A stretch of DNA of 64,000 bases from Hymenobacter sp. 5317J-9 (GTDB lineage Bacteria; Bacteroidota; Bacteroidia; Cytophagales; Hymenobacteraceae), in NCBI RefSeq assembly GCF_022921075.1, contig NZ_CP095050.1:124001-188000 (forward strand). The letters are read 5' to 3'. The notes beneath the pieces were generated by a model that had not been told where the DNA came from, made no database searches, and saw nothing but the letters and a program-made list of their open reading frames with translations. This document shows positions 1-64,000 of the stretch, piece by piece. A program made the position numbers and the translations under genes. Positions within the stretch are counted from its first letter, which is position 1. Each line of letters opens with the position of its first letter.

Positions 1-72
1 GGGGCCTGAACAAGCATTCAAAAAGTATTCGGCATGCCGAGTATATTGCGGCCGCAAACGTTCCCGCCTCCT

Positions 73-80
73 TACCTTTA
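73..80 (+). promoter_or_regulatory. TAnnTTTG-like -7 box before the Fe-S membrane protein
   Basis: TACCTTTA lies four bases before the ATG at 85. In Bacteroidota the -7 box ends only a few bases before the transcription start, so the mRNA would begin at or next to the start codon. No convincing -33 TTG is visible. Confidence 0.45.
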
Positions 81-84
81 CCGC

Positions 85-1467
85 ATGTTGCAATCTATTC
101 TCTTCCTATTGCTGCTGGTGGCCGCGTTCGGCCTGTTTGCCTGGCAGGTGCGAAAAATCTGGGCCAACATCCACGTCGGGCGCGAGCGCGACATGAGCGG
201 GCACCCCGCCGAGCGGTTCCGCAAAATGATGCTGGTGGCCTTCGGGCAGCAGAAAATGTTCAAACGCCTCACCCCCGCCCTGCTGCACCTAGTGGTGTAC
301 GTGGGCTTCCTGGTGATTAACATTGAGGTGATTGAAATCGTCATCGACGGCCTGTTCGGCAACATTTTCGGCTTCCACCGCTCCCTCAAGTTCCTCGGCC
401 CGGTCTACGACGTGCTGATGGCTACCAACGAAATCCTGGCCGCGCTGGTGATTATTGCCGTGGCCGCTTTCTGGTGGCGCCGCAACCGCAGCCAGCCGGT
501 GAAGCGCTTCACCGGCGTGGAGCTGCGCGCCTGGCCCAAACTCGACGCCAACGTCATTCTCTACATCGAAGTCATCCTGATGGTGGCCCTGTTCTTTATG
601 AACACCGCCGACCTCAAAATGCACCAGATGTTGGGCGAGGAAATGCCGGGCACCTTCCCCATCAGCAACCTGCTGGTGGGCTTGCTCCCCACCGATGCCA
701 GCACGCTGCACGTGCTGGAGCGCATTGGCTGGTGGGCGCACATTACGGGCATCTTCCTGTTTCTCAACTACCTGCCCAGCTCCAAGCACTTTCACATCAT
801 CATCTCGTTCCCGAACGTGTGGTACTCGCGGCTGGTGCCGCAGGGCCAGTTTTCGAACGTGGAAAGCATCACCCACGAGGTGAAGGCCATGATGGACCCC
901 AGCTACGTGGTGCCGCCCGCCCCCACCGCGCCCGATGGCTCGGCCCTGGTGCCCACGAGCTTCGGCGCCAAGGATGTGGAAGACCTGCCCTGGACCAACC
1001 TGATGAACGCCTACTCCTGCACGGAGTGCGGCCGCTGCACCTCGGTGTGCCCCGCCAACCTGACGGGCAAGCTGCTGTCGCCGCGCAAAATCATCATGGA
1101 CACGCGCGACCGGATGGAGGAGAAATACGAGTCGCCGCTCATTTTCCGCCCCAACCAGTACGGCCCCGAAGCCAAGCACGAGCCCGTGACCGACCTGATG
1201 GAGGCCACCCTGCTGCGCGGCAAAGTGACGCCCGAGGAGCTGTGGGCCTGCACCACCTGCAATGCCTGCGTGGAAAGCTGCCCCGTGAACATCAACCCGC
1301 TGGAAAGCATTATCGAGATGCGCCGCTTCCTGGTGCTGGAAGAGTCAGCCGCGCCAAACTCGCTCAACGTGATGTTCTCCAACATCGAAAACAACGGTGC
1401 GCCGTGGGCTTTCTCGCCGTCGGACCGGTTCAACTGGGCCGATGACTTGTTTGCGGCAGAGAAATAA
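85..1467 (+). CDS. Membrane-bound (Fe-S)-binding oxidoreductase subunit, HdrC/HdrE-like
   Basis: 460 residues. The N-terminal half has about five hydrophobic segments (near residues 2-20, 75-100, 115-135, 155-175 and 215-240). The C-terminal half holds two [4Fe-4S] ferredoxin motifs: CTECGRCTSVCP from residue 312 and CTTCNACVESCP from residue 389. This is the design of heterodisulfide-reductase-like or GlpC/LutB-like subunits that pass electrons between membrane carriers and a CCG-domain partner. That partner is the next gene. An ATG at 34 is in frame, but the start at 85 is preferred because it gives a clean membrane anchor and follows a -7-like box by four bases. The physiological donor and acceptor cannot be told from sequence. 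Confidence 0.85.
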   Translation: MLQSILFLLLLVAAFGLFAWQVRKIWANIHVGRERDMSGHPAERFRKMMLVAFGQQKMFKRLTPALLHLVVYVGFLVINIEVIEIVIDGLFGNIFGFHRSLKFLGPVYDVLMATNEILAALVIIAVAAFWWRRNRSQPVKRFTGVELRAWPKLDANVILYIEVILMVALFFMNTADLKMHQMLGEEMPGTFPISNLLVGLLPTDASTLHVLERIGWWAHITGIFLFLNYLPSSKHFHIIISFPNVWYSRLVPQGQFSNVESITHEVKAMMDPSYVVPPAPTAPDGSALVPTSFGAKDVEDLPWTNLMNAYSCTECGRCTSVCPANLTGKLLSPRKIIMDTRDRMEEKYESPLIFRPNQYGPEAKHEPVTDLMEATLLRGKVTPEELWACTTCNACVESCPVNINPLESIIEMRRFLVLEESAAPNSLNVMFSNIENNGAPWAFSPSDRFNWADDLFAAEK

Positions 1468-1573
1468 GAACGTCATGCAGAGCGCAGCGAAGCATCTTGC
1501 CCGCGCAACGCAATCCAACCGATTGAATTAGTTACAGCACGCGAGATGCTTCGCTGCGCTCTGCATGACGTTC
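1468..1573. repeat. 30-bp perfect inverted repeat, GAACGTCATGCAG family
   Basis: Arms 1468-1497 and 1544-1573 are exact reverse complements over 30 bases, with a 46-base loop; the stem may extend a few bases further through a G-T wobble. It starts on the base after the stop codon of the membrane Fe-S gene. The 13-base outer core GAACGTCATGCAG recurs in the hairpin at 23077-23129, so this is a dispersed element and not a one-off terminator. No T-run follows. Confidence 0.85.
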
Positions 1574-1598
1574 GCACGGACGTTCCAACTATCCCGTT

Positions 1599-2495
1599 AT
1601 GACTCCCGAAGCTCCTTCCAAAAAGCAAATCACCGTTCCCGTCATGGCCGATTTGGCGGCCCGCAACGAGTCGCCCGAAATCCTGTTTTGGGTGGGCTGC
1701 GCCGGCGCGTTCGATGACCGGTACAAGCGCGTGACCCGCGCCTTCGTGCGCATCCTCGACCACGTGGGCGTGAAATACGCCGTGCTGGGCCTGGAAGAAA
1801 GCTGCACCGGCGACCCCGCCAAGCGCGCCGGCAACGAGTTCCTGTTTCAGATGCAGGCCATGCAGAACATCACGACGATGAACGGATACGGCATCAAAAA
1901 AATCGTGACGGCCTGCCCCCACTGCTTCAACACCATTAAGAACGAATACCCGGCGCTGGGCGGCGACTACGAGGTCATTCACCACAGCACCTATCTGCAG
2001 CAGCTCATCAACGAGGGCAAGGTGGGTGTGACAGGCGGCGAAAGCTTCAAGGGCCGCCGCATCACCTTCCACGACAGCTGCTACCTGGGCCGCGCCAACA
2101 ATATTTACGAAGCCCCGCGCGAGGTGCTGGCCGCCCTCGACGCCGACCTGGTGGAGATGAAGCGCAGCCGCGCCAACGGCCTGTGCTGCGGCGCCGGCGG
2201 CGCCCAGATGTGGAAAGAGCCCGAGCCCGGCAAAAAAGACATCAACATCGAACGCACGGAGGAAGCCTTGGCCACCCTGAGCGGCGCCGCCGCGGCCCTG
2301 CAGAACCTGGGCGGCGTGGAAACCGAAACCGATGCCCCCAGCCAGCACAGCCTGCAGGGCAGCATCATCGCCGTGGGCTGCCCGTTCTGCATGACGATGA
2401 TGAGCGACGGCGTGAAGAATAAAGAGCAGGAAAACGCCGTGCAGGTGTTCGACCTAGCCGAGCTCGTGGCTTCCGCCGAAGGCATCAACGCCTAA
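1599..2495 (+). CDS. CCG-domain (Fe-S)-binding protein, HdrB/LutA-like
   Basis: 298 residues. It carries the cysteine-rich motifs of two CCG (DUF224) domains: VGCAG near residue 26, ACPHCFNT near 106, a DSCYLGR segment, LCCGAGG near 195 and GCPFCMTMM near 260. In heterodisulfide reductase B, LutA and GlpC relatives these cysteines bind a non-cubane Fe-S cluster or a zinc-like site. The protein has no membrane segment, so it is probably the cytoplasmic catalytic or electron-accepting partner of the membrane protein at 85-1467. The two are separated only by a large palindrome. The substrate is unknown. Confidence 0.85.
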   Translation: MTPEAPSKKQITVPVMADLAARNESPEILFWVGCAGAFDDRYKRVTRAFVRILDHVGVKYAVLGLEESCTGDPAKRAGNEFLFQMQAMQNITTMNGYGIKKIVTACPHCFNTIKNEYPALGGDYEVIHHSTYLQQLINEGKVGVTGGESFKGRRITFHDSCYLGRANNIYEAPREVLAALDADLVEMKRSRANGLCCGAGGAQMWKEPEPGKKDINIERTEEALATLSGAAAALQNLGGVETETDAPSQHSLQGSIIAVGCPFCMTMMSDGVKNKEQENAVQVFDLAELVASAEGINA

Positions 2496-2549
2496 CCTCA
2501 GCGGTGGCTTTAACTGGCTGAAGTGGCCGGACTATAGGCCGCAGGCTGC

Positions 2550-2605
2550 TAAATTTGGCCAACTTTGCGCCGCCGCTCCTTCACCGGGGCGGCGGCGCAA
2601 TTTTT
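2550..2605 (+). terminator. Strong GC hairpin plus T5, preceded by a TAAATTTG box
   Basis: A 12-bp stem (2565-2576 with 2589-2600) is followed by TTTTT, a textbook intrinsic terminator about 70 bases after the CCG-protein stop. A TAAATTTG box at 2550-2557 lies just upstream. The hairpin could therefore instead sit at the 5' end of the mRNA for the gene at 2709, an arrangement also seen before gltX and before the gene at 31509. Confidence 0.7.
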
Positions 2606-2618
2606 ATGCGGCATTTTT

Positions 2619-2669
2619 GTCGGGCCGAAGGGCTGGTGCCGCCTACCGCGGGCTGGCCTTCGGCCCGAC
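2619..2669. repeat. Palindrome in the leader of the gene at 2709
   Basis: GTCGGGCCGAAGG at 2619-2631 is repeated inverted at 2657-2669, a 13-bp perfect stem with a 25-base loop. It lies 40 bases before the next start codon. No T-run follows, so it is not a standard terminator. Confidence 0.7.
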
Positions 2670-2708
2670 TTGCCGATTCCTTCCCTCACCCCACGGCCCA
2701 ACCACCTC

Positions 2709-3194
2709 ATGTACGTTTCGTTCGACCAGCTTGCGCCCACGGCGCGGATATGGATTTACCAGGCCAGCCGGCCGCTGGCGGGGCCGGAAACGGTGGCCCT
2801 GTTGCCCAACCTGGCTCGTTTCTCGGAAGAATGGACCAGCCACGGCCGCAGCCTGCTGGCTTCGGCCGAAGTGCTGCACCAGCATTTTCTGGTCATCGGG
2901 CTCGACGAAGAAGTGGCCGGCGCCAGCGGGTGCTCCATCGATGCGTCGGTGCGCTTCGTGGCGCAGCTTGAGCAGCAGCTGGGCGTGCAGCTGCTGGACA
3001 AATCCCGGCTGGCATTTATGCAGGATGGCGAAATTTATTTAGTAAAGCACAACGAGATAAAGGCTGCGGTGGCGGGCGGCACGATAGGACCCGACACGTT
3101 TTATTTCGACAACACGGTGGCCACAAAGGGCGAGTTGGACGCTAGCTGGCCCCGTCCGGCGGGCCAAACCTGGCTGGCGCGCTACTTCGCTTAG
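2709..3194 (+). CDS. Conserved Bacteroidota protein, often labelled ABC transporter ATPase
   Basis: 161 residues from the ATG at 2709; an in-frame extension to 2565 would read through the terminator hairpin and is rejected. The sequence (MYVSFDQLAPTARIWIYQ..., ASGCSIDASVRFV near residue 75) matches from memory a Bacteroidota-restricted family commonly called ABC transporter ATPase. No Walker A, signature or Walker B motif is present, so that name is not supported. Soluble, no signal peptide. Function unknown. Confidence 0.75.
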   Translation: MYVSFDQLAPTARIWIYQASRPLAGPETVALLPNLARFSEEWTSHGRSLLASAEVLHQHFLVIGLDEEVAGASGCSIDASVRFVAQLEQQLGVQLLDKSRLAFMQDGEIYLVKHNEIKAAVAGGTIGPDTFYFDNTVATKGELDASWPRPAGQTWLARYFA

Positions 3195-3318
3195 GAAGAA
3201 AAAAATCAGCGTCTTGCGCGAATCCTACCTAAACGTAGTATTATTGCTAACCCAAAAATGCCTAGTCGGGAAAATTTTCCGGCTCCTTCTCCCTCACCAC
3301 CCCTCCACCACACCACCT

Positions 3319-5241
3319 ATGAGGAAACTAGTATTAATCTGCGCTGCGGCTGGTTCTACGGCATTGCTTAACAGCTGTGCCAGCAGCGGCGCCATGAGTA
3401 AGGGCGACAAGCAGTTTGCCCGCGGACAGTACGAGCTGGCGATTCCGCTGTACCAGGCCGATGTGGCCAAAGGCAAAAATGCGGCCATCTCGAATTTCCG
3501 CATCGGCGAAGCCTACCGCCTGTCGAACCGGGTGGAGTTGGCCGAGCCCTTCTACAAAGCAGCCCTCGACGGTGGGGTGAAAAACGCCGACGCCGGCTTC
3601 CGCTATGCCGAAGCCCTGCGCGCCAACGGCAAATACGATGAGGCCGCGGCCCAGTTCAGCAGCTACGCCAGCAGCGGCGGCAACCGCACGCTGGCCGCCC
3701 GCGCCGAAACCGAAGCCAAGAACGTGACCGCCAGCAAAGCCGTGGCCGGTGTAAAAAACAAGTACGATGTGATGCCGGTGGACGCGCTGAACTCGGCAGG
3801 TTCCGACTTTGGCGGCACGATGATGGGCCCGGGTGGTGACTTCGTGTTCACCTCGGGCCGCGACGGCAAGAAGTACCTCGGCAACGGCGAGAACTTCCAG
3901 GACCTCTACGCCATCAAGTTTGACAACGCTGCAGCCATGAGCGGCGGTACCGTGCGCAAGCTGGAAGGCCCCTTCAACTCCGAGAACAAGCACGAGGCCA
4001 GCGCCACCTTCACGCCCGACGGCAAGACGATGGTGTTTGCCCGCTCGAACGACGGCAGCAAAAAAGGCTACCTGAGCGTCGACCTCTGGATTTCCTACAA
4101 CAAAGCCGGCACCTGGAGCGAGCCCGTGCTCGCCAACATCAACGACCGCACGGCCGACGACTTCTCGCCGGCGTTCGCGCCCGACGGCACCACGCTGTAC
4201 TTTGCTTCGAGCCGCAAGGGCGGCCAGGGCGGCAACGACCTCTACAAAGCCACCCTCGGCCCGAACGGCCGCTTCTCGCCGGCCGAAAACCTGGGCGAAA
4301 GCATCAACACCGCCGGCAACGACAACTTCCCCGGCGTGGCCCCCGACGGCACGCTGTACTTCGCGTCGGACGGACGCCCCGGCCTGGGCAAGCTCGACTT
4401 GTTCATGGTGAAAGGCGGCCAGGCCGTGAACCTCGGCGCCGACGTGAACAGCACCGGCGACGACTTCGCCCCGGTGCCGATGGCCAATGACATGGGCCTG
4501 TTCAGCTCGAACCGCGCCGGTGGCAAGGGTTCGGACGATGAGTACATGTTCAAGAAGAAGCCGCTCAAGCTGGTGACCTTCTACGCCGACGGCACCGTGC
4601 TGGAGCGCGACGACAAAGCCAACACCACCCTGCCCGTGGCCGGCGCTACCGTGACCGTGACCGGCCCCAACGGCCAGCCCCAGACCCTGACCAGCGACGC
4701 CGCCGGCAAATTCAGCCTGAAGCTGGACTCGGTGAGCAACTACACCTTCCGCGCCGAGCGCGCCGGTGACTTCACCGCCCGCACTTCGCTGAGCACCGTG
4801 GGCCGCAAGCCCAGCCAGGATGCCCTGCCCAACCTCACAAACGACGTTCAGCTGCCCGTCACCCTGACGCTGAACAAAATCATTCTGGCCAAAGCCATCG
4901 AGGTTAAGGACATTTTCTACGATTACAACAAGTACAACATCCGTCCGGATGCCGCCATCCGCCTCGACACCCTGGTGCAGACGCTGGTGGACAACCCCAA
5001 AATCAGCATCGAGCTGAGCTCGCACACCGACTCGCGCGGCAAAGACGCTTACAACATGAAGCTGTCGCAGCAGCGTGCTGATGCGGCTGTGGCCTACATC
5101 GTGAGCAAGGGTATTGCCAAGTCGCGCATTACGGCCAAAGGCTACGGCGAAACCCGCCCGGTAGTGCCGAATGCCAAGACCGAAGCCGAGTACCAGCGCA
5201 ATCGCCGCACCGAATTCAAGGTGACGCGAATAGCGAAGTAA
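3319..5241 (+). CDS. PorE-like OmpA-family lipoprotein (TPR, PD40 propeller, CRD, OmpA)
   Basis: 640 residues. The N-terminus is a lipoprotein-like signal ending near LNSC (weak lipobox). Then come a TPR-like helical region (about 25-120), PD40/WD40-like propeller repeats with TFTPDGKTMVFA-type strands (about 140-420), a carboxypeptidase-regulatory-like fold (about 440-515) and an OmpA C-terminal domain (about 535-640, with SSHTDSRGKDAYNMKLSQQRA). This domain order is that of PorE, which ties the type IX secretion apparatus to peptidoglycan. Bacteroidota have several paralogues of this design, so PorE is likely but not certain. An upstream in-frame start at 3214 is disfavoured because it removes the signal peptide from the N-terminus. 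Confidence 0.85.
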   Translation: MRKLVLICAAAGSTALLNSCASSGAMSKGDKQFARGQYELAIPLYQADVAKGKNAAISNFRIGEAYRLSNRVELAEPFYKAALDGGVKNADAGFRYAEALRANGKYDEAAAQFSSYASSGGNRTLAARAETEAKNVTASKAVAGVKNKYDVMPVDALNSAGSDFGGTMMGPGGDFVFTSGRDGKKYLGNGENFQDLYAIKFDNAAAMSGGTVRKLEGPFNSENKHEASATFTPDGKTMVFARSNDGSKKGYLSVDLWISYNKAGTWSEPVLANINDRTADDFSPAFAPDGTTLYFASSRKGGQGGNDLYKATLGPNGRFSPAENLGESINTAGNDNFPGVAPDGTLYFASDGRPGLGKLDLFMVKGGQAVNLGADVNSTGDDFAPVPMANDMGLFSSNRAGGKGSDDEYMFKKKPLKLVTFYADGTVLERDDKANTTLPVAGATVTVTGPNGQPQTLTSDAAGKFSLKLDSVSNYTFRAERAGDFTARTSLSTVGRKPSQDALPNLTNDVQLPVTLTLNKIILAKAIEVKDIFYDYNKYNIRPDAAIRLDTLVQTLVDNPKISIELSSHTDSRGKDAYNMKLSQQRADAAVAYIVSKGIAKSRITAKGYGETRPVVPNAKTEAEYQRNRRTEFKVTRIAK

Positions 5242-5246
5242 GCTCC

Positions 5247-5330
5247 GCTTTTTCCTACTGAAAACCCACAAAAAAGCCCCCGCAGCCTTGGTTGCGGGGG
5301 CTTTTTTGTGGGTTTTCAGTAGGAAAAAGC
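5247..5330. terminator. Giant bidirectional terminator, 41-bp stem
   Basis: Arms 5247-5287 and 5290-5330 pair over 41 positions with a single G-T wobble (5285/5292) and a 2-base loop. The inner GCCCCCGCAGCC hairpin flanked by A6 and T6 is a normal two-way terminator. The 20 or so extra paired bases outside it are unusual. It begins six bases after the stop of the OmpA gene. Confidence 0.9.
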
Positions 5331-5380
5331 GAGTATTAAGAGATGAGACAAGCTAACAATTCTCATTTCTCAATACTCGC
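5329..5380. repeat. Second palindrome abutting the giant terminator
   Basis: GCGAGTATTAAGAGATGAG (5329-5347) pairs with 5362-5380 over 19 positions with one wobble and one mismatch. It shares its first two bases with the end of the preceding 41-bp stem, giving two hairpins head to tail upstream of the gene at 5468. Confidence 0.75.
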
Positions 5381-5467
5381 TTCTCCTTACTGAATCAACA
5401 TGGCACACCTTTTGAAAATAGCGAAAGTACCCGCCGATTTCACAGCGGACTCTTTTCTGCAAACGCC

Positions 5468-6364
5468 ATGAAAAAGCTCCTACTCCTCGCCATTGCCAGC
5501 TTCTTTTCGGCGGTGGCTCCTGCCCTGGCCTATCCGCCCGCGCCGGCCAACGTCAACTTTGCCTCGGAGCGCGGCGTGCCGTTCGACCTGGTGCTGGACG
5601 GCCGCCTGGTGACGCGCGGCGGCGCCCGGCAGGTGCACGTCGACCGCCTGGCCCCCGGCCAGCACTGGGCCGACTTCACGCTGCCCGCCGGCTACGGCCG
5701 CGTGGTGCGCTTCCGCAGCCGCGTGTGGCTGCAGCCCGGCCTCGAAACCTCGTTTGTGCTGATAGCCCGGCCCGGCCGCCCCCTCGACCTGCGGCAGGTG
5801 GGCGCGGTGGCGCTGTACGGCCCCGGCTACGGCGGCCACGGCTACCGCAACGACGGCTACTACGGCCCCGGCTACAGCGGCGCCAATGGGGCCTACAACA
5901 GCCCCACGCCCTACGACCCCAACGGCTACGGCAATGGCAATAACTACCCCAGCGGCGGCAGCAGCTATCCGAACGGCTACGACCCCAATGGCGGCTACAA
6001 CAATGGCCCGAACGGCCCGAGCAACGGCGGCGGAGGCTACTACCCCGGCAGCGCCAGCAGCAGCTACCGTGTGCTGCCCTCGCAGGACGTCGACGCCATC
6101 ATGCAGTCGGTGAAGCAGCGGCCGTTTGAGGCCAGCAAGCTGAGCACGGCCAAGGAAGCGCTGGCCCAAAGCAGCATTCAGGCCGACGATTTGAAGCGCC
6201 TGCTGCGCAGCTTCGAGTTTGAAGCCTCGCGGGTGGAGTTTGCCAAGTACGCTTATTCGCACGTGGCTGACCAGCAAAACTTCTACCGTGTATATGACGC
6301 CTTCGACTTCGATGCCAGCGTGCAGGAAGTGCAGCAGGCCATTGGCACGGTGCCGCAGCGCTAG
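5468..6364 (+). CDS. Secreted DUF4476 protein with a Gly/Tyr/Asn-rich linker
   Basis: 298 residues. A signal peptide (MKKLLLLAIASFF... to about residue 21) is followed by a beta-rich region (about 25-115), then a low-complexity stretch rich in Gly, Tyr, Asn and Pro (about 118-200). The C-terminal helical domain (about 207-295, VDAIMQSVKQRPFEASKL...) has the repeated F-D/E-A-S-pattern of DUF4476. The family is common and uncharacterised in Bacteroidota. The linker looks like a flexible cell-surface spacer. Function unknown. Confidence 0.8.
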   Translation: MKKLLLLAIASFFSAVAPALAYPPAPANVNFASERGVPFDLVLDGRLVTRGGARQVHVDRLAPGQHWADFTLPAGYGRVVRFRSRVWLQPGLETSFVLIARPGRPLDLRQVGAVALYGPGYGGHGYRNDGYYGPGYSGANGAYNSPTPYDPNGYGNGNNYPSGGSSYPNGYDPNGGYNNGPNGPSNGGGGYYPGSASSSYRVLPSQDVDAIMQSVKQRPFEASKLSTAKEALAQSSIQADDLKRLLRSFEFEASRVEFAKYAYSHVADQQNFYRVYDAFDFDASVQEVQQAIGTVPQR

Positions 6365-6390
6365 GTGCCTCTTCCGAATCAGCAGTAAAA

Positions 6391-6425
6391 AAAAAGGCCG
6401 CTGTGGTAACCACAGCGGCCTTTTT
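6391..6425. terminator. Bidirectional terminator between convergent genes
   Basis: AAAAAGGCCGCTGTGG, loop TAA, then the exact complement ending in TTTTT. It serves the plus-strand DUF4476 gene and the minus-strand gene ending at 6444. Confidence 0.9.
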
Positions 6426-6443
6426 GCGTGAGTTGCGGGCGGT

Positions 6444-6914
6444 TTAGCGCAGGCGGTCCATGCTGCGCACGAGCTGCTCGTCGCGGCGGATGAAGCGGTT
6501 GGCCAGCAGGTTGAGCAGCAGCGCCAGCGTGGGCAGGTAGAACCCGGCCAGGAACTGCCCTTCGAGCTTGAGGTTGAGGAGCTGCTCGCCTTTGTTGGAG
6601 AAATAGAACATGGCACCCAGCGTGGCCACGATGAGCAGCAGGTTGAGCGAACCCAGCAGCAGCTGCTTGGCGCGGCTCTTAAACTGAAAAATCTCGTAGC
6701 CGGCCAGGGCGGCCGAAGCGGCGGCCAGCGCGCCAATCAGCCACACGGGGCCGGTGGCGGGCAGCTGCAGGCCCTGGGCCTGGAAGCCAAAGGCCGTGAG
6801 CGTGAGCTCCTGATGGGTGAGGCCGTCGACTTTGTGCCACAGCGGCAACGCCAACACGCTGAGCATGGCCAGGGCCAGCAACAGTAAAAACACGCTTTGG
6901 ATTCTTTGTATCAT
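6444..6914 (-). CDS. DUF4293 family membrane protein
   Basis: 156 residues. Four hydrophobic segments are visible (about 6-25, 50-70, 82-100, 112-135) and the start MIQRIQSVFLLLLALAM is typical of DUF4293, a small four-helix membrane family of Bacteroidota with no known role. The ATG at 6914 is chosen over the longer frame to 7010 because the extra residues are polar and run into the divergent thiolase gene. A TAAATTTG box at 6966-6959 on the minus strand fits as its promoter. Confidence 0.8.
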   Translation of the reverse strand: MIQRIQSVFLLLLALAMLSVLALPLWHKVDGLTHQELTLTAFGFQAQGLQLPATGPVWLIGALAAASAALAGYEIFQFKSRAKQLLLGSLNLLLIVATLGAMFYFSNKGEQLLNLKLEGQFLAGFYLPTLALLLNLLANRFIRRDEQLVRSMDRLR

Positions 6915-7003
6915 CTTTGTTGTAGTAAAGAAAAAGGTCCGGGCGAGTGCCGGGGCCGCAAATTTAGTCCCATCCGGCGCTTGCGCCGCTATTGTTACCT
7001 GTA

Positions 7004-8209
7004 ATGCCAACTGCTTATGTCGTGGACGCGGTGCGTACCCCGATTGGAAAATTTGCCGGCGCTCTGAGCAGCGTCCGCCCCGATGATTTGGCCGCCCACG
7101 TGCTCCGGGAGCTCATGCGCCGCAATCCTTCCGTTGATAAGAATGCCGTGGAGGACGTCATCATCGGCGCCGCCAACCAGGCCGGCGAAGACAACCGCAA
7201 CGTGGCCCGCATGGCCGCGCTGCTGGCCGGCCTGCCCATCACGGTGCCCGGCAACACCGTGAACCGCCTCTGCGCCTCGGGCCTGCAAAGCATCATGGAC
7301 GCGGCCCGCGCCATCAAGTGCGGCGAGGGCGACGTGTACCTGGCGGGCGGGGCCGAGAGCATGACCCGCGCCCCGTTTGTGATGGCCAAGTCGGAATCGG
7401 CCTTCGGGCGCGAGCTCACGGCCCACGACACCACCCTGGGCTGGCGCTTCATCAACCCCAAGCTGAGCAAGCTGCACTACCCCTTCGCCATGGGCCAGAC
7501 GGCCGAGAACGTGGCCCAGCAGTTCGGCATCACCCGCGAAGAGCAGGACGCCTTTGCCTTCGAGAGCCAGCGCAAGTATGCGCGGGCCCTGGAAAAAGGC
7601 CGCTTCCGCAAGGAGATTGTGCCGGTGTTTATTCCGCAGCCCAAGGGCGACACGGCGCTATTTGACGTGGACGAGCAGCCGCGCTTTTCCTCGCTGGAAA
7701 AGCTGGCCACCCTCAAGCCCGCCTTCCAGCCCGAGGGCGGCACCGTGACGGCCGGCAACTCGGCCGGCATCAACGACGGCGCGGCGGCGGTGCTGCTGGT
7801 GAGCGAAGACGCCCTGCAGCGCTACAGCCTCAAGCCCCTGGCGCGGGTGGTGGCCTCGGCCGTGGCGGGCGTCGACCCGGCGGTGATGGGCCTGGGCCCC
7901 ATTCCGGCCACCCAGAAGGTGCTGGAGCGCGCCGGCCTCACGCTGGCCGACATCGACCTGATTGAGCTCAACGAGGCCTTCGCGGCCCAGAGCATTGCCT
8001 GCATCCGCGAACTGGGCCTGGACCCCGCCAAGGTGAACGTGAACGGCGGCAGCATTGCCATGGGCCACCCGCTGGGCAGCTCCGGCGCCCGCATCACGGC
8101 CACGCTGCTGCACGAGATGCACCGCCGCGGCGAAGGCATGCGCTACGGCCTGGCCACCATGTGCGTGGGCGTGGGCCAGGGGGCGGCCGTGATTTACGAG
8201 AAGATGTAA
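7004..8209 (+). CDS. Acetyl-CoA C-acyltransferase (thiolase), PcaF/PaaJ-like
   Basis: 401 residues, full thiolase length. Nucleophile Cys90 lies in VNRLCASG, the catalytic histidine in [14 protein letters not shown] and the second catalytic cysteine in [10 protein letters not shown]. The N-terminal pattern [19 protein letters not shown] and [13 protein letters not shown] resembles 3-oxoadipyl-CoA thiolases (PcaF, PaaJ) more than acetoacetyl-CoA thiolases. No other aromatic-degradation gene is nearby, so it may act in fatty-acid or general acyl-CoA turnover. The start at 7004 is preferred to 6992 because it begins at the conserved strand. Confidence 0.9.
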
Positions 8210-8228
8210 ACCAGCTGTTGAGCTTGAC

Positions 8229-8288
8229 GCAGAATGGGGAATGAGAAGGATTGTCTGACCGGACAATCCTTCTCATTCCCCATTCTGC
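8229..8288. repeat. 27-bp perfect palindrome before truA
   Basis: Arms 8229-8255 and 8262-8288 are exact complements with a 6-base loop. It starts 20 bases after the thiolase stop and ends 23 bases before the truA ATG. No U-run follows. Confidence 0.85.
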
Positions 8289-8311
8289 ATTCCTCTTTGT
8301 TACTTAACTCC

Positions 8312-9070
8312 ATGCGCTACTTCCTGCACCTTGCTTACGACGGCACCCACTACCGCGGCTGGCAGATTCAGCCCGGCCAGCCCACCGTGCAGGCCGAGCT
8401 CGACCGCTGCCTGACCCAGATACTGCGCCGCCCCACCTACTGCCTGGGCAGTGGCCGCACCGATACCGGCGTGCACGCCAGCCACCAGGTAGCCCATTTC
8501 GACGCCGAGCTGCCGGACACCATGCCGCTTGACGTGCTGCTGTACCGCCTGCGCCGCGCCCTGCCACCCGACATCGGCGCGCTGCGCCTGCACCCCGTGC
8601 CCGCCGACGCGCACGCCCGTTTCTCGGCTGAGGAGCGCAACTACGAGTACTTCGTGGTGACGCGCCCCGACCCGTTCCGGCGCGACCAGGCGCTGTACGT
8701 GGACCGGCCGCTGAATATTGAAGCCATGAACGAGGCCGCCGGCTACCTGGTGGGCCAGTTCGATTTTACGTCCTTCTCGAAAGTGAAGGGCGGCGAAAAC
8801 CACTACGTGTGCTACTGCACCGCCGCGGCCTGGCATCCCGCGCCGGGGGGCTGGGTGTTCCGCATTCGGGCCAACCGCTTTGTGCGGGGCATGGTGCGGC
8901 TAGTGGTGGGCACCCTGCTCGACGTGGGCCGGGGCAAGATGACGCCGCGCGAGTTCCAGCAGCTGCTCTGGGCGCAGCGGCGCGTCGACGCCAGTGGGGC
9001 GGCGCCGGCGCGGGGCCTGTTCCTGAGCCGGGTGGAGTACGAGGACGGAATTGTGCCGGAGGCTGAATAG
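8312..9070 (+). CDS. truA: tRNA pseudouridine(38-40) synthase TruA
   Basis: 252 residues. The catalytic aspartate is Asp51 in GSGRTDTGVHA. Further family landmarks are YDGTHYRGWQIQPG at residues 9-22, FDFTSFSKVKG, and RANRFVRGMVRLVVGTLL near the C-terminus. TruA converts uridines 38-40 of tRNA anticodon arms to pseudouridine. The in-frame extension to 8234 reads through the palindrome and is rejected. Confidence 0.95.
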   Translation: MRYFLHLAYDGTHYRGWQIQPGQPTVQAELDRCLTQILRRPTYCLGSGRTDTGVHASHQVAHFDAELPDTMPLDVLLYRLRRALPPDIGALRLHPVPADAHARFSAEERNYEYFVVTRPDPFRRDQALYVDRPLNIEAMNEAAGYLVGQFDFTSFSKVKGGENHYVCYCTAAAWHPAPGGWVFRIRANRFVRGMVRLVVGTLLDVGRGKMTPREFQQLLWAQRRVDASGAAPARGLFLSRVEYEDGIVPEAE

Positions 9071-9178
9071 TTCGGTAAAAGGCAATACTTTAGGAGTAAT
9101 TTGCAGGAGACTGCCAAGAATGCGGGCGCCATTTCCGCGCGGCTCGCAGGTCTACTGCTCCTTTCTTTCAGTTTGCCT

Positions 9179-12100
9179 ATGCGCTCAACATTTACCCTGT
9201 TGTTGCTTCTGGTGCTTTTCTTCCGGCCGGCCTGGGCCCAGGAAGCAGCGCCCACCGTGGAATTTACCGAGAACAAAGGCCAGTGGGATGCGCGGGCGGC
9301 CTACGCGGCGCCCGTGGCCACGGGCGCCCGGCTTTTTGTGGAGCCGGACGGTCTTGCCTACGCCCTCACGAGTGGGCTGCCCAACCACGCCCCGGCCAAG
9401 CCTGGCCCCAAGCAGACCTCTTCGCCCAGCGCATTGCTCCGCAGCCACGGCCTGCGGGTGGAATTTGTGCAGCCGCTAGCAGGCGCCAAGCTGCTGGCCG
9501 AAAACCCGGCGGCTGGCCGCCAGCACTACCTGCGCGGCAACGACCCCAGGCGCTGGGCCGCCGAGGTGCGCACCTTCCGCCAGCTGCGCTACCGCGAACT
9601 GTGGCCCGGCACCGACCTGGTGCTGCACGAAAGCGCCGCTCATCAGCTGGAATACGACCTGCTGCTGGCACCCGGCGCCGCACCCGCGCGGGCCCGCCTG
9701 CGCTACCGCGGCGCCGACGCAATGCGCCTCGACGCAGTTACCGGCAACTTACTGGTGCAAACCTCAGCCGGCCCGCTCACCGAGCTGTGCCCCCGGGCCT
9801 GGCAAACCGATGCCGCCGGCCAGCGCCAGCCCGTGGCGTGCGCTTTTGAGCTGCGCGGTAATGAGGTCGGCTTCCGGATGGGGGCCTACGACCGGCGGCG
9901 GCCCTTGGTCATCGACCCGGTGGTGCAGTTTGCCAGCTACACGGGCTCGACGGTGGAGAACTGGGGCTTTGCGGCCACCCACGACGCGGCGGGTAACCTC
10001 TACACGGCCGGCTTGGTGTTCGAGCCCGGCTACCCGGTGACCACCGGCGCCTACCAGACGAGTTTTGGCGGCAGCGTCGATATCGCCATCATGAAATTCA
10101 ACACCGCCACCTCCGGGCCGGGGGCCCGGGCCTGGGCGACGCACCTGGGCGGCAACAACCTGGAATTTCCGCACAGCCTGGCGGTGAACGGACGAGGCGA
10201 GCTGCTGATGCTGGGCACTACGTCTTCCACCAATTACCCCACCACCGGCAAGGCCGCCGGCACGGCGTTTCGGGGCGGCACCCGCATTGCGCCCTACGGC
10301 AGCAGCTCGGCCTTTGTGCTGCCCAACGGGTCTGACCTAATCATCAGCCGACTGAGCGCCGACGGTGGCCGGCTGCGGGCCAGCACGTACCTGGGCGGCA
10401 CGGGCAATGACGGCCTGCTCGACCCGCAAACGCCGGCGCCCAACCTGCGCTACAACTACGGCGACGCTTTCCGGGGCGACCTGGCCGTGGATGCGCAGGG
10501 CAACGTGTTTGTGGCCAGCACCACGGCCTCGGCCGACTTTCCGGGGCTGGCCGCCGGCGCCACGTTTCGCGGGGGCCTCACCGATGGCCTGGTCACCAGC
10601 CTCGATTCCAGCCTGAGCCAGGTGCGCTGGACCACGCTGCTGGGCGGCTCGGGCGCCGACGCGGCTTACTCTATGCAGCGCGAAGACAGCGGCGGCCTGC
10701 TGGTGGCCGGCGGCACCACCAGCCCCAACTTTGGGGGCACGGCGAATGGCTACCGGCCCAGCTTTGGGGGCGTGGTGGATGGCTTCGTGGCGCGCCTGTC
10801 GGGAATGGGAAGCCTCATCCAGAGCACTTACCTGGGCAGTACGGCCCAGGACCAGGCCTACTTCGTGCGGCGCACGGCGGGCGGGCAGGTGTACGTGTTG
10901 GGCCAGACGCTCACCAACAACTGGCCGGGCCTGAGCAACGGGGTGTATAAAAATCCGCGGGGCCACCAGTTCATTCAGCAGCTGGCGCCCGACCTGCGCA
11001 CGGCGGGGTTTGCCACGGTGTTTGGCAGCGGCCGGGCCGTGCCCGACATTTCGCCCACGGCGTTTGAGGTGGACTGCTACGGCCGCCTGTTTGTGGCGGG
11101 CTGGGGCGGCGGGCTCGACCCCAACAACGGCTCCACCGTGGGCCTCGACGTGACACCCAACGCCCTGCAACCCGCCACCGACGGCATGGATTTCTACCTG
11201 ATGCAGCTCTCCGACGGGGCACGGGTGCTCGAATACGCCACGTTTTTCGGCACTTCGGCCGATGACCACGTCGACGGCGGGCTGTCGCGCTTCGACGCGC
11301 AGGGCTCCCTCTACCAGGCCGTGTGCGCCTGCAACCAGGGCACCGGCGCCGGCCTGCCCATTCCGGCCGGCGCGCACACCTACTCGCCCACCAACGGCTC
11401 GGCCCATTGCAACAACGCGGCCTTCCGATTCGACCTGACGGCCGGCACCACCCCGGCCGGGCCCGACTCCCTCACGGTATGCGCCCGGTCCGGGGCCGTG
11501 CCGCTGGGCGGCTCCCCGGCGGGGGGCATCTGGACGGGTGCGGGCGTAACGGGCTCGGTGGCAACGGGCTACCGGTTTACGCCCGACACGGCCCGGCTGG
11601 GCACGTTCGTGCTGACGTACACGAGTCCGCTCACAGGCGCGTGCGCAGGCACGGGCACCAATACCCGGCGCATCACCGTGCTACCGCAGGCGCTGGCCCG
11701 GATGGTGACGCGCGACACCACCGTGTGCCTGCAGCCACAAGGCCCGCCCCCGCCCCTGATTCGGCTGGTGGCCAGGCCGGCGGGCGGCACCTTTGTGGGC
11801 GTGGGCGTCACGAGCAGCCCCCCGTTTGCGTTCGACCCCGTGGCGGCGGGGCCCGGCCAGCACCAGGTACGCTACGTGCTGCCGGGCACGGCCTCGGGCG
11901 GGCGCTGCCCGTCGGTGGCGTCGGTCACGTTCACCGTATTTGGGCTGCGCCATGTCGACCTGGGCCCGCCGGTGGTGCTGTGCGCCAACGACCCGCCTTA
12001 CGCGCTGGGCGGCCTGCCGCCCGGCGGCAGCTGGATGGGCGACGGCGTGAGCGTGAACAACCTTGGCGTCTACGTATTCACCCCCAGCCCGGCCCTGATA

Positions 12101-13627
12101 GGCACGCACGCCTTGGTGTATGTGTTCAGCGGCACGCAGTTCTGCGGGCCCATCCGCGACACGCTGTACGTGCGGGTGAAGCCGGTGAGCGGCACGGTGC
12201 AGGTGCCGGCCGACACGGCGCTGTGCACCACGGCGGCGACGTTCCGGCTGCGCGGCGGCACGCCCGCGGGCGGCACCTGGAGCGGGCCGGGCGTGACGGG
12301 CTCGCCGGCCACGGGCTTCTTTTTTACGCCCAGCCCTGCCCTCACCGGCACCCACGCGCTGGTATACACGGGCGCGGTGCTCGATACCGCCAGCTGTCCG
12401 TCTAGGGCCACCCGCAACGTGACGCTGCAGGCGGGTGTGGTGCAATTGAGCATTGTTAACACCGCCATGTGCCCCACCGCCGGGCCTCAGGTGCTGAGCG
12501 CCAGCCCTCCCGGCGGCACGTGGAGCGGGCCGGGCGTAACGGGCTCGCCAGCCAGCGGCTACAGCTTCACGCCGAGCGTGGCCCTGGTGGGCCTCCAAAC
12601 GCTGGTGTATACCACTACTGCCACCAACCCCGCGCAATGCCCGGCTTCAGGCAGGCTGCAGGTGCACGTGCTGCCTTTTCCGCTGGCTGTGCTCGACTCG
12701 CTGGCGCCAATGAGCTTCTGTGCCGCGTCGCCACCTCACGGCGTAGTACTCACGGCGCAGCCGCCTGGCGGCACGTTCGGCGGCCCGGGCGTGGTGGGCA
12801 ACCGCTTCAACCCGGCGCTGGCCGGACCAGGGCGCCACGTGCTCACCTACACGCTACCGTTTCTAACCTGCACCCAAGTAGTCACCACCGTGGCCGAGGT
12901 GACCCTGCTGGCCCCCATCCGCCTGCCCGCCGACACGGTACTGTGCCTCGCCCCTGCGCCGTTTCGGCTGCGGGCCACGCCCGCCGGCGGCACCTGGACG
13001 GGCCCGAACGTGACGGCGGCCGGACTCTTCACGCCGCCGCTCACGCCGGGCACTAGCCTGCTTACTTACAGTCTACCCGATGGCTGCGGCACGGCCCCTT
13101 ATCGCGTCACGGTGCCGGCGCAGCCCACGTTTGCGGCCCGGTGGTCGGCCTCCGATTGCTCGGGCAGTGCCCTGGCGCCGCGCCTGGTGCGCTTCGAAGC
13201 CACGGGGCCCGCGGCAGCGCAGGTGCAATGGGACTTTGGCGACGGCAGCGCCGTAGGCAGCGGCGCGGTGGTGGAGCACACCTACGCAGCCGGTCACTAC
13301 CAGCCGCAGGCCTCGCTGGCGGGCGGCAGCGGGCCGGGGCCATGCCCACGTCAGATGGCCCTACCGGGCTTGGAAGTGCTGCCGGCCGTGCTGCCCAACG
13401 TCATCACACCCAACGGCGACGGGCAGAATGATGCGTTTGCGCCCCGCATCGGTGACTGCCTGGGGCGGCTGCAGGTCTTTTCCCGCTGGGGCCAGCCCGT
13501 GTTCGACAGCCCCACCTACCACAACGAGTGGGACGGCGCGGGCCTGCCGGCTGGCATCTACTACTACCTGCTTGGCACGGCCAACGGCAACAGCCGGGTG
13601 AAAGGCTGGGTGGAAATTGTGCGGTAG
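9179..13627 (+). CDS. Giant T9SS type B-sorted surface protein with SBBP repeats and seven Ig-like repeats
   Basis: 1482 residues, signal peptide MRSTFTLLLLLVLFFRPAWA. Residues about 25-250 match the N-terminal domain common in gliding-associated proteins (VEFTENKGQWD). Residues about 255-740 hold SBBP-type propeller repeats. About 760-1330 contain seven imperfect repeats, each with a Cys-containing strand, a PAGGTWSGPGVTG-like turn and a TPSPALTGTHALVYT-like strand. A PKD domain (VQWDFGDGS) follows, then the type B sorting signal (NVITPNGDGQNDAF ... WDGAGLPAGIYYY) at the end. It should be exported by the T9SS and attached to the cell surface or released; adhesion or motility is likely. Confidence 0.9.
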   Translation: MRSTFTLLLLLVLFFRPAWAQEAAPTVEFTENKGQWDARAAYAAPVATGARLFVEPDGLAYALTSGLPNHAPAKPGPKQTSSPSALLRSHGLRVEFVQPLAGAKLLAENPAAGRQHYLRGNDPRRWAAEVRTFRQLRYRELWPGTDLVLHESAAHQLEYDLLLAPGAAPARARLRYRGADAMRLDAVTGNLLVQTSAGPLTELCPRAWQTDAAGQRQPVACAFELRGNEVGFRMGAYDRRRPLVIDPVVQFASYTGSTVENWGFAATHDAAGNLYTAGLVFEPGYPVTTGAYQTSFGGSVDIAIMKFNTATSGPGARAWATHLGGNNLEFPHSLAVNGRGELLMLGTTSSTNYPTTGKAAGTAFRGGTRIAPYGSSSAFVLPNGSDLIISRLSADGGRLRASTYLGGTGNDGLLDPQTPAPNLRYNYGDAFRGDLAVDAQGNVFVASTTASADFPGLAAGATFRGGLTDGLVTSLDSSLSQVRWTTLLGGSGADAAYSMQREDSGGLLVAGGTTSPNFGGTANGYRPSFGGVVDGFVARLSGMGSLIQSTYLGSTAQDQAYFVRRTAGGQVYVLGQTLTNNWPGLSNGVYKNPRGHQFIQQLAPDLRTAGFATVFGSGRAVPDISPTAFEVDCYGRLFVAGWGGGLDPNNGSTVGLDVTPNALQPATDGMDFYLMQLSDGARVLEYATFFGTSADDHVDGGLSRFDAQGSLYQAVCACNQGTGAGLPIPAGAHTYSPTNGSAHCNNAAFRFDLTAGTTPAGPDSLTVCARSGAVPLGGSPAGGIWTGAGVTGSVATGYRFTPDTARLGTFVLTYTSPLTGACAGTGTNTRRITVLPQALARMVTRDTTVCLQPQGPPPPLIRLVARPAGGTFVGVGVTSSPPFAFDPVAAGPGQHQVRYVLPGTASGGRCPSVASVTFTVFGLRHVDLGPPVVLCANDPPYALGGLPPGGSWMGDGVSVNNLGVYVFTPSPALIGTHALVYVFSGTQFCGPIRDTLYVRVKPVSGTVQVPADTALCTTAATFRLRGGTPAGGTWSGPGVTGSPATGFFFTPSPALTGTHALVYTGAVLDTASCPSRATRNVTLQAGVVQLSIVNTAMCPTAGPQVLSASPPGGTWSGPGVTGSPASGYSFTPSVALVGLQTLVYTTTATNPAQCPASGRLQVHVLPFPLAVLDSLAPMSFCAASPPHGVVLTAQPPGGTFGGPGVVGNRFNPALAGPGRHVLTYTLPFLTCTQVVTTVAEVTLLAPIRLPADTVLCLAPAPFRLRATPAGGTWTGPNVTAAGLFTPPLTPGTSLLTYSLPDGCGTAPYRVTVPAQPTFAARWSASDCSGSALAPRLVRFEATGPAAAQVQWDFGDGSAVGSGAVVEHTYAAGHYQPQASLAGGSGPGPCPRQMALPGLEVLPAVLPNVITPNGDGQNDAFAPRIGDCLGRLQVFSRWGQPVFDSPTYHNEWDGAGLPAGIYYYLLGTANGNSRVKGWVEIVR

Positions 13628-13722
13628 GCCGGGGCCAGCCTTCATTCAAGGAGGGGTGCTACGAATGCTTGGGGTAACTCTTTCCGGTCGGCCGCGGTTT
13701 ACTCCCGACCTTTGCCCTACTT

Positions 13723-15498
13723 ATGGACCCCACCACTTCCGCCACCAAAACCGGCCAGGTCTTCGACTGGGCCGTGCTGCGCCGCCTGCTCGGCTACGTA
13801 CGTCCCTACCGGCGCGTATTTATTGGCCTCATCGTGCTCACCGTGGCCACAGCCGTGCTGGGCACGCTGCGGCCCTTTCTCATTCAGCGCATGGTCGATG
13901 TCAGCATCGAGCAGGGCGATATGAAAGGGCTGAACTTCATGTTCCTCTTGCTGCTGGTGCTGCTGGTGGCCCACGCCGGCGTGAGCTATTTGCAGACGTA
14001 CTACGGCGGCTGGCTGGGCCAGTACATTGTGCGCGACATCCGCACCGACCTCTACCGCCACCTGCTCAGCCTCAAGCTGAAGTTCTTCGACCAGACGCCC
14101 ATCGGCGTGCTCGTGACGCGCAACATCTCCGACGTCGAAACGCTGTCCGACGTGTTTAGCGAGGGCCTGGCGGCCATGGTGGGCGACATTCTGCAGCTGC
14201 TCTTCATCATGGCCTTCATGTTCTGGATAGACTGGCGTCTCACGCTCATTAGCCTGTCGGTGATTCCGCCGCTGCTGTTCAGCACCTACGTGTTCAAGGA
14301 AAAAATCAAGGGTTCGTTTCAGGACGTGCGCACGGCCGTGGCCAAGCTCAACAGCTTCGTGCAGGAGCACCTCACGGGCATGAACGTGGTCCAGATTTTC
14401 AACAACGAGGAGCGCGAGTACCGCAAGTTCGCGGCCATCAACAAGGAGCACACCGAGGCCAACATCCGCTCGGTGCTCTACTACAGCATCTATTTCCCGG
14501 TGGCCGAGGTGTTGGGCGCCATCGGCGTGGGCCTGCTGGTGTGGTACGCGGCCCAGGGCCAAATTGAAGGCAGCATCTCGAAGGGTGCGCTCATCGCCTT
14601 CATCATGTACAACGCGCTGTTCTTCCGCCCCATCCGCCAGATTGCCGACCGGTTCAACACCCTGCAATTGGGCCTGGTGAGCACCGAGCGCCTGCTAAAA
14701 CTTCTAGATAATCAGGACCTGATAGCCCCCACCGGCACCTTCGCTCCGGCCGAGTTGAAAGGCGACGTGGAGTTCAAGCACGTCAAGTTCGCCTACAACG
14801 AGCCCGACTGGGTGCTGAAAGACATCAGCTTCCACGTGAAGCCGGGCCAGACCATCGCCTTCGTGGGCGCCACCGGCGCGGGCAAAACCAGCATCATCAA
14901 CCTGCTGAGCCGGTTTTACGACATCCAGGAAGGCAGCATCTGCATCGATGGCCGCGACCTGCGCGAGTACGACCTCAGCCTGCTGCGCCGCCAAATCGGT
15001 ATCGTGCTGCAGGATGTGTTCCTGTTCGCTGGTAGCATCCGCGACAACATCACGCTGGGCAACAAAACCATCACCGACGAGCAAATCTGGGAGGCGGCCG
15101 ACCTCGTGGGCGCCCGCCGCTTCATCGAGCGCCTGCCCGAAGGCCTCAGCTACCCCGTGATGGAGCGCGGCGCCACGCTTTCGGTGGGTCAGCGTCAGCT
15201 CATCAGCTTCGTGCGGGCCATGGTGTACCAGCCCCACATCATCGTGCTCGACGAAGCCACGTCGTCCGTCGATTCCGAAACCGAGGAGCTCATTCAGCAA
15301 GCCATCGAAAAGCTGATGCAGGGCCGTACCTCGCTCGTCATCGCCCACCGCCTCAGCACCATCCAGAAAGCCGACAAAATCATTGTACTCGACAAGGGCG
15401 AAATCAAGGAAACCGGCACCCACGAGGAGCTGCTGCGCATCGAGGGCGGGTATTATGCTCAGCTCTACCGCATGCAATACGTGGTGGCCAATGAGTAA
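13723..15498 (+). CDS. ABC exporter half-transporter, MdlB/BmrD-like (intact catalytic Glu)
   Basis: 591 residues: membrane domain (about 20-330, six helices) fused to an ATPase domain. Walker A is GATGAGKTS near residue 383, the signature is LSVGQRQL (Val in place of the second Gly-region residue of LSGGQ), and Walker B is IIVLDEATSSVD with the catalytic Glu present. LSVGQRQ is typical of the MdlB/BmrD side of heterodimeric exporters. The complementary degenerate half is encoded at 21235-23019. The substrate is unknown; drugs or lipids are usual. Confidence 0.9.
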   Translation: MDPTTSATKTGQVFDWAVLRRLLGYVRPYRRVFIGLIVLTVATAVLGTLRPFLIQRMVDVSIEQGDMKGLNFMFLLLLVLLVAHAGVSYLQTYYGGWLGQYIVRDIRTDLYRHLLSLKLKFFDQTPIGVLVTRNISDVETLSDVFSEGLAAMVGDILQLLFIMAFMFWIDWRLTLISLSVIPPLLFSTYVFKEKIKGSFQDVRTAVAKLNSFVQEHLTGMNVVQIFNNEEREYRKFAAINKEHTEANIRSVLYYSIYFPVAEVLGAIGVGLLVWYAAQGQIEGSISKGALIAFIMYNALFFRPIRQIADRFNTLQLGLVSTERLLKLLDNQDLIAPTGTFAPAELKGDVEFKHVKFAYNEPDWVLKDISFHVKPGQTIAFVGATGAGKTSIINLLSRFYDIQEGSICIDGRDLREYDLSLLRRQIGIVLQDVFLFAGSIRDNITLGNKTITDEQIWEAADLVGARRFIERLPEGLSYPVMERGATLSVGQRQLISFVRAMVYQPHIIVLDEATSSVDSETEELIQQAIEKLMQGRTSLVIAHRLSTIQKADKIIVLDKGEIKETGTHEELLRIEGGYYAQLYRMQYVVANE

Positions 15499-15579
15499 AT
15501 GGGCAAATCAGTAACTGAGTAAGGCGGTTTGAACTTGACTTCTCTCCCTTTGCTCACCTGCTCACTTTACGCAGTTACT
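15493..15579. repeat. Palindrome of degenerate 8-bp units
   Basis: Units GAGTAAAT, GGGCAAAT, CAGTAACT, GAGTAAGG run from 15493 to 15524, overlapping the ABC stop codon. The AGTAACTGAGTAA segment (15510-15522) returns inverted at 15567-15579 with one mismatch. It belongs to the 7/8-bp unit class seen at six other sites. Confidence 0.6.
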
Positions 15580-15596
15580 CAACCACTTCCTTACCT

Positions 15597-16115
15597 ATGC
15601 GCTACCTCTTCCTCGCCGTTATTCTGCTCACCCTGGCCGCTGCGGGCTTCTACGCCTACCTCGGCGGCACCCACTCCCCCAAAGTGGCCCTCGAAACCAC
15701 GGCCGCGCCGCTGTACCTGGCCGGCCAGCCCTACCACGGCGTGGTGACGGGCGACGCCTTCGGCCGCCTGTTCCGCCAGGCCAAAGACGCCCAGGCCCGC
15801 CTGCACGGCGACCTGGCCAACCTTTACCTCAACGACCCCGAAACGGCGCGCGACACCGTGCGGGCCTTCATCGGCCTGGCCCTGGCCGACACCACCCAAT
15901 CCCTGCCCGCTGGCTTCCGCTACCGCGTGGTGCCCGCCGGGCAGCGCGTGGTGGCCGCCCGCCTGCAAGGCGTGAGCTACCTGCTGGCCCCCAACAAGCT
16001 CTACCCAGCCGCCCTCGAAGCCGTGAAAGCCCAGAAGCTCACCCAGCGCGGCGACTTCTACTTGGAGCGTTTTGGCGCCAACGACGCCTCCGAGGTATGG
16101 GTGGGCGTGAAGTAG
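15597..16115 (+). CDS. Membrane-anchored GyrI-like/TEX264-like protein
   Basis: 172 residues. One N-terminal membrane anchor (about 2-22) precedes a soluble domain with the rough layout of a GyrI-like small-molecule-binding fold (DTTQSLPAGFRYRVVPAGQRVVAARLQG, and FYLERFGANDASEVWVGVK at the end). I recognise the fold only weakly. Two-part proteins of this shape (anchor plus GyrI-like domain) are known from TEX264 relatives. No ligand or partner can be named. Confidence 0.5.
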   Translation: MRYLFLAVILLTLAAAGFYAYLGGTHSPKVALETTAAPLYLAGQPYHGVVTGDAFGRLFRQAKDAQARLHGDLANLYLNDPETARDTVRAFIGLALADTTQSLPAGFRYRVVPAGQRVVAARLQGVSYLLAPNKLYPAALEAVKAQKLTQRGDFYLERFGANDASEVWVGVK

Positions 16116-16159
16116 CAGGCCGCCTCGCTTGTTGACCACGCCGAGATTTTTAGCTAACA

Positions 16160-16193
16160 AAAAAGCCCCTGACCGACATGGCCAGGGGCTTTC
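16160..16193. terminator. Bidirectional terminator between convergent genes
   Basis: AAAAGCCCCTG with CCAGGGGCTTT plus a short inner CC/GG pair. It lies between the plus-strand gene ending at 16115 and the minus-strand gene ending at 16226. Confidence 0.8.
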
Positions 16194-16225
16194 GCTTGCA
16201 GAAGCAGCATTATTTCTGACATGGC

Positions 16226-16957
16226 CTAACGGCCGAAGTAGTACGTGCCGCCAAACTGCAGCTGGTTGAGGCCAAAGTTGGCGCCGAAGGTGCTGAGGGT
16301 GTTTTCGTAGCTCGACGGCTTGGTGACGTTGCTATTGGGGTATTCGGGTTGGTCGAAGCTGAGGTGCGAGAAGCCGAGCGAGCCAATGGACGCGCTGATG
16401 CCCAGCTTCGGAATGGGAAAGAATACGATGCCGGGGGTCAGGTCGGCATAATAACCGTTGCCTACGTAACTGACGGCCACCGGAGCGCCGCTGCCACCGT
16501 TGTCGTAGGCGTTGTTCTTGGTGTGCTGGTAGCCGGCGCCCAGCGTGCCCACCAGGCCAAACTGCTCGCCAAACATCTTGTAGTATTGCCCGAAAGCCCC
16601 TACCCGCGTGTTGGTATTCGGCGACAAGTCGGGCAAGTTGATGGGCTGCGGCGACGTCGAAGAAGTGTTTTTGTAGGTGGTGCTGGCCGCGTTGTAGGCC
16701 ACGCTCAGCCCCAGGGCCAGGTTGTCGGCCACAAAGTAGCCGCCTGCCAGCGCCAGGTTGAACTGGCTGGTTGTGCTTTCGCTGGAGTAACTATAGTTAC
16801 CACCACCGCTCCGTTGGTTGTAGGTCGCACTCTGCTTGTTGGCGGTCCGGCTGTAGCCAATGTTGCCACCTAGCGAGATGGTGCCGGCCGCAATGCTCTG
16901 GCCCTTTGCTGCTTGCACGCCGACGAGCGCCAGCGTGAGAAGTCCAATTTTTTTCAT
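16226..16957 (-). CDS. Outer-membrane beta-barrel protein
   Basis: 243 residues. Signal peptide MKKIGLLTLALVGVQAAKG, then alternating strands with the aromatic-girdle pattern of small porin-like barrels (GGNIGYSRT, LALAGGYFVADNLALGLSVAY, FGLVGTLGAGYQHT, FGANFGLNQLQFGGTYYFGR). The last residue is Arg rather than the usual terminal Phe, but the strand ends Tyr-Phe-Gly-Arg. The ATG at 16957 is chosen because the signal peptide begins there. Function beyond the barrel is unknown. Confidence 0.8.
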   Translation of the reverse strand: MKKIGLLTLALVGVQAAKGQSIAAGTISLGGNIGYSRTANKQSATYNQRSGGGNYSYSSESTTSQFNLALAGGYFVADNLALGLSVAYNAASTTYKNTSSTSPQPINLPDLSPNTNTRVGAFGQYYKMFGEQFGLVGTLGAGYQHTKNNAYDNGGSGAPVAVSYVGNGYYADLTPGIVFFPIPKLGISASIGSLGFSHLSFDQPEYPNSNVTKPSSYENTLSTFGANFGLNQLQFGGTYYFGR

Positions 16958-16986
16958 GTAAAAAAGGTAGAAAACTGGTGAAGCCG

Positions 16987-16994
16987 TAAAGGTA
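16987..16994 (-). promoter_or_regulatory. -7 box of the outer-membrane protein gene
   Basis: TACCTTTA on the minus strand, 29 bases upstream of the ATG at 16957. It matches the TAnnTTT core used by Bacteroidota sigma factors. Confidence 0.45.
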
Positions 16995-17172
16995 GCGGTG
17001 CCATTTCTCTTGGTAGCCGGGCCGTTGCGCACCCTCCGTATTAAGACGGGGCCGTACGTACGTATCGCCTGAAATAGTACTGAAATTCATGGCATTACTC
17101 CGCCAAACAGAAACCCTGCCCTACCCAGGCAGTACAGCCAGTAGGTCTTGCCTCGCTTTGAATGAGAGCCTA

Positions 17173-17966
17173 GGAAGTGTTAACAGTCGCGTAGCCACAG
17201 GACGGTTGCAGCGAGGTGAATAAAGGCCAAAAAATGCGCATCGAGTTTGTCATACCGGGTGGCCACGCGGCGAAACTGCTTGAGGCGGCTGAAAAGGCGC
17301 TCAATGGGGTGACGTTGGGCGTAACGCGCCGCGTCGTAGCCCCGCGGGTAGCGGCGCTTGCACCGGGGCGGAATCACGGCACAGGTGCCGCGGGCAGCCA
17401 GGGTGGCCACGAGCGGGTCGGAATCGTAGCCCCGGTCGGCCACGAGGTAGGCCGGGGCCAGCCCGTCGAGCAGCGGCAGCGCTTGCGGGGCGTCGTGGCG
17501 CTGGCCGGCTGTCAGGCTGCCGCGCACGAACCGGCCCCCAGCGTCGGCCACCGCGTGCAGCTTGGTGGTCAATCCGCCGCGGCTACGCCCCAGGGCTTGC
17601 GGCCCGTTTTTTTGCGTGCCCCGCTCGCGTGTTGGTGCACCCGCACGGTGGTCGAGTCGACCAGCAGCGTGTGCAGCGCGTCGTCCTCTTGCACGGCGGC
17701 CAGCACCCGGGCCCACACGCCCGAGGCGGTCCAGCGCTGGAAGCGCGTGTATGTTGTGTGCCAGTTGCCCCACGCGGCCGGCAAGGCACGCCAGCGGCAG
17801 CCGTTGCGCAACAACCACAGCACCGCTTCTACAAAACGGCGGTTGTCCTGGCCCCGGCCACCTTTCGTGCCTTCCCGACCCGGCAGCAGCGGCGCGATGC
17901 GGGCCCACTGCGCGTCTGTGAGCAAATAATCCATACCCCAAATTAATACCTACTGTTAACACTTCC
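17173..17966 (-). mobile_element. Complete IS5-family (IS427-group-like) insertion sequence
   Basis: 794 bp bounded by perfect 15-bp terminal inverted repeats GGAAGTGTTAACAGT (17173-17187 and 17952-17966). Both ends are flanked by TA (17171-17172 and 17967-17968), the expected 2-bp target duplication. It contains one transposase in two overlapping frames. It lies between an outer-membrane protein gene and a dehydrogenase gene and interrupts no recognisable reading frame. Perfect ends and intact catalytic residues suggest recent arrival. Confidence 0.92.
17180..17934 (-). CDS. IS5-family DDE transposase made by -1 frameshifting
   Basis: OrfA starts at the ATG at 17934 (MDYLLTDAQWARIAPLLPG) and in its own frame ends at 17569. 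The conserved C-terminal part (GGLTTKLHAVADAGGR onward to 17180) is in the -1 frame. A run of seven A on the minus strand (17607-17613) lies in the overlap and is the probable slip site; a single slip gives a 251-residue protein. The catalytic triad is visible as DSTTV, ADRGYD and HPIERLFSRLK. The stop codon overlaps the terminal inverted repeat. Programmed slippage is known in this IS group. Confidence 0.88.
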
Positions 17967-18022
17967 TAATCTCCAGGCAAAGCCAGCAATTCACATCCTT
18001 TCCACACTTAACCCTTTTCGCT

Positions 18023-19168
18023 ATGTTAGCAATGGATTTCAGAGGCCCTAAAAGGGTGCGTGCCGTTCAAAAGCCCATGCCCACCATCTTGCATCCCGAG
18101 GATGCCATTGTGAAGGTGCTGCGCACGTGCATCTGCGGGTCCGACCTGCACCTCTACAACGGCAACGTGCCCGATACCCGCGTCGGCATGACGTTTGGGC
18201 ACGAATTCGTCGGGGAAATCGTCGAGGTTGGTTCTGAAGTAACCAACGTGAAAGTGGGCGACCGGGTGCTGGTGCCCTTCAACATTGCCTGCGGCCGCTG
18301 CATTTTCTGCAAGCAGGGCATGTTCGGCAACTGCCACGAATCGAACTCCGAGGCCACGGCCGTGGGCGGCTTCCTAGGCTACACACCGGGGGCGGCCACA
18401 ACGGCGGCCAGGCCGAGTACGCGCGGGTGCCCTACGCCAACTTCGGCCCCACGGTCATTCCGGCGGGCATGAGCCTCGACGACGCCGTGCTGCTCACCGA
18501 CATCACCCCGACCGGCTACCAGGCCGCCGAAATGGCCGGCATTCAGCCCGGCGACACCGTTGTTGTTTTCGGCGCCGGCCCGGTGGGCATCATGGCGGCG
18601 CGCTGCTGCTGGCTGTTTGGCGCAGGCCGCGTCATCATCATCGACAAGGAAGACTACCGGCTTGAGTTCGCCCAGAATTTTGCCAAGTGCGAAGCCTACA
18701 ACTTCGAAAGCGACATGGACGACCCGGTGATGTTCATCAAGAAGCAAACCGACTGGATTGGGGCCGACGCCTGCATCGACGCCGTAGGGGCCGAAGCGGC
18801 CGGCAACGCCATGCAAACTATTACCGGGCGCAAAGCCCTGCTGCAGGCCGGCTCGGCTACAGCGCTGCACTGGGCCATCAACTCGGTGCGCAAAGGCGGA
18901 GTGATATCCATTGTGGGCGTATACGGCCCCACCGACAACTTGGTGCCCATTGGCAACATGATGAACAAAGGCATCACCATGCGCGGCAACCAAGCCTCGG
19001 TGAAGCGCCACCTGCCCCGCCTGATTGACCACGTGATGAACGGCATCCTCAAGCCCAGCGAGCTGATTACGCACCGCATTCCGCTGGAAGACGTGGCCGA
19101 CGGCTACCGCATGTTCTCAGCCAAGCTCGACAACATTATCAAGCCGGTCCTCATCCCCCCACTGCTAA
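18023..19168 (+). pseudogene. Zinc-dependent alcohol dehydrogenase, frameshifted
   Basis: The N-terminal part (18023 to about 18390) holds CGSDLHLY, GHEFVGEI and the structural-zinc motif CGRCIFCKQGMFGNC. The C-terminal part continues in another frame (ARVPYANFGPTVIP onward, with VVFGAGPVGIM). Adding one G to the five-G run at 18388-18392 joins them through GYTPGGGHNGGQAEYARV, as in intact relatives. A second shift, one C too many at 19155-19160, would end the protein at 19168 instead of running 170 bases into the next gene; the repaired length, 381 residues, is normal. Both changes are in homopolymers, so read error is a real possibility. Likely an NAD-dependent formaldehyde- or glutathione-independent-type ADH. 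Confidence 0.85.
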
Positions 19169-19186
19169 CGCCTAACGCCGCCCATC

Positions 19187-19720
19187 ATGAAAAAGACCGC
19201 AGAAGACTTCGCCCACATCCCCGGCTGGGGCATCGACGCCGACCCCGACAACGAACCCACCTACCCCAACCGCCACCGCACCGGCGAAGAGCACGACGGC
19301 CGCTCCTGGGTGCGGCCCACCCAACAGGTGCCCGACCGGGAAGTGCTGCATTCCATTGAGCGGCCCGACTACACGGCCGTGGTGGGCAACTCGGTGCCGC
19401 CCTCCGGCTTGAGCGGCATGATTCGGCGCTTCGCCTTCAAGTACAGCGAAAACGAATACTTGCACTGGTTGCCCTTGCTCATGGCCGACAAAGTGAACGT
19501 GGTGGAAGGCATCATCGACGACATTGCCCACGGCACGGTGCCCAATATCTGGGCCGAAAAAGGCTACAACGCCCGGTGGAAACACGACCGCAGCGGCATG
19601 CTGGTCAAAATTGCCACCTTCGCCGCCGTGGTAGGCGGGGGCATCTTCCTGCTCACCCGCAAAGGCGATAAGCCGCAACGGCGCGAATTGGGCAAGCGCT
19701 ACGCCTCGGCCAGCCGCTAG
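19187..19720 (+). CDS. Hypothetical protein with one C-terminal membrane segment
   Basis: 177 residues. The N-terminal third is rich in Asp, Pro and charged residues (IPGWGIDADPDNEPTYPN). The centre has SGMIRRFAFKYSENEYLHWLPLLMADKVNVVEGI. One membrane segment is near residues 138-156, followed by a short basic tail. It starts 18 bases after the repaired end of the dehydrogenase and is probably co-transcribed with it. I do not know a characterised relative; the pairing with the dehydrogenase is the only clue to function. Confidence 0.7.
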   Translation: MKKTAEDFAHIPGWGIDADPDNEPTYPNRHRTGEEHDGRSWVRPTQQVPDREVLHSIERPDYTAVVGNSVPPSGLSGMIRRFAFKYSENEYLHWLPLLMADKVNVVEGIIDDIAHGTVPNIWAEKGYNARWKHDRSGMLVKIATFAAVVGGGIFLLTRKGDKPQRRELGKRYASASR

Positions 19721-19736
19721 CACTGAGTTAAATTTG

Positions 19737-19787
19737 CGAAAAAAGAACGTCCTGCTTCGCTTACGTGCCACAGGACGTTCTTTTTCG
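19737..19787 (+). terminator. Terminator of the dehydrogenase operon
   Basis: CGAAAAAAGAACGTCCTG pairs with CAGGACGTTCTTTTTCG across a 16-base loop; T5 lies in the descending arm. Confidence 0.8.
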
Positions 19788-19811
19788 TAATCCCTTTGAA
19801 CTGCCATAATG

Positions 19812-19849
19812 GAAAAGGCCCGCTGAACGAGAGTTCAGCGGGCCTTTTC
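19812..19849 (-). terminator. Terminator of tRNA-Pro(CGG)
   Basis: GAAAAGGCCCGCTGAAC pairs with GTTCAGCGGGCCTTTTC around a short loop. Read on the minus strand it directly follows the tRNA. Confidence 0.8.
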
Positions 19850-19863
19850 AGTTTGTTTTCGAG

Positions 19864-19937
19864 TCGGGGTGGCAGGATTCGAACCTACGGCCTCGTCGTC
19901 CCGAACGACGCGCGCTACCGGGCTGCGCTACACCCCG
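19864..19937 (-). tRNA. tRNA-Pro, anticodon CGG
   Basis: 74 bases folding into a complete cloverleaf: acceptor CGGGGTG/CACCCCG, D-arm GCGC..GCGC, anticodon stem CGTCG/CGACG with loop TTCGGGA, T-arm GTAGG-TTCGAAT-CCTGC, discriminator A. CCA is not encoded. It reads codon CCG. Confidence 0.95.
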
Positions 19938-19990
19938 AAAGCAGGCCGATGGGGCGACCTGTTTTCTGTTTTCCAATTTGCGGCCGAAAA

Positions 19991-20020
19991 AAGCCCCCGA
20001 ACCCGAAAGTTCGGAGGCTT
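19991..20020 (-). terminator. Hairpin between the two tRNA-Pro genes
   Basis: On the minus strand AAGCCTCCGAAC pairs with GTTCGGGGGCTT (one mismatch) and T6 follows. It would end the transcript of the upstream tRNA-Pro(GGG), so the two tRNAs may be separate units. Confidence 0.65.
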
Positions 20021-20040
20021 GTTGAGCGGCTGCTCTTCCG

Positions 20041-20114
20041 TCGGAGTGGCAGGATTCGAACCTACGACCTCCAGCACCCCATGCTGGCGCGATACCAGGC
20101 TACGCTACACCCCG
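20041..20114 (-). tRNA. tRNA-Pro, anticodon GGG
   Basis: 74 bases: acceptor CGGGGTG/CACTCCG with one G-T pair, anticodon stem CCAGC/GCTGG with loop ATGGGGT, T-arm identical to the neighbouring tRNA-Pro(CGG), discriminator A, no encoded CCA. It reads CCC (and CCU by wobble). Confidence 0.95.
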
Positions 20115-20130
20115 ATTGGTATTGGAGCGA

Positions 20131-20162
20131 CAAAGGTAAGGCAATTTTTGAGAGTGGCGCAA
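20131..20162 (-). promoter_or_regulatory. Promoter of the tRNA-Pro genes
   Basis: On the minus strand TTG (20162-20160), 21 bases, then TACCTTTG (20138-20131), 16 bases before the tRNA 5' end. Spacing and boxes fit the Bacteroidota -33/-7 consensus. Confidence 0.7.
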
Positions 20163-20303
20163 GCCAGACGCAAATAAAGTTTCGTAAATCATGCATCGGG
20201 GGCTCTGGCCAAGGACGGCCAAAAGCACCCTCTAGGCAAAGCGGCCTCAGAATTGCTTAGCTTTACCGTAGCCATTTTACTACATCCTGCTCTTATCCTA
20301 CTT

Positions 20304-20756
20304 ATGAAAAAGTTATTACTATTTGTGCTCGCCAGCACGCTGGGTTTGGTGGCCGCCCGTGCGCAAGCCCCCGCCACTGCTCCCGCTCCTGCCGCCAAAG
20401 AAGAAGCTATTTTGCCCAACGGTGCAGTGGCTGCGCCTGCTACGGCAGCGGCCCCGGTGGCCACCGCTGCGCCGGGCCTCATTGCCCCTGCTCCCGAAAC
20501 CCCCGCTGCCAACCCCAACGCCATCAAGGTGAAGGCGGAGTCGGCGGCCGGCAAGCTCACCGTTAGAACCGACAACCCCGGCCCCACCCGCGTGGAAGTG
20601 ACCGACGCCGGCGGCCGCCCCGTCATCACGCACACCATGCTAAACGGCCAGATTCCGGCCGTGCTCAACGTGGGCCAGCTGCCGGCCGGCGCCTACATCG
20701 TGCACTGCACGGCTTACGAGAAAACCGGCATGCGCCGCGTCATGATAGGCCAGTAG
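20304..20756 (+). CDS. Secreted Ala/Pro-rich protein with a small beta C-terminal domain
   Basis: 150 residues. Signal peptide MKKLLLFVLASTLGLVAARA, an Ala/Pro-rich linker (about 22-80) and a C-terminal beta domain (VRTDNPGPTRVEVTDAGGRP ... LPAGAYIVHC). The end resembles the fold of T9SS type A sorting domains or DUF3244, but it is short and I cannot assign it firmly. The ATG at 20304 follows the pattern of a signal peptide start. Confidence 0.65.
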   Translation: MKKLLLFVLASTLGLVAARAQAPATAPAPAAKEEAILPNGAVAAPATAAAPVATAAPGLIAPAPETPAANPNAIKVKAESAAGKLTVRTDNPGPTRVEVTDAGGRPVITHTMLNGQIPAVLNVGQLPAGAYIVHCTAYEKTGMRRVMIGQ

Positions 20757-20771
20757 CGGCCACTCGGCGCA

Positions 20772-21164
20772 TTAGCCTAAAGGCTCCAGCAGGTCCCACT
20801 TGTTGCCGTACAGGTCTTCAAACACGGCCACGTGCCCGTACACTTCGCTGCGCGGGGCTTCCAGGAAATGGAGGCCCCGCGCTTGCATGATGGGGTAGTC
20901 GCGCCAGAAGTCGTCGGTGTGCAGAAAGAGCCAGACCCGGCCGGCGCCCTGCTGCCCCACGGCCAGCTTTTCGGCGTCGGTTTTGGCCTCGGCCAGCAGC
21001 AGGCCGCAGCCCGCAGGGCCGGGTGGCGTCACCACCACCCAACGCTTGCCGTCGCCCATGTCCAGGTCGGAGTCCAGTCTGAAGCCCAGCACCTGCGTGT
21101 AGAAAGTAATGGCTTCGTCGTAGTTACGGACGATGAGGGTGACGTGAGCGAGGCGTTGGTTCAT
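20772..21164 (-). CDS. Glyoxalase/VOC-superfamily protein
   Basis: 130 residues in the two-module beta-alpha-beta-beta-beta layout of the vicinal-oxygen-chelate superfamily (LAHVTLIVRNYDEAITFYTQVLGF at 5-28, then YGHVAVFEDLYGNKWDLLEP at the end). Potential metal ligands are His8 and a C-terminal Glu/Asp. VOC proteins include glyoxalases, dioxygenases and antibiotic-binding proteins; this one cannot be narrowed down. Confidence 0.8.
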   Translation of the reverse strand: MNQRLAHVTLIVRNYDEAITFYTQVLGFRLDSDLDMGDGKRWVVVTPPGPAGCGLLLAEAKTDAEKLAVGQQGAGRVWLFLHTDDFWRDYPIMQARGLHFLEAPRSEVYGHVAVFEDLYGNKWDLLEPLG

Positions 21165-21168
21165 TGAT

Positions 21169-21234
21169 TGTAGCGCGGACTTTTGTTCTGCGAGCGAATG
21201 CGCTTTATATCGCGGACCAAAAGTCCGCGCTACA
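21169..21234. repeat. TGTAGCGCGGACTTTTG palindrome
   Basis: The 17-base arms 21169-21185 and 21218-21234 are perfect complements; the loop itself holds a weaker TCTGCGA/TCGCGGA pairing. It fills the gap between the VOC gene and the ABC gene stop. Confidence 0.8.
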
Positions 21235-23019
21235 TCAGGCTTCCTCGGTCTGCAGCTGGCGCTCGTAGAGGGCGCGGTAGAGGCCGTCGGTTTCGGCCAT
21301 CAGGGCGTCGTGGGTGCCGTGCTGCACGATGAGGCCATCATCGAGCACCAGAATTTCGTCGGCCAGCTTCACCGAGCTCACGCGGTGCGAGATGATGAGG
21401 CTGGTGCGCGCCGCCATGATGCGCTGCAGGCTGCCCAGAATGGCATTTTCAGTCTTGGTATCCACGGCCGACAGCGAGTCGTCCAGAATCAGAATTTTGG
21501 GCTCTTTCACGAGGGCGCGGGCCATGCTCACGCGCTGCTTCTGGCCGCCCGAGAGGGTAATGCCCCGCTCGCCCACTTTGGTGTCGAAACCTTCAGGGAA
21601 GGCCAGGATGTTTTCATACACGTCGGCGTCGCGGGCTGCTTGCAGCATGCGCGCTTCGTCGGGCTCATCAAGACCAAAGTTGATGTTGTTGCGGATGGTG
21701 TCGGAGAACAGAAACACGTCCTGCGGCACGTAGCCAATCTGGCCGCGCAGGGCGCGCAGCGAATAATCGCGCACGTCCACGCCATCTATTTTTATGTCGC
21801 CAGCCGAGACGTCGTATAAGCGGCACAGCAGCGCAGCCACTGTGCTTTTGCCCGAGCCCGTGTTGCCGATGACGGCCAGCGTCTGGCCCGGCTTCACGCG
21901 GAAGCTCACGTTTTTCAGGGCCTGAATGCCGGTGTCGGGATAGGTGAACGACACGTTCTCGAACACAATGTCGCCGGCCAGCTCGCGCTCCACGTTCTGG
22001 CGCGAAACGATGTCGGTTTTCTGGTCCAGAAACTCGTTGATGCGGGCCTGTGAGGCCTCCGCCCGCTGCACCAGCGACGACGTCCAGCCCAGCGCCGTGA
22101 CCGGCCAGGTCAACAGGTTCACGTAAATCAGAAACTCGGCAATGGTGCCCGTGGTGATGGTGCCGCGGATGACTTCCTGCCCGCCTACCCACACGGTGAT
22201 GAGCGTGCTTAGGCCGATGAGAAACAGGATGAGCGGGAAAAACAGCGAGTTCACGAAGTTCAGGCTCAGCGACTTCTCCTTATACTCGTTGCTGGCGTTT
22301 ACAAATTGTTCGTGCGAGTCGGCCTGGCGCACGAAGGACTTGAGCACCCGAATGCCCGAGAAAGCTTCCTGCACGAAAGTGGTCATGCCCGACAGGGCTT
22401 TCTGAATCTCGTCGGACTTGCGCTCAATCAGGTTGTTGACGTAGAAAATGCTGACCGACAGAATGGGCAGCGGCAGCAGTGTATAGAGCGTCAGCTTCAC
22501 GTTCACCATGAGCATGAGCGGCACGATGAGCAGGAACAGCAGCACCAACTGCAGAAAGTACATGATGGCCGGCCCGAGGTACATGCGCACGCGGCTCACG
22601 TCTTCGGAGATGCGCGACATCAGGTCGCCGGTACTGTGGCGGCGGTAGAAGCTGAGCGGCAGCGACTGGTAGTGCTGGTAAATCTGGTTCTTCTGGTCGT
22701 TTTCGATGTGCCGCGACATGACGATGAGCGTCTGGCGCATGAAGAACAGGAAGATGCCGCGCCCCAGCGCCAGCGCAATAATGAGCACGCCGTAGAATAG
22801 CACGTTGCGTCCAAATAGCTGGTACACGCCGCTCTGGGCCTGGGTGCCGGCGTAGAGGTGGTAGAGGTCGATGCCCTCGTTCACCAAATCGAATGCGTAG
22901 CGCACCAGCTGGGCCGGGAAAATGGCCAGCAGCGTGCTCAGCGCCACGAATAACACCCCGGCGAGGAAATGCCATTTGTAGCGGTAAATGAAGGGGTTGA
23001 CTGCGGAAAGGGCGCGCAC
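21235..23019 (-). CDS. ABC exporter half-transporter, MdlA/BmrC-like (degenerate catalytic site)
   Basis: 594 residues from a GTG at 23019 (VRALSAVNPFIYRYKWHF). The longer frame to 23094 starts inside a palindrome and is rejected. The membrane domain spans about 1-320; Walker A is GNTGSGKST, the signature LSGGQKQR, and Walker B ILILDDSLSAVD. Asp replaces the catalytic Glu after Walker B, as in the degenerate half of heterodimeric exporters (BmrC, LmrC, MdlA). The likely partner, with LDEATS and LSVGQ, is encoded at 13723-15498. Confidence 0.88.
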   Translation of the reverse strand: MRALSAVNPFIYRYKWHFLAGVLFVALSTLLAIFPAQLVRYAFDLVNEGIDLYHLYAGTQAQSGVYQLFGRNVLFYGVLIIALALGRGIFLFFMRQTLIVMSRHIENDQKNQIYQHYQSLPLSFYRRHSTGDLMSRISEDVSRVRMYLGPAIMYFLQLVLLFLLIVPLMLMVNVKLTLYTLLPLPILSVSIFYVNNLIERKSDEIQKALSGMTTFVQEAFSGIRVLKSFVRQADSHEQFVNASNEYKEKSLSLNFVNSLFFPLILFLIGLSTLITVWVGGQEVIRGTITTGTIAEFLIYVNLLTWPVTALGWTSSLVQRAEASQARINEFLDQKTDIVSRQNVERELAGDIVFENVSFTYPDTGIQALKNVSFRVKPGQTLAVIGNTGSGKSTVAALLCRLYDVSAGDIKIDGVDVRDYSLRALRGQIGYVPQDVFLFSDTIRNNINFGLDEPDEARMLQAARDADVYENILAFPEGFDTKVGERGITLSGGQKQRVSMARALVKEPKILILDDSLSAVDTKTENAILGSLQRIMAARTSLIISHRVSSVKLADEILVLDDGLIVQHGTHDALMAETDGLYRALYERQLQTEEA

Positions 23020-23058
23020 GGGCTGGGTGGGAAAGGGGCCGGTTCGGGAAAATTGGGG

Positions 23059-23066
23059 TACTTTTG
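23059..23066 (+). promoter_or_regulatory. -7 box upstream of leucine dehydrogenase
   Basis: TACTTTTG, followed immediately by the palindrome at 23077-23129 and then the start codon at 23210. The hairpin would lie at the 5' end of the transcript. Confidence 0.45.
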
Positions 23067-23076
23067 CGGCCTGAAA

Positions 23077-23129
23077 GAGAATCTGGAACGTCATGCAGCG
23101 CTGCGCGCTGCATGACGTTCCAGATTCTC
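23077..23129. repeat. 25-bp perfect hairpin containing GAACGTCATGCAG
   Basis: Arms 23077-23101 and 23105-23129 are exact complements with a TGC loop. It shares GAACGTCATGCAG with the element at 1468-1573, so the two are relatives. It lies between divergent genes. Confidence 0.9.
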
Positions 23130-23209
23130 CGTATACGAGCTAACAAAGTTACGCCGCACTGTTCCCAACCCATCCCACAATTCCCACCAACCCCTTTTCA
23201 TTCATCCCC

Positions 23210-24300
23210 ATGATTGAAACCCAAACCCTGGCCCCCGAGGCCATCTTCGGCCAGATTGCCGAGCACCAGCACGAGCAGGTCGTGTTTTGCCACGACCACG
23301 AGACGGGCCTGAAGGCCATTATCGGCATCCACAACACCGTGCTGGGCCCGGCCCTGGGCGGCACCCGCATGTGGCACTACGCTTCCGACATGGAAGCCCT
23401 GAACGACGTGCTACGCCTTTCGCGCGGCATGACCTACAAGGCCGCCATTTCGGGCCTGAACCTGGGCGGCGGCAAGGCCGTCATCATCGGCGACGCCAAG
23501 ACGCTGAAGACCGAAGCCCTGCTGCGCAAGTTTGGCCGCTTCGTGAAGAACCTGAACGGCAAGTACATCACCGCCGAGGACGTGAACATGACCACCAAGG
23601 ACATGGAGTACATCCGCATGGAAACCAAGCACGTAGCGGGCCTGCCCGAGAGCATGGGCGGCTCGGGCGACCCCTCGCCCGTGACGGCCTTCGGCACCTA
23701 CATGGGCATGAAAGCCGCCGCCAAAAAAGCGTTTGGCTCCGAGAGCCTGGCCGGCAAGCGCATTGGCGTGCAGGGCGTGGGCCACGTGGGCACCTACCTG
23801 CTGGAGCACCTGCAGAAAGAGGGCGCCAAACTCATTGTGACCGACTATTACGAAGACCGCGCTCTGGAAGCCGCCGCTCGCTTCGGCGCCACCGCCGTGG
23901 GCCTGGACGACATCTACGACCAGGACATGGACATCTACTCGCCCTGCGCGCTGGGTGCCACGCTCAACGACGACACCATTCCGCGCCTGAAGTGCCAGGT
24001 GGTGGCCGGCTGCGCCAACAACCAGCTCAAGGTGGAGAACCAGCACGGCCCGGAGCTCGTGCGCCGCGGCATTGTGTATGCCCCGACTTCCTCATCAACG
24101 CCGGCGGCCTCATCAACGTGTACTCCGAAGTGGTGGGCACCAGCCGCCAGGGTGCCCTCACCCAAACCGAAAAAATTTACGATTTCACCCTCCAGGTATT
24201 GGCGAAAGCCGAAGAAGAGCACTCGCACCCGCAGGCCGCGGCCATCAAGCAGGCCAAGGAGCGCATTGCCAGCGTGGGCAAGGTGAAGTCGACCTACTAG
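23210..24300 (+). pseudogene. Leucine (Glu/Leu/Phe/Val) dehydrogenase with one frameshift
   Basis: Residues 1-285 are in one frame ([17 protein letters not shown] with the catalytic Lys, NAD site [15 protein letters not shown]). The last part ([18 protein letters not shown] ... VKSTY) is in another. Adding one C to the four-C run at 24081-24084 restores [15 protein letters not shown] and a 363-residue protein, the usual length of leucine dehydrogenases. The enzyme oxidatively deaminates branched-chain amino acids. As everything else is intact, a read error is at least as likely as real loss. Confidence 0.88.
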
Positions 24301-24382
24301 CTGTTAGCTGCTGGTTGTCAGTTGTTAGCTCAGGCTAGCAATTGACAACCGACAACTAACAACTGACAACCAGCAACTAACA
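24301..24382. repeat. Palindrome of degenerate 7-bp units before nusB
   Basis: Units CTGTTAG, CTGCTGG, TTGTCAG, TTGTTAG (24301-24328). The 27-base arm 24302-24328 pairs with 24356-24382 with one mismatch. It starts right after the dehydrogenase stop and ends eight bases before the nusB ATG. Confidence 0.85.
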
Positions 24383-24390
24383 ACTAACAC

Positions 24391-25587
24391 ATGCTAAACC
24401 GCCGCCTCCTCCGTATCAAAGTCATGCAGTCGCTCTACTCCTACCACCAGGCGGTGGGGGCAGACTTAATGCTGGCTCAGGACCGCATTGCGGCTGCTTT
24501 CGAACCCGACCTGACCGCCAAGGAAGCCCCCGACCGCCGCAAGCTGGAAGGCCAGCGCAAGCTGGGCGAGGCCCAGCTGCGCGAATGGTACCGCACGGGC
24601 GTGCTGCCCGAGAAAACGGACGACAAAGCCGTGGACAAGGCGGTGACCGATGCCATCAACTCCTTCCAGAACCAGGTGAAGAAGGACGCCGAGCTGTATG
24701 CCGGCCAGCTGCTGGTGGGCGCCGAAAGCATTCACGACCAGTACCTGCACCTGCTCAACCTGCCGGCCGCGCTGCTTGGCGTGATTGAAGAGGAGCAAAG
24801 CCGCGAGGAGCGCCGCCGCCTGGGCCCGCGCGAAGACGCCCTGGACGCCAACCGCCTGCACCAGAACAAGGCCATTGCCAAGCTGATGGCCAACGAGCAG
24901 CTGCAGGCTACTACCATTCGGCGCAAGCTGCAGTGGGAAGGCGCCGAGGAAACGGAGGCCCTGCGCGCCGCCTGGGAGGAGATGAAAGCCGACGAAACGG
25001 TGCGGACCTACCTGGCCGGCAAGGACGTAGCCCAGCCCGAGATGGACTACGACACGGATATGGAAATCCTGCGACATCTCTACAAGGACTTCGTGTTCAA
25101 GAGCGAAGCTTTGCCACGCCAGCTTGAAGCGGCCGACCTGAACTGGGAAGAAAACCGCCCCATCGTGCGCAACCTGGTGCTGAAAACGCTCAAAATGCTG
25201 CCTTACGGCGCCGACGAGAAGCAGGAGCTGATGAACCTCTCGGCCAACTGGGCCGACGACCGCGAGTTTGCCGAAACGCTCTATAAGCAGACGCTCATCG
25301 AGGACGACAAGATGGAGAAGCTCATCGCCGGCTCGGTGCAGAACTGGGACGTGGAGCGCGTGGCCCTGCTCGACAAAATCATCCTGAAAATGGCCCTCAC
25401 CGAGATGCAGCTCTTCCGCGGCATCCCGGTGAAGGTCACCATCAACGAGTACATCGAAATCAGCAAGCTTTACAGCACGCCTAAGAGCAAGCAGTTCGTG
25501 AACGGCATTCTGGACAAGCTGGCCACGGATTTGGCCGCCAGCGGCGACATTCGCAAGTCGGGCCGCGGCCTGCTCGACAACCAGTAG
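24391..25587 (+). CDS. nusB: Transcription antitermination factor NusB, long Bacteroidota form
   Basis: 398 residues, against about 140 in E. coli NusB. The C-terminal 130 residues match NusB (WDVERVALLDKIILKMALTEM, IPVKVTINEYIEISKLYSTPKSKQFVNGILD). The N-terminus keeps MLNRRLLRIKVMQSLYSYHQ, so the fold is split by a long, charged helical insertion, the usual state in Bacteroidota. NusB binds boxA RNA with NusE and prevents premature termination in rRNA operons. Confidence 0.93.
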   Translation: MLNRRLLRIKVMQSLYSYHQAVGADLMLAQDRIAAAFEPDLTAKEAPDRRKLEGQRKLGEAQLREWYRTGVLPEKTDDKAVDKAVTDAINSFQNQVKKDAELYAGQLLVGAESIHDQYLHLLNLPAALLGVIEEEQSREERRRLGPREDALDANRLHQNKAIAKLMANEQLQATTIRRKLQWEGAEETEALRAAWEEMKADETVRTYLAGKDVAQPEMDYDTDMEILRHLYKDFVFKSEALPRQLEAADLNWEENRPIVRNLVLKTLKMLPYGADEKQELMNLSANWADDREFAETLYKQTLIEDDKMEKLIAGSVQNWDVERVALLDKIILKMALTEMQLFRGIPVKVTINEYIEISKLYSTPKSKQFVNGILDKLATDLAASGDIRKSGRGLLDNQ

Positions 25588-25702
25588 CCCGGAAACCGGG
25601 GCGGGCTCCGGCCCGCACCACTGTTCTACATTTGCACCCACGGCCGGGTTTCTGCGTACTCAGCCCGAACTCATTTCCCACCTCCCAATCATTCCGACGA
25701 CC

Positions 25703-26014
25703 ATGGCCAGCAAAACCACCACCGGCATCTTGTGCTTCGCGGGCGGCGCCCTCACCGGCGCGGCCCTTGGCTTGCTCTACGCCCCCGAACCCGGCAGCGA
25801 AACCCGCTCTTGGCTCAGCTACCAGCTCGAAAAATACCGCTCCGTGCTCGCCGACCTCACCGACAGCCTGGTAACCAGCCGCGAAGGCGTGGGCCAGTCT
25901 TCGGCCAAAAGCGAAGGCCAGCGCGTGATTTCCGACGCCAAATCCAAAGCCGAACAGCTGCTGGGCGACGTCGACCAGCTCATCAACCAAATCAACTCCC
26001 GCAAGGGCGCCTAA
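25703..26014 (+). CDS. YtxH-domain protein
   Basis: 103 residues. An N-terminal glycine-rich hydrophobic segment (GILCFAGGALTGAALGLLYAPEPGSETR, about 8-35) is the YtxH signature; an amphipathic helical tail follows. YtxH proteins are small, membrane-associated and stress-linked in Bacillus. It sits 115 bases after nusB. Confidence 0.8.
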   Translation: MASKTTTGILCFAGGALTGAALGLLYAPEPGSETRSWLSYQLEKYRSVLADLTDSLVTSREGVGQSSAKSEGQRVISDAKSKAEQLLGDVDQLINQINSRKGA

Positions 26015-26020
26015 TTACAA

Positions 26021-26116
26021 TGGGTGAATGGGTGAATGAGTGAATGGGTGAATGATGCACGTCAAAGTCATCAACACCCATTCACTCATTCACCCATTCA
26101 CCCATTCACCCATTGA
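26021..26116. repeat. Palindrome of 8-bp TGGGTGAA units before isocitrate dehydrogenase
   Basis: Units TGGGTGAA, TGGGTGAA, TGAGTGAA, TGGGTGAA (26021-26052). The 27 bases 26022-26048 pair perfectly with 26077-26103, and the descending arm carries one extra unit. It ends five bases before the ATG. Confidence 0.9.
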
Positions 26117-26120
26117 AAAC

Positions 26121-27119
26121 ATGCATATTGTAACCCTTATTCCCGGCGACGGCATAGGCCCCGAAATCACGAAAGCCGTAACCGATATTTTTGCCGCGGC
26201 GCAGGTGCCGGTGCAGTGGGAAGAGCAGAACGCCGGCCAGACCACGTTTGACCAGTCGGGCGAACTGATTCCGAACGCGCTGCTTAAATCACTGGAAAAG
26301 AATAAGGTGGCCCTCAAAGGCCCGATTACCACGCCGGTGGGCAAGGGCTTCCGTAGCATCAACGTGACGCTGCGCCAGAAGTACGACCTCTACCAGAACG
26401 TGCGCCCCAGCAAAACCACGCCGGGCATCAAAACCCGCTACGAAGGCATCGACCTGGTGCTGTTCCGCGAAAACACCGAAGGCTTGTACTCGGGCCTCGA
26501 GATGTGGGACGAGCGCCTCGGCATTGCCGACGCCGTGGCCCGCGTCACGGTAGAAGGTTCGCGCAAAATCTGCCGCGCCGCCTTTGCTTACGCCGCCAAG
26601 CACGGCCGCAAAAAGGTGACGCTGGCCCACAAGGCCAACATCATCAAGATGGCCGGCACGCTGATGCTCAATGCCTGCAAGGAAGCCAGCCTGGAGTTTC
26701 CGGGCATTGTGTTCGAGGATAAAATCATCGACAACATGTGCATGCAGCTCGTGGGCAAGCCCGAGCAGTTCGACGTAATTGTGACCACCAACTTGTTCGG
26801 CGACCTGCTGTCAGACCTCTGCGCCGGCCTCGTGGGCGGCCTGGGCGTGGTGGCCGGCGCCAACATCGGCGACAACATGGCCATTTTTGAGGCCGTGCAC
26901 GGCTCGGCTCCCGACATCGCCGGCCAGGGCAAAGCCAACCCCACCGCCCTGCTCCGCTCGGCCCTGATGATGCTGCACCATATTGGCGAGCATGCCAAGG
27001 CCGACCAGATTGAAAAGGCCCTCGAAGCCACGCTGCAGCACCCGGAACAATGCACCGGCGACTTGGGCGGCCGCGCCAGCACCAGCGAGTTTGCCCAGCA
27101 CATCATCGAGAAGCTGTAA
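26121..27119 (+). CDS. Isocitrate dehydrogenase, NAD-type (IDH3-like)
   Basis: 332 residues. Landmarks: IPGDGIGPEI at 7-16, the substrate loop RENTEGLYSGLE, NLFGDLLSDLCAGLVGGLG, and VHGSAPDIAGQGKANPTA, which carries the Asp-Ile pattern of NAD-dependent enzymes. It oxidises isocitrate to 2-oxoglutarate in the TCA cycle. Isopropylmalate dehydrogenase is a close relative but the loop favours isocitrate. The ATG at 26121 is used because the longer frame reads through the octamer palindrome. Confidence 0.88.
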   Translation: MHIVTLIPGDGIGPEITKAVTDIFAAAQVPVQWEEQNAGQTTFDQSGELIPNALLKSLEKNKVALKGPITTPVGKGFRSINVTLRQKYDLYQNVRPSKTTPGIKTRYEGIDLVLFRENTEGLYSGLEMWDERLGIADAVARVTVEGSRKICRAAFAYAAKHGRKKVTLAHKANIIKMAGTLMLNACKEASLEFPGIVFEDKIIDNMCMQLVGKPEQFDVIVTTNLFGDLLSDLCAGLVGGLGVVAGANIGDNMAIFEAVHGSAPDIAGQGKANPTALLRSALMMLHHIGEHAKADQIEKALEATLQHPEQCTGDLGGRASTSEFAQHIIEKL

Positions 27120-27149
27120 TTAGTCTTCTTATTGACTGTAAACCGTTTG

Positions 27150-27192
27150 TCATCCTGAGTATTCTGCTAATCAAGCAGAACGCTCAGGATGA
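27150..27192. repeat. TCATCCTGAG hairpin in the leader of the DUF1573 gene
   Basis: TCATCCTGAG (27150-27159) and TTCTGCT (27162-27168) pair with AGCAGAA (27174-27180) and CTCAGGATGA (27183-27192), separated by a small internal loop. It ends 23 bases before the ATG. Confidence 0.75.
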
Positions 27193-27215
27193 TAGGCGTT
27201 AATTACTTATACAGA

Positions 27216-27725
27216 ATGAAATACCCGATTTTTCTGGCTGCAGCCCTGCTACTCGGTGCCTGCAACCGCGACAAAAACGAGGTGGGCACTGAAGGCATGA
27301 ACGCCGCCGCCACCGAAGCCTCCGACGCCGCCGCCAACCCCACCGTGGACAACCCCAACGTGGTGAGCGAAAACGAAGCGCCCAACCCCAACGCCCCGGT
27401 GATGAAATTCACCGAGGCCGAATTCGACTTCGGCGACATCAAGCCCGATACCAAGGTGCACCACACCTTCACGTTCACCAACACCGGCAAGTCGCCTTTG
27501 CTGATTGAGGACGCCACCGCCTCCTGCGGCTGCACCACGCCCAGCTGGACCAAAGAACCCGTGGCGCCCGGCGCCCAAGGCACCATGGAAGTGCAGTTCG
27601 ACAGCCGCGGCAAGCAGGGCATCATCAGCAAGCAGGTAGCAGTGCGGGCCAACACCCAGCCCAGCATCACCACCATCCTCATCAAAGGCAACGTGCTGAC
27701 GGCCGATGCCAACAAGCCCCTTTAA
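27216..27725 (+). CDS. DUF1573 lipoprotein
   Basis: 169 residues. Lipoprotein signal MKYPIFLAAALLLGACNRD with a clear lipobox LGAC, an Asn/Ala/Pro-rich linker, and one DUF1573 Ig-like domain (FDFGDIKPDTKVHHTFTFTNTG ... ASCGCTTPSW). The CGCT motif near residue 108 is the family signature. Such proteins are cell-envelope proteins of unknown role; position before yajC fits an envelope-biogenesis operon. Confidence 0.88.
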   Translation: MKYPIFLAAALLLGACNRDKNEVGTEGMNAAATEASDAAANPTVDNPNVVSENEAPNPNAPVMKFTEAEFDFGDIKPDTKVHHTFTFTNTGKSPLLIEDATASCGCTTPSWTKEPVAPGAQGTMEVQFDSRGKQGIISKQVAVRANTQPSITTILIKGNVLTADANKPL

Positions 27726-27754
27726 ATCATCTCTTTCACGCTTATCGCCACGCC

Positions 27755-28090
27755 ATGTTGTTGACGTTATTTTTACAGGCCGCCGGAGGGATGGATTTGA
27801 CCCAACTGATTTTTCCCGTCGCCATCGGTCTGGTGGTGTATTTCTTCATGATTCGGCCACAGCAGAAGCGCACGGCCGAGGCCAAAGCATTCCGGCAGTC
27901 GCTGGCCAAGGGCTCGCGCATTGTCACCATTGGCGGCTTGCACGGGTTGGTAGTCGACGTGACTGAAGAAACCGTGGTGGTGGAAGTGGACCGCGGCACC
28001 AAGCTGCGCTTCGACCGCTCGGCCATTGCCCGTGAAGTGGGCAGCAAAACGAGCACCCCGGCCAGCGCTGACGCCCCCGCTGCCAGCTAG
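27755..28090 (+). CDS. yajC: Preprotein translocase subunit YajC
   Basis: 111 residues. One membrane helix (LIFPVAIGLVVYFFMIRPQQ) followed by the basic stretch and the VTIGGLHGLVVDVTEETVVVEV core of YajC. It forms a complex with SecDF and assists Sec-dependent export. Confidence 0.93.
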   Translation: MLLTLFLQAAGGMDLTQLIFPVAIGLVVYFFMIRPQQKRTAEAKAFRQSLAKGSRIVTIGGLHGLVVDVTEETVVVEVDRGTKLRFDRSAIAREVGSKTSTPASADAPAAS

Positions 28091-28092
28091 CC

Positions 28093-28818
28093 ATGGACGG
28101 GCCGCTGAACCGGGCGGGCCGGCTGGTGCGCTGGTTCGTGCGGCCCTTTGCGGGCCAGGAACCCAGTTTCTACCGGGCCGTGACGGCGTGCCTGCTAGCG
28201 GCCGGCCTGTTCTGGCAGATGAATGCCCTGAACAAAACATACACCACCCGCGTGAATTGCCCGCTGGCTTGGCACTACGACTCGGCCCGCTACGTGCCCC
28301 TGCGGCCGCTGCCCACGGCGCTGCCGGTCACGGTCACGGGCCAGGGCTGGCGCCTGTTGCGTGCCAACATGGGCTGGGGCACCCGCCCCGCCGACCTGCG
28401 CCCCGTGCCGCTGCCCGGTACCCGCTACCTGCCGCCCGCCGCCTGGCGCCGCGGCCTACAAAACGCGCTGGAAGGCGTGCAAATAAACGAGTGGGCCGGC
28501 GATACCCTGCGGCTGACGTTTGACCGCTATGCCACGCGGCGCCTGCTCCTAGTCCCCGATTCGGGGCTAACCCAGGCCGTGCGCTTCGCGCCCGCCACCG
28601 TCAGCTTTCGCGGCCCGGCCAGCGTGGTCAACTCGCTGCCCAGCCCCTACCCCGTGGCCCTGCCCGACGGTTCGGGCACTACCGAAAACGTTGAAGTAGA
28701 GTTAGCTGCGCCGGCGCAGGTGCGGCCGTCCGTTTCCACTGTACGCATCAGCCGCTTGGTCAGCACCGGGCCGGCCGGGTCAGGCCGGCGTCGCGCAACC
28801 AAACACCTTAGCCACTAA
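28093..28818 (+). CDS. YbbR-like protein
   Basis: 241 residues. A membrane segment near 32-50 is followed by two YbbR-like beta repeats (TTRVNCPLAWHY; ATVSFRGPASVVNSL). It starts three bases after yajC and ends four bases before coaE, so the three are co-transcribed, as in other Bacteroidota. It is shorter than many YbbR proteins. Firmicute YbbR (CdaR) controls a diadenylate cyclase, but no such gene is present here. Confidence 0.75.
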   Translation: MDGPLNRAGRLVRWFVRPFAGQEPSFYRAVTACLLAAGLFWQMNALNKTYTTRVNCPLAWHYDSARYVPLRPLPTALPVTVTGQGWRLLRANMGWGTRPADLRPVPLPGTRYLPPAAWRRGLQNALEGVQINEWAGDTLRLTFDRYATRRLLLVPDSGLTQAVRFAPATVSFRGPASVVNSLPSPYPVALPDGSGTTENVEVELAAPAQVRPSVSTVRISRLVSTGPAGSGRRRATKHLSH

Positions 28819-28821
28819 TCC

Positions 28822-29427
28822 ATGCTGCGCATTGGCATCACCGGCGGCATTGGCTCGGGCAAGAGCATTGCCAGCCGCTTATTTCAGGCCCTAGGCGTGC
28901 CCACCTACGACGCCGACTCGCGCGCCCGCTGGCTGATGGAGAATGGTACCGAGCTGCGCCAGCAACTCACTGCCGCCTTCGGCCCCGACACCTACGACGC
29001 CACCGGCCGGCTCAACCGGCCGCTGCTGGCCGGCACCGTGTTCAGCAACCCTACGCTGCTGGCGCAGCTCAACGCGTTGGTGCACCCGCAGGTAGGCCTC
29101 GATTTTGAGGCCTGGGCCCAGGCCCAGGAGGCCGCCGGCCACCCCTACGTGCTCAAGGAAGCCGCCCTACTTTTCGAGGCCGGTTCTTACAAACAACTCG
29201 ACCGCATCATCACGGTGTATGCGCCGCTGGCCGTGCGCGAGGCGCGGGTGCTGCGCCGCGACCCGCACCGCTCCCTGGCCGACGTGCAGGCCATCATGGC
29301 CAAGCAGCTCAGCGAGGAGGAAAAGATGCACCGCGCCGACTACGTGCTGACCAACGACGACGTGCAGCCCCTGCTGCCGCAGGTGCTGGCCCTGCACGCC
29401 GCCTTCAGCACGCCGCAGGGCACATAA
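28822..29427 (+). CDS. coaE: Dephospho-CoA kinase
   Basis: 201 residues. P-loop GITGGIGSGKS at 5-15, YDADSRARWLM near 32, and the HPQVGLDFEAW and KEAALLFEAG segments characteristic of CoaE. It phosphorylates dephospho-CoA, the last step of coenzyme A synthesis. Last gene of the yajC-ybbR-coaE group. Confidence 0.95.
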   Translation: MLRIGITGGIGSGKSIASRLFQALGVPTYDADSRARWLMENGTELRQQLTAAFGPDTYDATGRLNRPLLAGTVFSNPTLLAQLNALVHPQVGLDFEAWAQAQEAAGHPYVLKEAALLFEAGSYKQLDRIITVYAPLAVREARVLRRDPHRSLADVQAIMAKQLSEEEKMHRADYVLTNDDVQPLLPQVLALHAAFSTPQGT

Positions 29428-29429
29428 AA

Positions 29430-29454
29430 AAGGCTGCCTCTTGCGAAACAGCCT
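29430..29454 (-). terminator. Terminator of the ArsR-type gene
   Basis: AGGCTG (29431-29436) pairs with CAGCCT (29449-29454). Read on the minus strand, T6 follows, so it ends the transcript of the gene at 29478-29798. It sits just after coaE and may also slow readthrough from there. Confidence 0.65.
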
Positions 29455-29477
29455 CCTTCGGATAAAGCTAGCTCAGG

Positions 29478-29798
29478 CTACAACCGGCCCGAATAATCTT
29501 CCAGGGTATCAATTACTTTCAGCAACTGCGGCACTGCCAGCGAGTAATAAATCTTGGTGCCCACCTTGCTCGACTTCAGCACGCCCCGGTCTTTGAGGGT
29601 GATGAGGTGTTGCGAAGCAATGGCCTGGGGTAGGTCGAGGGCCTGGTAGATATCGGTAACGGACATCTGGCTGTCTTTGCCTTTGGTTTTGCCCAGCAGG
29701 TCAACAATGGCCAAACGTTTGGGATGCGAGAGAACCTTGAGCATAGCCGCGGCACGGTCCAACTGTTGCGCTTCAACACGCGAATGCAATGGTTTCAT
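29478..29798 (-). CDS. ArsR/SmtB-type winged-helix regulator
   Basis: 106 residues. The winged helix spans about 15-90 (AAMLKVLSHPKRLAIVDLLG; recognition helix ALDLPQAIASQHLITLKDRG; wing VGTKIYYSLA). The metal-binding ELCVCD motif of ArsR is absent, so it probably senses something else or acts constitutively. The ATG at 29798 is preferred because the longer frame adds a hydrophobic tail without homology. It is divergent from the glutamate dehydrogenase gene across a 240-base AT-rich region. Confidence 0.8.
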   Translation of the reverse strand: MKPLHSRVEAQQLDRAAAMLKVLSHPKRLAIVDLLGKTKGKDSQMSVTDIYQALDLPQAIASQHLITLKDRGVLKSSKVGTKIYYSLAVPQLLKVIDTLEDYSGRL

Positions 29799-29993
29799 GA
29801 AGTCGATAAAAAGTGAAAGGAAAATGGAAGCGTAGAATAAGTGCAATACAGCGGTACTACTCAGGTAGTTCCTAAAGACTATGCAAAATAGGAAGAAATC
29901 GATTTATTTTCCTCTCCTATACTGCAGTATTTAGAGATTTTATTTCTCGAATGAATGCAATTCCATTTGGAAGCTTGGCTCCGGGCCGCCGCG

Positions 29994-30001
29994 TACCTTT
30001 A
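29994..30001 (+). promoter_or_regulatory. Promoter of glutamate dehydrogenase
   Basis: TACCTTTA, with TTG at 29975-29977 and 29967-29969 as possible -33 elements. It lies 38 bases before the ATG. The 240-base gap to the divergent regulator otherwise holds AT-rich sequence with no ORF. Confidence 0.45.
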
Positions 30002-30039
30002 CGGCCCTGTTTACAAAGACGCTTTTTTGCATTCAACCG

Positions 30040-31269
30040 ATGCTTGACCTCCTCACAAAATTTGAAAATAAACGCCCCGAAATCGTATTCGAGTGGCAAG
30101 ACGCCGAAACCGAAGCCGAAGGCTGGGTAGTCATCAACTCCCTGCGCGGGGGCGCGGCCGGCGGCGGCACCCGCATGCGCAAGGGCCTCGACAAGCGGGA
30201 GGTGGAAAGCCTGGCAAAAACGATGGAGGTCAAGTTCACGGTGTCGGGGCCGGCAATCGGCGGGGCGAAATCGGGCATCAACTTCGACCCGCAGGACCCG
30301 CGCAAGCGCGGGGTGTTGGAAAGATGGTACCGCGCCGTCATTCCGCTATTGAAAAACTACTACGGCACCGGTGGTGACCTTAACGTGGATGAGATACATG
30401 AGGTTATACCGATAACTGAAGAATACGGCCTGTGGCACCCGCAGGAGGGCGTGGTGAACGGCCACTACCGCGCCACCGAGCCCCAGAAAATTCAGAAGCT
30501 GGGCCAGCTCCGCCAAGGCGTGGTGAAGGTGGTGGAAGACGCCACGTTTTCGCCCGACCTGGCCCGCAAATACACCGTGGCCGACCTCATCACCGGCTAC
30601 GGCGTGGCCGAGGCCGTGCGCCACTACTACCGCCTCTGGCCCGGCACCGAGTTGCGCGGGCAGCGCGCCATCATTCAGGGCTGGGGCAACGTGGGCGCGG
30701 CGGCGGCCTACTACCTGGCCGGCCAGGGCGTGCGCATCGTGGGCATCATCGACCGGGCCGGCGGCCTGCTGAGCACCGAGGGGCTGGGCCTGGAAGAAAT
30801 CCGCGCCTTGCTGCTGGCCCGCAAAGGCAATGCCCTGACGGCTGAGAACCTACTCTCGTTTGCCGAAATCAACGAGCGGGTGTGGTCGGTGGGGGCCGAT
30901 ATTTTCATTCCCGCCGCGTCGTCGCGCCTCGTCACGCAGGCGCAGGTGGAGCAGTTGCTGGCCGGGGGCCTCAAGGTGATAAGCTGCGGCGCCAACGTGC
31001 CCTTCGCCGACCCGGAAATTTTCTTCGGGCCCACCGGCGTGTTTGCCGACGAGCGCGCGGCCGTCATCCCCGATTTCATTGCCAACTGCGGCATGGCCCG
31101 CGTGTTTGCCTACCTCATGGAAACCGGCGCCGAAATCACCGACCAAGCCATTTTTGCCGATACCTCGCGCATCATCGGGGCCGCGCTGGAGCGCACCCAC
31201 GCCGAGAACGCACAAGCCACCGGCATCGCGCAGCGCTCGTTCGAGATGGCCCTGCGGCAGCTCGTGTAA
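30040..31269 (+). CDS. Glutamate dehydrogenase (Glu/Leu/Phe/Val family)
   Basis: 409 residues. The catalytic lysine lies in GPAIGGAKSGI, followed by FDPQDPRKRGVLERWY, and the NAD(P) site is IIQGWGNVGAAAAYYL. This enzyme interconverts glutamate and 2-oxoglutarate plus ammonia, linking nitrogen assimilation to the TCA cycle. It is distinct from the leucine dehydrogenase at 23210 (different domain lengths), so the two are not copies. Confidence 0.88.
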   Translation: MLDLLTKFENKRPEIVFEWQDAETEAEGWVVINSLRGGAAGGGTRMRKGLDKREVESLAKTMEVKFTVSGPAIGGAKSGINFDPQDPRKRGVLERWYRAVIPLLKNYYGTGGDLNVDEIHEVIPITEEYGLWHPQEGVVNGHYRATEPQKIQKLGQLRQGVVKVVEDATFSPDLARKYTVADLITGYGVAEAVRHYYRLWPGTELRGQRAIIQGWGNVGAAAAYYLAGQGVRIVGIIDRAGGLLSTEGLGLEEIRALLLARKGNALTAENLLSFAEINERVWSVGADIFIPAASSRLVTQAQVEQLLAGGLKVISCGANVPFADPEIFFGPTGVFADERAAVIPDFIANCGMARVFAYLMETGAEITDQAIFADTSRIIGAALERTHAENAQATGIAQRSFEMALRQLV

Positions 31270-31278
31270 GACCGTATT

Positions 31279-31390
31279 TTGAAGAAGAACAACCCAATAG
31301 GTCGGGCTTGCTCAGGCTTGGCACAAACGGCTGCAATCGTTTGTAGCGCGCCACAGGCTTTAGCAAGCCCGACATACTGCTCTTCTTCAA
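31279..31390. repeat. Large nested palindrome after glutamate dehydrogenase
   Basis: Three nested pairings share one axis: TTGAAGAAGA with TCTTCTTCAA (31279-31288 / 31381-31390), GTCGGGCTTGCT with AGCAAGCCCGAC, and ACAAACG with CGTTTGT. Together they could form a long, interrupted stem of about 110 bases. Confidence 0.7.
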
Positions 31391-31447
31391 GCGCTAAAAC
31401 GCCGGCAAGCGTGATTATTTGCTAACAAATCGATATCTTTGACGCCC

Positions 31448-31480
31448 TACTTTTGAGTCGCCCCGTTCCGGGGCGATTTT
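31448..31480 (+). promoter_or_regulatory. TACTTTTG box followed by a GC hairpin
   Basis: The box (31448-31455) is followed by the hairpin TCGCCCCG-TTC-CGGGGCGA (31458-31476) and TTTTGTTTT, 33 bases before the ATG at 31509. A second box, TATCTTTG, is at 31434-31441. Either a 5'-terminal hairpin of the next gene's mRNA or a terminator that happens to follow a -7-like box. Confidence 0.5.
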
Positions 31481-31508
31481 GTTTTGGTAGGTATTTCCAC
31501 TTGCAATT

Positions 31509-32378
31509 ATGTCTACACTGAAAAAACCCAAAACCAGCAAAACCAAAGCCGCCGACGAAATGCTGAACGCCGGCAGCGGCAAAACCATCAAGCAGCCCAA
31601 CGTCAACGACGACAAGCTGACGTCCATCACGGAGATGCGCCAGAGCACGCACGGCGAAACCGCCATGGCCTTGGAAGACGAGCAGCGCCTGCGCAAAGCC
31701 TTCGTGGACAAGGACTGGAACGAAATCAAAATCGCCGACAGCTGGCAGATTTTCAAGGTGATGGCCGAGTTCGTGGAGGGCTTCGAGAAGATGTCCAAAA
31801 TCGGCCCCTGCGTGAGCATCTTCGGCTCGGCCCGCACCAAGCCCGACAACCCGTACTACAAGCAGGCCGAGGAAATTGCGGCCAAGCTGGTGCGCCACGG
31901 CTACGGCGTCATCACGGGCGGCGGCCCCGGCATCATGGAAGCCGGCAACAAGGGCGCCCGCTCCGAGGGCGGCAAGTCGGTGGGCCTTAACATTGAGCTG
32001 CCCTTCGAGCAAACCCACAACATCTACATCGACCAGGACAAGTGCATCGATTTCGACTACTTCTTTGTGCGCAAGGTGATGTTTGTGAAGTACGCGCAGG
32101 CCTTCGTGGGCATGCCCGGCGGCTTCGGCACGCTGGATGAGCTGTTTGAGGCCATGACGCTGATTCAGACCAAGAAAATCAGCCGCTTCCCCATCGTGCT
32201 GGTGGGTTCGGCTTACTGGAACGGCCTGTTCCAGTGGGTGAAGGACGTGATGCTGCACGAAGAGCACAACATCTCGGCCGAAGACCTGAACCTGGTGCAG
32301 ATTGTGGACGACGCCAGCGAAGCCGTGAAAATCATCGACGACTTCTACCACAAGTACCTGCTGTCGCCGAACTTCTAA
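31509..32378 (+). CDS. LOG-family protein (TIGR00730; Rossmann nucleotide-binding)
   Basis: 289 residues. The family signatures GGGPGIMEAGNKGA and PGGFGTLDE are both present, with SIFGSARTKP before them. LOG proteins hydrolyse nucleoside 5'-monophosphates to the base and ribose 5-phosphate; lysine decarboxylase is an old mislabel. A roughly 70-residue Lys-rich N-terminal extension precedes the core. The physiological substrate in this organism is unknown. Confidence 0.88.
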   Translation: MSTLKKPKTSKTKAADEMLNAGSGKTIKQPNVNDDKLTSITEMRQSTHGETAMALEDEQRLRKAFVDKDWNEIKIADSWQIFKVMAEFVEGFEKMSKIGPCVSIFGSARTKPDNPYYKQAEEIAAKLVRHGYGVITGGGPGIMEAGNKGARSEGGKSVGLNIELPFEQTHNIYIDQDKCIDFDYFFVRKVMFVKYAQAFVGMPGGFGTLDELFEAMTLIQTKKISRFPIVLVGSAYWNGLFQWVKDVMLHEEHNISAEDLNLVQIVDDASEAVKIIDDFYHKYLLSPNF

Positions 32379-32408
32379 ACCAGCCCGGCAACCCGGTGGT
32401 TACCCAAA

Positions 32409-32436
32409 GCCGCTTCCGCTCGGAAGCGGCTTTTTT
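32409..32436 (+). terminator. Terminator between the LOG and lycopene-cyclase genes
   Basis: GCCGCTTCCG-CT-CGGAAGCGGC plus TTTTTT. Confidence 0.9.
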
Positions 32437-32470
32437 GTGGGTAGCTTTCGCCCTCGTTGCTGCGTTTCAT

Positions 32471-33661
32471 ATGTCCGTCTCTGCCGCCTCTTTCGATTAC
32501 GATTATCTCATTGTGGGCGGCGGGGCAGCGGGCCTGAGCCTGGCTTACCACATAGCCCAAGAGCCGCGCCTGGCCCGCAAAAAAGTGCTACTCATCGAGC
32601 CCGAAGCCAAGGACCGGAACGACCGTACTTGGTCCTTCTGGGCCGATGCGCCAACGCTGTTTGATGGCATTGTGGCACACGAGTGGCGGCAAATTGCCTT
32701 CCGCAGCCCCGGCTTCGAGCGGGTATTGGACCTGGGCCGCTACCGCTACAAAACCATCAACGGGCTGGATTACTACCGCTTCGTGCGCCGGGCCCTGGCC
32801 GATAATCCGCAGTTCACTACAGTGCAGGGCATCGTAAATGGGCTTGAAGAAACGGCTGGCGGTGTGCGGGTTCGCAGCAATGCTGGAGACTTCACCGCGC
32901 GCTTTGCCTTCGACAGCCGCCCGCCGGACCTGGCCCGGCTGCGGCAGCCCGCGAAACACCGGTACCTGTTGCAGCACTTCGTGGGCTGGGAAATCGAAAC
33001 CGACCACGAGGTGTTCAACCCCGACGTGGTGGAGTTTATGGACTTTCGCGGCGAGCAGCACCGCGAGGCCCGCTTCATCTATGTGCTGCCTTTTTCGGCG
33101 CGCAAAGCCTTGGTTGAGTACACGTTGTTTTCGGAAACGCCTTTGCCGAAGGAGGAATACGAGGCCGCTATTCGCGAATACCTGAGCACGACGCTGCAGC
33201 TGTCCGACTACCGCATCACGGCCGAAGAAGTGGGCGCCATTCCGATGACCGACCACCCGCTGCCGGCCCGTACCGGCCAACACATCCTCAACCTGGGCAC
33301 CCGCGGCGGCCGGGCTAAGCCCAGCACCGGCTACGCGTTCAAGCGCATTCAGCAGCACTCGGCGCGGCTGGTGGCCGCACTGGCCGCCACCAGCCTGCCG
33401 CCCGCCGACCCCACCGGTGACCAGTGGCAATTCCACCTGTTCGACACGCTGCTGCTGGATATCATGCGCCGACGCGGCGAAACCACGCGCGACATTTTTC
33501 GGCAACTGTTCGAGCGCAACCCCGTGGAGCGCATCTTCCGATTCCTGGACGAAACGACGTCGTGGGCCGACAATTTTCGCATCATGAACTCAGTATCGCC
33601 GTGGCCCTTCATGCGGTCCATCGCGCAAGTGCTGCGGGGTCGGCCGGGCCGGCGGCAGTAA
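32471..33661 (+). CDS. crtY: Lycopene beta-cyclase
   Basis: 396 residues. FAD-binding fold DYLIVGGGAAGLSLAYHI at the N-terminus, NDRTWSFWADAP near residue 55, and the family C-terminal pattern (TLLLDIMRRRGE ... FRIMNSVSPWPFMRSI). It cyclises lycopene to beta-carotene and fits the pigmented lifestyle of Hymenobacter relatives. The other carotenoid genes are not in the window. The ATG at 32471 is taken, not the upstream 32234, because the longer frame overlaps the LOG gene and terminator. The gene ends six bases before a convergent gene. Confidence 0.9.
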   Translation: MSVSAASFDYDYLIVGGGAAGLSLAYHIAQEPRLARKKVLLIEPEAKDRNDRTWSFWADAPTLFDGIVAHEWRQIAFRSPGFERVLDLGRYRYKTINGLDYYRFVRRALADNPQFTTVQGIVNGLEETAGGVRVRSNAGDFTARFAFDSRPPDLARLRQPAKHRYLLQHFVGWEIETDHEVFNPDVVEFMDFRGEQHREARFIYVLPFSARKALVEYTLFSETPLPKEEYEAAIREYLSTTLQLSDYRITAEEVGAIPMTDHPLPARTGQHILNLGTRGGRAKPSTGYAFKRIQQHSARLVAALAATSLPPADPTGDQWQFHLFDTLLLDIMRRRGETTRDIFRQLFERNPVERIFRFLDETTSWADNFRIMNSVSPWPFMRSIAQVLRGRPGRRQ

Positions 33662-33667
33662 CGAAAT

Positions 33668-34447
33668 TCAGCGTTGCGGCGGCTGCTCTAGGCAGGCGCG
33701 GGCCGCCTGCACGGTGGCAGCCGAAATGGACCGGAGCTGCGGCTCCGCTTCTGACAGATTGAGCAGAAAGCCGGACAACTCGGGTAAATTATCCAGGTCG
33801 TGGGTGCTGCAAAGCACGGTTTTGCGCTGCACCGTGGCCCACTCATGCACTAAGCTGAATACCTGGCGGCGGTAATACACGTCAAGCTGCTGGGTGGGCT
33901 CATCGAGCAAATACACATCCGCGTCCTGCAGGCTGAGCTGGGCCAGCCATACCAGTTGCTGCTCCCCGCCCGAGAGTTGGGTGAAGTCGCGCGCGGCTAG
34001 GTGCGCCATGCCCACTCGGGCCAGCGCGGCATCGGCCAGCGCATAATCGGCCGTGGAATAAGCGCTTAGCAGGCCGTGGTGGCGGTAGCGGCCCATCACC
34101 ACCAGCTCACGCACGCCGATGGAGAAATCGACACTGCCGCGTTGGGGAAGATACCCCAACAAGCCCGCAGCTGCAGCGCGCCGCAATTCGCGCACCTCCT
34201 GCCCCAGTAGCTGTACGCTGCCCTGGTAAGCCAATTGGCCCATGAGCACCCGGAACAGCGTGGTTTTGCCGCTGCCGTTGTGGCCCACCACGGCCACGAA
34301 CGCGGGCTCGGGCAGCCACAAAAAAAGGTTGCGGACCAGTACCCTTCCGGGGTAGCCCGCAACCAGATTTTCAATCTTGATTTGCTGATTTACTGATTTG
34401 TTGATTTGCTGATTGACAGAAGCCAACGACTGCTCGGTAGAATTCAT
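33668..34447 (-). CDS. ABC transporter ATP-binding protein, iron/B12-type
   Basis: 259 residues. Walker A GHNGSGKTT, signature LSGGEQQLVWLAQL, Walker B VYLLDEPTQQLD, switch histidine in CSTHDL. The closest design is FecE/BtuD-type import ATPases, but no permease or binding protein is adjacent. Residues about 10-24 (SVNQQINKSVNQQIK) are encoded by the octamer palindrome at 34378-34417, so the N-terminus is repeat-derived; no better internal start is visible. Confidence 0.82.
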   Translation of the reverse strand: MNSTEQSLASVNQQINKSVNQQIKIENLVAGYPGRVLVRNLFLWLPEPAFVAVVGHNGSGKTTLFRVLMGQLAYQGSVQLLGQEVRELRRAAAAGLLGYLPQRGSVDFSIGVRELVVMGRYRHHGLLSAYSTADYALADAALARVGMAHLAARDFTQLSGGEQQLVWLAQLSLQDADVYLLDEPTQQLDVYYRRQVFSLVHEWATVQRKTVLCSTHDLDNLPELSGFLLNLSEAEPQLRSISAATVQAARACLEQPPQR

Positions 34448-34490
34448 ACACCCCCACCAAGCACATCAACACATCACAGAATCAGCAAAT
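34378..34490. repeat. 8-bp unit repeat with weak inverted partner, overlapping the ABC ATPase N-terminus
   Basis: Units TGATTTGC, TGATTTAC, TGATTTGT, TGATTTGC, TGATTGAC run from 34378 to 34417. Only AATCAGCAAAT (34480-34490) and a decayed neighbour match inverted. It belongs to the 7/8-bp unit class but its second arm has diverged. Confidence 0.65.
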
Positions 34491-34711
34491 TAATATTCGT
34501 CCTCGTTGAACATGAAGTCCTCCTTGGTGGGGTAGTCGGGCCACACTTCCTCGATGTTTTCGTAGGGCTGGCCGTCGTCTTCCAGGGCCTGGAGGTTTTC
34601 CACCACTTCCATGGGCGCACCCGAGCGGATGGAGAAGTCAATCAGTTCGTCTTTGGTGGCGGGCCAGGGGGCATCTTCCAGGTAAGAAGCCAGTTCGAGT
34701 GTCCAATACAT
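34490..34711 (-). CDS. DUF2795-family small acidic protein
   Basis: 73 residues, strongly acidic (MYWTLELASYLEDAPWPATKDEL ... FNEDEY). The DUF2795 core is the A-x-W-P-A-T-K-D-E-L-I-D-F stretch near 16-28. Such proteins are small, conserved across Bacteroidota and uncharacterised. The ATG at 34711 is the first that gives the conserved start. Confidence 0.85.
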   Translation of the reverse strand: MYWTLELASYLEDAPWPATKDELIDFSIRSGAPMEVVENLQALEDDGQPYENIEEVWPDYPTKEDFMFNEDEY

Positions 34712-34824
34712 AGGGAGGCGGATAAAAAAAGGTGGGCGAAGGTAACTATTTCCGGGCAAGATACAAGCCCGAAACGGCGGCATTGCGGCAGTCTTTTCGG
34801 CAACGCAAAATGCGGCCCAAAGTT

Positions 34825-36141
34825 TTAGCCGGCGGCCTGGGCTTGCTGGCTAAATAGGGCAATCAGGTCGTTTTTCGTGCGGATTTTGCGCTCAAACGAC
34901 CGGATTTTGGTTTGCAGCATTTGCCGGAACGAGTCGTTGGCGGCGCTGGGACTCAGCTTGTCGAGGTTATCGCGCAGCGTGGCCAGCTCGGCCTGGTCGT
35001 CTTTGAGCAGCTCGCGCAGGGTGCTGGCGCGGTAGCGGGCGCGCTCGGCCGGGGCCGTGGGCACGGCCTCGGTGGCGGCACGCTTGCGTAAGTGGTACTC
35101 CAGGGCGCTGAGCTCGAAAATCTTATCGCAGGCCACCATGAAGCGCTGCCAGATGCGGTCCGACTCTTCGCCGCGCACGGTGCCCACCTGCTTCCATTCG
35201 GCCTGCAGGGCTTTGGCCTGATGAATGGCTTCCTGGGGCGGCACGGCCATGAGGGCTTCGGCGCGCTCGGCGAGGGCACGCTTGCGGGCCAGCAGCTGCT
35301 CGGGCGTGGCGGCGGCGCCGGTGCCGGCGGCCTGCTGCGCCGCAATGTGCGCTTTGAGGCGCTCGAAGAAGTGGTTGTTGGCCGCCCGGAAGCGCGTCCA
35401 GAGCTCGGAGGCCTGTTTTTTGGGCAAGCTGCCGTTCACTTCGCGCCAAGCCTGCTGCAACTGCTTGAGCTGACGCGAGGTGGTTTCGAACTGGTCGGAA
35501 TTCTTAAGGTTTTCGGCCTGCTGAATCAGGTCGCGGTAGCGGTTTTGCACGCGCGCCACCATGGCCTTTTTATCGGATTGGAAGGCCTTGCGACGGTCGA
35601 AAAACTCCTGAATGGCGGCCTGAAACCGCGTTTCCAGCTCGTCAGTCATGGCCTTGTCGACGGGGCCGGTTTTGAGCCAACCCTGGCGCAGGTCCTTCAC
35701 CTTTTCGCTGGCCGACACCCACTCCACGCTGTCGCGCAGGGCCTCGGCCTCCTGGATGAAGCCGAGCTTGGTGGCCAGGTTTTTCTCGCGGTTTTGAGCC
35801 ACTGTTACGGCGATGGCTTCTTCGGCCTCGGTGAGGCGGCGGTGCAGGTTAGCAAAGTCGCCCAGGCCGTCGTAGGTCAGCAGCTGCTCCTTCAGGTGCA
35901 GGGCCTTCATCAGGAAGGAGCCTTTGTTGTCGCTGGCCTCCATTTTCACGAGCAGCGAATCTACTTTTGCCCGCAGGGATTCAAAGCGTTGGGCAAAATA
36001 CAGGAGGGCGGCTTCGTCGGTTTCCTTGACCAGGCCTATCTGGCGGGCGGGCTGGGCAAGCACGGGGCGCAGCCACACGCCGCCGGCTTCCACGTAGCCG
36101 TAGCGCTGGGCTTCGGCCAGCAAGTGGTCGGTTGGTTCCAT
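34825..36141 (-). CDS. DUF349-repeat protein
   Basis: 438 residues, almost entirely helical and coiled-coil-like. DUF349 repeats recur through the centre (for example WRETNG-like units: KDLRQGWLKTGPVDKAMTDE, and AWREVNGSLPKKQASELWTRF). The ATG at 36141 (MEPTDHLLAEAQRYG) is used; the longer frame to 36351 has no similarity. DUF349 proteins are common in Bacteroidota; function is unknown, though similar helical repeats are linked to RNA metabolism in other phyla. Confidence 0.85.
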   Translation of the reverse strand: MEPTDHLLAEAQRYGYVEAGGVWLRPVLAQPARQIGLVKETDEAALLYFAQRFESLRAKVDSLLVKMEASDNKGSFLMKALHLKEQLLTYDGLGDFANLHRRLTEAEEAIAVTVAQNREKNLATKLGFIQEAEALRDSVEWVSASEKVKDLRQGWLKTGPVDKAMTDELETRFQAAIQEFFDRRKAFQSDKKAMVARVQNRYRDLIQQAENLKNSDQFETTSRQLKQLQQAWREVNGSLPKKQASELWTRFRAANNHFFERLKAHIAAQQAAGTGAAATPEQLLARKRALAERAEALMAVPPQEAIHQAKALQAEWKQVGTVRGEESDRIWQRFMVACDKIFELSALEYHLRKRAATEAVPTAPAERARYRASTLRELLKDDQAELATLRDNLDKLSPSAANDSFRQMLQTKIRSFERKIRTKNDLIALFSQQAQAAG

Positions 36142-36417
36142 ACTAATGTGTAAGCTCGTGGGTAGGAGTGCGGAATGCGGGGCAGAGCGGTGAAAACGGG
36201 TGAAGTGGCTGAAAAATGGATTGGGAAGGGAATACAAGTTTACGGTAAAAAGGTGATGTAATGATGTAGCCGCGGGGAAACGTGCCCAAAACCGGGTCTG
36301 ACGCTCGGGAACCACCGACGCACGGCCTCGAAAACCCGACGACCGGCGCATGGCCCACTAGCCGCGGTTGCCGTTCTTTGCGCTTGCAATTCGTCCATCA
36401 GCCCTTCCCGACTCCCC

Positions 36418-38082
<1,665 letters not shown>

Positions 38083-38116
38083 TTAGTATTCCTACATTAG
38101 CAACAGCATTGTCAAA

Positions 38117-38148
38117 ACGGCCCGCCGGAATTGCTTCCGGCGGGCCGT
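38117..38148 (-). terminator. 14-bp perfect hairpin between ettA and the accessory cluster
   Basis: ACGGCCCGCCGGAA-TTGC-TTCCGGCGGGCCGT. T4 follows on the minus strand, so it mainly ends the accessory operon. Confidence 0.85.
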
Positions 38149-38193
38149 TCCGATTAATTGAATACAGGCTTTCCAATGTGGCTAACACATGTT

Positions 38194-39585
38194 TTAGCGC
38201 GACGCAGCACCGCTGGCGGCGCCGGAACCTAAGGCAGCGAACAACTTGGCGGCAGCCCTTAAGTCGAGACTAACCCCTACATACCAATCAGACTGGGTTT
38301 CGGTACGCGTAGGAACTGTACTTACGCCGGCTGGCAACACGGACCCAATACCTAGTCCCGAACTGGGGTCTACCACCGTAACGCGGCCAACATGACAACC
38401 GGCTGTTAGGTAGAATAAGCTGCCGAAGACGTCGTAGGTAGCCCCCACGTAGGCATTTTTGAGGGTATTTTCGACCGATAACCCGAAAGTGGGGTAGAGG
38501 CGCTGGTACAACGGAACGCCCGTTCTCCGCTTTTCGACGTCGCGGCGCCCCCAGATGTAATGAGTATAAGAGAAAACGTAGTGCAATTGGGGGGCTTGTT
38601 CGGTCACCGTGATGACGTTGTCGGCGCCTTTGGCTACAGTGCCAAACGAGCGGTCCGTTAGCCAAGAGCAAACCGGACCAAAAGAAAGCGCGCCCTGGTA
38701 GAGCGGGTGAACGCCGAAATCAAAGTCGCTGAGCGGAGTGCTGACGCCGTTGGTGCCCAACCGCGACAATTGCACCTGCCCCCTGCCCGGCGCGAAATCA
38801 GCCAATTCAACCCTAGCCAACCCGCAGTCGGACACTTTGGCCGCCTTCCTGATAAAGGCATCGGTGTTCGTGCCTTCGCCGACCACCCGGTACACGCCCA
38901 CATCCCGGAAAGCGGACTTGCGTTGCACCAACAGCTTATCTAATTCGGTCCGCGGCCCGCGCACTACTATCACAATTTTATCATCCTCGTCTATCACGTC
39001 GCCCGGGCGATACAACACATTGCCGGTGTGTGACACAATAAAGGTAGCCGTGTTGTTCGCGTCATCGTACAGCGCTTTTGCGAAAGCCACTTTCTCCGCA
39101 TCGGTAGCCGGGTCGCCGGCGGCCACGTCGCAGTCCGCTCCTCCTGTTTCGGGAGGAGCAACGTTTATTTCTACGGATGCTTTTGCATCCGTTGGTGTTC
39201 CGTTATCGAAAAATAGTAAAGTGGCCTGACGGGCAGGCATTGGGTCTATGGTGGCTCCGCTCAACTCAAACCGCGCCGTAGCGCCAGTGGCACCGCTCGC
39301 TGGAGCCAACTGAACCACCATGGGGGAGCCACCTCCCGCCGGTGCACTGCCTTTTAATTGCGCCGTGAGTTTATCGCAATTCAGCCCCTCGCAGGTTACT
39401 TCCAGCACCTGCTTGTCGGTGTTGCCTATTTTGTTACGCGCCGGGTCAAAGCCTGCGTTGTTCAGGAACTTGTAGCTATCCCCCGTTTTCTTAATGGTTG
39501 TTTTCCATACCACCTGCGCCTTTACCGGGCTTGCGCCAACCAAAAGAGGGGCCAAGCACAGGAAAATCTTGTACGTTTTTTTCAT
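38194..39585 (-). CDS. Hypothetical secreted or outer-membrane protein of the accessory cluster
   Basis: 463 residues, signal peptide MKKTYKIFLCLAPLLVGASPVKAQ. The N-terminal region (about 25-135) looks like a beta-sandwich (VVWKTTIKKTGDSYKFL). The middle is mixed. The C-terminal region (about 330-450) alternates hydrophobic and polar residues like outer-membrane strands (NAYVGATYDVFGSLFYLTAG, DWYVGVSLDL), which suggests a barrel or OM-associated fold. Codon use appears less GC-skewed than the neighbours. It is the last gene of the protease-amidase cluster. No homologue recognised. Confidence 0.7.
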   Translation of the reverse strand: MKKTYKIFLCLAPLLVGASPVKAQVVWKTTIKKTGDSYKFLNNAGFDPARNKIGNTDKQVLEVTCEGLNCDKLTAQLKGSAPAGGGSPMVVQLAPASGATGATARFELSGATIDPMPARQATLLFFDNGTPTDAKASVEINVAPPETGGADCDVAAGDPATDAEKVAFAKALYDDANNTATFIVSHTGNVLYRPGDVIDEDDKIVIVVRGPRTELDKLLVQRKSAFRDVGVYRVVGEGTNTDAFIRKAAKVSDCGLARVELADFAPGRGQVQLSRLGTNGVSTPLSDFDFGVHPLYQGALSFGPVCSWLTDRSFGTVAKGADNVITVTEQAPQLHYVFSYTHYIWGRRDVEKRRTGVPLYQRLYPTFGLSVENTLKNAYVGATYDVFGSLFYLTAGCHVGRVTVVDPSSGLGIGSVLPAGVSTVPTRTETQSDWYVGVSLDLRAAAKLFAALGSGAASGAASR

Positions 39586-39599
39586 AGTAAAAGCCAGAA

Positions 39600-40696
39600 T
39601 TAATGAGTTGGTATCTGACACGCAAGCCGGTCGAGGACTAAGCTGATGGGCGTAAAAACCTGCAAATCGGAACCGTCGCTGCCCCCACTAAAAGCCCCAG
39701 AACCAAGTTTTGCCGGTCAAGTATGACTGCCCCCGAATCGCCTGGGCTGGCCTGAATGCGCACCACAATTGCATCAATTAGGTCTTCCTGGGGCAGGTAG
39801 TTGTGCAGCGACTGTATCATTCCGAGCTGGTACCCCGACACAGCCCCGTACATCCACACGGGCATGCCCCGGTCACTGTCTACTACGGGTCGCCAACCAT
39901 TAACCCGGCCGATTTCCGGGATGTAGTCAATCATGGTATCCGGGTCGGCTACTTCGATGGCGGCAGCATCGGTTTCGTGCATGGTTCCGCGCAGAAACCG
40001 GCCCACCAGTACCGAAGTACTGGTTTGGGGCCATGGCGCAAACAGCTCTAGTCCCGGAGGGGTGTCATCCCCCACCACATGTTGAGCCGTTAGGGCAACC
40101 ATGCTGGCCGAGGCGTTGTCTTGGGCCAATACGCCCAACGTGCCTCGGCTATTGCCTTGCCCTAGGCTGCTGCCGCCACTGGTGTTGCGTCGAAACTTGC
40201 CAAACTCCACTACGTCAACGCCCACCGCGTCACCATTTGCAGCGCGCAATGTGGTGGGTATCGCCAGCCGGCTGCCCAGTTCCGCATCCATGAGTTTGCG
40301 TTCCACATATACCGTGATTGTTTTTTCCGCCTGCCAAATACCGGACTTTACCCGGTGTCCCAAGCCAATACCTATCACGCCCGGCCAGTTCGTCAACGTT
40401 TCCTGATGCTCGACCAGAACACGGTCCAGACGCGCCCATTCTCGGTTCTGCAGCCTTTTTTTCGGATGGCCTGTAGTGCGCCGGGCCAGTTGCATTCGCC
40501 CGGCTTCACTCAATTGCCGCGCATAGTCCACGGCTTGTGCTGCTTCAAGTGCCGAACCGATTTGTGCACGCACTGCTTGGGTACCTGCTTCAATAAAGGT
40601 TTGAGCTAATGCCGTCAACTCCGTTGGCGCCAGTTTTTTACGCAAGCTTTTCGCCAACCTTTCAATCATGCGATCTATTGAAGGAGTTTCCATCAT
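39600..40696 (-). pseudogene. Trypsin-like serine protease with one frameshift near the C-terminus
   Basis: The catalytic triad is visible: His206 in ALTAQHVV, Asp243 in ETDAAAIEV and Ser321 in SPGDSGAV. Residues 1-80 are helical; 105-165 (GVIGIGLG ... KTITVYVERKL ... VGVDVVEFGKF) resembles the domain that precedes bacterial Nal1-like proteases. As read, it stops at 39638 (352 residues) with an odd tail. Adding one G to the run of five at 39682-39686 (five C on the plus strand) restores VGGSDGSDLQVFTPISL and a stop at 39600, as a trypsin fold needs. There is no signal peptide, so it may act in the cytoplasm. Confidence 0.85.
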
Positions 40697-40762
40697 TAAC
40701 CAGTTGGTTTTCAGTTTGCAGATTTAGTAAAGCACTGCCACTAATCCGGCCCGCAGCGGCAA

Positions 40763-41575
40763 TTAGCGCACGGCCCCGCTCCAGCAAAAGAGCCCGCCGG
40801 GGCTGAGCTCGTACCAGTCGTCGTTGCCGCTCACGGCTTCGCCCACCACGCGGCCCTGCACCGCCAGCACCGCCCCGGCCGGCACCTGCCGGGCCACCGG
40901 CGCGCGTCGAAACGGTTCGCCCTGCCGGATGTTGACCAGGCCCTGGGCGGCTACGCTGCTGGGCAGCGGCGGCAAGCCGGGCAGCGTCCCGCCAATGCTC
41001 TGAAAGATGGCCGTGACGTCGGCCAACAGCTGCGGAAACGTGCGGCGGCTATGCGACAAGCCCGCCACCGGGTCGAACTTTCGGCCGGGGTCGAGAAAGC
41101 AATGGCCGGTGATGTCGCGCCGCGGGTCGAGCTGAAAATGGACGCAGAGGTAGGCCAGCAGCCACACGTAGCGCCGGTAGGCTTCGTCGGCATTGATGGC
41201 CCCGCCGTAGCAATACTCCACCCCAATGGCCGCATCGTTGGAGTTACAGCCGTAGAGGATGTTGTCTTCGCGCCGGTCGTACAGCACATGCCAGGCTTTT
41301 TCGGGCGGGGCCGTGAGGGCCGGCACGCACTCCAGAATCTGGTGGTCGTCGACGAATAAATGGGCCGAAGCGGGTGGCTTAATCAGGTAGGTGTCGCGGT
41401 AGTAGCGCACATTGCCGGCAGCCGTCGAGCCCGGATTACCGGTGTCGTGGGCCACCAGAAAGCGCGCCCGCAACGGGTCGGGGCCGGGAGCCGTGAGGGC
41501 GAAGCCACGACGGCGGGTGCCTAAGGGCAGGTAAGCGGGCAAAATGTCAAATTCGCGGTCGGGGTACTGTTTCAT
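40763..41575 (-). CDS. N-acetylmuramoyl-L-alanine amidase (Amidase_2) with a C-terminal SH3-like domain
   Basis: 270 residues. Probable zinc ligands are His43 (VAHDTGNP), His158 (TGHCFLDPG) and Asp168, with Lys166 nearby (GRKFDP). The last 55 residues (LVNIRQGEPFRRAPVARQVP...) look like an SH3-type wall-binding domain. There is no signal peptide, unusual for a resident wall enzyme and reminiscent of phage lysins, which need a holin or another route. It lies between the protease and the membrane protein in a same-strand cluster. Confidence 0.85.
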   Translation of the reverse strand: MKQYPDREFDILPAYLPLGTRRRGFALTAPGPDPLRARFLVAHDTGNPGSTAAGNVRYYRDTYLIKPPASAHLFVDDHQILECVPALTAPPEKAWHVLYDRREDNILYGCNSNDAAIGVEYCYGGAINADEAYRRYVWLLAYLCVHFQLDPRRDITGHCFLDPGRKFDPVAGLSHSRRTFPQLLADVTAIFQSIGGTLPGLPPLPSSVAAQGLVNIRQGEPFRRAPVARQVPAGAVLAVQGRVVGEAVSGNDDWYELSPGGLFCWSGAVR

Positions 41576-41607
41576 AACTCATCGTAAAAAATGGAGCAGC
41601 AACAGGT

Positions 41608-43077
41608 TTAGCCCATGGCCAGGCTGGCATCGGGGGCGCCGCCTAGGGTGCCGACGGGGGGTTGGGCTTCGTTGTCGTCGCCCTCGTCGTCGCGGCGGGT
41701 GGGGGTGCCATCGGGTAGCACCGTCGGCGCGGGTGCGGCAGGCGCCGGGGAAGCGCCCGGGGCCAGGCCGCCGTTAGCAGACGTGCCAGAGGAGCTGGCG
41801 CTGGCAGGAGTCACGTTCACGATGGTGGTGGCTCCGCCCGAACCCGCCAACGTGCGCTGCACCACCGGTCCCGCACCCACCGGTGCCCCCGGAACGCCGG
41901 CCACCTCTTTGGCCGCAGCTGCGTCGGGCGACGCAGGTTTGCTTTCCTGGTATTTGCCAAACAAAAACCCGGTCGTGCTGATGGAAATCAACCCCAGCAG
42001 GCCCTCGTCCAGGGGGGGTATGTTCCACAGCCGCCACACGTGCCGCACGAAGTACAGCCCCACCAGTAAGTTGAACAGCAGGAATTGGATGCGCGCGATG
42101 CTAAAGCGGTTTTGCTCGGCCAGGATGTCGCGCCAAAAGCCCTTGCTCACGTCGTTCACGCTGGGCCCTTCGGCGCTGGCGTTCACCTGGTCGCTGGTGA
42201 TGCCGCGGCTGAACAGGTTGCCGCCCAGGCTGATGCCCAGCAGCCCCAGCAGGCTCACGGGAATGGCCGCCAGCTCACCGGTCACGAGGTAGCACAACAG
42301 GTAAGCACTGAGAATGAGGAACGTCCAGAACACCAACTGCACTTTGCTGAGGCTGAACGGCACCGATTCGTATTGCTTGCCAATCATGTCGGTACGGTCC
42401 ATATCCTGGTCGTTCAGGTTGCCGCGGAGGATGTCGCTTCGCACCAGGTTGCTGTGCCAGCACAGGTAAAGCAACACGGCCAGCAGCGCACCCACCAGAA
42501 AAAGGCCCAGGTTGAGTTCGTTGCGGCGCACCAGCTCCAGGTAGATGTTGTGGTCCTGCGGAAAGGCTTCGCCCAATTGACCGTTTTCGAACCCGATGCC
42601 AATGTGGGCCTTGTGGTCCAGCTTGCTCCGCACCCGGTAAAAAAGCTGCCAGATGGGCTCAGTACTAGGGTTGCGGAGCAATAAGAAGCGTACCCTGGCC
42701 GTATCGGCGCGGTTGAGCAGGTCCACGGCTTCCGGCGCCATTGGAAAGCCTACACCGTCGATAAACAGCCGCAGCTCGGTGGGTTTGCGCTTGTATGTAT
42801 CCAGGGCTTTGGCCAGGCCGCGCACGCGCAGCACCACGTGGTCGCCCAGCTGCAGGCTGTCGCGGCGCTTGCTGGAAAGATTGTAAACGTCCGTTATCTG
42901 TACCGGGGAGGTGGTAGCGTCGGCGCCCGCCGTCTTCGCGGCCGCCGCTGCCCCAGGGGCCGCCATGCCGGCTTTGGCTTGCTTGGCAGAGTCGGCCGCC
43001 GACATTTGAGCCGCGGCTTCCCGCATTCCCGAAACGAACAGCAAAAGGATGCAGAGCAAGAAACGAGGAGCGCGCAT
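41608..43077 (-). CDS. Inner-membrane protein with a duplicated two-helix module
   Basis: 489 residues. Signal-like N-terminus (to about 24), a periplasmic beta-type domain (about 60-180), a single membrane helix (about 190-208), then two related modules at 241-291 and 325-375. Both start FS..+.Q and end LLGL..IS..G.LF, align without gaps over 51 residues and share 13 identities. An Ala/Pro/Gly-rich acidic tail follows. No named family recognised. It starts the cluster with the amidase, protease and secreted protein, so it may anchor or sense for them. Confidence 0.8.
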   Translation of the reverse strand: MRAPRFLLCILLLFVSGMREAAAQMSAADSAKQAKAGMAAPGAAAAAKTAGADATTSPVQITDVYNLSSKRRDSLQLGDHVVLRVRGLAKALDTYKRKPTELRLFIDGVGFPMAPEAVDLLNRADTARVRFLLLRNPSTEPIWQLFYRVRSKLDHKAHIGIGFENGQLGEAFPQDHNIYLELVRRNELNLGLFLVGALLAVLLYLCWHSNLVRSDILRGNLNDQDMDRTDMIGKQYESVPFSLSKVQLVFWTFLILSAYLLCYLVTGELAAIPVSLLGLLGISLGGNLFSRGITSDQVNASAEGPSVNDVSKGFWRDILAEQNRFSIARIQFLLFNLLVGLYFVRHVWRLWNIPPLDEGLLGLISISTTGFLFGKYQESKPASPDAAAAKEVAGVPGAPVGAGPVVQRTLAGSGGATTIVNVTPASASSSGTSANGGLAPGASPAPAAPAPTVLPDGTPTRRDDEGDDNEAQPPVGTLGGAPDASLAMG

Positions 43078-43240
43078 AACCAGAGCGTTAAGAATCAGAC
43101 GATGAGGAAGCTGCTTTCGCGAAAAAGCATTTCCACCGAAGCATCAAGGGCGGCCAGGGCATATTGCCAAACCATCTTTTTGATACCCGTAAAACTCGCC
43201 TTTCTACAGCGCCTTATGCATCAGTGCCATCACTGAAGTT

Positions 43241-43870
43241 TCACGCCACCCAGCCCTCCCGCACGGCCCTTGCCGCCAGCCCCACCAGCGTGCGGGTGCC
43301 GGCCTTCTGCAGCAGGTTGCGCCGGTGGGTTTCCACCGTGCGCACGTTGATAAACAGCCGGTTGGCAATTTCTTCGTTGCAGCAATCGGCCACCACCAAG
43401 CGTAGCACCTCCATCTCGCGGCGGCTGAACCGCCCGGTAATGGCGTAGGCCGGCACCATGCGCGCTGCGGGCGCGGCGTTGCCAGGCAGTGCCGCCAGCC
43501 ACGGCGAAATGGCGGCCGCCAGTGCGTGCGGCGGCACATGGCTGGGCACAAACAAACAGGCATCGGAGTCGGCGTGCAAGGGCGCCTCGTGGGCCAAGGT
43601 GCGCGCATCGGCCAGCACCAGCAGGCGTTGCGAAGGGCGGGCCTGGCGCAGGCGGTTGAGGACGCGGGGCAGATTCAGCAGACCCGGCAATGCGCCTTCC
43701 AGCACCAGCAGGCTATAGAAATGATGGGTGGCCAGTTCTTCTGCCTGGGAGGCATCGGCAGTGAGGGTAATGGCCAACTCGGGGCATTGCTCGCGCAACA
43801 CGGCTAACAAGCCTTGCCGAAACAGTGTGGGAGCGGCCGCAACCAAGGCCGTTGGGGTAGAAACAGGCAT
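43241..43870 (-). CDS. NarL/LuxR-type regulator with a degenerate receiver
   Basis: 209 residues. The N-terminal domain has the receiver layout, but the acidic pair is replaced by AAAP (ALVAAAPTLFRQGLLAVL) and the phosphoacceptor Asp by Glu (LLVLEGALPG). The C-terminal LuxR HTH is intact (FSRREMEVLRLVVADCCNEEIANRLFINVRTVETHRRNLLQK). It probably acts without phosphorylation. The next gene on the same strand, 164 bases away, is the membrane protein of the accessory cluster, so it may control that cluster. An AT-rich stretch at about 43960-44010 lies upstream. Confidence 0.85.
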   Translation of the reverse strand: MPVSTPTALVAAAPTLFRQGLLAVLREQCPELAITLTADASQAEELATHHFYSLLVLEGALPGLLNLPRVLNRLRQARPSQRLLVLADARTLAHEAPLHADSDACLFVPSHVPPHALAAAISPWLAALPGNAAPAARMVPAYAITGRFSRREMEVLRLVVADCCNEEIANRLFINVRTVETHRRNLLQKAGTRTLVGLAARAVREGWVA

Positions 43871-43959
43871 GATGCTGGCAGAAAAGAAGGTTTCCGCCCC
43901 GGTGCTACTGCGCAAGGCAGCGTGGGCCCGAGCAGCAACAGGAAGGGCGCCGCAAAGTA

Positions 43960-44010
43960 TAAATTATAATTGAATTATCAATAATATAAATTCTATATGC
44001 TTTGCTTTAT
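43960..44010. promoter_or_regulatory. AT-rich upstream region of the LuxR-type gene
   Basis: About 50 bases of unusually AT-rich DNA (ATAAATTATAATTG, TATAAATTCTATATG) in an otherwise GC-rich window, 90-140 bases before the regulator's start. A likely promoter or binding region for the regulator and perhaps a transfer boundary. Confidence 0.45.
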
Positions 44011-44064
44011 CCGTATAACCTCGGCTGTGACTGAGCTTGCTGACCGTTAACCAACAAGCGCGAA

Positions 44065-44098
44065 AAAGCCGCTGCTCCAGTTAAGGAACAACGGCTTT
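44065..44098 (-). terminator. Terminator of the zinc-peptidase gene
   Basis: AAAGCCG pairs with CGGCTTT with a partly paired inner stem; on the minus strand T5 follows. Confidence 0.65.
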
Positions 44099-44120
44099 CC
44101 GACATTAGCTAAGCGGCGGC

Positions 44121-44798
44121 TTAATTGCGCCGACTACCGCTCATAAAAATGCTGACGTAGTACAGCAGCGTGGCCAGCGAGCTAATGGCGGCCACCACGT
44201 AGGTCATGGCCGCCCACCAAAGGGCGTCCTTGGCCATGGCGTGCTCCTGCACCGTCACCACGCCGCGCTGGTCCATCCAGGCCAAGGCCCGGCGCGAAGC
44301 GTCAAACTCGACGGGCAGCGTCACGAACGAAAACAGCGTGGTGAGCGAAAACAGCGCAATGCCCACGCCCAGCGGAATCACCGAACGGTTAATCATGAAC
44401 ACGCCGGCGAGCAAAATCCACGGCATCCAGGTTGACACCGCGCTTAGGGCCGGCACCATGGCCGAGCGGAATTGCAGCATGGAATAGGCCGTGGCGTGCT
44501 GCACGGCGTGGCCGCATTCGTGGGCCGCAATGGCGGCCGCGGCGGCGCTGCGCTCGGCGTACACGCCCTCGCTCAGGTTCACGGTTTTGTCGGTGGGGTT
44601 GTAGTGGTCGGTGAGGCGGCCTTCGGTGCTGATGATGCGCACGTCGGTGATGCCGTGGTCGGCCAGCATCAGCTCGGCAATTTGCGCGCCCGTCAAATTG
44701 GCACGCAGGCCCACCTGGGCGTATTGCTTGAACTTGCTGCGGAGGCGCCACTGGATGCCCCAACTAACCAGCATCAGCAGAATCAACAGGAAATACAT
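44121..44798 (-). CDS. Neutral zinc metallopeptidase, YugP-like
   Basis: 225 residues. The zinc motif HECGHAVQHA (HExxH-like, near residue 92) is preceded by hydrophobic residues, and four membrane segments are visible (near 1-15, 118-140, 145-165, 195-215). Matches the Zn-peptidase_2 (YugP) family. The role of these peptidases is not well known. Confidence 0.88.
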   Translation of the reverse strand: MYFLLILLMLVSWGIQWRLRSKFKQYAQVGLRANLTGAQIAELMLADHGITDVRIISTEGRLTDHYNPTDKTVNLSEGVYAERSAAAAAIAAHECGHAVQHATAYSMLQFRSAMVPALSAVSTWMPWILLAGVFMINRSVIPLGVGIALFSLTTLFSFVTLPVEFDASRRALAWMDQRGVVTVQEHAMAKDALWWAAMTYVVAAISSLATLLYYVSIFMSGSRRN

Positions 44799-44825
44799 GG
44801 CGAAAAAGAAAAGTGGTGAAACAAG

Positions 44826-45305
44826 CTAGGTGGACTGCAAAATGCGCTCCACGATGCGAGAGGTGCTGTAGCCCTGCACTAATGGCACGGTCAGCACCTG
44901 CCCGCCCCGGTTCAACACCAGCTCGTGCCCCACAATTCCGTCGATGGCGTAGTCGTCGCCCTTCACCAGCACGTCGGGCTGCACCAGCTCAATGAGGGCC
45001 AGCGGCGTGGGCTCGCCAAACAGCACCACTGCATCCACAAAGGCCAGTGAGGCCAGAATACGGGCCCGCGCGTGCTCGTCCTGAATGGGCCGGCCGGGCT
45101 TGAGGGCGCCCACCGAGGCGTCGGTGTTCAGGCCCACCACCAGGGCGTCACCGAGGTGCCGGGCCTGCTCCAGGTAGTCCACGTGGCCCAAGTGCAGCAG
45201 GTCGAAGCAGCCGTTGGTGAACACCACTTTGCGGCCTGCCGCGCGCCAGGCCGCCACTGTAGCCGGTAGCTGTTCACGCGTCTGGATTTTGTCTTTGGTC
45301 CACAT
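44826..45305 (-). CDS. rfaE2: D-glycero-beta-D-manno-heptose 1-phosphate adenylyltransferase
   Basis: 159 residues. Nucleotidyltransferase core with FTNGCFDLLHLGHVDYLEQA, and the C-terminal STSRIVERIL motif. This is the adenylyltransferase half of HldE, here as a separate protein. It makes ADP-heptose for lipopolysaccharide. The ATG at 45305 is used rather than the upstream in-frame start, which reads through a palindrome. Confidence 0.88.
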   Translation of the reverse strand: MWTKDKIQTREQLPATVAAWRAAGRKVVFTNGCFDLLHLGHVDYLEQARHLGDALVVGLNTDASVGALKPGRPIQDEHARARILASLAFVDAVVLFGEPTPLALIELVQPDVLVKGDDYAIDGIVGHELVLNRGGQVLTVPLVQGYSTSRIVERILQST

Positions 45306-45314
45306 GCCGTAAAT

Positions 45315-45400
45315 GAGTGAGTTAGTAAATGAGTAAATGGGCGAATGTCGAAGCGGCGTAATATGATTTACGCACTTACTCAATTTACCAGCTTACTCGC
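45315..45400. repeat. Palindrome of degenerate 8-bp units before rfaE2
   Basis: Units GAGTGAGT, TAGTAAAT, GAGTAAAT, GGGCGAAT at 45315-45346. The reverse complement recurs with about 80 percent match at 45369-45400 and overlaps the stop codon of the upstream membrane-protein gene. Confidence 0.6.
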
Positions 45401-46439
45401 TCGTAAGCGGCTCGTCGGCAATGGCCTCGGCCTCGGTGAGCAGGCGTCCCTTGTCGGCGGCGGCCACGGCCACGAAGCTGATGCCGCCCATGAGCACCAC
45501 CAGCAACGTTTGGGCCCCGTGCACCACCAGCGCATACGCAATGCCGGCCTCCTTGCTGATGCCGTACACAATCAGCACGCCCTGCACCAGCACGTGGAAG
45601 GGCCCGATGCCGCCGGCCACCGGCGCCGCCATGCCAAATGCCCCAAACGTGAGCACGGCCAGGCCAGCGCGCATGTCGAGGTTGTAGGTTTCCGGAAAGC
45701 AGAAAAACGCCAGGTAATCCATGAGGTAGTACACGCTCCAGGTGAAGAGCGTGTGGAAAATGAACAGCCACTTGTTTTCCAGCTTCAGCACGCTAAACAC
45801 GCCGGCCAGCAGCCCTTTCACAAACAGCACCGCCTTGTTGAAAAACGCGTTCTGGCGCAGCCGTTCTAGGTTGCGAAACAGCGCGAAGCCGGCCACCAGC
45901 AGCAGAATGCCGCCCACAAAAGCCGCAATGATGAGCGGCAGCGGGTTGCGGGCCAGGGTCTCGTAGCGCCCGCCCAGGATTTCCACCGTCACAAACCGCC
46001 AGAACGTCTGGAAATCCAGCAGCAGCAAGGTGCTGAGCAGGCCCAGCAGCACCAGCACGTCAATCACCCGCTCGGTCACCACCGTGCCGATGGCCACTTG
46101 CACCGGCACGCCGCTCGTGCGCCGCAGCACCGAGCAGCGGATGACCTCGCCCATGCGCGGCAGCACCAGGTTGGCCAGGTAGCCCACCATCATGGCGTGG
46201 TACACGGGCCAGTAGCCCGCCGGCGTCTGCGAGGCCTTGAGCTGCATCTGCCAGCGGTAGGCCCGGCTGAAGTAGCCCAACGTGGAAAGCGTAAGCGTAA
46301 TGGCCAGCCAGAAATAGTTGGCCGTGGCGATGTAGTGCCCGATGCGCGACAAGTCCTGCCCCCGCACGGCGTACCACATCAGCGCGCCCGAAATGCTCAG
46401 CAGCAGGACGTATTTGAGAATGTTTAAGAGCTTTTTCAA
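45393..46439 (-). CDS. YbhN/UPF0104-type integral membrane protein (LPG synthase-like)
   Basis: 348 residues from a TTG at 46439, which follows a TACCTTTG promoter by 49 bases. The earlier in-frame TTG at 46490 lies in that promoter and is rejected. About eight hydrophobic helices and the family motif VVTERVIDVLVL plus FGAFGMAAPVAGGIGPFHVL. This is the membrane domain of lysylphosphatidylglycerol synthase (AglD/YbhN); without the synthase domain, lipid flipping or transport is the usual guess. Confidence 0.78.
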   Translation of the reverse strand: MKKLLNILKYVLLLSISGALMWYAVRGQDLSRIGHYIATANYFWLAITLTLSTLGYFSRAYRWQMQLKASQTPAGYWPVYHAMMVGYLANLVLPRMGEVIRCSVLRRTSGVPVQVAIGTVVTERVIDVLVLLGLLSTLLLLDFQTFWRFVTVEILGGRYETLARNPLPLIIAAFVGGILLLVAGFALFRNLERLRQNAFFNKAVLFVKGLLAGVFSVLKLENKWLFIFHTLFTWSVYYLMDYLAFFCFPETYNLDMRAGLAVLTFGAFGMAAPVAGGIGPFHVLVQGVLIVYGISKEAGIAYALVVHGAQTLLVVLMGGISFVAVAAADKGRLLTEAEAIADEPLTSE

Positions 46440-46487
46440 TAGAAGACCGGAATAGCTGCGGGCGCAAACGAGGAACAAAAACCGCCG

Positions 46488-46495
46488 CAAAGGTA
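46488..46495 (-). promoter_or_regulatory. Internal promoter of the YbhN-type gene
   Basis: TACCTTTG on the minus strand, between panC and the TTG start at 46439. Confidence 0.5.
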
Positions 46496-46529
46496 AAACG
46501 CCCTTGCGCGCGGCACGGCCGCACCTCTC

Positions 46530-47375
46530 CTACTCCACCACCACGTTGTCAATCAGGCGCACGCCGCCCAGGTGCGCGGCCAGGCACAGCACCACGGCCC
46601 GGCCGGCGGTGTACTCGGCCAGCGGCTGCAGGGTTTGGGCGTCGGCCACTTCCACGTACTCGGGCGTGAACAATGGTTCTTGGGCCAAAGTCGCCTCGGC
46701 AGTGGCGCGCACCTGGGCGGGCGGCACGCCCTGGCGTACCTGGGCCGCGGCGGCTTCCAGCACTTGGTGCAGCAGCGGCGCGGCGGCGCGGGCCGGCGCA
46801 TCGAGCCGGCGGTTGCGCGACGACATGGCCAGGCCATCGGCCTCGCGAATGGTCGGGCAGGTCACAATTTCGAGGTCGAACGACAGGTCGGCCACCAGCT
46901 GGCGAACGACGGCCACCTGCTGCCAGTCCTTCTGGCCGAAGTAGGCGCGGTGCGGGCGGGCCATGTGAAATAATTTGCTCACCACGGTGGCCACGCCGTT
47001 GAAATGGCCGGGGCGGTGGGCCCCTTCCATCACCCGCTCCAGGTCGCCGAAATCGAAGCGCAGCACGGCCGGCTGGGGGTACATCTCCTCCACCGTGGGC
47101 ACAAACAGGGCGGTGCAGCCGGCGGGCTCCAACAGGGCCGCGTCGGCCTCGGGCACGCGGGGGTACAGGCGGAAGTCTTCGGCGTTGTTGAACTGCGTGG
47201 GGTTGACAAACAGGCTGACCACCACCACGTCGCAATCGGTGCGGGCGGCTTGTACCAGCTGCAGGTGGCCGTCGTGCAGGGCCCCCATGGTGGGAACCAA
47301 GCCGACCCGTTGGCCGGTTTGGCGAGCGTGTTCGGTGTAGGCGTGCAACCCGGCGGCCGTCGTAAGTATCTGCAT
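46530..47375 (-). CDS. panC: Pantothenate synthetase
   Basis: 281 residues. The HIGH-type ATP site is VPTMGALHDGHLQLV (residues 28-42); KDWQQVAVVRQLV and SSRNRRL (KMSKS-like) follow. It joins pantoate and beta-alanine in coenzyme A synthesis. It diverges from the glycogen-synthase-like gene at 47494, a conserved Bacteroidota arrangement. Confidence 0.95.
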   Translation of the reverse strand: MQILTTAAGLHAYTEHARQTGQRVGLVPTMGALHDGHLQLVQAARTDCDVVVVSLFVNPTQFNNAEDFRLYPRVPEADAALLEPAGCTALFVPTVEEMYPQPAVLRFDFGDLERVMEGAHRPGHFNGVATVVSKLFHMARPHRAYFGQKDWQQVAVVRQLVADLSFDLEIVTCPTIREADGLAMSSRNRRLDAPARAAAPLLHQVLEAAAAQVRQGVPPAQVRATAEATLAQEPLFTPEYVEVADAQTLQPLAEYTAGRAVVLCLAAHLGGVRLIDNVVVE

Positions 47376-47417
47376 AGAGAAGGAAGGCTATTGGCAAGGC
47401 CCTCGGTATGATTTATG

Positions 47418-47448
47418 TTGATTTTCCGCCCAAAATTGTTTAATTTTG
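47418..47448 (+). promoter_or_regulatory. Promoter of the glycogen-synthase-like / DUF4270 operon
   Basis: TTG (47418-47420), 20 bases, TAATTTTG (47441-47448), 45 bases before the ATG. The best-spaced -33/-7 pair in the window. Confidence 0.7.
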
Positions 47449-47493
47449 TGCACCCATAGCATGGCCTTGTCCCATTCTCTTCAATAATCCATT

Positions 47494-48306
47494 ATGTCGA
47501 AGCTACGAATCCTCTACGCGGCCACCGAAATTGACCCCTTCCTGCAGACCACGAAAGTGGCTGAAATGCTCCGGCGCCTACCCGCCAGCATGCAAGAGAT
47601 GGGCTGCGAGATTCGGATTTTCGTGCCCCGTTTCGGCATTATCAACGAGCGCAAAAACCGGCTGCACGAAGTGGTGCGCCTCTCGGGCATCAACATCGCC
47701 GTGGGCGACGACGAGAAGCCGCTGGTTATCAAGGTAGCCTCCATCCCGACGGCCAAGCTGCAGGTGTATTTCATCGACAACGAGGACTATTTCCACCGCA
47801 AGTCGGCCCTGGTCGACAAGAATGACAAGTTTTACGCCGACAACGACGAGCGCGCCATTTTCTTCTGCAAAGGTGTGCTCGAGACGGTGAAGAAACTAGG
47901 CTGGTCGCCCAACATTGTGCACTGCTCGGACTGGATGACCGGTCTGATTCCGCTCTACCTGAAGACGACCTACAAGAAAGACCCGGTGTTCAAGGACGCC
48001 AAGTCGGTGTTCTCGATTTACAACAACGAGTTCGACGACAAATTTGAGGGCAACATTCTGGAGAAAGCGAAGATGCTCGACATCGACGACCAGATGCTGG
48101 CCTCGCTGAAGTCGGCTGATTTCAGCGGCTTCATCAAAATGGGCATGGAGTATGCCGACACCGTGGTGCGGTCCGACGAGGACTTCAGCGAAAACATGAA
48201 CGGCATGTTCCACGAATACGCCCTCAACAACAAGCTCAGCCAGGTAGCCACCGACGAAAACCTGCACACTTCCTACCTAGCGCTTTACAATGAATTGGCT
48301 AACTAG
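47494..48306 (+). CDS. Short glycogen/starch-synthase-like protein (GT5 catalytic domain only)
   Basis: 270 residues against about 480 for full glycogen synthases. It has the N-terminal GT5-type domain (LYAATEIDPFLQTTKVAEML, YFIDNEDYFHRKSAL, NIVHCSDWMTGLIPLYLKT) but no C-terminal GT1 domain, so it probably cannot act as a normal glycogen synthase alone. Such short versions next to panC and DUF4270 are usual in Bacteroidota. Its last 17 bases overlap the start of the DUF4270 gene, implying translational coupling. Confidence 0.85.
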   Translation: MSKLRILYAATEIDPFLQTTKVAEMLRRLPASMQEMGCEIRIFVPRFGIINERKNRLHEVVRLSGINIAVGDDEKPLVIKVASIPTAKLQVYFIDNEDYFHRKSALVDKNDKFYADNDERAIFFCKGVLETVKKLGWSPNIVHCSDWMTGLIPLYLKTTYKKDPVFKDAKSVFSIYNNEFDDKFEGNILEKAKMLDIDDQMLASLKSADFSGFIKMGMEYADTVVRSDEDFSENMNGMFHEYALNNKLSQVATDENLHTSYLALYNELAN

Positions 48307-49837
48307 CCGCAGTGCTCCCTTCGTGGCCCTGGCCGCCCTGGCGCTGGCCAGCTGCGACAAAGGCACGGACCTGAACGTTGACCTGCCCGACACCACGTCC
48401 GTCAGCACGGAGTACAAAGACCTTCCGTTGATAGCAAGCACCGTGCGCATTGCGCCGGTCCAAACGGCCAAAACCAATCAGTTCCTGGTGGGCCGCCTAG
48501 CCGACAACGTAGCCGGCAATACCACGGCCGCCGCGTACTTCAACGTGGTGGATGCCAGCGGTGTCAACGCCATCATTTCGGCCGGTGGCGGCACTCCCGC
48601 CGATTCGCTGCCTTCCACCGTTACTTCGCCGGCACTGGATTCGGTGGTGCTGGTGATGGGCTTCGACCGGGTGTATGGCAGCTCGACGACGCCCGTCAAG
48701 TTTGACTTGTTCAACCTGGCGGCACCGCTCGACGAGCGGCAGGTGTACAACGGCGCCACGCCGGTTGCGCTGGGGGCGCCCATTGCCCAGGGCCTCACCA
48801 GCCGCCTCGACCGTACCATCACCGTGGCCACCGCGGCCGTGGCCGCCACCTCCACCAGCCCGGCCATTCCGGCTGGCACCACCGTTACGCCCGACCCCAC
48901 GGTGCGCCTGCTGCTACAACGGACGGCCGTGCCCCCGGGCCCGGGCCAGCCCGGCGTGCCGGGCGTGAGCTCGTCTTTTGCCACGGGACTGTACGCCAAG
49001 CTGAATACGGCTGGGTTCAACCAAGCCCAGTTGGATAGTTACCTGAAAGGCTTGGCGGTATTGCCCAATGTGGACCACAACAGCAGCATCGTCAGCTTTA
49101 GCAAAACCTACAAGTCGCGCATCCTGGTTTACTACCACCACAGCAAGTCACCTCCTGCGTACTCCACCATCTACTCCATCTATTTTGGCCCCGCTTACAG
49201 CGGCATAAGTACCACGTACTCGTCGGCGCGCGACCCGCGCTACTTTACCACCATCGACAACGTGCTGCCGCCTTCACTGTCGGCGCTGGCCGCGCGGTCG
49301 GGGTCGGTACCGCCGGCGCTGCTGGGCGGCACCAGCTACGTGCAGGAAGGCACTGGCCTAGCTACGCGCGTGCTGATGAAGGGCCGGGTTACGCTGAAAC
49401 GCCTCATCGGCTCTAATGATACGGTGGGCGTGGTCATCAACCGGGCCGAGATTATTGTGCCCATTAAGCCGTTTACCAACGCCTTGTATGGCAACCCCGG
49501 CCAACTGTATGCCGTGGAAGTAAACGCCGCCAACGAGGTGTTGCAGCGCGTCATCAACTTCCTGCCCACCGACCGCATCGTGCAGGCCGATGGCACCAAT
49601 CAGCAGGGTTCGGGCAGCCCGACCGCGGGCGTGCTCAACGCCAGCGGTGCGCAGTCGTATTACGCCATTCCGGTCACGGCCTACATGCAGGCCTATTTCT
49701 ACAACAACCTGGGTGGCACGCCCGACGCCCTGGTGCTGGCGCCCAACATCCGTTCTTCCGCAGCGCTGACGCTGGACCGGGCCGCGCTCGACGCAGCCAA
49801 CATCCGGCTGCGCGTGTACTACTCGCAGAAGCGCTAG
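48290..49837 (+). CDS. DUF4270 lipoprotein
   Basis: 515 residues. Lipoprotein signal with lipobox ALASC near residue 20, then a long beta-rich domain matching DUF4270. It starts 17 bases inside the preceding gene. Its conserved placement between the short GT5 protein and glmS suggests a role in the cell envelope or polysaccharide assembly, which is an inference from context only. Confidence 0.88.
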   Translation: MNWLTSRSAPFVALAALALASCDKGTDLNVDLPDTTSVSTEYKDLPLIASTVRIAPVQTAKTNQFLVGRLADNVAGNTTAAAYFNVVDASGVNAIISAGGGTPADSLPSTVTSPALDSVVLVMGFDRVYGSSTTPVKFDLFNLAAPLDERQVYNGATPVALGAPIAQGLTSRLDRTITVATAAVAATSTSPAIPAGTTVTPDPTVRLLLQRTAVPPGPGQPGVPGVSSSFATGLYAKLNTAGFNQAQLDSYLKGLAVLPNVDHNSSIVSFSKTYKSRILVYYHHSKSPPAYSTIYSIYFGPAYSGISTTYSSARDPRYFTTIDNVLPPSLSALAARSGSVPPALLGGTSYVQEGTGLATRVLMKGRVTLKRLIGSNDTVGVVINRAEIIVPIKPFTNALYGNPGQLYAVEVNAANEVLQRVINFLPTDRIVQADGTNQQGSGSPTAGVLNASGAQSYYAIPVTAYMQAYFYNNLGGTPDALVLAPNIRSSAALTLDRAALDAANIRLRVYYSQKR

Positions 49838-49904
49838 GCTTTTCGGCCCAGCCAACCGGCCGCTCTGGCGCGTTCTCCTCATCCATTACTTAATCTAATT
49901 TGCC

Positions 49905-51740
49905 ATGTGCGGCATTGTTGCTTACCTGGGCCATCGCGAGGCCTGCCCCATCATTCTCAAAGGCTTGCACCGGCTCGAATACCGGGGCTACGATTCGGCC
50001 GGTGTCGCGCTGCTCAACGGCGACCTGAACGTGTACAAGAAAAAAGGCAAGGTCAGCGACCTTGAAGCCTTTATTTCGACCAAGGACACGCACGCCAAGG
50101 TAGGCATGGGGCACACCCGCTGGGCCACCCACGGCGAGCCCAACGACGAAAATGCCCACCCCCACTACTCGACGTCGGAGCGCATTGCCATCATTCACAA
50201 CGGCATCATTGAGAACTACGCGGCCCTGAAGACGCACTTGCAGCAGCAGGGCCACGTGTTTCATTCCGACACCGACACCGAAGTTTTCGTCAATTTGATT
50301 GAGGAAATCCAGAAGCAGAATGAATGTTCGCTGGAAGAGGCCGTGCGCCTGGCCCTGCACGAAGTGGTGGGCGCTTACGCCATCGTGGTGCTCAGCAAGG
50401 ATGCTCCCAACCAGCTCATCGCCGCCCGCAAGGGCTCGCCAATGGTGATTGGCATTGGCGAAGGCGAGTTTTTCATTGCTTCCGACGCCACGCCCATCAT
50501 CGAGTACACCAACGAGGTGGTGTATGTAAACGACTACGAAATCGTGGTGATTCGCGACGGCCAGCTGGAAATTCGCTCCAAGGAGGACGTGAGCCAGACG
50601 CCCTACATCCAGAAGCTGGAGCTGGAGCTCGACAGCATCGAGAAAGGCGGCTACGAGCACTTCATGCTGAAGGAGATTTTTGAGCAGCCCCGCTCAATTC
50701 TCGACTCCATGCGCGGTCGCCTGGAGCTGGAAGCCGGCCACCTGAACATGGGCGGCATTCGGGCTTACGAGCAGAAGTTCATCAACGCGCAGCGCATCAT
50801 CATCGTGGCCTGTGGCACGAGCTGGCACGCCGGCCTGGTGGCCGAGTACCTCATTGAGGATTTGGCCCGCATTCCGGTGGAAGTGGAATACGCCTCGGAA
50901 TTCCGCTACCGCAACCCGATTATCACGGAGCGCGACATTGTGATTGCCATCTCGCAGAGCGGTGAAACGGCCGATACGCTGGCCGCCATCGAGCTGGCCA
51001 AGAGCAAAGGTGCCACCATCTTCGGTGTGTGCAACGTGGTGGGCAGCAGCATTGCCCGCGCCACCGACGCCGGCGCCTACACCCACGCCGGCCCCGAAAT
51101 CGGGGTGGCTTCTACCAAAGCCTTCACGGCGCAGGTGACGGTGCTCACGCTGCTGGCCATGATTATGGGCCAAAAGCGCGGCACCATCACCGACACCAAG
51201 CTGCGCGAGCTGATGGTGGAGCTGGACACCATTCCGACCAAAGTAACCAAGGCGTTGGAACTGGACGCCCAAATCCGCGAGATTGCCGAGGAGTTCAAGG
51301 ACGCCACCAACTTCCTGTACCTGGGCCGCGGCTACAACTTCCCCGTAGCCCTGGAAGGCGCGCTTAAACTCAAAGAAATCAGCTACATCCACGCTGAGGG
51401 CTACCCGGCGGCCGAGATGAAGCACGGCCCCATTGCCCTGATTGACGAGAACATGCCGATGGTGGTGATTGCCACCCGCGACAGCTCGTACGAGAAGGTG
51501 GTGAGCAACATTCAGGAAGTGAAGGCCCGCAAAGGCCGCATCATTGCGGTGGTGAGCGAGGGCGACAAGGTGATTCCGGCCATGGCCGAATTCGTGATTG
51601 AAGTGCCTCACACCAGCGAAGTGCTGATGCCGCTGGTGTCGGTGGTGCCGCTGCAGTTGCTGAGCTACCACATTGCCGTGCTGCGCGGCTGCAACGTGGA
51701 CCAGCCCCGCAACCTCGCCAAGTCGGTGACGGTGGAGTAA
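49905..51740 (+). CDS. glmS: Glutamine-fructose-6-phosphate aminotransferase (isomerizing)
   Basis: 611 residues. N-terminal nucleophile Cys2 (MCGIVAYLGHRE), glutaminase landmarks GHTRWATHGEP and IHNGIIEN, then two SIS domains (ACGTSWHAGLVAEYL, SQSGETADTL). It makes glucosamine 6-phosphate for peptidoglycan and lipopolysaccharide. The upstream gap of 67 bases holds no strong box. Confidence 0.96.
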   Translation: MCGIVAYLGHREACPIILKGLHRLEYRGYDSAGVALLNGDLNVYKKKGKVSDLEAFISTKDTHAKVGMGHTRWATHGEPNDENAHPHYSTSERIAIIHNGIIENYAALKTHLQQQGHVFHSDTDTEVFVNLIEEIQKQNECSLEEAVRLALHEVVGAYAIVVLSKDAPNQLIAARKGSPMVIGIGEGEFFIASDATPIIEYTNEVVYVNDYEIVVIRDGQLEIRSKEDVSQTPYIQKLELELDSIEKGGYEHFMLKEIFEQPRSILDSMRGRLELEAGHLNMGGIRAYEQKFINAQRIIIVACGTSWHAGLVAEYLIEDLARIPVEVEYASEFRYRNPIITERDIVIAISQSGETADTLAAIELAKSKGATIFGVCNVVGSSIARATDAGAYTHAGPEIGVASTKAFTAQVTVLTLLAMIMGQKRGTITDTKLRELMVELDTIPTKVTKALELDAQIREIAEEFKDATNFLYLGRGYNFPVALEGALKLKEISYIHAEGYPAAEMKHGPIALIDENMPMVVIATRDSSYEKVVSNIQEVKARKGRIIAVVSEGDKVIPAMAEFVIEVPHTSEVLMPLVSVVPLQLLSYHIAVLRGCNVDQPRNLAKSVTVE

Positions 51741-51873
51741 GGTGAGTTGGTGAAACAGTGAATTGGTGAGTTTTTTTGACTTACCGATGGGAAGCCGCTT
51801 CTGGAAACAGGGGCGGCTTTTCGCGTTATTTGCGTTACCTAAACTCACCTATTCACTGTTTCACCAACTCACC
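51741..51873. repeat. Palindrome of 8-bp units around a terminator, between glmS and ridA
   Basis: Units GGTGAGTT, GGTGAAAC, AGTGAATT, GGTGAGTT (51741-51772). The 33-base arm 51741-51773 pairs with 51841-51873 with one mismatch. The loop contains its own hairpin (AAGCCGC...GCGGCTTTTC, about 51791-51820). Confidence 0.9.
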
Positions 51874-51875
51874 GC

Positions 51876-52259
51876 ATGGCTCACCAGATTATTCTTACCG
51901 ACCAGGCCCCGGCTCCCATCGGCCCCTACTCGCAAGCCGTGAAAGCGGGCAACACCGTATACGTTTCGGGTCAGATTCCGCTGGATGCCGGCGGTCAGCT
52001 CGTGCCCGGCGATATTGCGGCGCAGACGCACCAGGTGCTGAAGAACCTGACGGCCATTCTGGCCGCCGCCGGCCTCACGCTGGCCGATGTGGTGAAGTGC
52101 AGCATCTTCGTGAAGGACCTTGGCGATTTCGCCACCATCAATCAGGTGTACGGCTCCTATTTTGACGAGGCAACGGCGCCGGCCCGCGAGACGGTGGAGG
52201 TAGCCCGATTGCCGCGCGATGTGCAAGTGGAAATTTCCTGTATTGCCGTGGGTGCATAA
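51876..52259 (+). CDS. RidA-family deaminase
   Basis: 127 residues. Conserved [30 protein letters not shown]-like start, and the [20 protein letters not shown] segment with the arginine that binds imines in RidA. It destroys reactive enamine/imine products of amino-acid enzymes. It follows glmS after the octamer palindrome. Confidence 0.93.
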   Translation: [127 protein letters not shown]

Positions 52260-52317
52260 TATCCTGACGGAGCGGGCGTTGGCAATGCTTTATTTCCAAC
52301 CATAAACCCCGCCTCGC

Positions 52318-52509
52318 ATGAAAGAACTTGGACTCGGCTTGCTCATTATCGGGCTCATTTCGCTGGTGCTGCCGCTCATCAACCCCAACATTCACTACGT
52401 TTTTCTGACGTGGATTGACCGGTGGGGCCCGGCTGTGGCCTGGGTCATCCGGGGCGGCATCACGCTGCTGGGGCTGGTGCTCTGGCTGGGCTTCAAGAAT
52501 AGGGACTAA
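52318..52509 (+). CDS. Small hypothetical membrane protein
   Basis: 63 residues with two hydrophobic stretches (about 5-25 and 40-58). Start MKELGLGLLIIGLISL. No characterised relative; Bacteroidota carry many such small proteins. Confidence 0.65.
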   Translation: MKELGLGLLIIGLISLVLPLINPNIHYVFLTWIDRWGPAVAWVIRGGITLLGLVLWLGFKNRD

Positions 52510-52514
52510 AAAAC

Positions 52515-52601
52515 CAGTTAGCAGTTGTCAGTGAACAGTTAGCAATGAGTAGTTGGCCTTGAATAGTTCATTGCTAACTATTCACTGACAACTGCTAACT
52601 G
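52515..52601. repeat. Palindrome of 7-bp CAGTTAG units before gltX
   Basis: Units CAGTTAG, CAGTTGT, CAGTGAA, CAGTTAG, CAATGAG, TAGTTGG (52515-52556). The 34-base arm 52515-52548 pairs with 52568-52601 with one mismatch. It lies upstream of the gltX promoter, so it is not in the gltX mRNA. Confidence 0.9.
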
Positions 52602-52611
52602 CCCTTGGCCT

Positions 52612-52650
52612 TACCTTTGCAGCGCGTTCCGAACTCCGGGGCGCGCTTTT
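52612..52650 (+). promoter_or_regulatory. gltX promoter with a 5'-terminal hairpin
   Basis: TACCTTTG (52612-52619) is followed at once by a stem (AGCGCG-TTCC with GGGG-CGCGCT, 52621-52647) and TTTT, nine bases before the ATG. The mRNA would start with a hairpin-T tract: either an attenuator or an mRNA-stabilising cap. Confidence 0.6.
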
Positions 52651-52658
52651 CATTTGTT

Positions 52659-54215
52659 ATGGCTGAAAGAGAAGTTCGGGTGCGCTTTGCGCCCTCGCCC
52701 ACCGGGCCGCTGCACATCGGCGGCGTGCGCACCGCACTGTATAACTACCTGCTGGCCCGCAAGCTGGGCGGCAAGATGCTCCTGCGCATCGAAGACACCG
52801 ACCAGAACCGCTTCGTGCCCGGCGCCGAGGAGTACATCCTCGAGGCCCTGGCTTGGTGCGGCATCGTGATTGACGAAGGCCAGGGCGTAGGCGGTCCCCA
52901 CGGCCCCTACAAGCAGAGCGAGCGCAAGCCCATGTACAAGCAGTACGCCGACCAGCTCATCGCCGACGGCCACGCGTACTACGCCTTCGACACGCCCGAG
53001 GAGTTGGACGCCATGCGCGCCCGCCTGCAAGCCGCCAAGGTGCCCAACCCGCAGTACAACAGCATTACCCGCGCTCAGATGCGCAACTCCCTCACCCTGC
53101 CCGAGGACGAGGTGAAGCAACTGCTGGAGAGCGGCGCGCCCTACGTCATTCGCCTAAAAGTGCCCCGCAAGGAGGAAGTGCGCTTTCAGGATTTGATTCG
53201 CGGCTGGGTGGTGGTGCACTCGTCGGCCATCGACGACAAGGTGCTGATGAAGTCGGACGGCATGCCGACCTACCACCTGGCCAACATCGTGGACGACCAC
53301 CTGATGGAGATTTCGCACGTCATTCGGGGCGAAGAGTGGCTGCCCTCGGCGCCGCTGCACGTGCTGCTCTACCGCTACCTGGGCTGGGAAAAGACCATGC
53401 CGCAGTTTGCCCACCTGCCCCTGCTGCTGAAGCCCGACGGCACCGGCAAGCTCAGCAAGCGCGACGGCGACCGCCTGGGCTTCCCGGTGTTCCCACTGGA
53501 ATGGCACGGCATCGACGGCGAAACCGGTGAGCCCACCGTGAGCCGCGGCTACCGCGAGGACGGCTACCTGCCCGAAGCCCTGGTAAATTTCCTGGCTTTC
53601 CTGGGCTGGAACCCGGGCACGCAGCAGGAAATCTTCTCGATGGACGAGCTGATTCAGGCCTTTTCCATTGAGCGCGTGAGCAAGTCGCCGGCCAAGTTCG
53701 ACCAGAACAAGGTGAAGTGGTACAACGAGCACTACCTGCGCGCCAAGTCCGACGCCGAGCTGGCGCCCTACCTGCTCACGGCCCTGCAGGAGCACGGCAT
53801 CGAGTGCTCGCAGGAGAAAGCCGAGCAGATTGTGGGCGTGATGAAGGAGCGCGTGAGCTTCCCGAACGACTTCTGGCAGGAAGCCAAGTACTTCTTCGCG
53901 GCTCCGACGGAATACGACGAAGCGGTTATCAGCAAGAAATGGAACGCGCAGGTGAGCGCCGCCCTGGCGGCCTACGCCGACGCCCTGCCCGCCAACTCGG
54001 AGCCCAGCGCCAACGCCGAGGTTCTGAAAAGTATCTTCAACCAAACGGTGGAAGCCCAGGGCATGAAGCCCGGCCAGGTGCTGCAAGCCCTGCGCGTGGC
54101 CGTGACCGGTGCCGCCGCCGGCCCCGACCTGTTCGAAACGTTGGCCATTCTGGGCAGCGGCGAAGTGGGCACGCGCCTGCGGGCCACCGTGGAGCGCCTG
54201 GCATCGCGTGTGTAG
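52659..54215 (+). CDS. gltX: Glutamyl-tRNA synthetase
   Basis: 518 residues. The HIGH motif is PTGPLHIGG near residue 15 and the KMSKS motif KLSKRDG near residue 265. The discriminating region and C-terminal anticodon domain follow the usual length. The start is the ATG at 52659; the longer frame reads through the promoter. The gene is followed by a terminator at 54238. Confidence 0.96.
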   Translation: MAEREVRVRFAPSPTGPLHIGGVRTALYNYLLARKLGGKMLLRIEDTDQNRFVPGAEEYILEALAWCGIVIDEGQGVGGPHGPYKQSERKPMYKQYADQLIADGHAYYAFDTPEELDAMRARLQAAKVPNPQYNSITRAQMRNSLTLPEDEVKQLLESGAPYVIRLKVPRKEEVRFQDLIRGWVVVHSSAIDDKVLMKSDGMPTYHLANIVDDHLMEISHVIRGEEWLPSAPLHVLLYRYLGWEKTMPQFAHLPLLLKPDGTGKLSKRDGDRLGFPVFPLEWHGIDGETGEPTVSRGYREDGYLPEALVNFLAFLGWNPGTQQEIFSMDELIQAFSIERVSKSPAKFDQNKVKWYNEHYLRAKSDAELAPYLLTALQEHGIECSQEKAEQIVGVMKERVSFPNDFWQEAKYFFAAPTEYDEAVISKKWNAQVSAALAAYADALPANSEPSANAEVLKSIFNQTVEAQGMKPGQVLQALRVAVTGAAAGPDLFETLAILGSGEVGTRLRATVERLASRV

Positions 54216-54237
54216 CCGCATTTTTCCGGAATAGTAG

Positions 54238-54267
54238 AAAGGCTGGCCCTTGGGCTGGCCTTTTTTT
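54238..54267 (+). terminator. gltX terminator
   Basis: AAAGGC-TG-GCCC-TT-GGGC-TG-GCCTTT plus T4; the two TG pairs form G-T wobbles. Confidence 0.8.
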
Positions 54268-54336
54268 ATGCGCGGCCGGTTCACCCGCGGGCCCGAATTC
54301 GCGTAGAGTGGTGCACATCTGCCCAACTTTTCCGTC

Positions 54337-54729
54337 ATGGCCAAAAAACCCGTCAAACCGAAGAAAGCCGCCGACCCCGACAAAAAAGCCCGCGTCCACA
54401 AGGAGCTCGAAGGCTTTGAGATTGGGGTGAACCCGCTCGGGGAAATCACCTCCAACTACAGCATCGAGCAAATCAACCAGTTTCTGGGCCGGCACGTGCG
54501 CGACAAAAAGCTGGTGGACCGCGCCGGCCAGTTCGGCGAAAAGCCGGGCCCCGACGAAACCGAAGATGAAGCCTTCCCCATTGCCGACGCCGAGCACGCG
54601 CCCGAACCCGAGGAGACGGACGAGGATTTCATGCGCCGCACCAGCCGCGAGGCCAAGCGCAAAAAAGCCGCAGAGGACCCCGACCGCGCTGCTGCCGAAA
54701 CCCGCGGCGAGCTGCCGCTCGACGAGTAA
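54337..54729 (+). CDS. Hypothetical highly charged protein
   Basis: 130 residues, rich in Lys, Asp and Glu. Start MAKKPVKPKKAADPDKKARVH; centre GFEIGVNPLGEITSNYSIEQINQFL; the last third is acidic and Pro-rich (ADAEHAPEPEETDEDF). No membrane segment. No family recognised. It converges with the lipoprotein gene at 54739. Confidence 0.65.
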   Translation: MAKKPVKPKKAADPDKKARVHKELEGFEIGVNPLGEITSNYSIEQINQFLGRHVRDKKLVDRAGQFGEKPGPDETEDEAFPIADAEHAPEPEETDEDFMRRTSREAKRKKAAEDPDRAAAETRGELPLDE

Positions 54730-54738
54730 ACCGCCGCG

Positions 54739-55323
54739 CTACAAGGTATTGGTATTGCCCGTGCGGAGGCCTTTCTCAAAGGTTTCGACGCGAATGAGCT
54801 GGCCGTCCTGGTACGACTCTGTGCGGGTGGTTTTGTTGCCTTCGTAGGTTTCTACCTGCGTGAGCTTGCCGTCTTCGTATTTCTCGGCGCGCGTGATGGT
54901 GCCGTCGGTATAGGTTTGCACGTCGGTCACCTGGCCGGCGGGGTCGTAGCTCGTCCAGGGGCCATACCAGTAGAAGCGCGGGGCTTTGCCCTGCCCCGTG
55001 ACCCATTGCGCGGTGCCGCGCCGCGCCACTTTGCCATCGGGGTGCCAATAGGTTACTTCGCACAGGCCGTCGCGCCCGTACACTTCGGAGCGCTCAAGCG
55101 CACCCGTGGGCGCGAAGTAGCGGAACGTGCGCACTGGGCGCCCGTGGCGGTACTGGCCGGTGGTGAAAAGCTGCTTGTTGGCGGCATCGTGGTAGGTGCG
55201 CCAGCGGCCCCGGGCCAGGCCGTGGCGGTCCGAGCGGTTGGGGTTCCAGAAGCCGCGCGCCCCGGCGCAGGCATTGAGAATGGCCGCGAGGCCGAACAGC
55301 AACAGCAAACGGGAAAGGCGCAT
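54739..55323 (-). CDS. Lipoprotein with MORN-2/YwqK-like repeats
   Basis: 194 residues. Lipoprotein signal with a lipobox-like LNAC (residue about 19). Then a row of 20-residue repeats each with Y or W, G and D (for example YWHPDGKVARRG, TYTDGTITRAEKYEDGKLTQVETYEG). This is the MORN-2 pattern that databases often label YwqK toxin-antitoxin antitoxin; no toxin gene is adjacent, so that name is not supported. Confidence 0.8.
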   Translation of the reverse strand: MRLSRLLLLFGLAAILNACAGARGFWNPNRSDRHGLARGRWRTYHDAANKQLFTTGQYRHGRPVRTFRYFAPTGALERSEVYGRDGLCEVTYWHPDGKVARRGTAQWVTGQGKAPRFYWYGPWTSYDPAGQVTDVQTYTDGTITRAEKYEDGKLTQVETYEGNKTTRTESYQDGQLIRVETFEKGLRTGNTNTL

Positions 55324-55440
55324 GAGGCGAAGGGGTTAGCGACAACTATAAAGTTAGTTGTATTGGCTTTCCCAACGCAACAAATTCAAAATATTGTTCC
55401 CACGCCGATTTTTTGAAATGCAGGAATTTGAGCCGTTTCC

Positions 55441-55448
55441 TATCTTTG
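55441..55448 (+). promoter_or_regulatory. Promoter of the AIM24-like gene
   Basis: TATCTTTG at 55441-55448, 28 bases before the ATG at 55476. A second, nearer box-like CTTTTG precedes the ATG by four bases. Confidence 0.5.
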
Positions 55449-55475
55449 GCCGCTCACCTTTTCTGCTTTTGCGCC

Positions 55476-56258
55476 ATGACCTCCCACGACGTTGATTACC
55501 GCATCCTCGGCTCCGACATTCAGGTGCTGGAAATTGAGCTCGACCCCAACGAAACCGTCATTGCCGAGGCCGGGGCCATGGTGTACATGGAAGAAGGCAT
55601 TGCCTTCGAAACCAAAATGGGCGACGGCTCCGAGCCCGACCAGGGCTTCATGGGCAAGCTGTTCTCGGCCGGCACGCGCTTGATTACCGGCGAGTCGCTG
55701 TTTCTCACGCACTTCACCCACCGGGGCGGCTATGGCAAAAGCCGGGTAGCCTTTTCGGCCCCCTACCCCGGCACCATCATCCCCGTCAACCTGCGCGACA
55801 TGCCCGCCGGCCTCATTGTGCAAAAAGACGGCTTCCTGGCCGCGGCGCGGGGCACCAAAATCAGCCTGCACTTCAACCAGAAATTCGGCGCCGGCCTGTT
55901 TGGCGGCGAGGGCTTTATTCTGCAAAAGCTGACCGGCGACGGCAAGGCTTTTGTGCACGCCGGCGGCACCATCATCGAGAAAAAGTTGAACAACGAGCTG
56001 CTGCGCGTCGATACCGGCTGCGTGGTGGCCTTCGAGCCCAGCATCGACTTCAGCGTGGCCCGGGCCGGCGGCCTCAAATCCATGATTTTTGGGGGCGAGG
56101 GCCTGCTGCTGGCCACGCTGCAGGGCACGGGCCGCGTGTGGCTGCAATCGATGCCCGTGAAGAAGCTCATTCGTGCCCTGGCACCCAGCGGCGGCAACGC
56201 CCAGAAGGAAAGCGGCAGCGTGCTGGGCGGCCTGCTGGGCAATATGCTGGACGAGTAG
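55476..56258 (+). CDS. TIGR00266/AIM24-family protein
   Basis: 260 residues of repeated short beta-strands ([47 protein letters not shown]) ending in a Gly-rich tail ([14 protein letters not shown]). Matches the AIM24/TIGR00266 beta-barrel-like family, soluble and of unknown role in bacteria. The start at 55476 is favoured over 55413 by promoter position. Confidence 0.85.
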
Positions 56259-56276
56259 CGCGGGACGCGAACGCCG

Positions 56277-56540
56277 CTATGCAGCGGCGGGAAGCGCGGG
56301 CGCGGCCAAGGCCACGGGTACGGCCGGCGATGCGTCGCTGCTGTCGGCCATGCCCTTGATGGCAAAGCCCACCGCCAGCAGCAGCAGAAAGCCAACGCCC
56401 ACCGCCACCTTTATCAGGAACTTGAAGTCGGCGCTTTCGTCGTGCTTGCGACGGTCGGCCAAGCGGCGTTGACTACGCGTTTTATACGGGCGCTGATAAG
56501 CCGTTTTTTTGGCCGCAGGTGCTTGAGTAGTATAGGACAT
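56277..56540 (-). CDS. Hypothetical protein with one membrane helix
   Basis: 87 residues: basic N-terminal region (QRRLADRRKHDE), one membrane helix (about 42-62) and an Ala/Pro-rich tail. The ATG at 56540 is used. No family recognised; 18 bases beyond the AIM24-like gene on the opposite strand. Confidence 0.6.
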   Translation of the reverse strand: MSYTTQAPAAKKTAYQRPYKTRSQRRLADRRKHDESADFKFLIKVAVGVGFLLLLAVGFAIKGMADSSDASPAVPVALAAPALPAAA

Positions 56541-56685
56541 AGGCATGAACGTTACGGTAATATTACCACTTTTTGCAATATTATCGTTGGGCAAGCCGCA
56601 TTTAGTCGACTGAATGCCTCTTTATTCTCGCTAAAAGCCTGTTTTTACTCTGCCAGTCGGGCTTGCCGCCTTCACCAGCAACTGG

Positions 56686-58239
56686 TTAACGCCCCGGCTT
56701 GGCCGTGGCGCCGGCGGTGTGCAGCACGGCTTCGAGCACATCGCGGGTGTTGAGCAGGCGCGGCACCTTGTGCTGCCCGCCCAGCTTGCCCTGACTGGCC
56801 AGCCAGGCTTCGAAGGTGCCGGCGGGCACGGCCCGCAGCTGCGGCGGGGCCAAGGCCAGGCTGCGGTGGCGCTTGGCGGCGTAGTCGGAATTGAGTTCGC
56901 ACAGCGTGGCGTCGAGCACGGCCCCGAAGCGGGCCAGGTCGGGCCGGGCGGGGCCGGTGGCAAACTCCACGGCCCATTCGTGCCCACCGCGCGAAGTGGC
57001 ATTATCGGCCGCAAACCAGACCGGGGCCACGGTAAAATCGCGCACGGCGGCGCCGGTGGCCTGGCTGGCGGCGGCCACAGCCGCCTCGGCGTTCTCGATA
57101 ACGACTTCTTCGCCAAATGCATTGAGAAAATGCTTGGTGCGTCCGGTGATGCGCACCCGGTAGGGCGCCAGCGAGGTGAAGCGCACGGTGTCGCCCACGA
57201 GGTAGCGCCACAGGCCGGCATTGGTGCTGATGACCAGGGCGTAGGGCCGATGCAACTCGACCTGAGCCAGCGGCACGGGGCGCGGGTCGGGGGCGTCCCA
57301 TTGGTCGGCGGGCAGGAACTCGTAGTAGATGCCGTGGTCGAGCAGCAACAGCAGGTCCTCGCTGTCGGGCTGGTCCTGCAGGGCGAAGTAGCCTTCGGAA
57401 GCGTTGTAGATTTCGAGGTAGCGCATGCGCGCATCGGGAATCAGCTGCCGAAACAGCTCGCGGTAAGGCCCAAACGCCACGGCACCGTGCAAAAACAGCC
57501 GCAGCTGCGGCCACACCTCGGTGATGTTGTCGGCGCCGGCCAGGGCCACCACGCGGCGCAGCAGCACCACCATCCAGGTGGGCACGCCGGCCAGGGTGCG
57601 CACGTCCTGCCGGAGCACGTGCCGGGCAATGCGCTCGATTTTCTCTTCCCACTCGTCCAGCAGAGCCAGGCGCAGCGGCGGGGTGCGCAGCTGCTCGGCC
57701 CACCACGGCAGCTGCTGCATGATGACGGCCGACACGTCGCCGGCCCGCGAGGCGGGCTCCTGCGGCCGGAATGGGTTGGCGGCGTGGGCCCCGCCCAGCG
57801 AGAGCGTTTTGCCGGCCAGCAGCCGCTCCCGAGGGTAGAAGTGGGTGCTCAGGGCCAGCATGTCGCGGCCGGCGCGGTAGTGGCACTCGTGCAGCGACTC
57901 CGTGGTGACGGGGATGAACTTACTGCGGGCGTTGGTGGTGCCGCTGCTTTTGGCAAACCACTGCGGGCGGCCAGGCCACAGCACGTCGGGGGCGCCGCGC
58001 AGCACTTTTTCCAGCTCGGGATACAGCTGCTCGTAAGTGCTCACCGGCACCCGGCGGCCAAACTCGGCGGCCGATAATTGCTCCCGAAAGCCGTAGCGCC
58101 GGCCCCACTCGGTGGCTTTGGCCCGGCTCAGCAGGTGCGTCAGCAGCCGGGCCTGCAGGGCGTCGGGCTGCTCGCGCACGCGGGCCAGCCGGGGCAGGCT
58201 GCTCCATTGAACGGCGTGGGCGAGTAGCTGGTCGAGCAT
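56686..58239 (-). CDS. GH3-family acyl-acid-amido synthetase-like protein
   Basis: 517 residues. Sequence matches the GH3 family (FAKSSGTTNARSKFIPVTTESL near 95-117, YNASEGYFALQDQPDSEDLLLLLDHGIYYEF near 275-305, GDTVRFTSLAPYRVRITGRTKHFLNAFGEEVVIE near 360-395). Plant GH3 enzymes join amino acids to acyl acids through an adenylate; bacterial members are uncharacterised. The ATG at 58239 is preferred to the upstream TTG. Confidence 0.85.
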   Translation of the reverse strand: MLDQLLAHAVQWSSLPRLARVREQPDALQARLLTHLLSRAKATEWGRRYGFREQLSAAEFGRRVPVSTYEQLYPELEKVLRGAPDVLWPGRPQWFAKSSGTTNARSKFIPVTTESLHECHYRAGRDMLALSTHFYPRERLLAGKTLSLGGAHAANPFRPQEPASRAGDVSAVIMQQLPWWAEQLRTPPLRLALLDEWEEKIERIARHVLRQDVRTLAGVPTWMVVLLRRVVALAGADNITEVWPQLRLFLHGAVAFGPYRELFRQLIPDARMRYLEIYNASEGYFALQDQPDSEDLLLLLDHGIYYEFLPADQWDAPDPRPVPLAQVELHRPYALVISTNAGLWRYLVGDTVRFTSLAPYRVRITGRTKHFLNAFGEEVVIENAEAAVAAASQATGAAVRDFTVAPVWFAADNATSRGGHEWAVEFATGPARPDLARFGAVLDATLCELNSDYAAKRHRSLALAPPQLRAVPAGTFEAWLASQGKLGGQHKVPRLLNTRDVLEAVLHTAGATAKPGR

Positions 58240-58291
58240 AGGCAATGTGCTGAGTGAAACGGAGGCCTGGATTTCTTTCGCTCCGCGGCCC

Positions 58292-59023
58292 TTAAAACGT
58301 GCGCTTGAGCTCGAAATTCTTGCCCAGGTACACGCGGCGCACGGTTTCGTCGCTGGCCAGCTCTTCGGCGGTGCCGGCTTTCAGCAGCTTGCCTTCGAAG
58401 AGCAGGTAGGCGCGGTCCACGATGTTGAGGGTGGCGTTCACGTCGTGGTCGGTGATGAGCACGCCGATGCCGCGGTGCTTGAGCTTGGCCACAATGCCCT
58501 GGATTTCTTCGGTGGCAATAGGGTCGACGCCCGCAAACGGCTCGTCGAGCAGCACAAACTTAGGGTCGACGGCCAGCGCCCGGGCGATTTCGGTGCGGCG
58601 GCGCTCGCCGCCGCTCAGCACCTTGCCCAGGTTTTTGCGCACGTGCCCGAGGCTAAACTCTTCGAGCAGCTCCTCAACCTTGGCCTGGCGGGCTTCCTTT
58701 TTGAGCTTGGTCATTTCGAGCACGGCCATGATGTTTTCCTCCACGCTCAGGTCGCGGAACACGCTGGCTTCCTGGGCCAAATAGCCCACGCCGAGCCGGG
58801 CCCGCTGGTAGATGGGCATGGTCGTGATTTCGGTGTCGTCGAGGAAAATGCGGCCGGCGTTGGGCTTCACCATGCCCACCATCATGTAGAAGCAGGTGGT
58901 TTTGCCAGCGCCGTTGGGCCCGAGCAGGCCCACGATTTCGCCCTGCTCCACGGTCACCGACATGTCGTTGACGACGGTACGGGCTTTGTATTTTTTGATG
59001 AGGTGGTCGGCGCGAAGAATCAT
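58292..59023 (-). CDS. lptB: LPS export ABC transporter ATP-binding protein
   Basis: 243 residues. Walker [10 protein letters not shown], signature [15 protein letters not shown], Walker [16 protein letters not shown]-loop [12 protein letters not shown]. The sequence is LptB-like in every motif. LptB drives lipopolysaccharide transport from the inner membrane with LptFG; those are not in the window. The -7 box TACCTTTG lies four bases before the ATG, suggesting a leaderless mRNA. Confidence 0.92.
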
Positions 59024-59027
59024 AGGG

Positions 59028-59035
59028 CAAAGGTA
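59028..59035 (-). promoter_or_regulatory. lptB promoter, leaderless arrangement
   Basis: TACCTTTG followed by CCCT and then ATG on the minus strand. The transcription start would be at or next to the start codon. Confidence 0.55.
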
Positions 59036-59172
59036 GGGGCTTGCGGCACGGCGGCCGAACCCGGGAAATAAACGAAAGCAACGACAAAATCAGTCGGCTT
59101 GCCTAACAATTGACTTGAATTTTTCCGCTACTTTTAGCCTCTCAAAAAACCCCACCCCAAAATTTAAATTAT

Positions 59173-60459
59173 ATGACGGTAAAAACACTACTCCTCGCAG
59201 GAGGTGCGCTGCTTGCCAGTGCGTCGGCGGCGTCGGCCAGCGGCTTTCAGGTGAACCTGGGCGGACAGAAAAATATCGGCATGGGCGGCGTCGGCGTGGG
59301 CTTGTCGCTCGACCAGGCGGCCATGTTCTACAACCCCGGCGCCCTGGCCATGGTGCGCGACAACGGTGTGCAAGTGGGCGTGAACGCCGCCCTGGCCCGC
59401 ATCAGCTTCCGCAGCGAAAACGACGGCGGCCAGCGCACCCTGCAAAACAGCGTGGTGACGCCCTTTAACTTCTACGCCGGCTTCGGCCCGAAGGACGCCA
59501 AATACAAGTTCGGCGTGGCCGTGTACACGCCCTACGGCAACAAAGTGAAGTACGCCGACGGCTGGGAAGGCCGCTACGCCCTCACCGAAATCGACCTGAA
59601 GGCGGTGTACGTGCAACCCACCTTCTCCTACGCCATCACGCCGCAGCTGAGCGTGGGCGCCGGCCTGATGATTCTGGCGTACGGCTCGGTGAACCTGCAG
59701 AAGGACCTGCCCCTGCCCACCGGCGCCGGCCACATCGAGCTCGATGGCAAGGCCAAGACGCAGTTTGGCTACAACGCCGGCGTCTTCTTCAAGCCCTCCG
59801 ACAAGCTGGGCGTGGGCGTGAGCTACCGCTCGCAAATTGACGCCAAGGTTGAAAACGGCAAAATCACCTACACTGGTCTGCCCACGGGCGCCAGCGCTGG
59901 CGTTGTGAATCCTTCGTTCACGGCCAACCAGTTTGCCGCCACGCTGCCCCTGCCGGCCGTGGCCAGCATTGGCATCGGCATCAACCCCACCGACAAGCTG
60001 ACCCTGGGCGTAGACGCCGCCCTGACGTTCTGGAGCAAGTACCGCACCCTCGATTTCGCCTTTAGCAGCGACAACGGCGGAACGGGCGTGGTAGGTGGCA
60101 AGCCCACCAGCACTTCCGTGCGCAACTACCAGGATGCCCTGGCCTTCCGCGTGGGCGGCCAATACATGGTGAGCGACAAGCTGGCCGTGCGCGCCGGCGC
60201 ATCGTACGACTTCTCGGCCGTGCGCGACGGGTACGTGACCCCCGAAACGCCCGATGCTGACCGTGCCATTGGCACGCTGGGCCTCTCCTACCAGGTGACG
60301 GAAAAACTGGGCGTAGACGCCTCGTTCCTGTTCGAAGCCCTGGTGAAGCGCACCCAGACCCAGCAGGACCTGCAGAACCTGGGCACCACCGACCGCGTGG
60401 CCGGCACCTTCCGCACCAACGCCTACATTCCCGGCATCGGCCTGCACTACAAGTTTTAA
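59173..60459 (+). CDS. OmpP1/FadL-family outer-membrane transporter
   Basis: 428 residues. Signal peptide MTVKTLLLAGGALLASASAASA, then FadL strands: NLGGQKNIGMGGVGVGLSLDQAAMFYNPGALA is the classic N-terminal hatch region, and the sequence ends in a barrel strand with terminal Phe (YIPGIGLHYKF). It moves hydrophobic compounds such as fatty acids or hydrocarbons across the outer membrane. The next gene, 31 bases on, is a GDSL lipoprotein, so the pair may process lipids. Confidence 0.92.
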   Translation: MTVKTLLLAGGALLASASAASASGFQVNLGGQKNIGMGGVGVGLSLDQAAMFYNPGALAMVRDNGVQVGVNAALARISFRSENDGGQRTLQNSVVTPFNFYAGFGPKDAKYKFGVAVYTPYGNKVKYADGWEGRYALTEIDLKAVYVQPTFSYAITPQLSVGAGLMILAYGSVNLQKDLPLPTGAGHIELDGKAKTQFGYNAGVFFKPSDKLGVGVSYRSQIDAKVENGKITYTGLPTGASAGVVNPSFTANQFAATLPLPAVASIGIGINPTDKLTLGVDAALTFWSKYRTLDFAFSSDNGGTGVVGGKPTSTSVRNYQDALAFRVGGQYMVSDKLAVRAGASYDFSAVRDGYVTPETPDADRAIGTLGLSYQVTEKLGVDASFLFEALVKRTQTQQDLQNLGTTDRVAGTFRTNAYIPGIGLHYKF

Positions 60460-60489
60460 TTTCCCACCCGACCCTAAGTCTTTGCTCTT

Positions 60490-61920
60490 ATGAAATTGTA
60501 TATCAAACGTTCGGCACCGGTACTGGGCTTGTTGGGCCTGGGTCTGGCGGGCTGCCAGCCCGACATTGACGCCCCCAACATGAGCCCGGGTTCGGCGGAT
60601 TTTTCCAGCTACGTAGCCGTGGGCAACTCCCTCACCTCGGGCTACTCCGACGGCGGCCTCTACAACGAGGCCCAGGCCACGTCGTATCCCGCCATTCTGG
60701 CCCAGCAATTTGCCAAAACCGGCAAGGGCCCGGCCGCCTTCGTGCAGCCCAGTTTCTCGGCCGCCCGCAAGGACGGCTCGGGCTTTGTGAAGCTGCTGGT
60801 GGTGAACGGCGCGCTGACGCCAGTAGCCCCGTCGCCCGGCCCGCCCCCCGGCGGCAACAACTTCCTGGGCGAGCAAGTGGCCTACACCAACAACACCCTG
60901 CCCGCCCCGCCTTTGGGTTCGGGCCAGCCCGAGCTGGAAGCCTACACCGGCGGCCAGCCCGACAACCTGGGCGTGCCCGGCATTTCGGTGCTGAGCGCCG
61001 ACCGCACGGCCGCCTCCACGGGCTCAGCCGCGCTGGACGCGGCCACCCGCGCCACGGCCGGGGCCTACGGCAACGTGAACCCCTTCTTCCAACGCATTCT
61101 GCCCGCGGCCGACCGCGGCACCAAGGACTACGTGACATACATCGGGCAGAAGAACGCCACGTTCTACACCTGCTGGATGGGCAACAACGACGTGCTGACC
61201 TACGCCACCGGCGGCGGCGTCAGCAACCTGGCGGCCAACCCCTTCAGCGGCCTAACGGATTCCACCAGTTTCGGTCGGGGCTATCGCAACATCGTGAACA
61301 CCATCTCGAAGGGTGGCACGGTGAAGGGCGTGTGCGCCAACATTCCGAACGTGGCCAACATCCCGTACTTCACCACCGTGACGGTGGGTGCGGTGCTGGC
61401 TGCTTATAAAGCCGCTAACCCGGCCATTGCCAACATTTACGTAACGGCGCGCACCTCGGCCACCACCACGGCCACGGCGGCCCGCGTGGCCACCGCCACC
61501 GACCTGCTGACGCTGACGGCCCAGTCCTACATCGCCGCCAACCCCGGCGTCGGTGCCTCGCCGCTGGCTCCCATTCCCAGCCAGTACGTCCTCGACCCCA
61601 TCGAGCAAACCGAAGTATTGAACCGCACCACGCAGCTGAACAACATCATCGCCAAGACGGCCCGCCAGTACAAGGCCGGCCTGGCCGACATGAACTCGTT
61701 CTTCAACGACATCGTGGCTCGTGGCGTGGTGACCAACGCCGTGAGCAACTCGGCTACTTTCGCCTCCGGCAACCTCTTCAGCCTCGACGGCGTGCACCCC
61801 ACGCCCCGCGGCTACGCGGTGGTGGCCAACGAGTTCATCCGCGTCATCAACGTTACCTACGGCGCTTCGGTGCCCACGGTAAACCCGAACGACTACCGCG
61901 GCGTGCTGTTCCCGCTCTAG
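60490..61920 (+). CDS. SGNH/GDSL hydrolase lipoprotein
   Basis: 476 residues. Lipobox LAGC near residue 22. Block I is GNSLTSGYSDGG (Ser near residue 45), in place of the usual GDSLS; block V is DGVHPTPRGYAVVA with the Asp-His pair; the middle GNNDVLTYA carries the block III Asn. A surface lipase or esterase, transcribed with the FadL transporter. Confidence 0.9.
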   Translation: MKLYIKRSAPVLGLLGLGLAGCQPDIDAPNMSPGSADFSSYVAVGNSLTSGYSDGGLYNEAQATSYPAILAQQFAKTGKGPAAFVQPSFSAARKDGSGFVKLLVVNGALTPVAPSPGPPPGGNNFLGEQVAYTNNTLPAPPLGSGQPELEAYTGGQPDNLGVPGISVLSADRTAASTGSAALDAATRATAGAYGNVNPFFQRILPAADRGTKDYVTYIGQKNATFYTCWMGNNDVLTYATGGGVSNLAANPFSGLTDSTSFGRGYRNIVNTISKGGTVKGVCANIPNVANIPYFTTVTVGAVLAAYKAANPAIANIYVTARTSATTTATAARVATATDLLTLTAQSYIAANPGVGASPLAPIPSQYVLDPIEQTEVLNRTTQLNNIIAKTARQYKAGLADMNSFFNDIVARGVVTNAVSNSATFASGNLFSLDGVHPTPRGYAVVANEFIRVINVTYGASVPTVNPNDYRGVLFPL

Positions 61921-61939
61921 CAGTCCGTTATGCTTGCGC

Positions 61940-61973
61940 AAAAAAGGCCTTTCCGAGTGGAAAGGCCTTTTTT
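61940..61973. terminator. Bidirectional terminator between convergent genes
   Basis: AAAAAAGGCCTTTCC-GAGT-GGAAAGGCCTTTTTT. Confidence 0.92.
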
Positions 61974-62009
61974 ATTGCACTGTGGTGTGCTTCCTAGGCT
62001 AAGCACAGG

Positions 62010-62984
62010 CTACGCGGCGCTAGGCACGTGCCCCGCCAGATGCGCAGCAATGAGCTGGGCGTGGTGCCGGCCGTTCTCGATAAACCAGCGGCTGGTGGCG
62101 CGGCCGCCGCACACGGTGCCGGCCACGAAAACGCCGGGCTGCGTGGTTTCGTGGGTGGCGGGGTCGAAGAGCGGGGCGCGGGCCTCGTCCTGGGGGTCGG
62201 GCTCCACGCCGAGGCGGCCGAGCAGGGCCTCGTCGGGGTGGTAGCCGGTGAGGGCGTACACGAACTGCGCCGGGATGGTGAGCGGCCCGTTGGGCGTGCG
62301 CACTTCCACGGCCTCGGGCGTGATGGCGGTGACGCAGGTGTTGAAATGCGCGGTGATGCGGCCTTCGGCAATGCGGTTGACGAGGTCGGGCCGAATCCAA
62401 TATTTCACCGAATTACTGACTTCGGGGCCACGTACGATGAGCGTGACCTGGGCCCCGGCGCGCGTGAGCTGCAGGGCGGCTTTGGCGGAGGAATTTTTGG
62501 CCCCGATAACAACGACGTGCTGGCCCACGTGCTCGTACGGCTCTTTGTAGTAGTGCTTCACGTGGGGCAGGTCTTCGCCGGGCACGTCGAGCGGATTGGG
62601 CAGGTCGTAGAAGCCCGTGGCCACGATGACGTTGCGGGTCTGAATTTCGCCCTTGTCGGTGGTCACCGTGAAATTGCCTTGCTCGCCGCGCAGGCTCAGC
62701 ACCCGTTCGTAGAGGCGCAAGTCCAGCTTTTCGGAGCGGGCCACGCGCTGGTAATAGTCGAGCGCGTCTTCGCGCAAGGGCTTGTAGTGCGCCGTGGGAA
62801 AGGGATAACCGCCGATTTCGAGCAGTTCGGGGGTGGAAAAGAATTCCATGTTGGTGGGGTAGCCAATGATGGAATTGACCAGCGCGCCCTTTTCCACAAT
62901 GGCCACGCGAAGGCCTTTGCGCTGGGCTTCGAGGGCGCAGGCCAGGCCCACGGGGCCGGCCCCGATGATGAGAACGTCGAGCAT
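62010..62984 (-). CDS. ypdA: YpdA-family putative bacillithiol disulfide reductase
   Basis: 324 residues. FAD site IIGAGPVGLACALEA at 6-20, then NSIIGYPTNMEFFSTPELLEIGG and the NADPH site VVIGAKNSSAKAALQL. Landmarks place it in the YpdA family, which reduces oxidised bacillithiol. The cysteine used by firmicute YpdA (position 14 in S. aureus) aligns with Val12 here; Cys16 is four residues on. The assignment is by overall sequence, not by that residue. Confidence 0.85.
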   Translation of the reverse strand: MLDVLIIGAGPVGLACALEAQRKGLRVAIVEKGALVNSIIGYPTNMEFFSTPELLEIGGYPFPTAHYKPLREDALDYYQRVARSEKLDLRLYERVLSLRGEQGNFTVTTDKGEIQTRNVIVATGFYDLPNPLDVPGEDLPHVKHYYKEPYEHVGQHVVVIGAKNSSAKAALQLTRAGAQVTLIVRGPEVSNSVKYWIRPDLVNRIAEGRITAHFNTCVTAITPEAVEVRTPNGPLTIPAQFVYALTGYHPDEALLGRLGVEPDPQDEARAPLFDPATHETTQPGVFVAGTVCGGRATSRWFIENGRHHAQLIAAHLAGHVPSAA

Positions 62985-63064
62985 ATGATGTGGCGACGCG
63001 TATTAGCGTCTTGTCGTTGAACGATAATGGGGCAGCTTCTCTCAAAACCAACTAGCCCGGACGC

Positions 63065-63093
63065 AGAGACGCAAATATGCGTCTCTACCTTTG
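63065..63093 (+). promoter_or_regulatory. Hairpin fused to a -7 box before the methyltransferase
   Basis: AGAGACGCA-AATA-TGCGTCTCT (63065-63086) overlaps the TACCTTTG box (63086-63093), followed by CGCC and the ATG at 63098. The palindrome occupies the spacer where a -33 element would be, and could be an operator. Confidence 0.55.
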
Positions 63094-63097
63094 CGCC

Positions 63098-64000
63098 ATG
63101 CGTACCTGTGACTTGTGCGGCAGCACCGATTTTAAGAAGCTGCCTTTCTACTACGAATTTGAAGGCCAACGGCTGCAAGGCACCCAATGCCGCGCCTGCG
63201 ACCTGATGTTTCTGGACCCGCAGCCCACGCCGGCGCAGCTGGAACGGCTCTACGGCAAGGACTATTTCACGGAGCGCCCCAACTACGACCGCACCCAGCA
63301 GGACGTGGTGTTCATTGAGGAAAGCCAGAAGCAGGAAGCCATAAACCAGCTCCGGCCCGACAAGTTCACCAATTACATTCTGGCCAAGTACCCCAGCCGC
63401 AAATTCCGCTACCTGGAAGTGGGCTGCGGCCCCGGCTACACCCTCAAAAGCCTGGAGGCCATGGGCTGGGAAAGCCACGGCCTCGAAATATCGGAGCACG
63501 CGGCCGACTTCGCCCGCCGCGAGCTGCACCTGCCCGTGGTGACGGGCAACATCGAAACCACCGAAGACTTCCACGAGAACCAGTTCGACCTCGCCTACAT
63601 GGGCGACGTGCTGGAGCACCTGCTTTCGCCCAGCGCCACGCTGGCCAAGTTTCACCGCATTCTGGAGCCGGGCGGGCTGCTGGTGCTGGCCCTGCCGGCC
63701 ACGCTCAACCTGCCCACCGTGCGCCTCGGCTTTGCCGCTTATGGCGTGCTCGGCAAGGAACGCAAGATGGACATTCCGCCCTACCACTTGTTCGAATTTA
63801 CGCCGGCCACCATCACCAAAATGCTCAAAAAGCAGGGCTTCGAAGTGGCAGAGCTACTGAACCCGGTGAAGCCGCCGAAGAACATCCGGCTGGGCGGCAG
63901 CCTGGTGGAGAAGGTGAGCAAGCTGGCCGGCCAGTACCCCACGTACTATCTCAACAAGCTGACCGGACGGTTCGGCGACCGGATGTTTGTGGTGGCGCGG
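63098..64000 (+). CDS. Class I SAM-dependent methyltransferase with an N-terminal zinc-ribbon motif (3' end outside window)
   Basis: 301 residues are visible and the frame runs off the window edge. The N-terminus has four cysteines in two pairs (CDLCGS near residue 4, CRACDLMF near 31), a zinc-ribbon pattern known from sugar-nucleotide methyltransferases. The SAM fold follows: LEVGCGPGYTLKSLEAMGW (about 106-124), EISEHA, FDLAYMGDVLEHLLSP and LEPGGLLVLALPA. Substrate unknown; this two-part design is common in surface-polysaccharide clusters. The start is fixed by the -7 box four bases upstream. Confidence 0.85.
   Translation, partial: MRTCDLCGSTDFKKLPFYYEFEGQRLQGTQCRACDLMFLDPQPTPAQLERLYGKDYFTERPNYDRTQQDVVFIEESQKQEAINQLRPDKFTNYILAKYPSRKFRYLEVGCGPGYTLKSLEAMGWESHGLEISEHAADFARRELHLPVVTGNIETTEDFHENQFDLAYMGDVLEHLLSPSATLAKFHRILEPGGLLVLALPATLNLPTVRLGFAAYGVLGKERKMDIPPYHLFEFTPATITKMLKKQGFEVAELLNPVKPPKNIRLGGSLVEKVSKLAGQYPTYYLNKLTGRFGDRMFVVAR

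Follow-up and report, generated by a model that had tools for sequence, protein, structure and literature searches.

Signal-less endolysins that lie outside phages and are linked to inner-membrane proteins are the hallmark of the T10SS (PMC10109510, PMC10847048, PMC9527704). Those linked to holins, such as TtsA, are regarded as depending on the holin (PMC9527704). In this study, we compared a locus of Hymenobacter sp. 5317J-9 with the known non-phage cassettes ChiWXYZ of Serratia, TtsA of Salmonella Typhi and YenLC of Yersinia. As in these cassettes, an inner-membrane gene adjoins the gene of a signal-less endolysin-type hydrolase outside phages, and more secreted or lipid-acting enzymes are sometimes found beside the pair. 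However, the membrane protein is larger, carries an IPT/TIG-like domain and a duplicated two-helix module, and is no recognisable holin; neither spanins have been recognised nor a cargo established for the membrane/amidase unit. Thus, a signal-less endolysin-type peptidoglycan hydrolase outside a phage was found, but a recognisable holin gene beside it was not, and for this reason we do not claim membership of the T10SS.

Two further groups of systems were compared. The unit shares with phage lysis cassettes the endolysin families Amidase_2, GH24 and GH108, and its amidase is about 50% identical to Brevibacillus phage endolysins; it differs in that no phage genes surround it and in having its own GH24 clade tied to the membrane family. 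With T6SS wall and lipid effectors and their immunity proteins it shares signal-less amidases, lysozymes and Tle1-like lipases as partners, but here one membrane family accompanies many enzymes, and no VgrG or PAAR was noticed beside them.

Gene content of the locus

The host, which we take to be a soil-type bacterium, has a genome of 5.4 Mb. The window (the whole stretch of 64,000 nucleotides analysed) had been described in the initial annotation as holding a candidate envelope system of five head-to-tail minus-strand genes, four effector genes with gaps of about 30-70 nt and a regulator 164 nt upstream. All five ORFs were present, and this layout was confirmed, with intergenic gaps of 32, 66, 16 (52 if the secreted gene starts at ATG 39585) and 163 nt. 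The features are as follows:

43241..43870, minus strand: LuxR/NarL-type regulator with a degenerate receiver (ORF to 43915, ATG 43870)
41608..43077, minus strand: membrane protein of 489 aa, predicted to be in the inner membrane, no Pfam match
40763..41575, minus strand: Amidase_2 N-acetylmuramoyl-L-alanine amidase, endolysin-like, signal-less, with a C-terminal SH3-like domain
39638..40696, minus strand: predicted NAL1-like trypsin-fold protease, of a separate, apparently inserted module
39682..39686, minus strand: G5 run, apparent frame shift of the protease relative to the intact homologue in genome G050
38194..39585, minus strand: secreted protein with a predicted signal peptide, second gene of the protease module (ORF to 39621)

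Although real, the five genes do not make up a single system but three units, namely the LuxR gene, the membrane protein with the amidase, and the protease with the secreted protein. The closest relative, G018, encodes a membrane protein 84% identical to that of the window and has no protease. Its sequence aligned with the window at 90% over the flank, the LuxR gene, the membrane gene and the amidase; homology ended at window position 40767, beside the amidase stop, and restarted at 38082, the end of an ettA-like ABC-F gene. The GC3 of the protease and secreted genes was 0.59-0.63, whereas that of the membrane gene and the amidase was 0.80-0.83. In G050, the protease and the secreted protein were adjacent to each other, and neither the membrane protein nor the amidase accompanied them. 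Judged from these sequence comparisons, the protease and the secreted protein are a separate module, inserted at the amidase stop.

The site between LuxR and ettA (window 38083-43240) was empty in G019 (locus L174), where LuxR is directly followed by ettA. The membrane gene and the amidase, together with other genes, occupied it in G018 and both modules in the window; other cargo was found in L175 (G017) and L020 (G018). The site is therefore variable.

Two observations are consistent with the single five-gene envelope system that had been proposed: the genes of the window share a strand and are closely spaced, and in G050 the protease pair also has a LuxR gene of this subfamily, about 2.3 kb upstream. 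We nevertheless regard that system as extremely improbable: the comparisons with G018, G019 and G050 rule it out, the GC3 values and the apparently broken protease frame also argue against it, and a common transcript alone would not rescue what the genomes already contradict. Co-occurrence of protease and amidase elsewhere was likewise not borne out, since, of the 3 genomes among 204 of the family that have the protease, only the window's also has the membrane protein. What stood of the proposal is an undescribed membrane/amidase unit, linked across genera and orders and, with other wall enzymes, across phyla; the protease and the secreted protein fall outside it.

In Pfam, the protease matched Trypsin_2 and NAL1_N below the cut-off (NAL1_N 21.1 bits against 27), and a distant homologue in L161 passed Nal1_C. 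As in NAL1-like trypsin-fold proteases, the window protease has the H-D-S residues in order and a NAL1_N-like segment (108-163); it differs in its sub-threshold scores, an extra helical N-terminus and its pairing with a secreted protein. By sequence, it is probably a NAL1-like trypsin relative. Conflict proteases coupled to effector-associated domains have been described (PMC7159879); no model of such a domain matched the protease (P0002) at E up to 1 in Pfam, a library that may miss classes of these domains. At the G5 run on the minus strand (39682-39686), the other frame continues into GSDGSDLQVFTPISLVLDRL, and the G050 homologue has this kind of ending in frame. Since the alternative frame leads into a G050-like ending, the C-terminus of the window protease is probably out of frame, through either a real pseudogenising change or a sequencing or assembly error. 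The true start of the secreted protein is probably ATG 39585, which gives the signal peptide MKKTYKIFLCLAPLLVGASPVKAQ. Its C-terminal part was beta-rich by eye, it had no Pfam match, and profile comparison found no relation to the secreted neighbours at other loci.

The LuxR regulator matched GerE in Pfam (E 7e-14). Its receiver is degenerate, with AA in place of the DD pair and Glu at the phospho-Asp site. It was found in 29 of 37 Hymenobacter genomes searched, usually as one copy each, and lay mostly far from the membrane gene, which led us to reject it as a dedicated regulator. On this distribution, it is a near-core Hymenobacter gene that flanks the insertion site. It lies beside or near the membrane gene in the window's genome (G000), G018 and G031, and near the protease pair in G050; a regulatory role is therefore possible, and it may be a candidate regulator of the membrane/amidase unit.

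The membrane protein and its partner enzymes

The membrane protein had been assigned to an unnamed family with a duplicated module, and this description held. It consists of a signal sequence, a beta domain (residues 58-182), a transmembrane segment (185-208), two repeated two-helix units (243-300 and 327-379) and a disordered tail. The AlphaFold model contained a confident beta domain at 58-182 followed by five helices of transmembrane length, and it agreed with the sequence motifs (at 240-300 and 327-379) in repeating the two-helix unit. In a fold search, the beta domain was similar to Ig-like domains of the IPT/TIG kind (Z 7.6, rmsd 2.9, 92 residues), whose fold is common. The helical module alone had no clear PDB match, the best (Z 7.3 at rmsd 5.6) being noise, and for the full-length model no clear match was obtained in a viral structure library. 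No holin match was obtained in Pfam, PHROGs or NCBIfam, and PADLOC and NCBIfam scans of 76 homologues gave scattered weak matches only.

An alignment of 14 homologues was searched against 85,000 species genomes, and the best 80 of 99 loci were analysed. These 80 loci came from Bacteroidota, Burkholderiales, Acidobacteriota, Verrucomicrobiota, Ignavibacteriota and others, the named close homologues among them being from Hymenobacter. The core common to the family is the pair of two-helix repeats, with the motifs SL[AS][RK]xQ[ML]A[WF]W and GVSxHRxQ ... LxLxGISSGTYxGxK. One homologue of 681 aa (L021:8039-10084) is extended at its C-terminus by a further domain, about 100 residues long and with no Pfam match. 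The family was not found in IMG/VR viral contigs or phage records, and a phage origin of the whole unit was rejected on this basis. A plasmid search gave two distant homologues, one of them on a conjugative Rhizobium plasmid (L153:1-10411) with LysM-M23 peptidase and DUF2272 genes nearby.

The amidase matched Amidase_2 (PF01510) with 59 bits against a cut-off of 26 (E 6e-16). Residues H43, E120, H158 and D168, presumably the zinc ligands and the catalytic Glu as in the family generally, were invariant in 13 aligned sequences. Its closest relatives were Brevibacillus phage endolysins, with 49% identity over 69% of the length (the catalytic part). The amidase and the GH24 and GH108 partners matched PHROG lysis/endolysin families, and the membrane proteins matched none.

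The membrane protein was found in 15 of 204 family genomes and the amidase in 8, each time immediately behind the membrane gene (hypergeometric p 1e-10, a value that ignores kinship). In three Bacteroidales loci (L100, L104 and L109), the pair was present with nearly overlapping ORFs, and the short homologues there lacked the beta domain yet retained the amidase. Of 249 Burkholderiaceae genomes, five had the membrane protein, and each of these also had a distinct clade of GH24, a signal-less lysozyme, directly upstream. This clade scored E<1e-78 and the next best match 2e-36; 43 other genomes had weaker, ordinary GH24 matches. The neighbourhood comparison across genomes thus bore out the amidase and other wall enzymes as recurrent neighbours, and sequence comparison makes a solid case that the recurrent pairing of membrane protein and amidase is genuine. 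The pair appears to be undescribed; no description was found in the literature, and such absence is weak evidence.

Among the 138 immediate neighbours in the best 80 of 99 loci, Pfam assigned Phage_lysozyme 14 times, Amidase_2 11, T6SS_Tle1-like 6, GH108 3 and NlpC/P60 2, and a subtilase was also present. None of these enzyme families was among the 25 commonest of 115 control genes four positions away. Profile matches to amidase, GH108, GH24 or Tle1 occurred in 35 of these best 80 of 99 loci, nearly all adjacent, a count that leaves out NlpC/P60 neighbours and a LysM fusion. In the latter, a single locus (L025/L045), the membrane protein is fused to LysM and a C-terminal segment that is CHAP-like by eye. 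At the Hymenobacter daecheongensis locus (L029:6019-7671), a relative of Peptidase_M19 (membrane dipeptidase) follows the amidase and is a possible wall-related partner. In several Hymenobacter loci (L022:9883-10740, L023:10213-10950 and L031:9692-10411), a conserved, uncharacterised family of about 245 aa adjoins the membrane gene and separates it from GH108.

By N-terminal hydropathy, with start codons called mechanically, the partner enzymes appear signal-less. The absence of signal peptides from the window's amidase and protease, which the initial annotation had pointed out, was confirmed. It had also suggested that they may act from inside, as lysis effectors do; because the whole partner set shares this absence, that is a sensible reading.

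A profile of the SH3-like domain, run against all ORFs in the best 80 of 99 loci, matched only the next gene downstream of the membrane gene. The carriers in these best 80 of 99 loci were 10 amidases, 2 subtilases that carry it N-terminally (L060 and L072) and 1 stand-alone protein (L075). Since the domain is retained while the catalytic domain is swapped, it can be read as an adaptor, which in Bacteroidota probably links the enzyme with either the wall or the membrane protein. We consider this putative adaptor the most specific mechanistic clue.

In a tree of the membrane family (77 rows), the partner changed 12 times; the amidase appeared in separate places, with 5 changes, and GH24 accounted for 4. 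Thirty-eight of the 77 rows had no recognised partner nearby and were labelled 'other'; among them was a whole clade of 21, mainly from Acidobacteriota and Verrucomicrobiota. The hydrolase link therefore belongs to part of the family, and the root role of the family may be something else. In two genomes of another family (G258 and G452), the gene of another, unnamed membrane protein (L158:7596-8666 and L159:7138-8202) precedes the same SH3-amidase by 18 nt; the enzyme keeps a membrane partner there, though not one of the family studied here.

Possible modes of action of the membrane/amidase unit

The reading that we judge most likely, with a probability of 0.45, is that the membrane protein acts like a holin or as a gate for the amidase, the two forming a non-phage, bacterial-owned unit of holin/endolysin-like (T10SS-like) kind. 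The amidase would be synthesised as a signal-less cytoplasmic protein, and the inner-membrane protein would gate it and let it reach the wall, either by holin-like translocation or by triggered release through the periplasmic IPT/TIG-like domain. Cutting of the wall would then lead to regulated lysis or to the passage of other proteins. Against a holin-like role are the size of the membrane protein, larger than usual holins, its lack of detectable kin among them, the 38 partnerless rows of the tree and the amidases behind a different membrane protein. No spanin genes were noticed in the neighbourhoods by eye; Tle1-like lipases in Burkholderiales and secreted proteins at some loci could replace them.

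It is also possible, if doubtful, that the membrane protein founds a new non-phage export or gating class unrelated to known holins. Such a class would bring interchangeable signal-less enzymes (amidase, GH24, GH108, subtilase and Tle1-like lipase) to the inner membrane or through it, and in Bacteroidota the SH3-like domain would serve as a docking tag.

Among the classic families of interbacterial effectors are Tle1-like phospholipases, wall amidases and lysozymes. The hydrolase could thus be an antibacterial effector exported by another route, with the membrane protein as a broad immunity or sequestering factor whose periplasmic domain protects the producer. The match of the partner families, six T6SS_Tle1-like neighbours among them, and the predicted periplasmic beta domain fit this explanation. 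We consider it unlikely, however, since immunity is usually enzyme-specific and here a single membrane family accompanies unrelated enzymes; the short Bacteroidales homologues keep the amidase without a periplasmic domain; and the T6SS sheath gene VipA (PF05591) was absent from the window's genome, while an E. coli control was positive. A constant membrane component with variable destructive enzymes, its patchy spread (15/204 and 5/249 genomes) and the LuxR-ettA site as a variable insertion site would also suit a suicide device, in which the membrane protein, on detecting damage or an invader, would switch on a stored enzyme that kills its own cell. This is quite unlikely, as no convincing PADLOC defence-model match was obtained and no nucleotide-sensing or NTPase partner gene was seen. 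Wall recycling or remodelling by a cytoplasmic AmpD-like amidase and a muropeptide importer is very unlikely. AmpD is likewise a signal-less Amidase_2 enzyme, but the match to the AmpD equivalog model was weak and did not pass (23 bits against a cut-off of 143), phage-endolysin relatives are much closer, and the GH24 and GH108 muramidases, subtilases and lipases that are partners elsewhere do not fit.

Outside phages, it is an open question how wall hydrolases that have no signal peptide pass the inner membrane; to our knowledge, it is mainly small phage-like holins that serve this passage. The membrane family has no named model, was not found in the phage collections searched, extends over several phyla and is accompanied by interchangeable endolysins. 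It is thus a testable candidate for another solution, and a route to bacterial lysis and release systems that phage-based searches miss.
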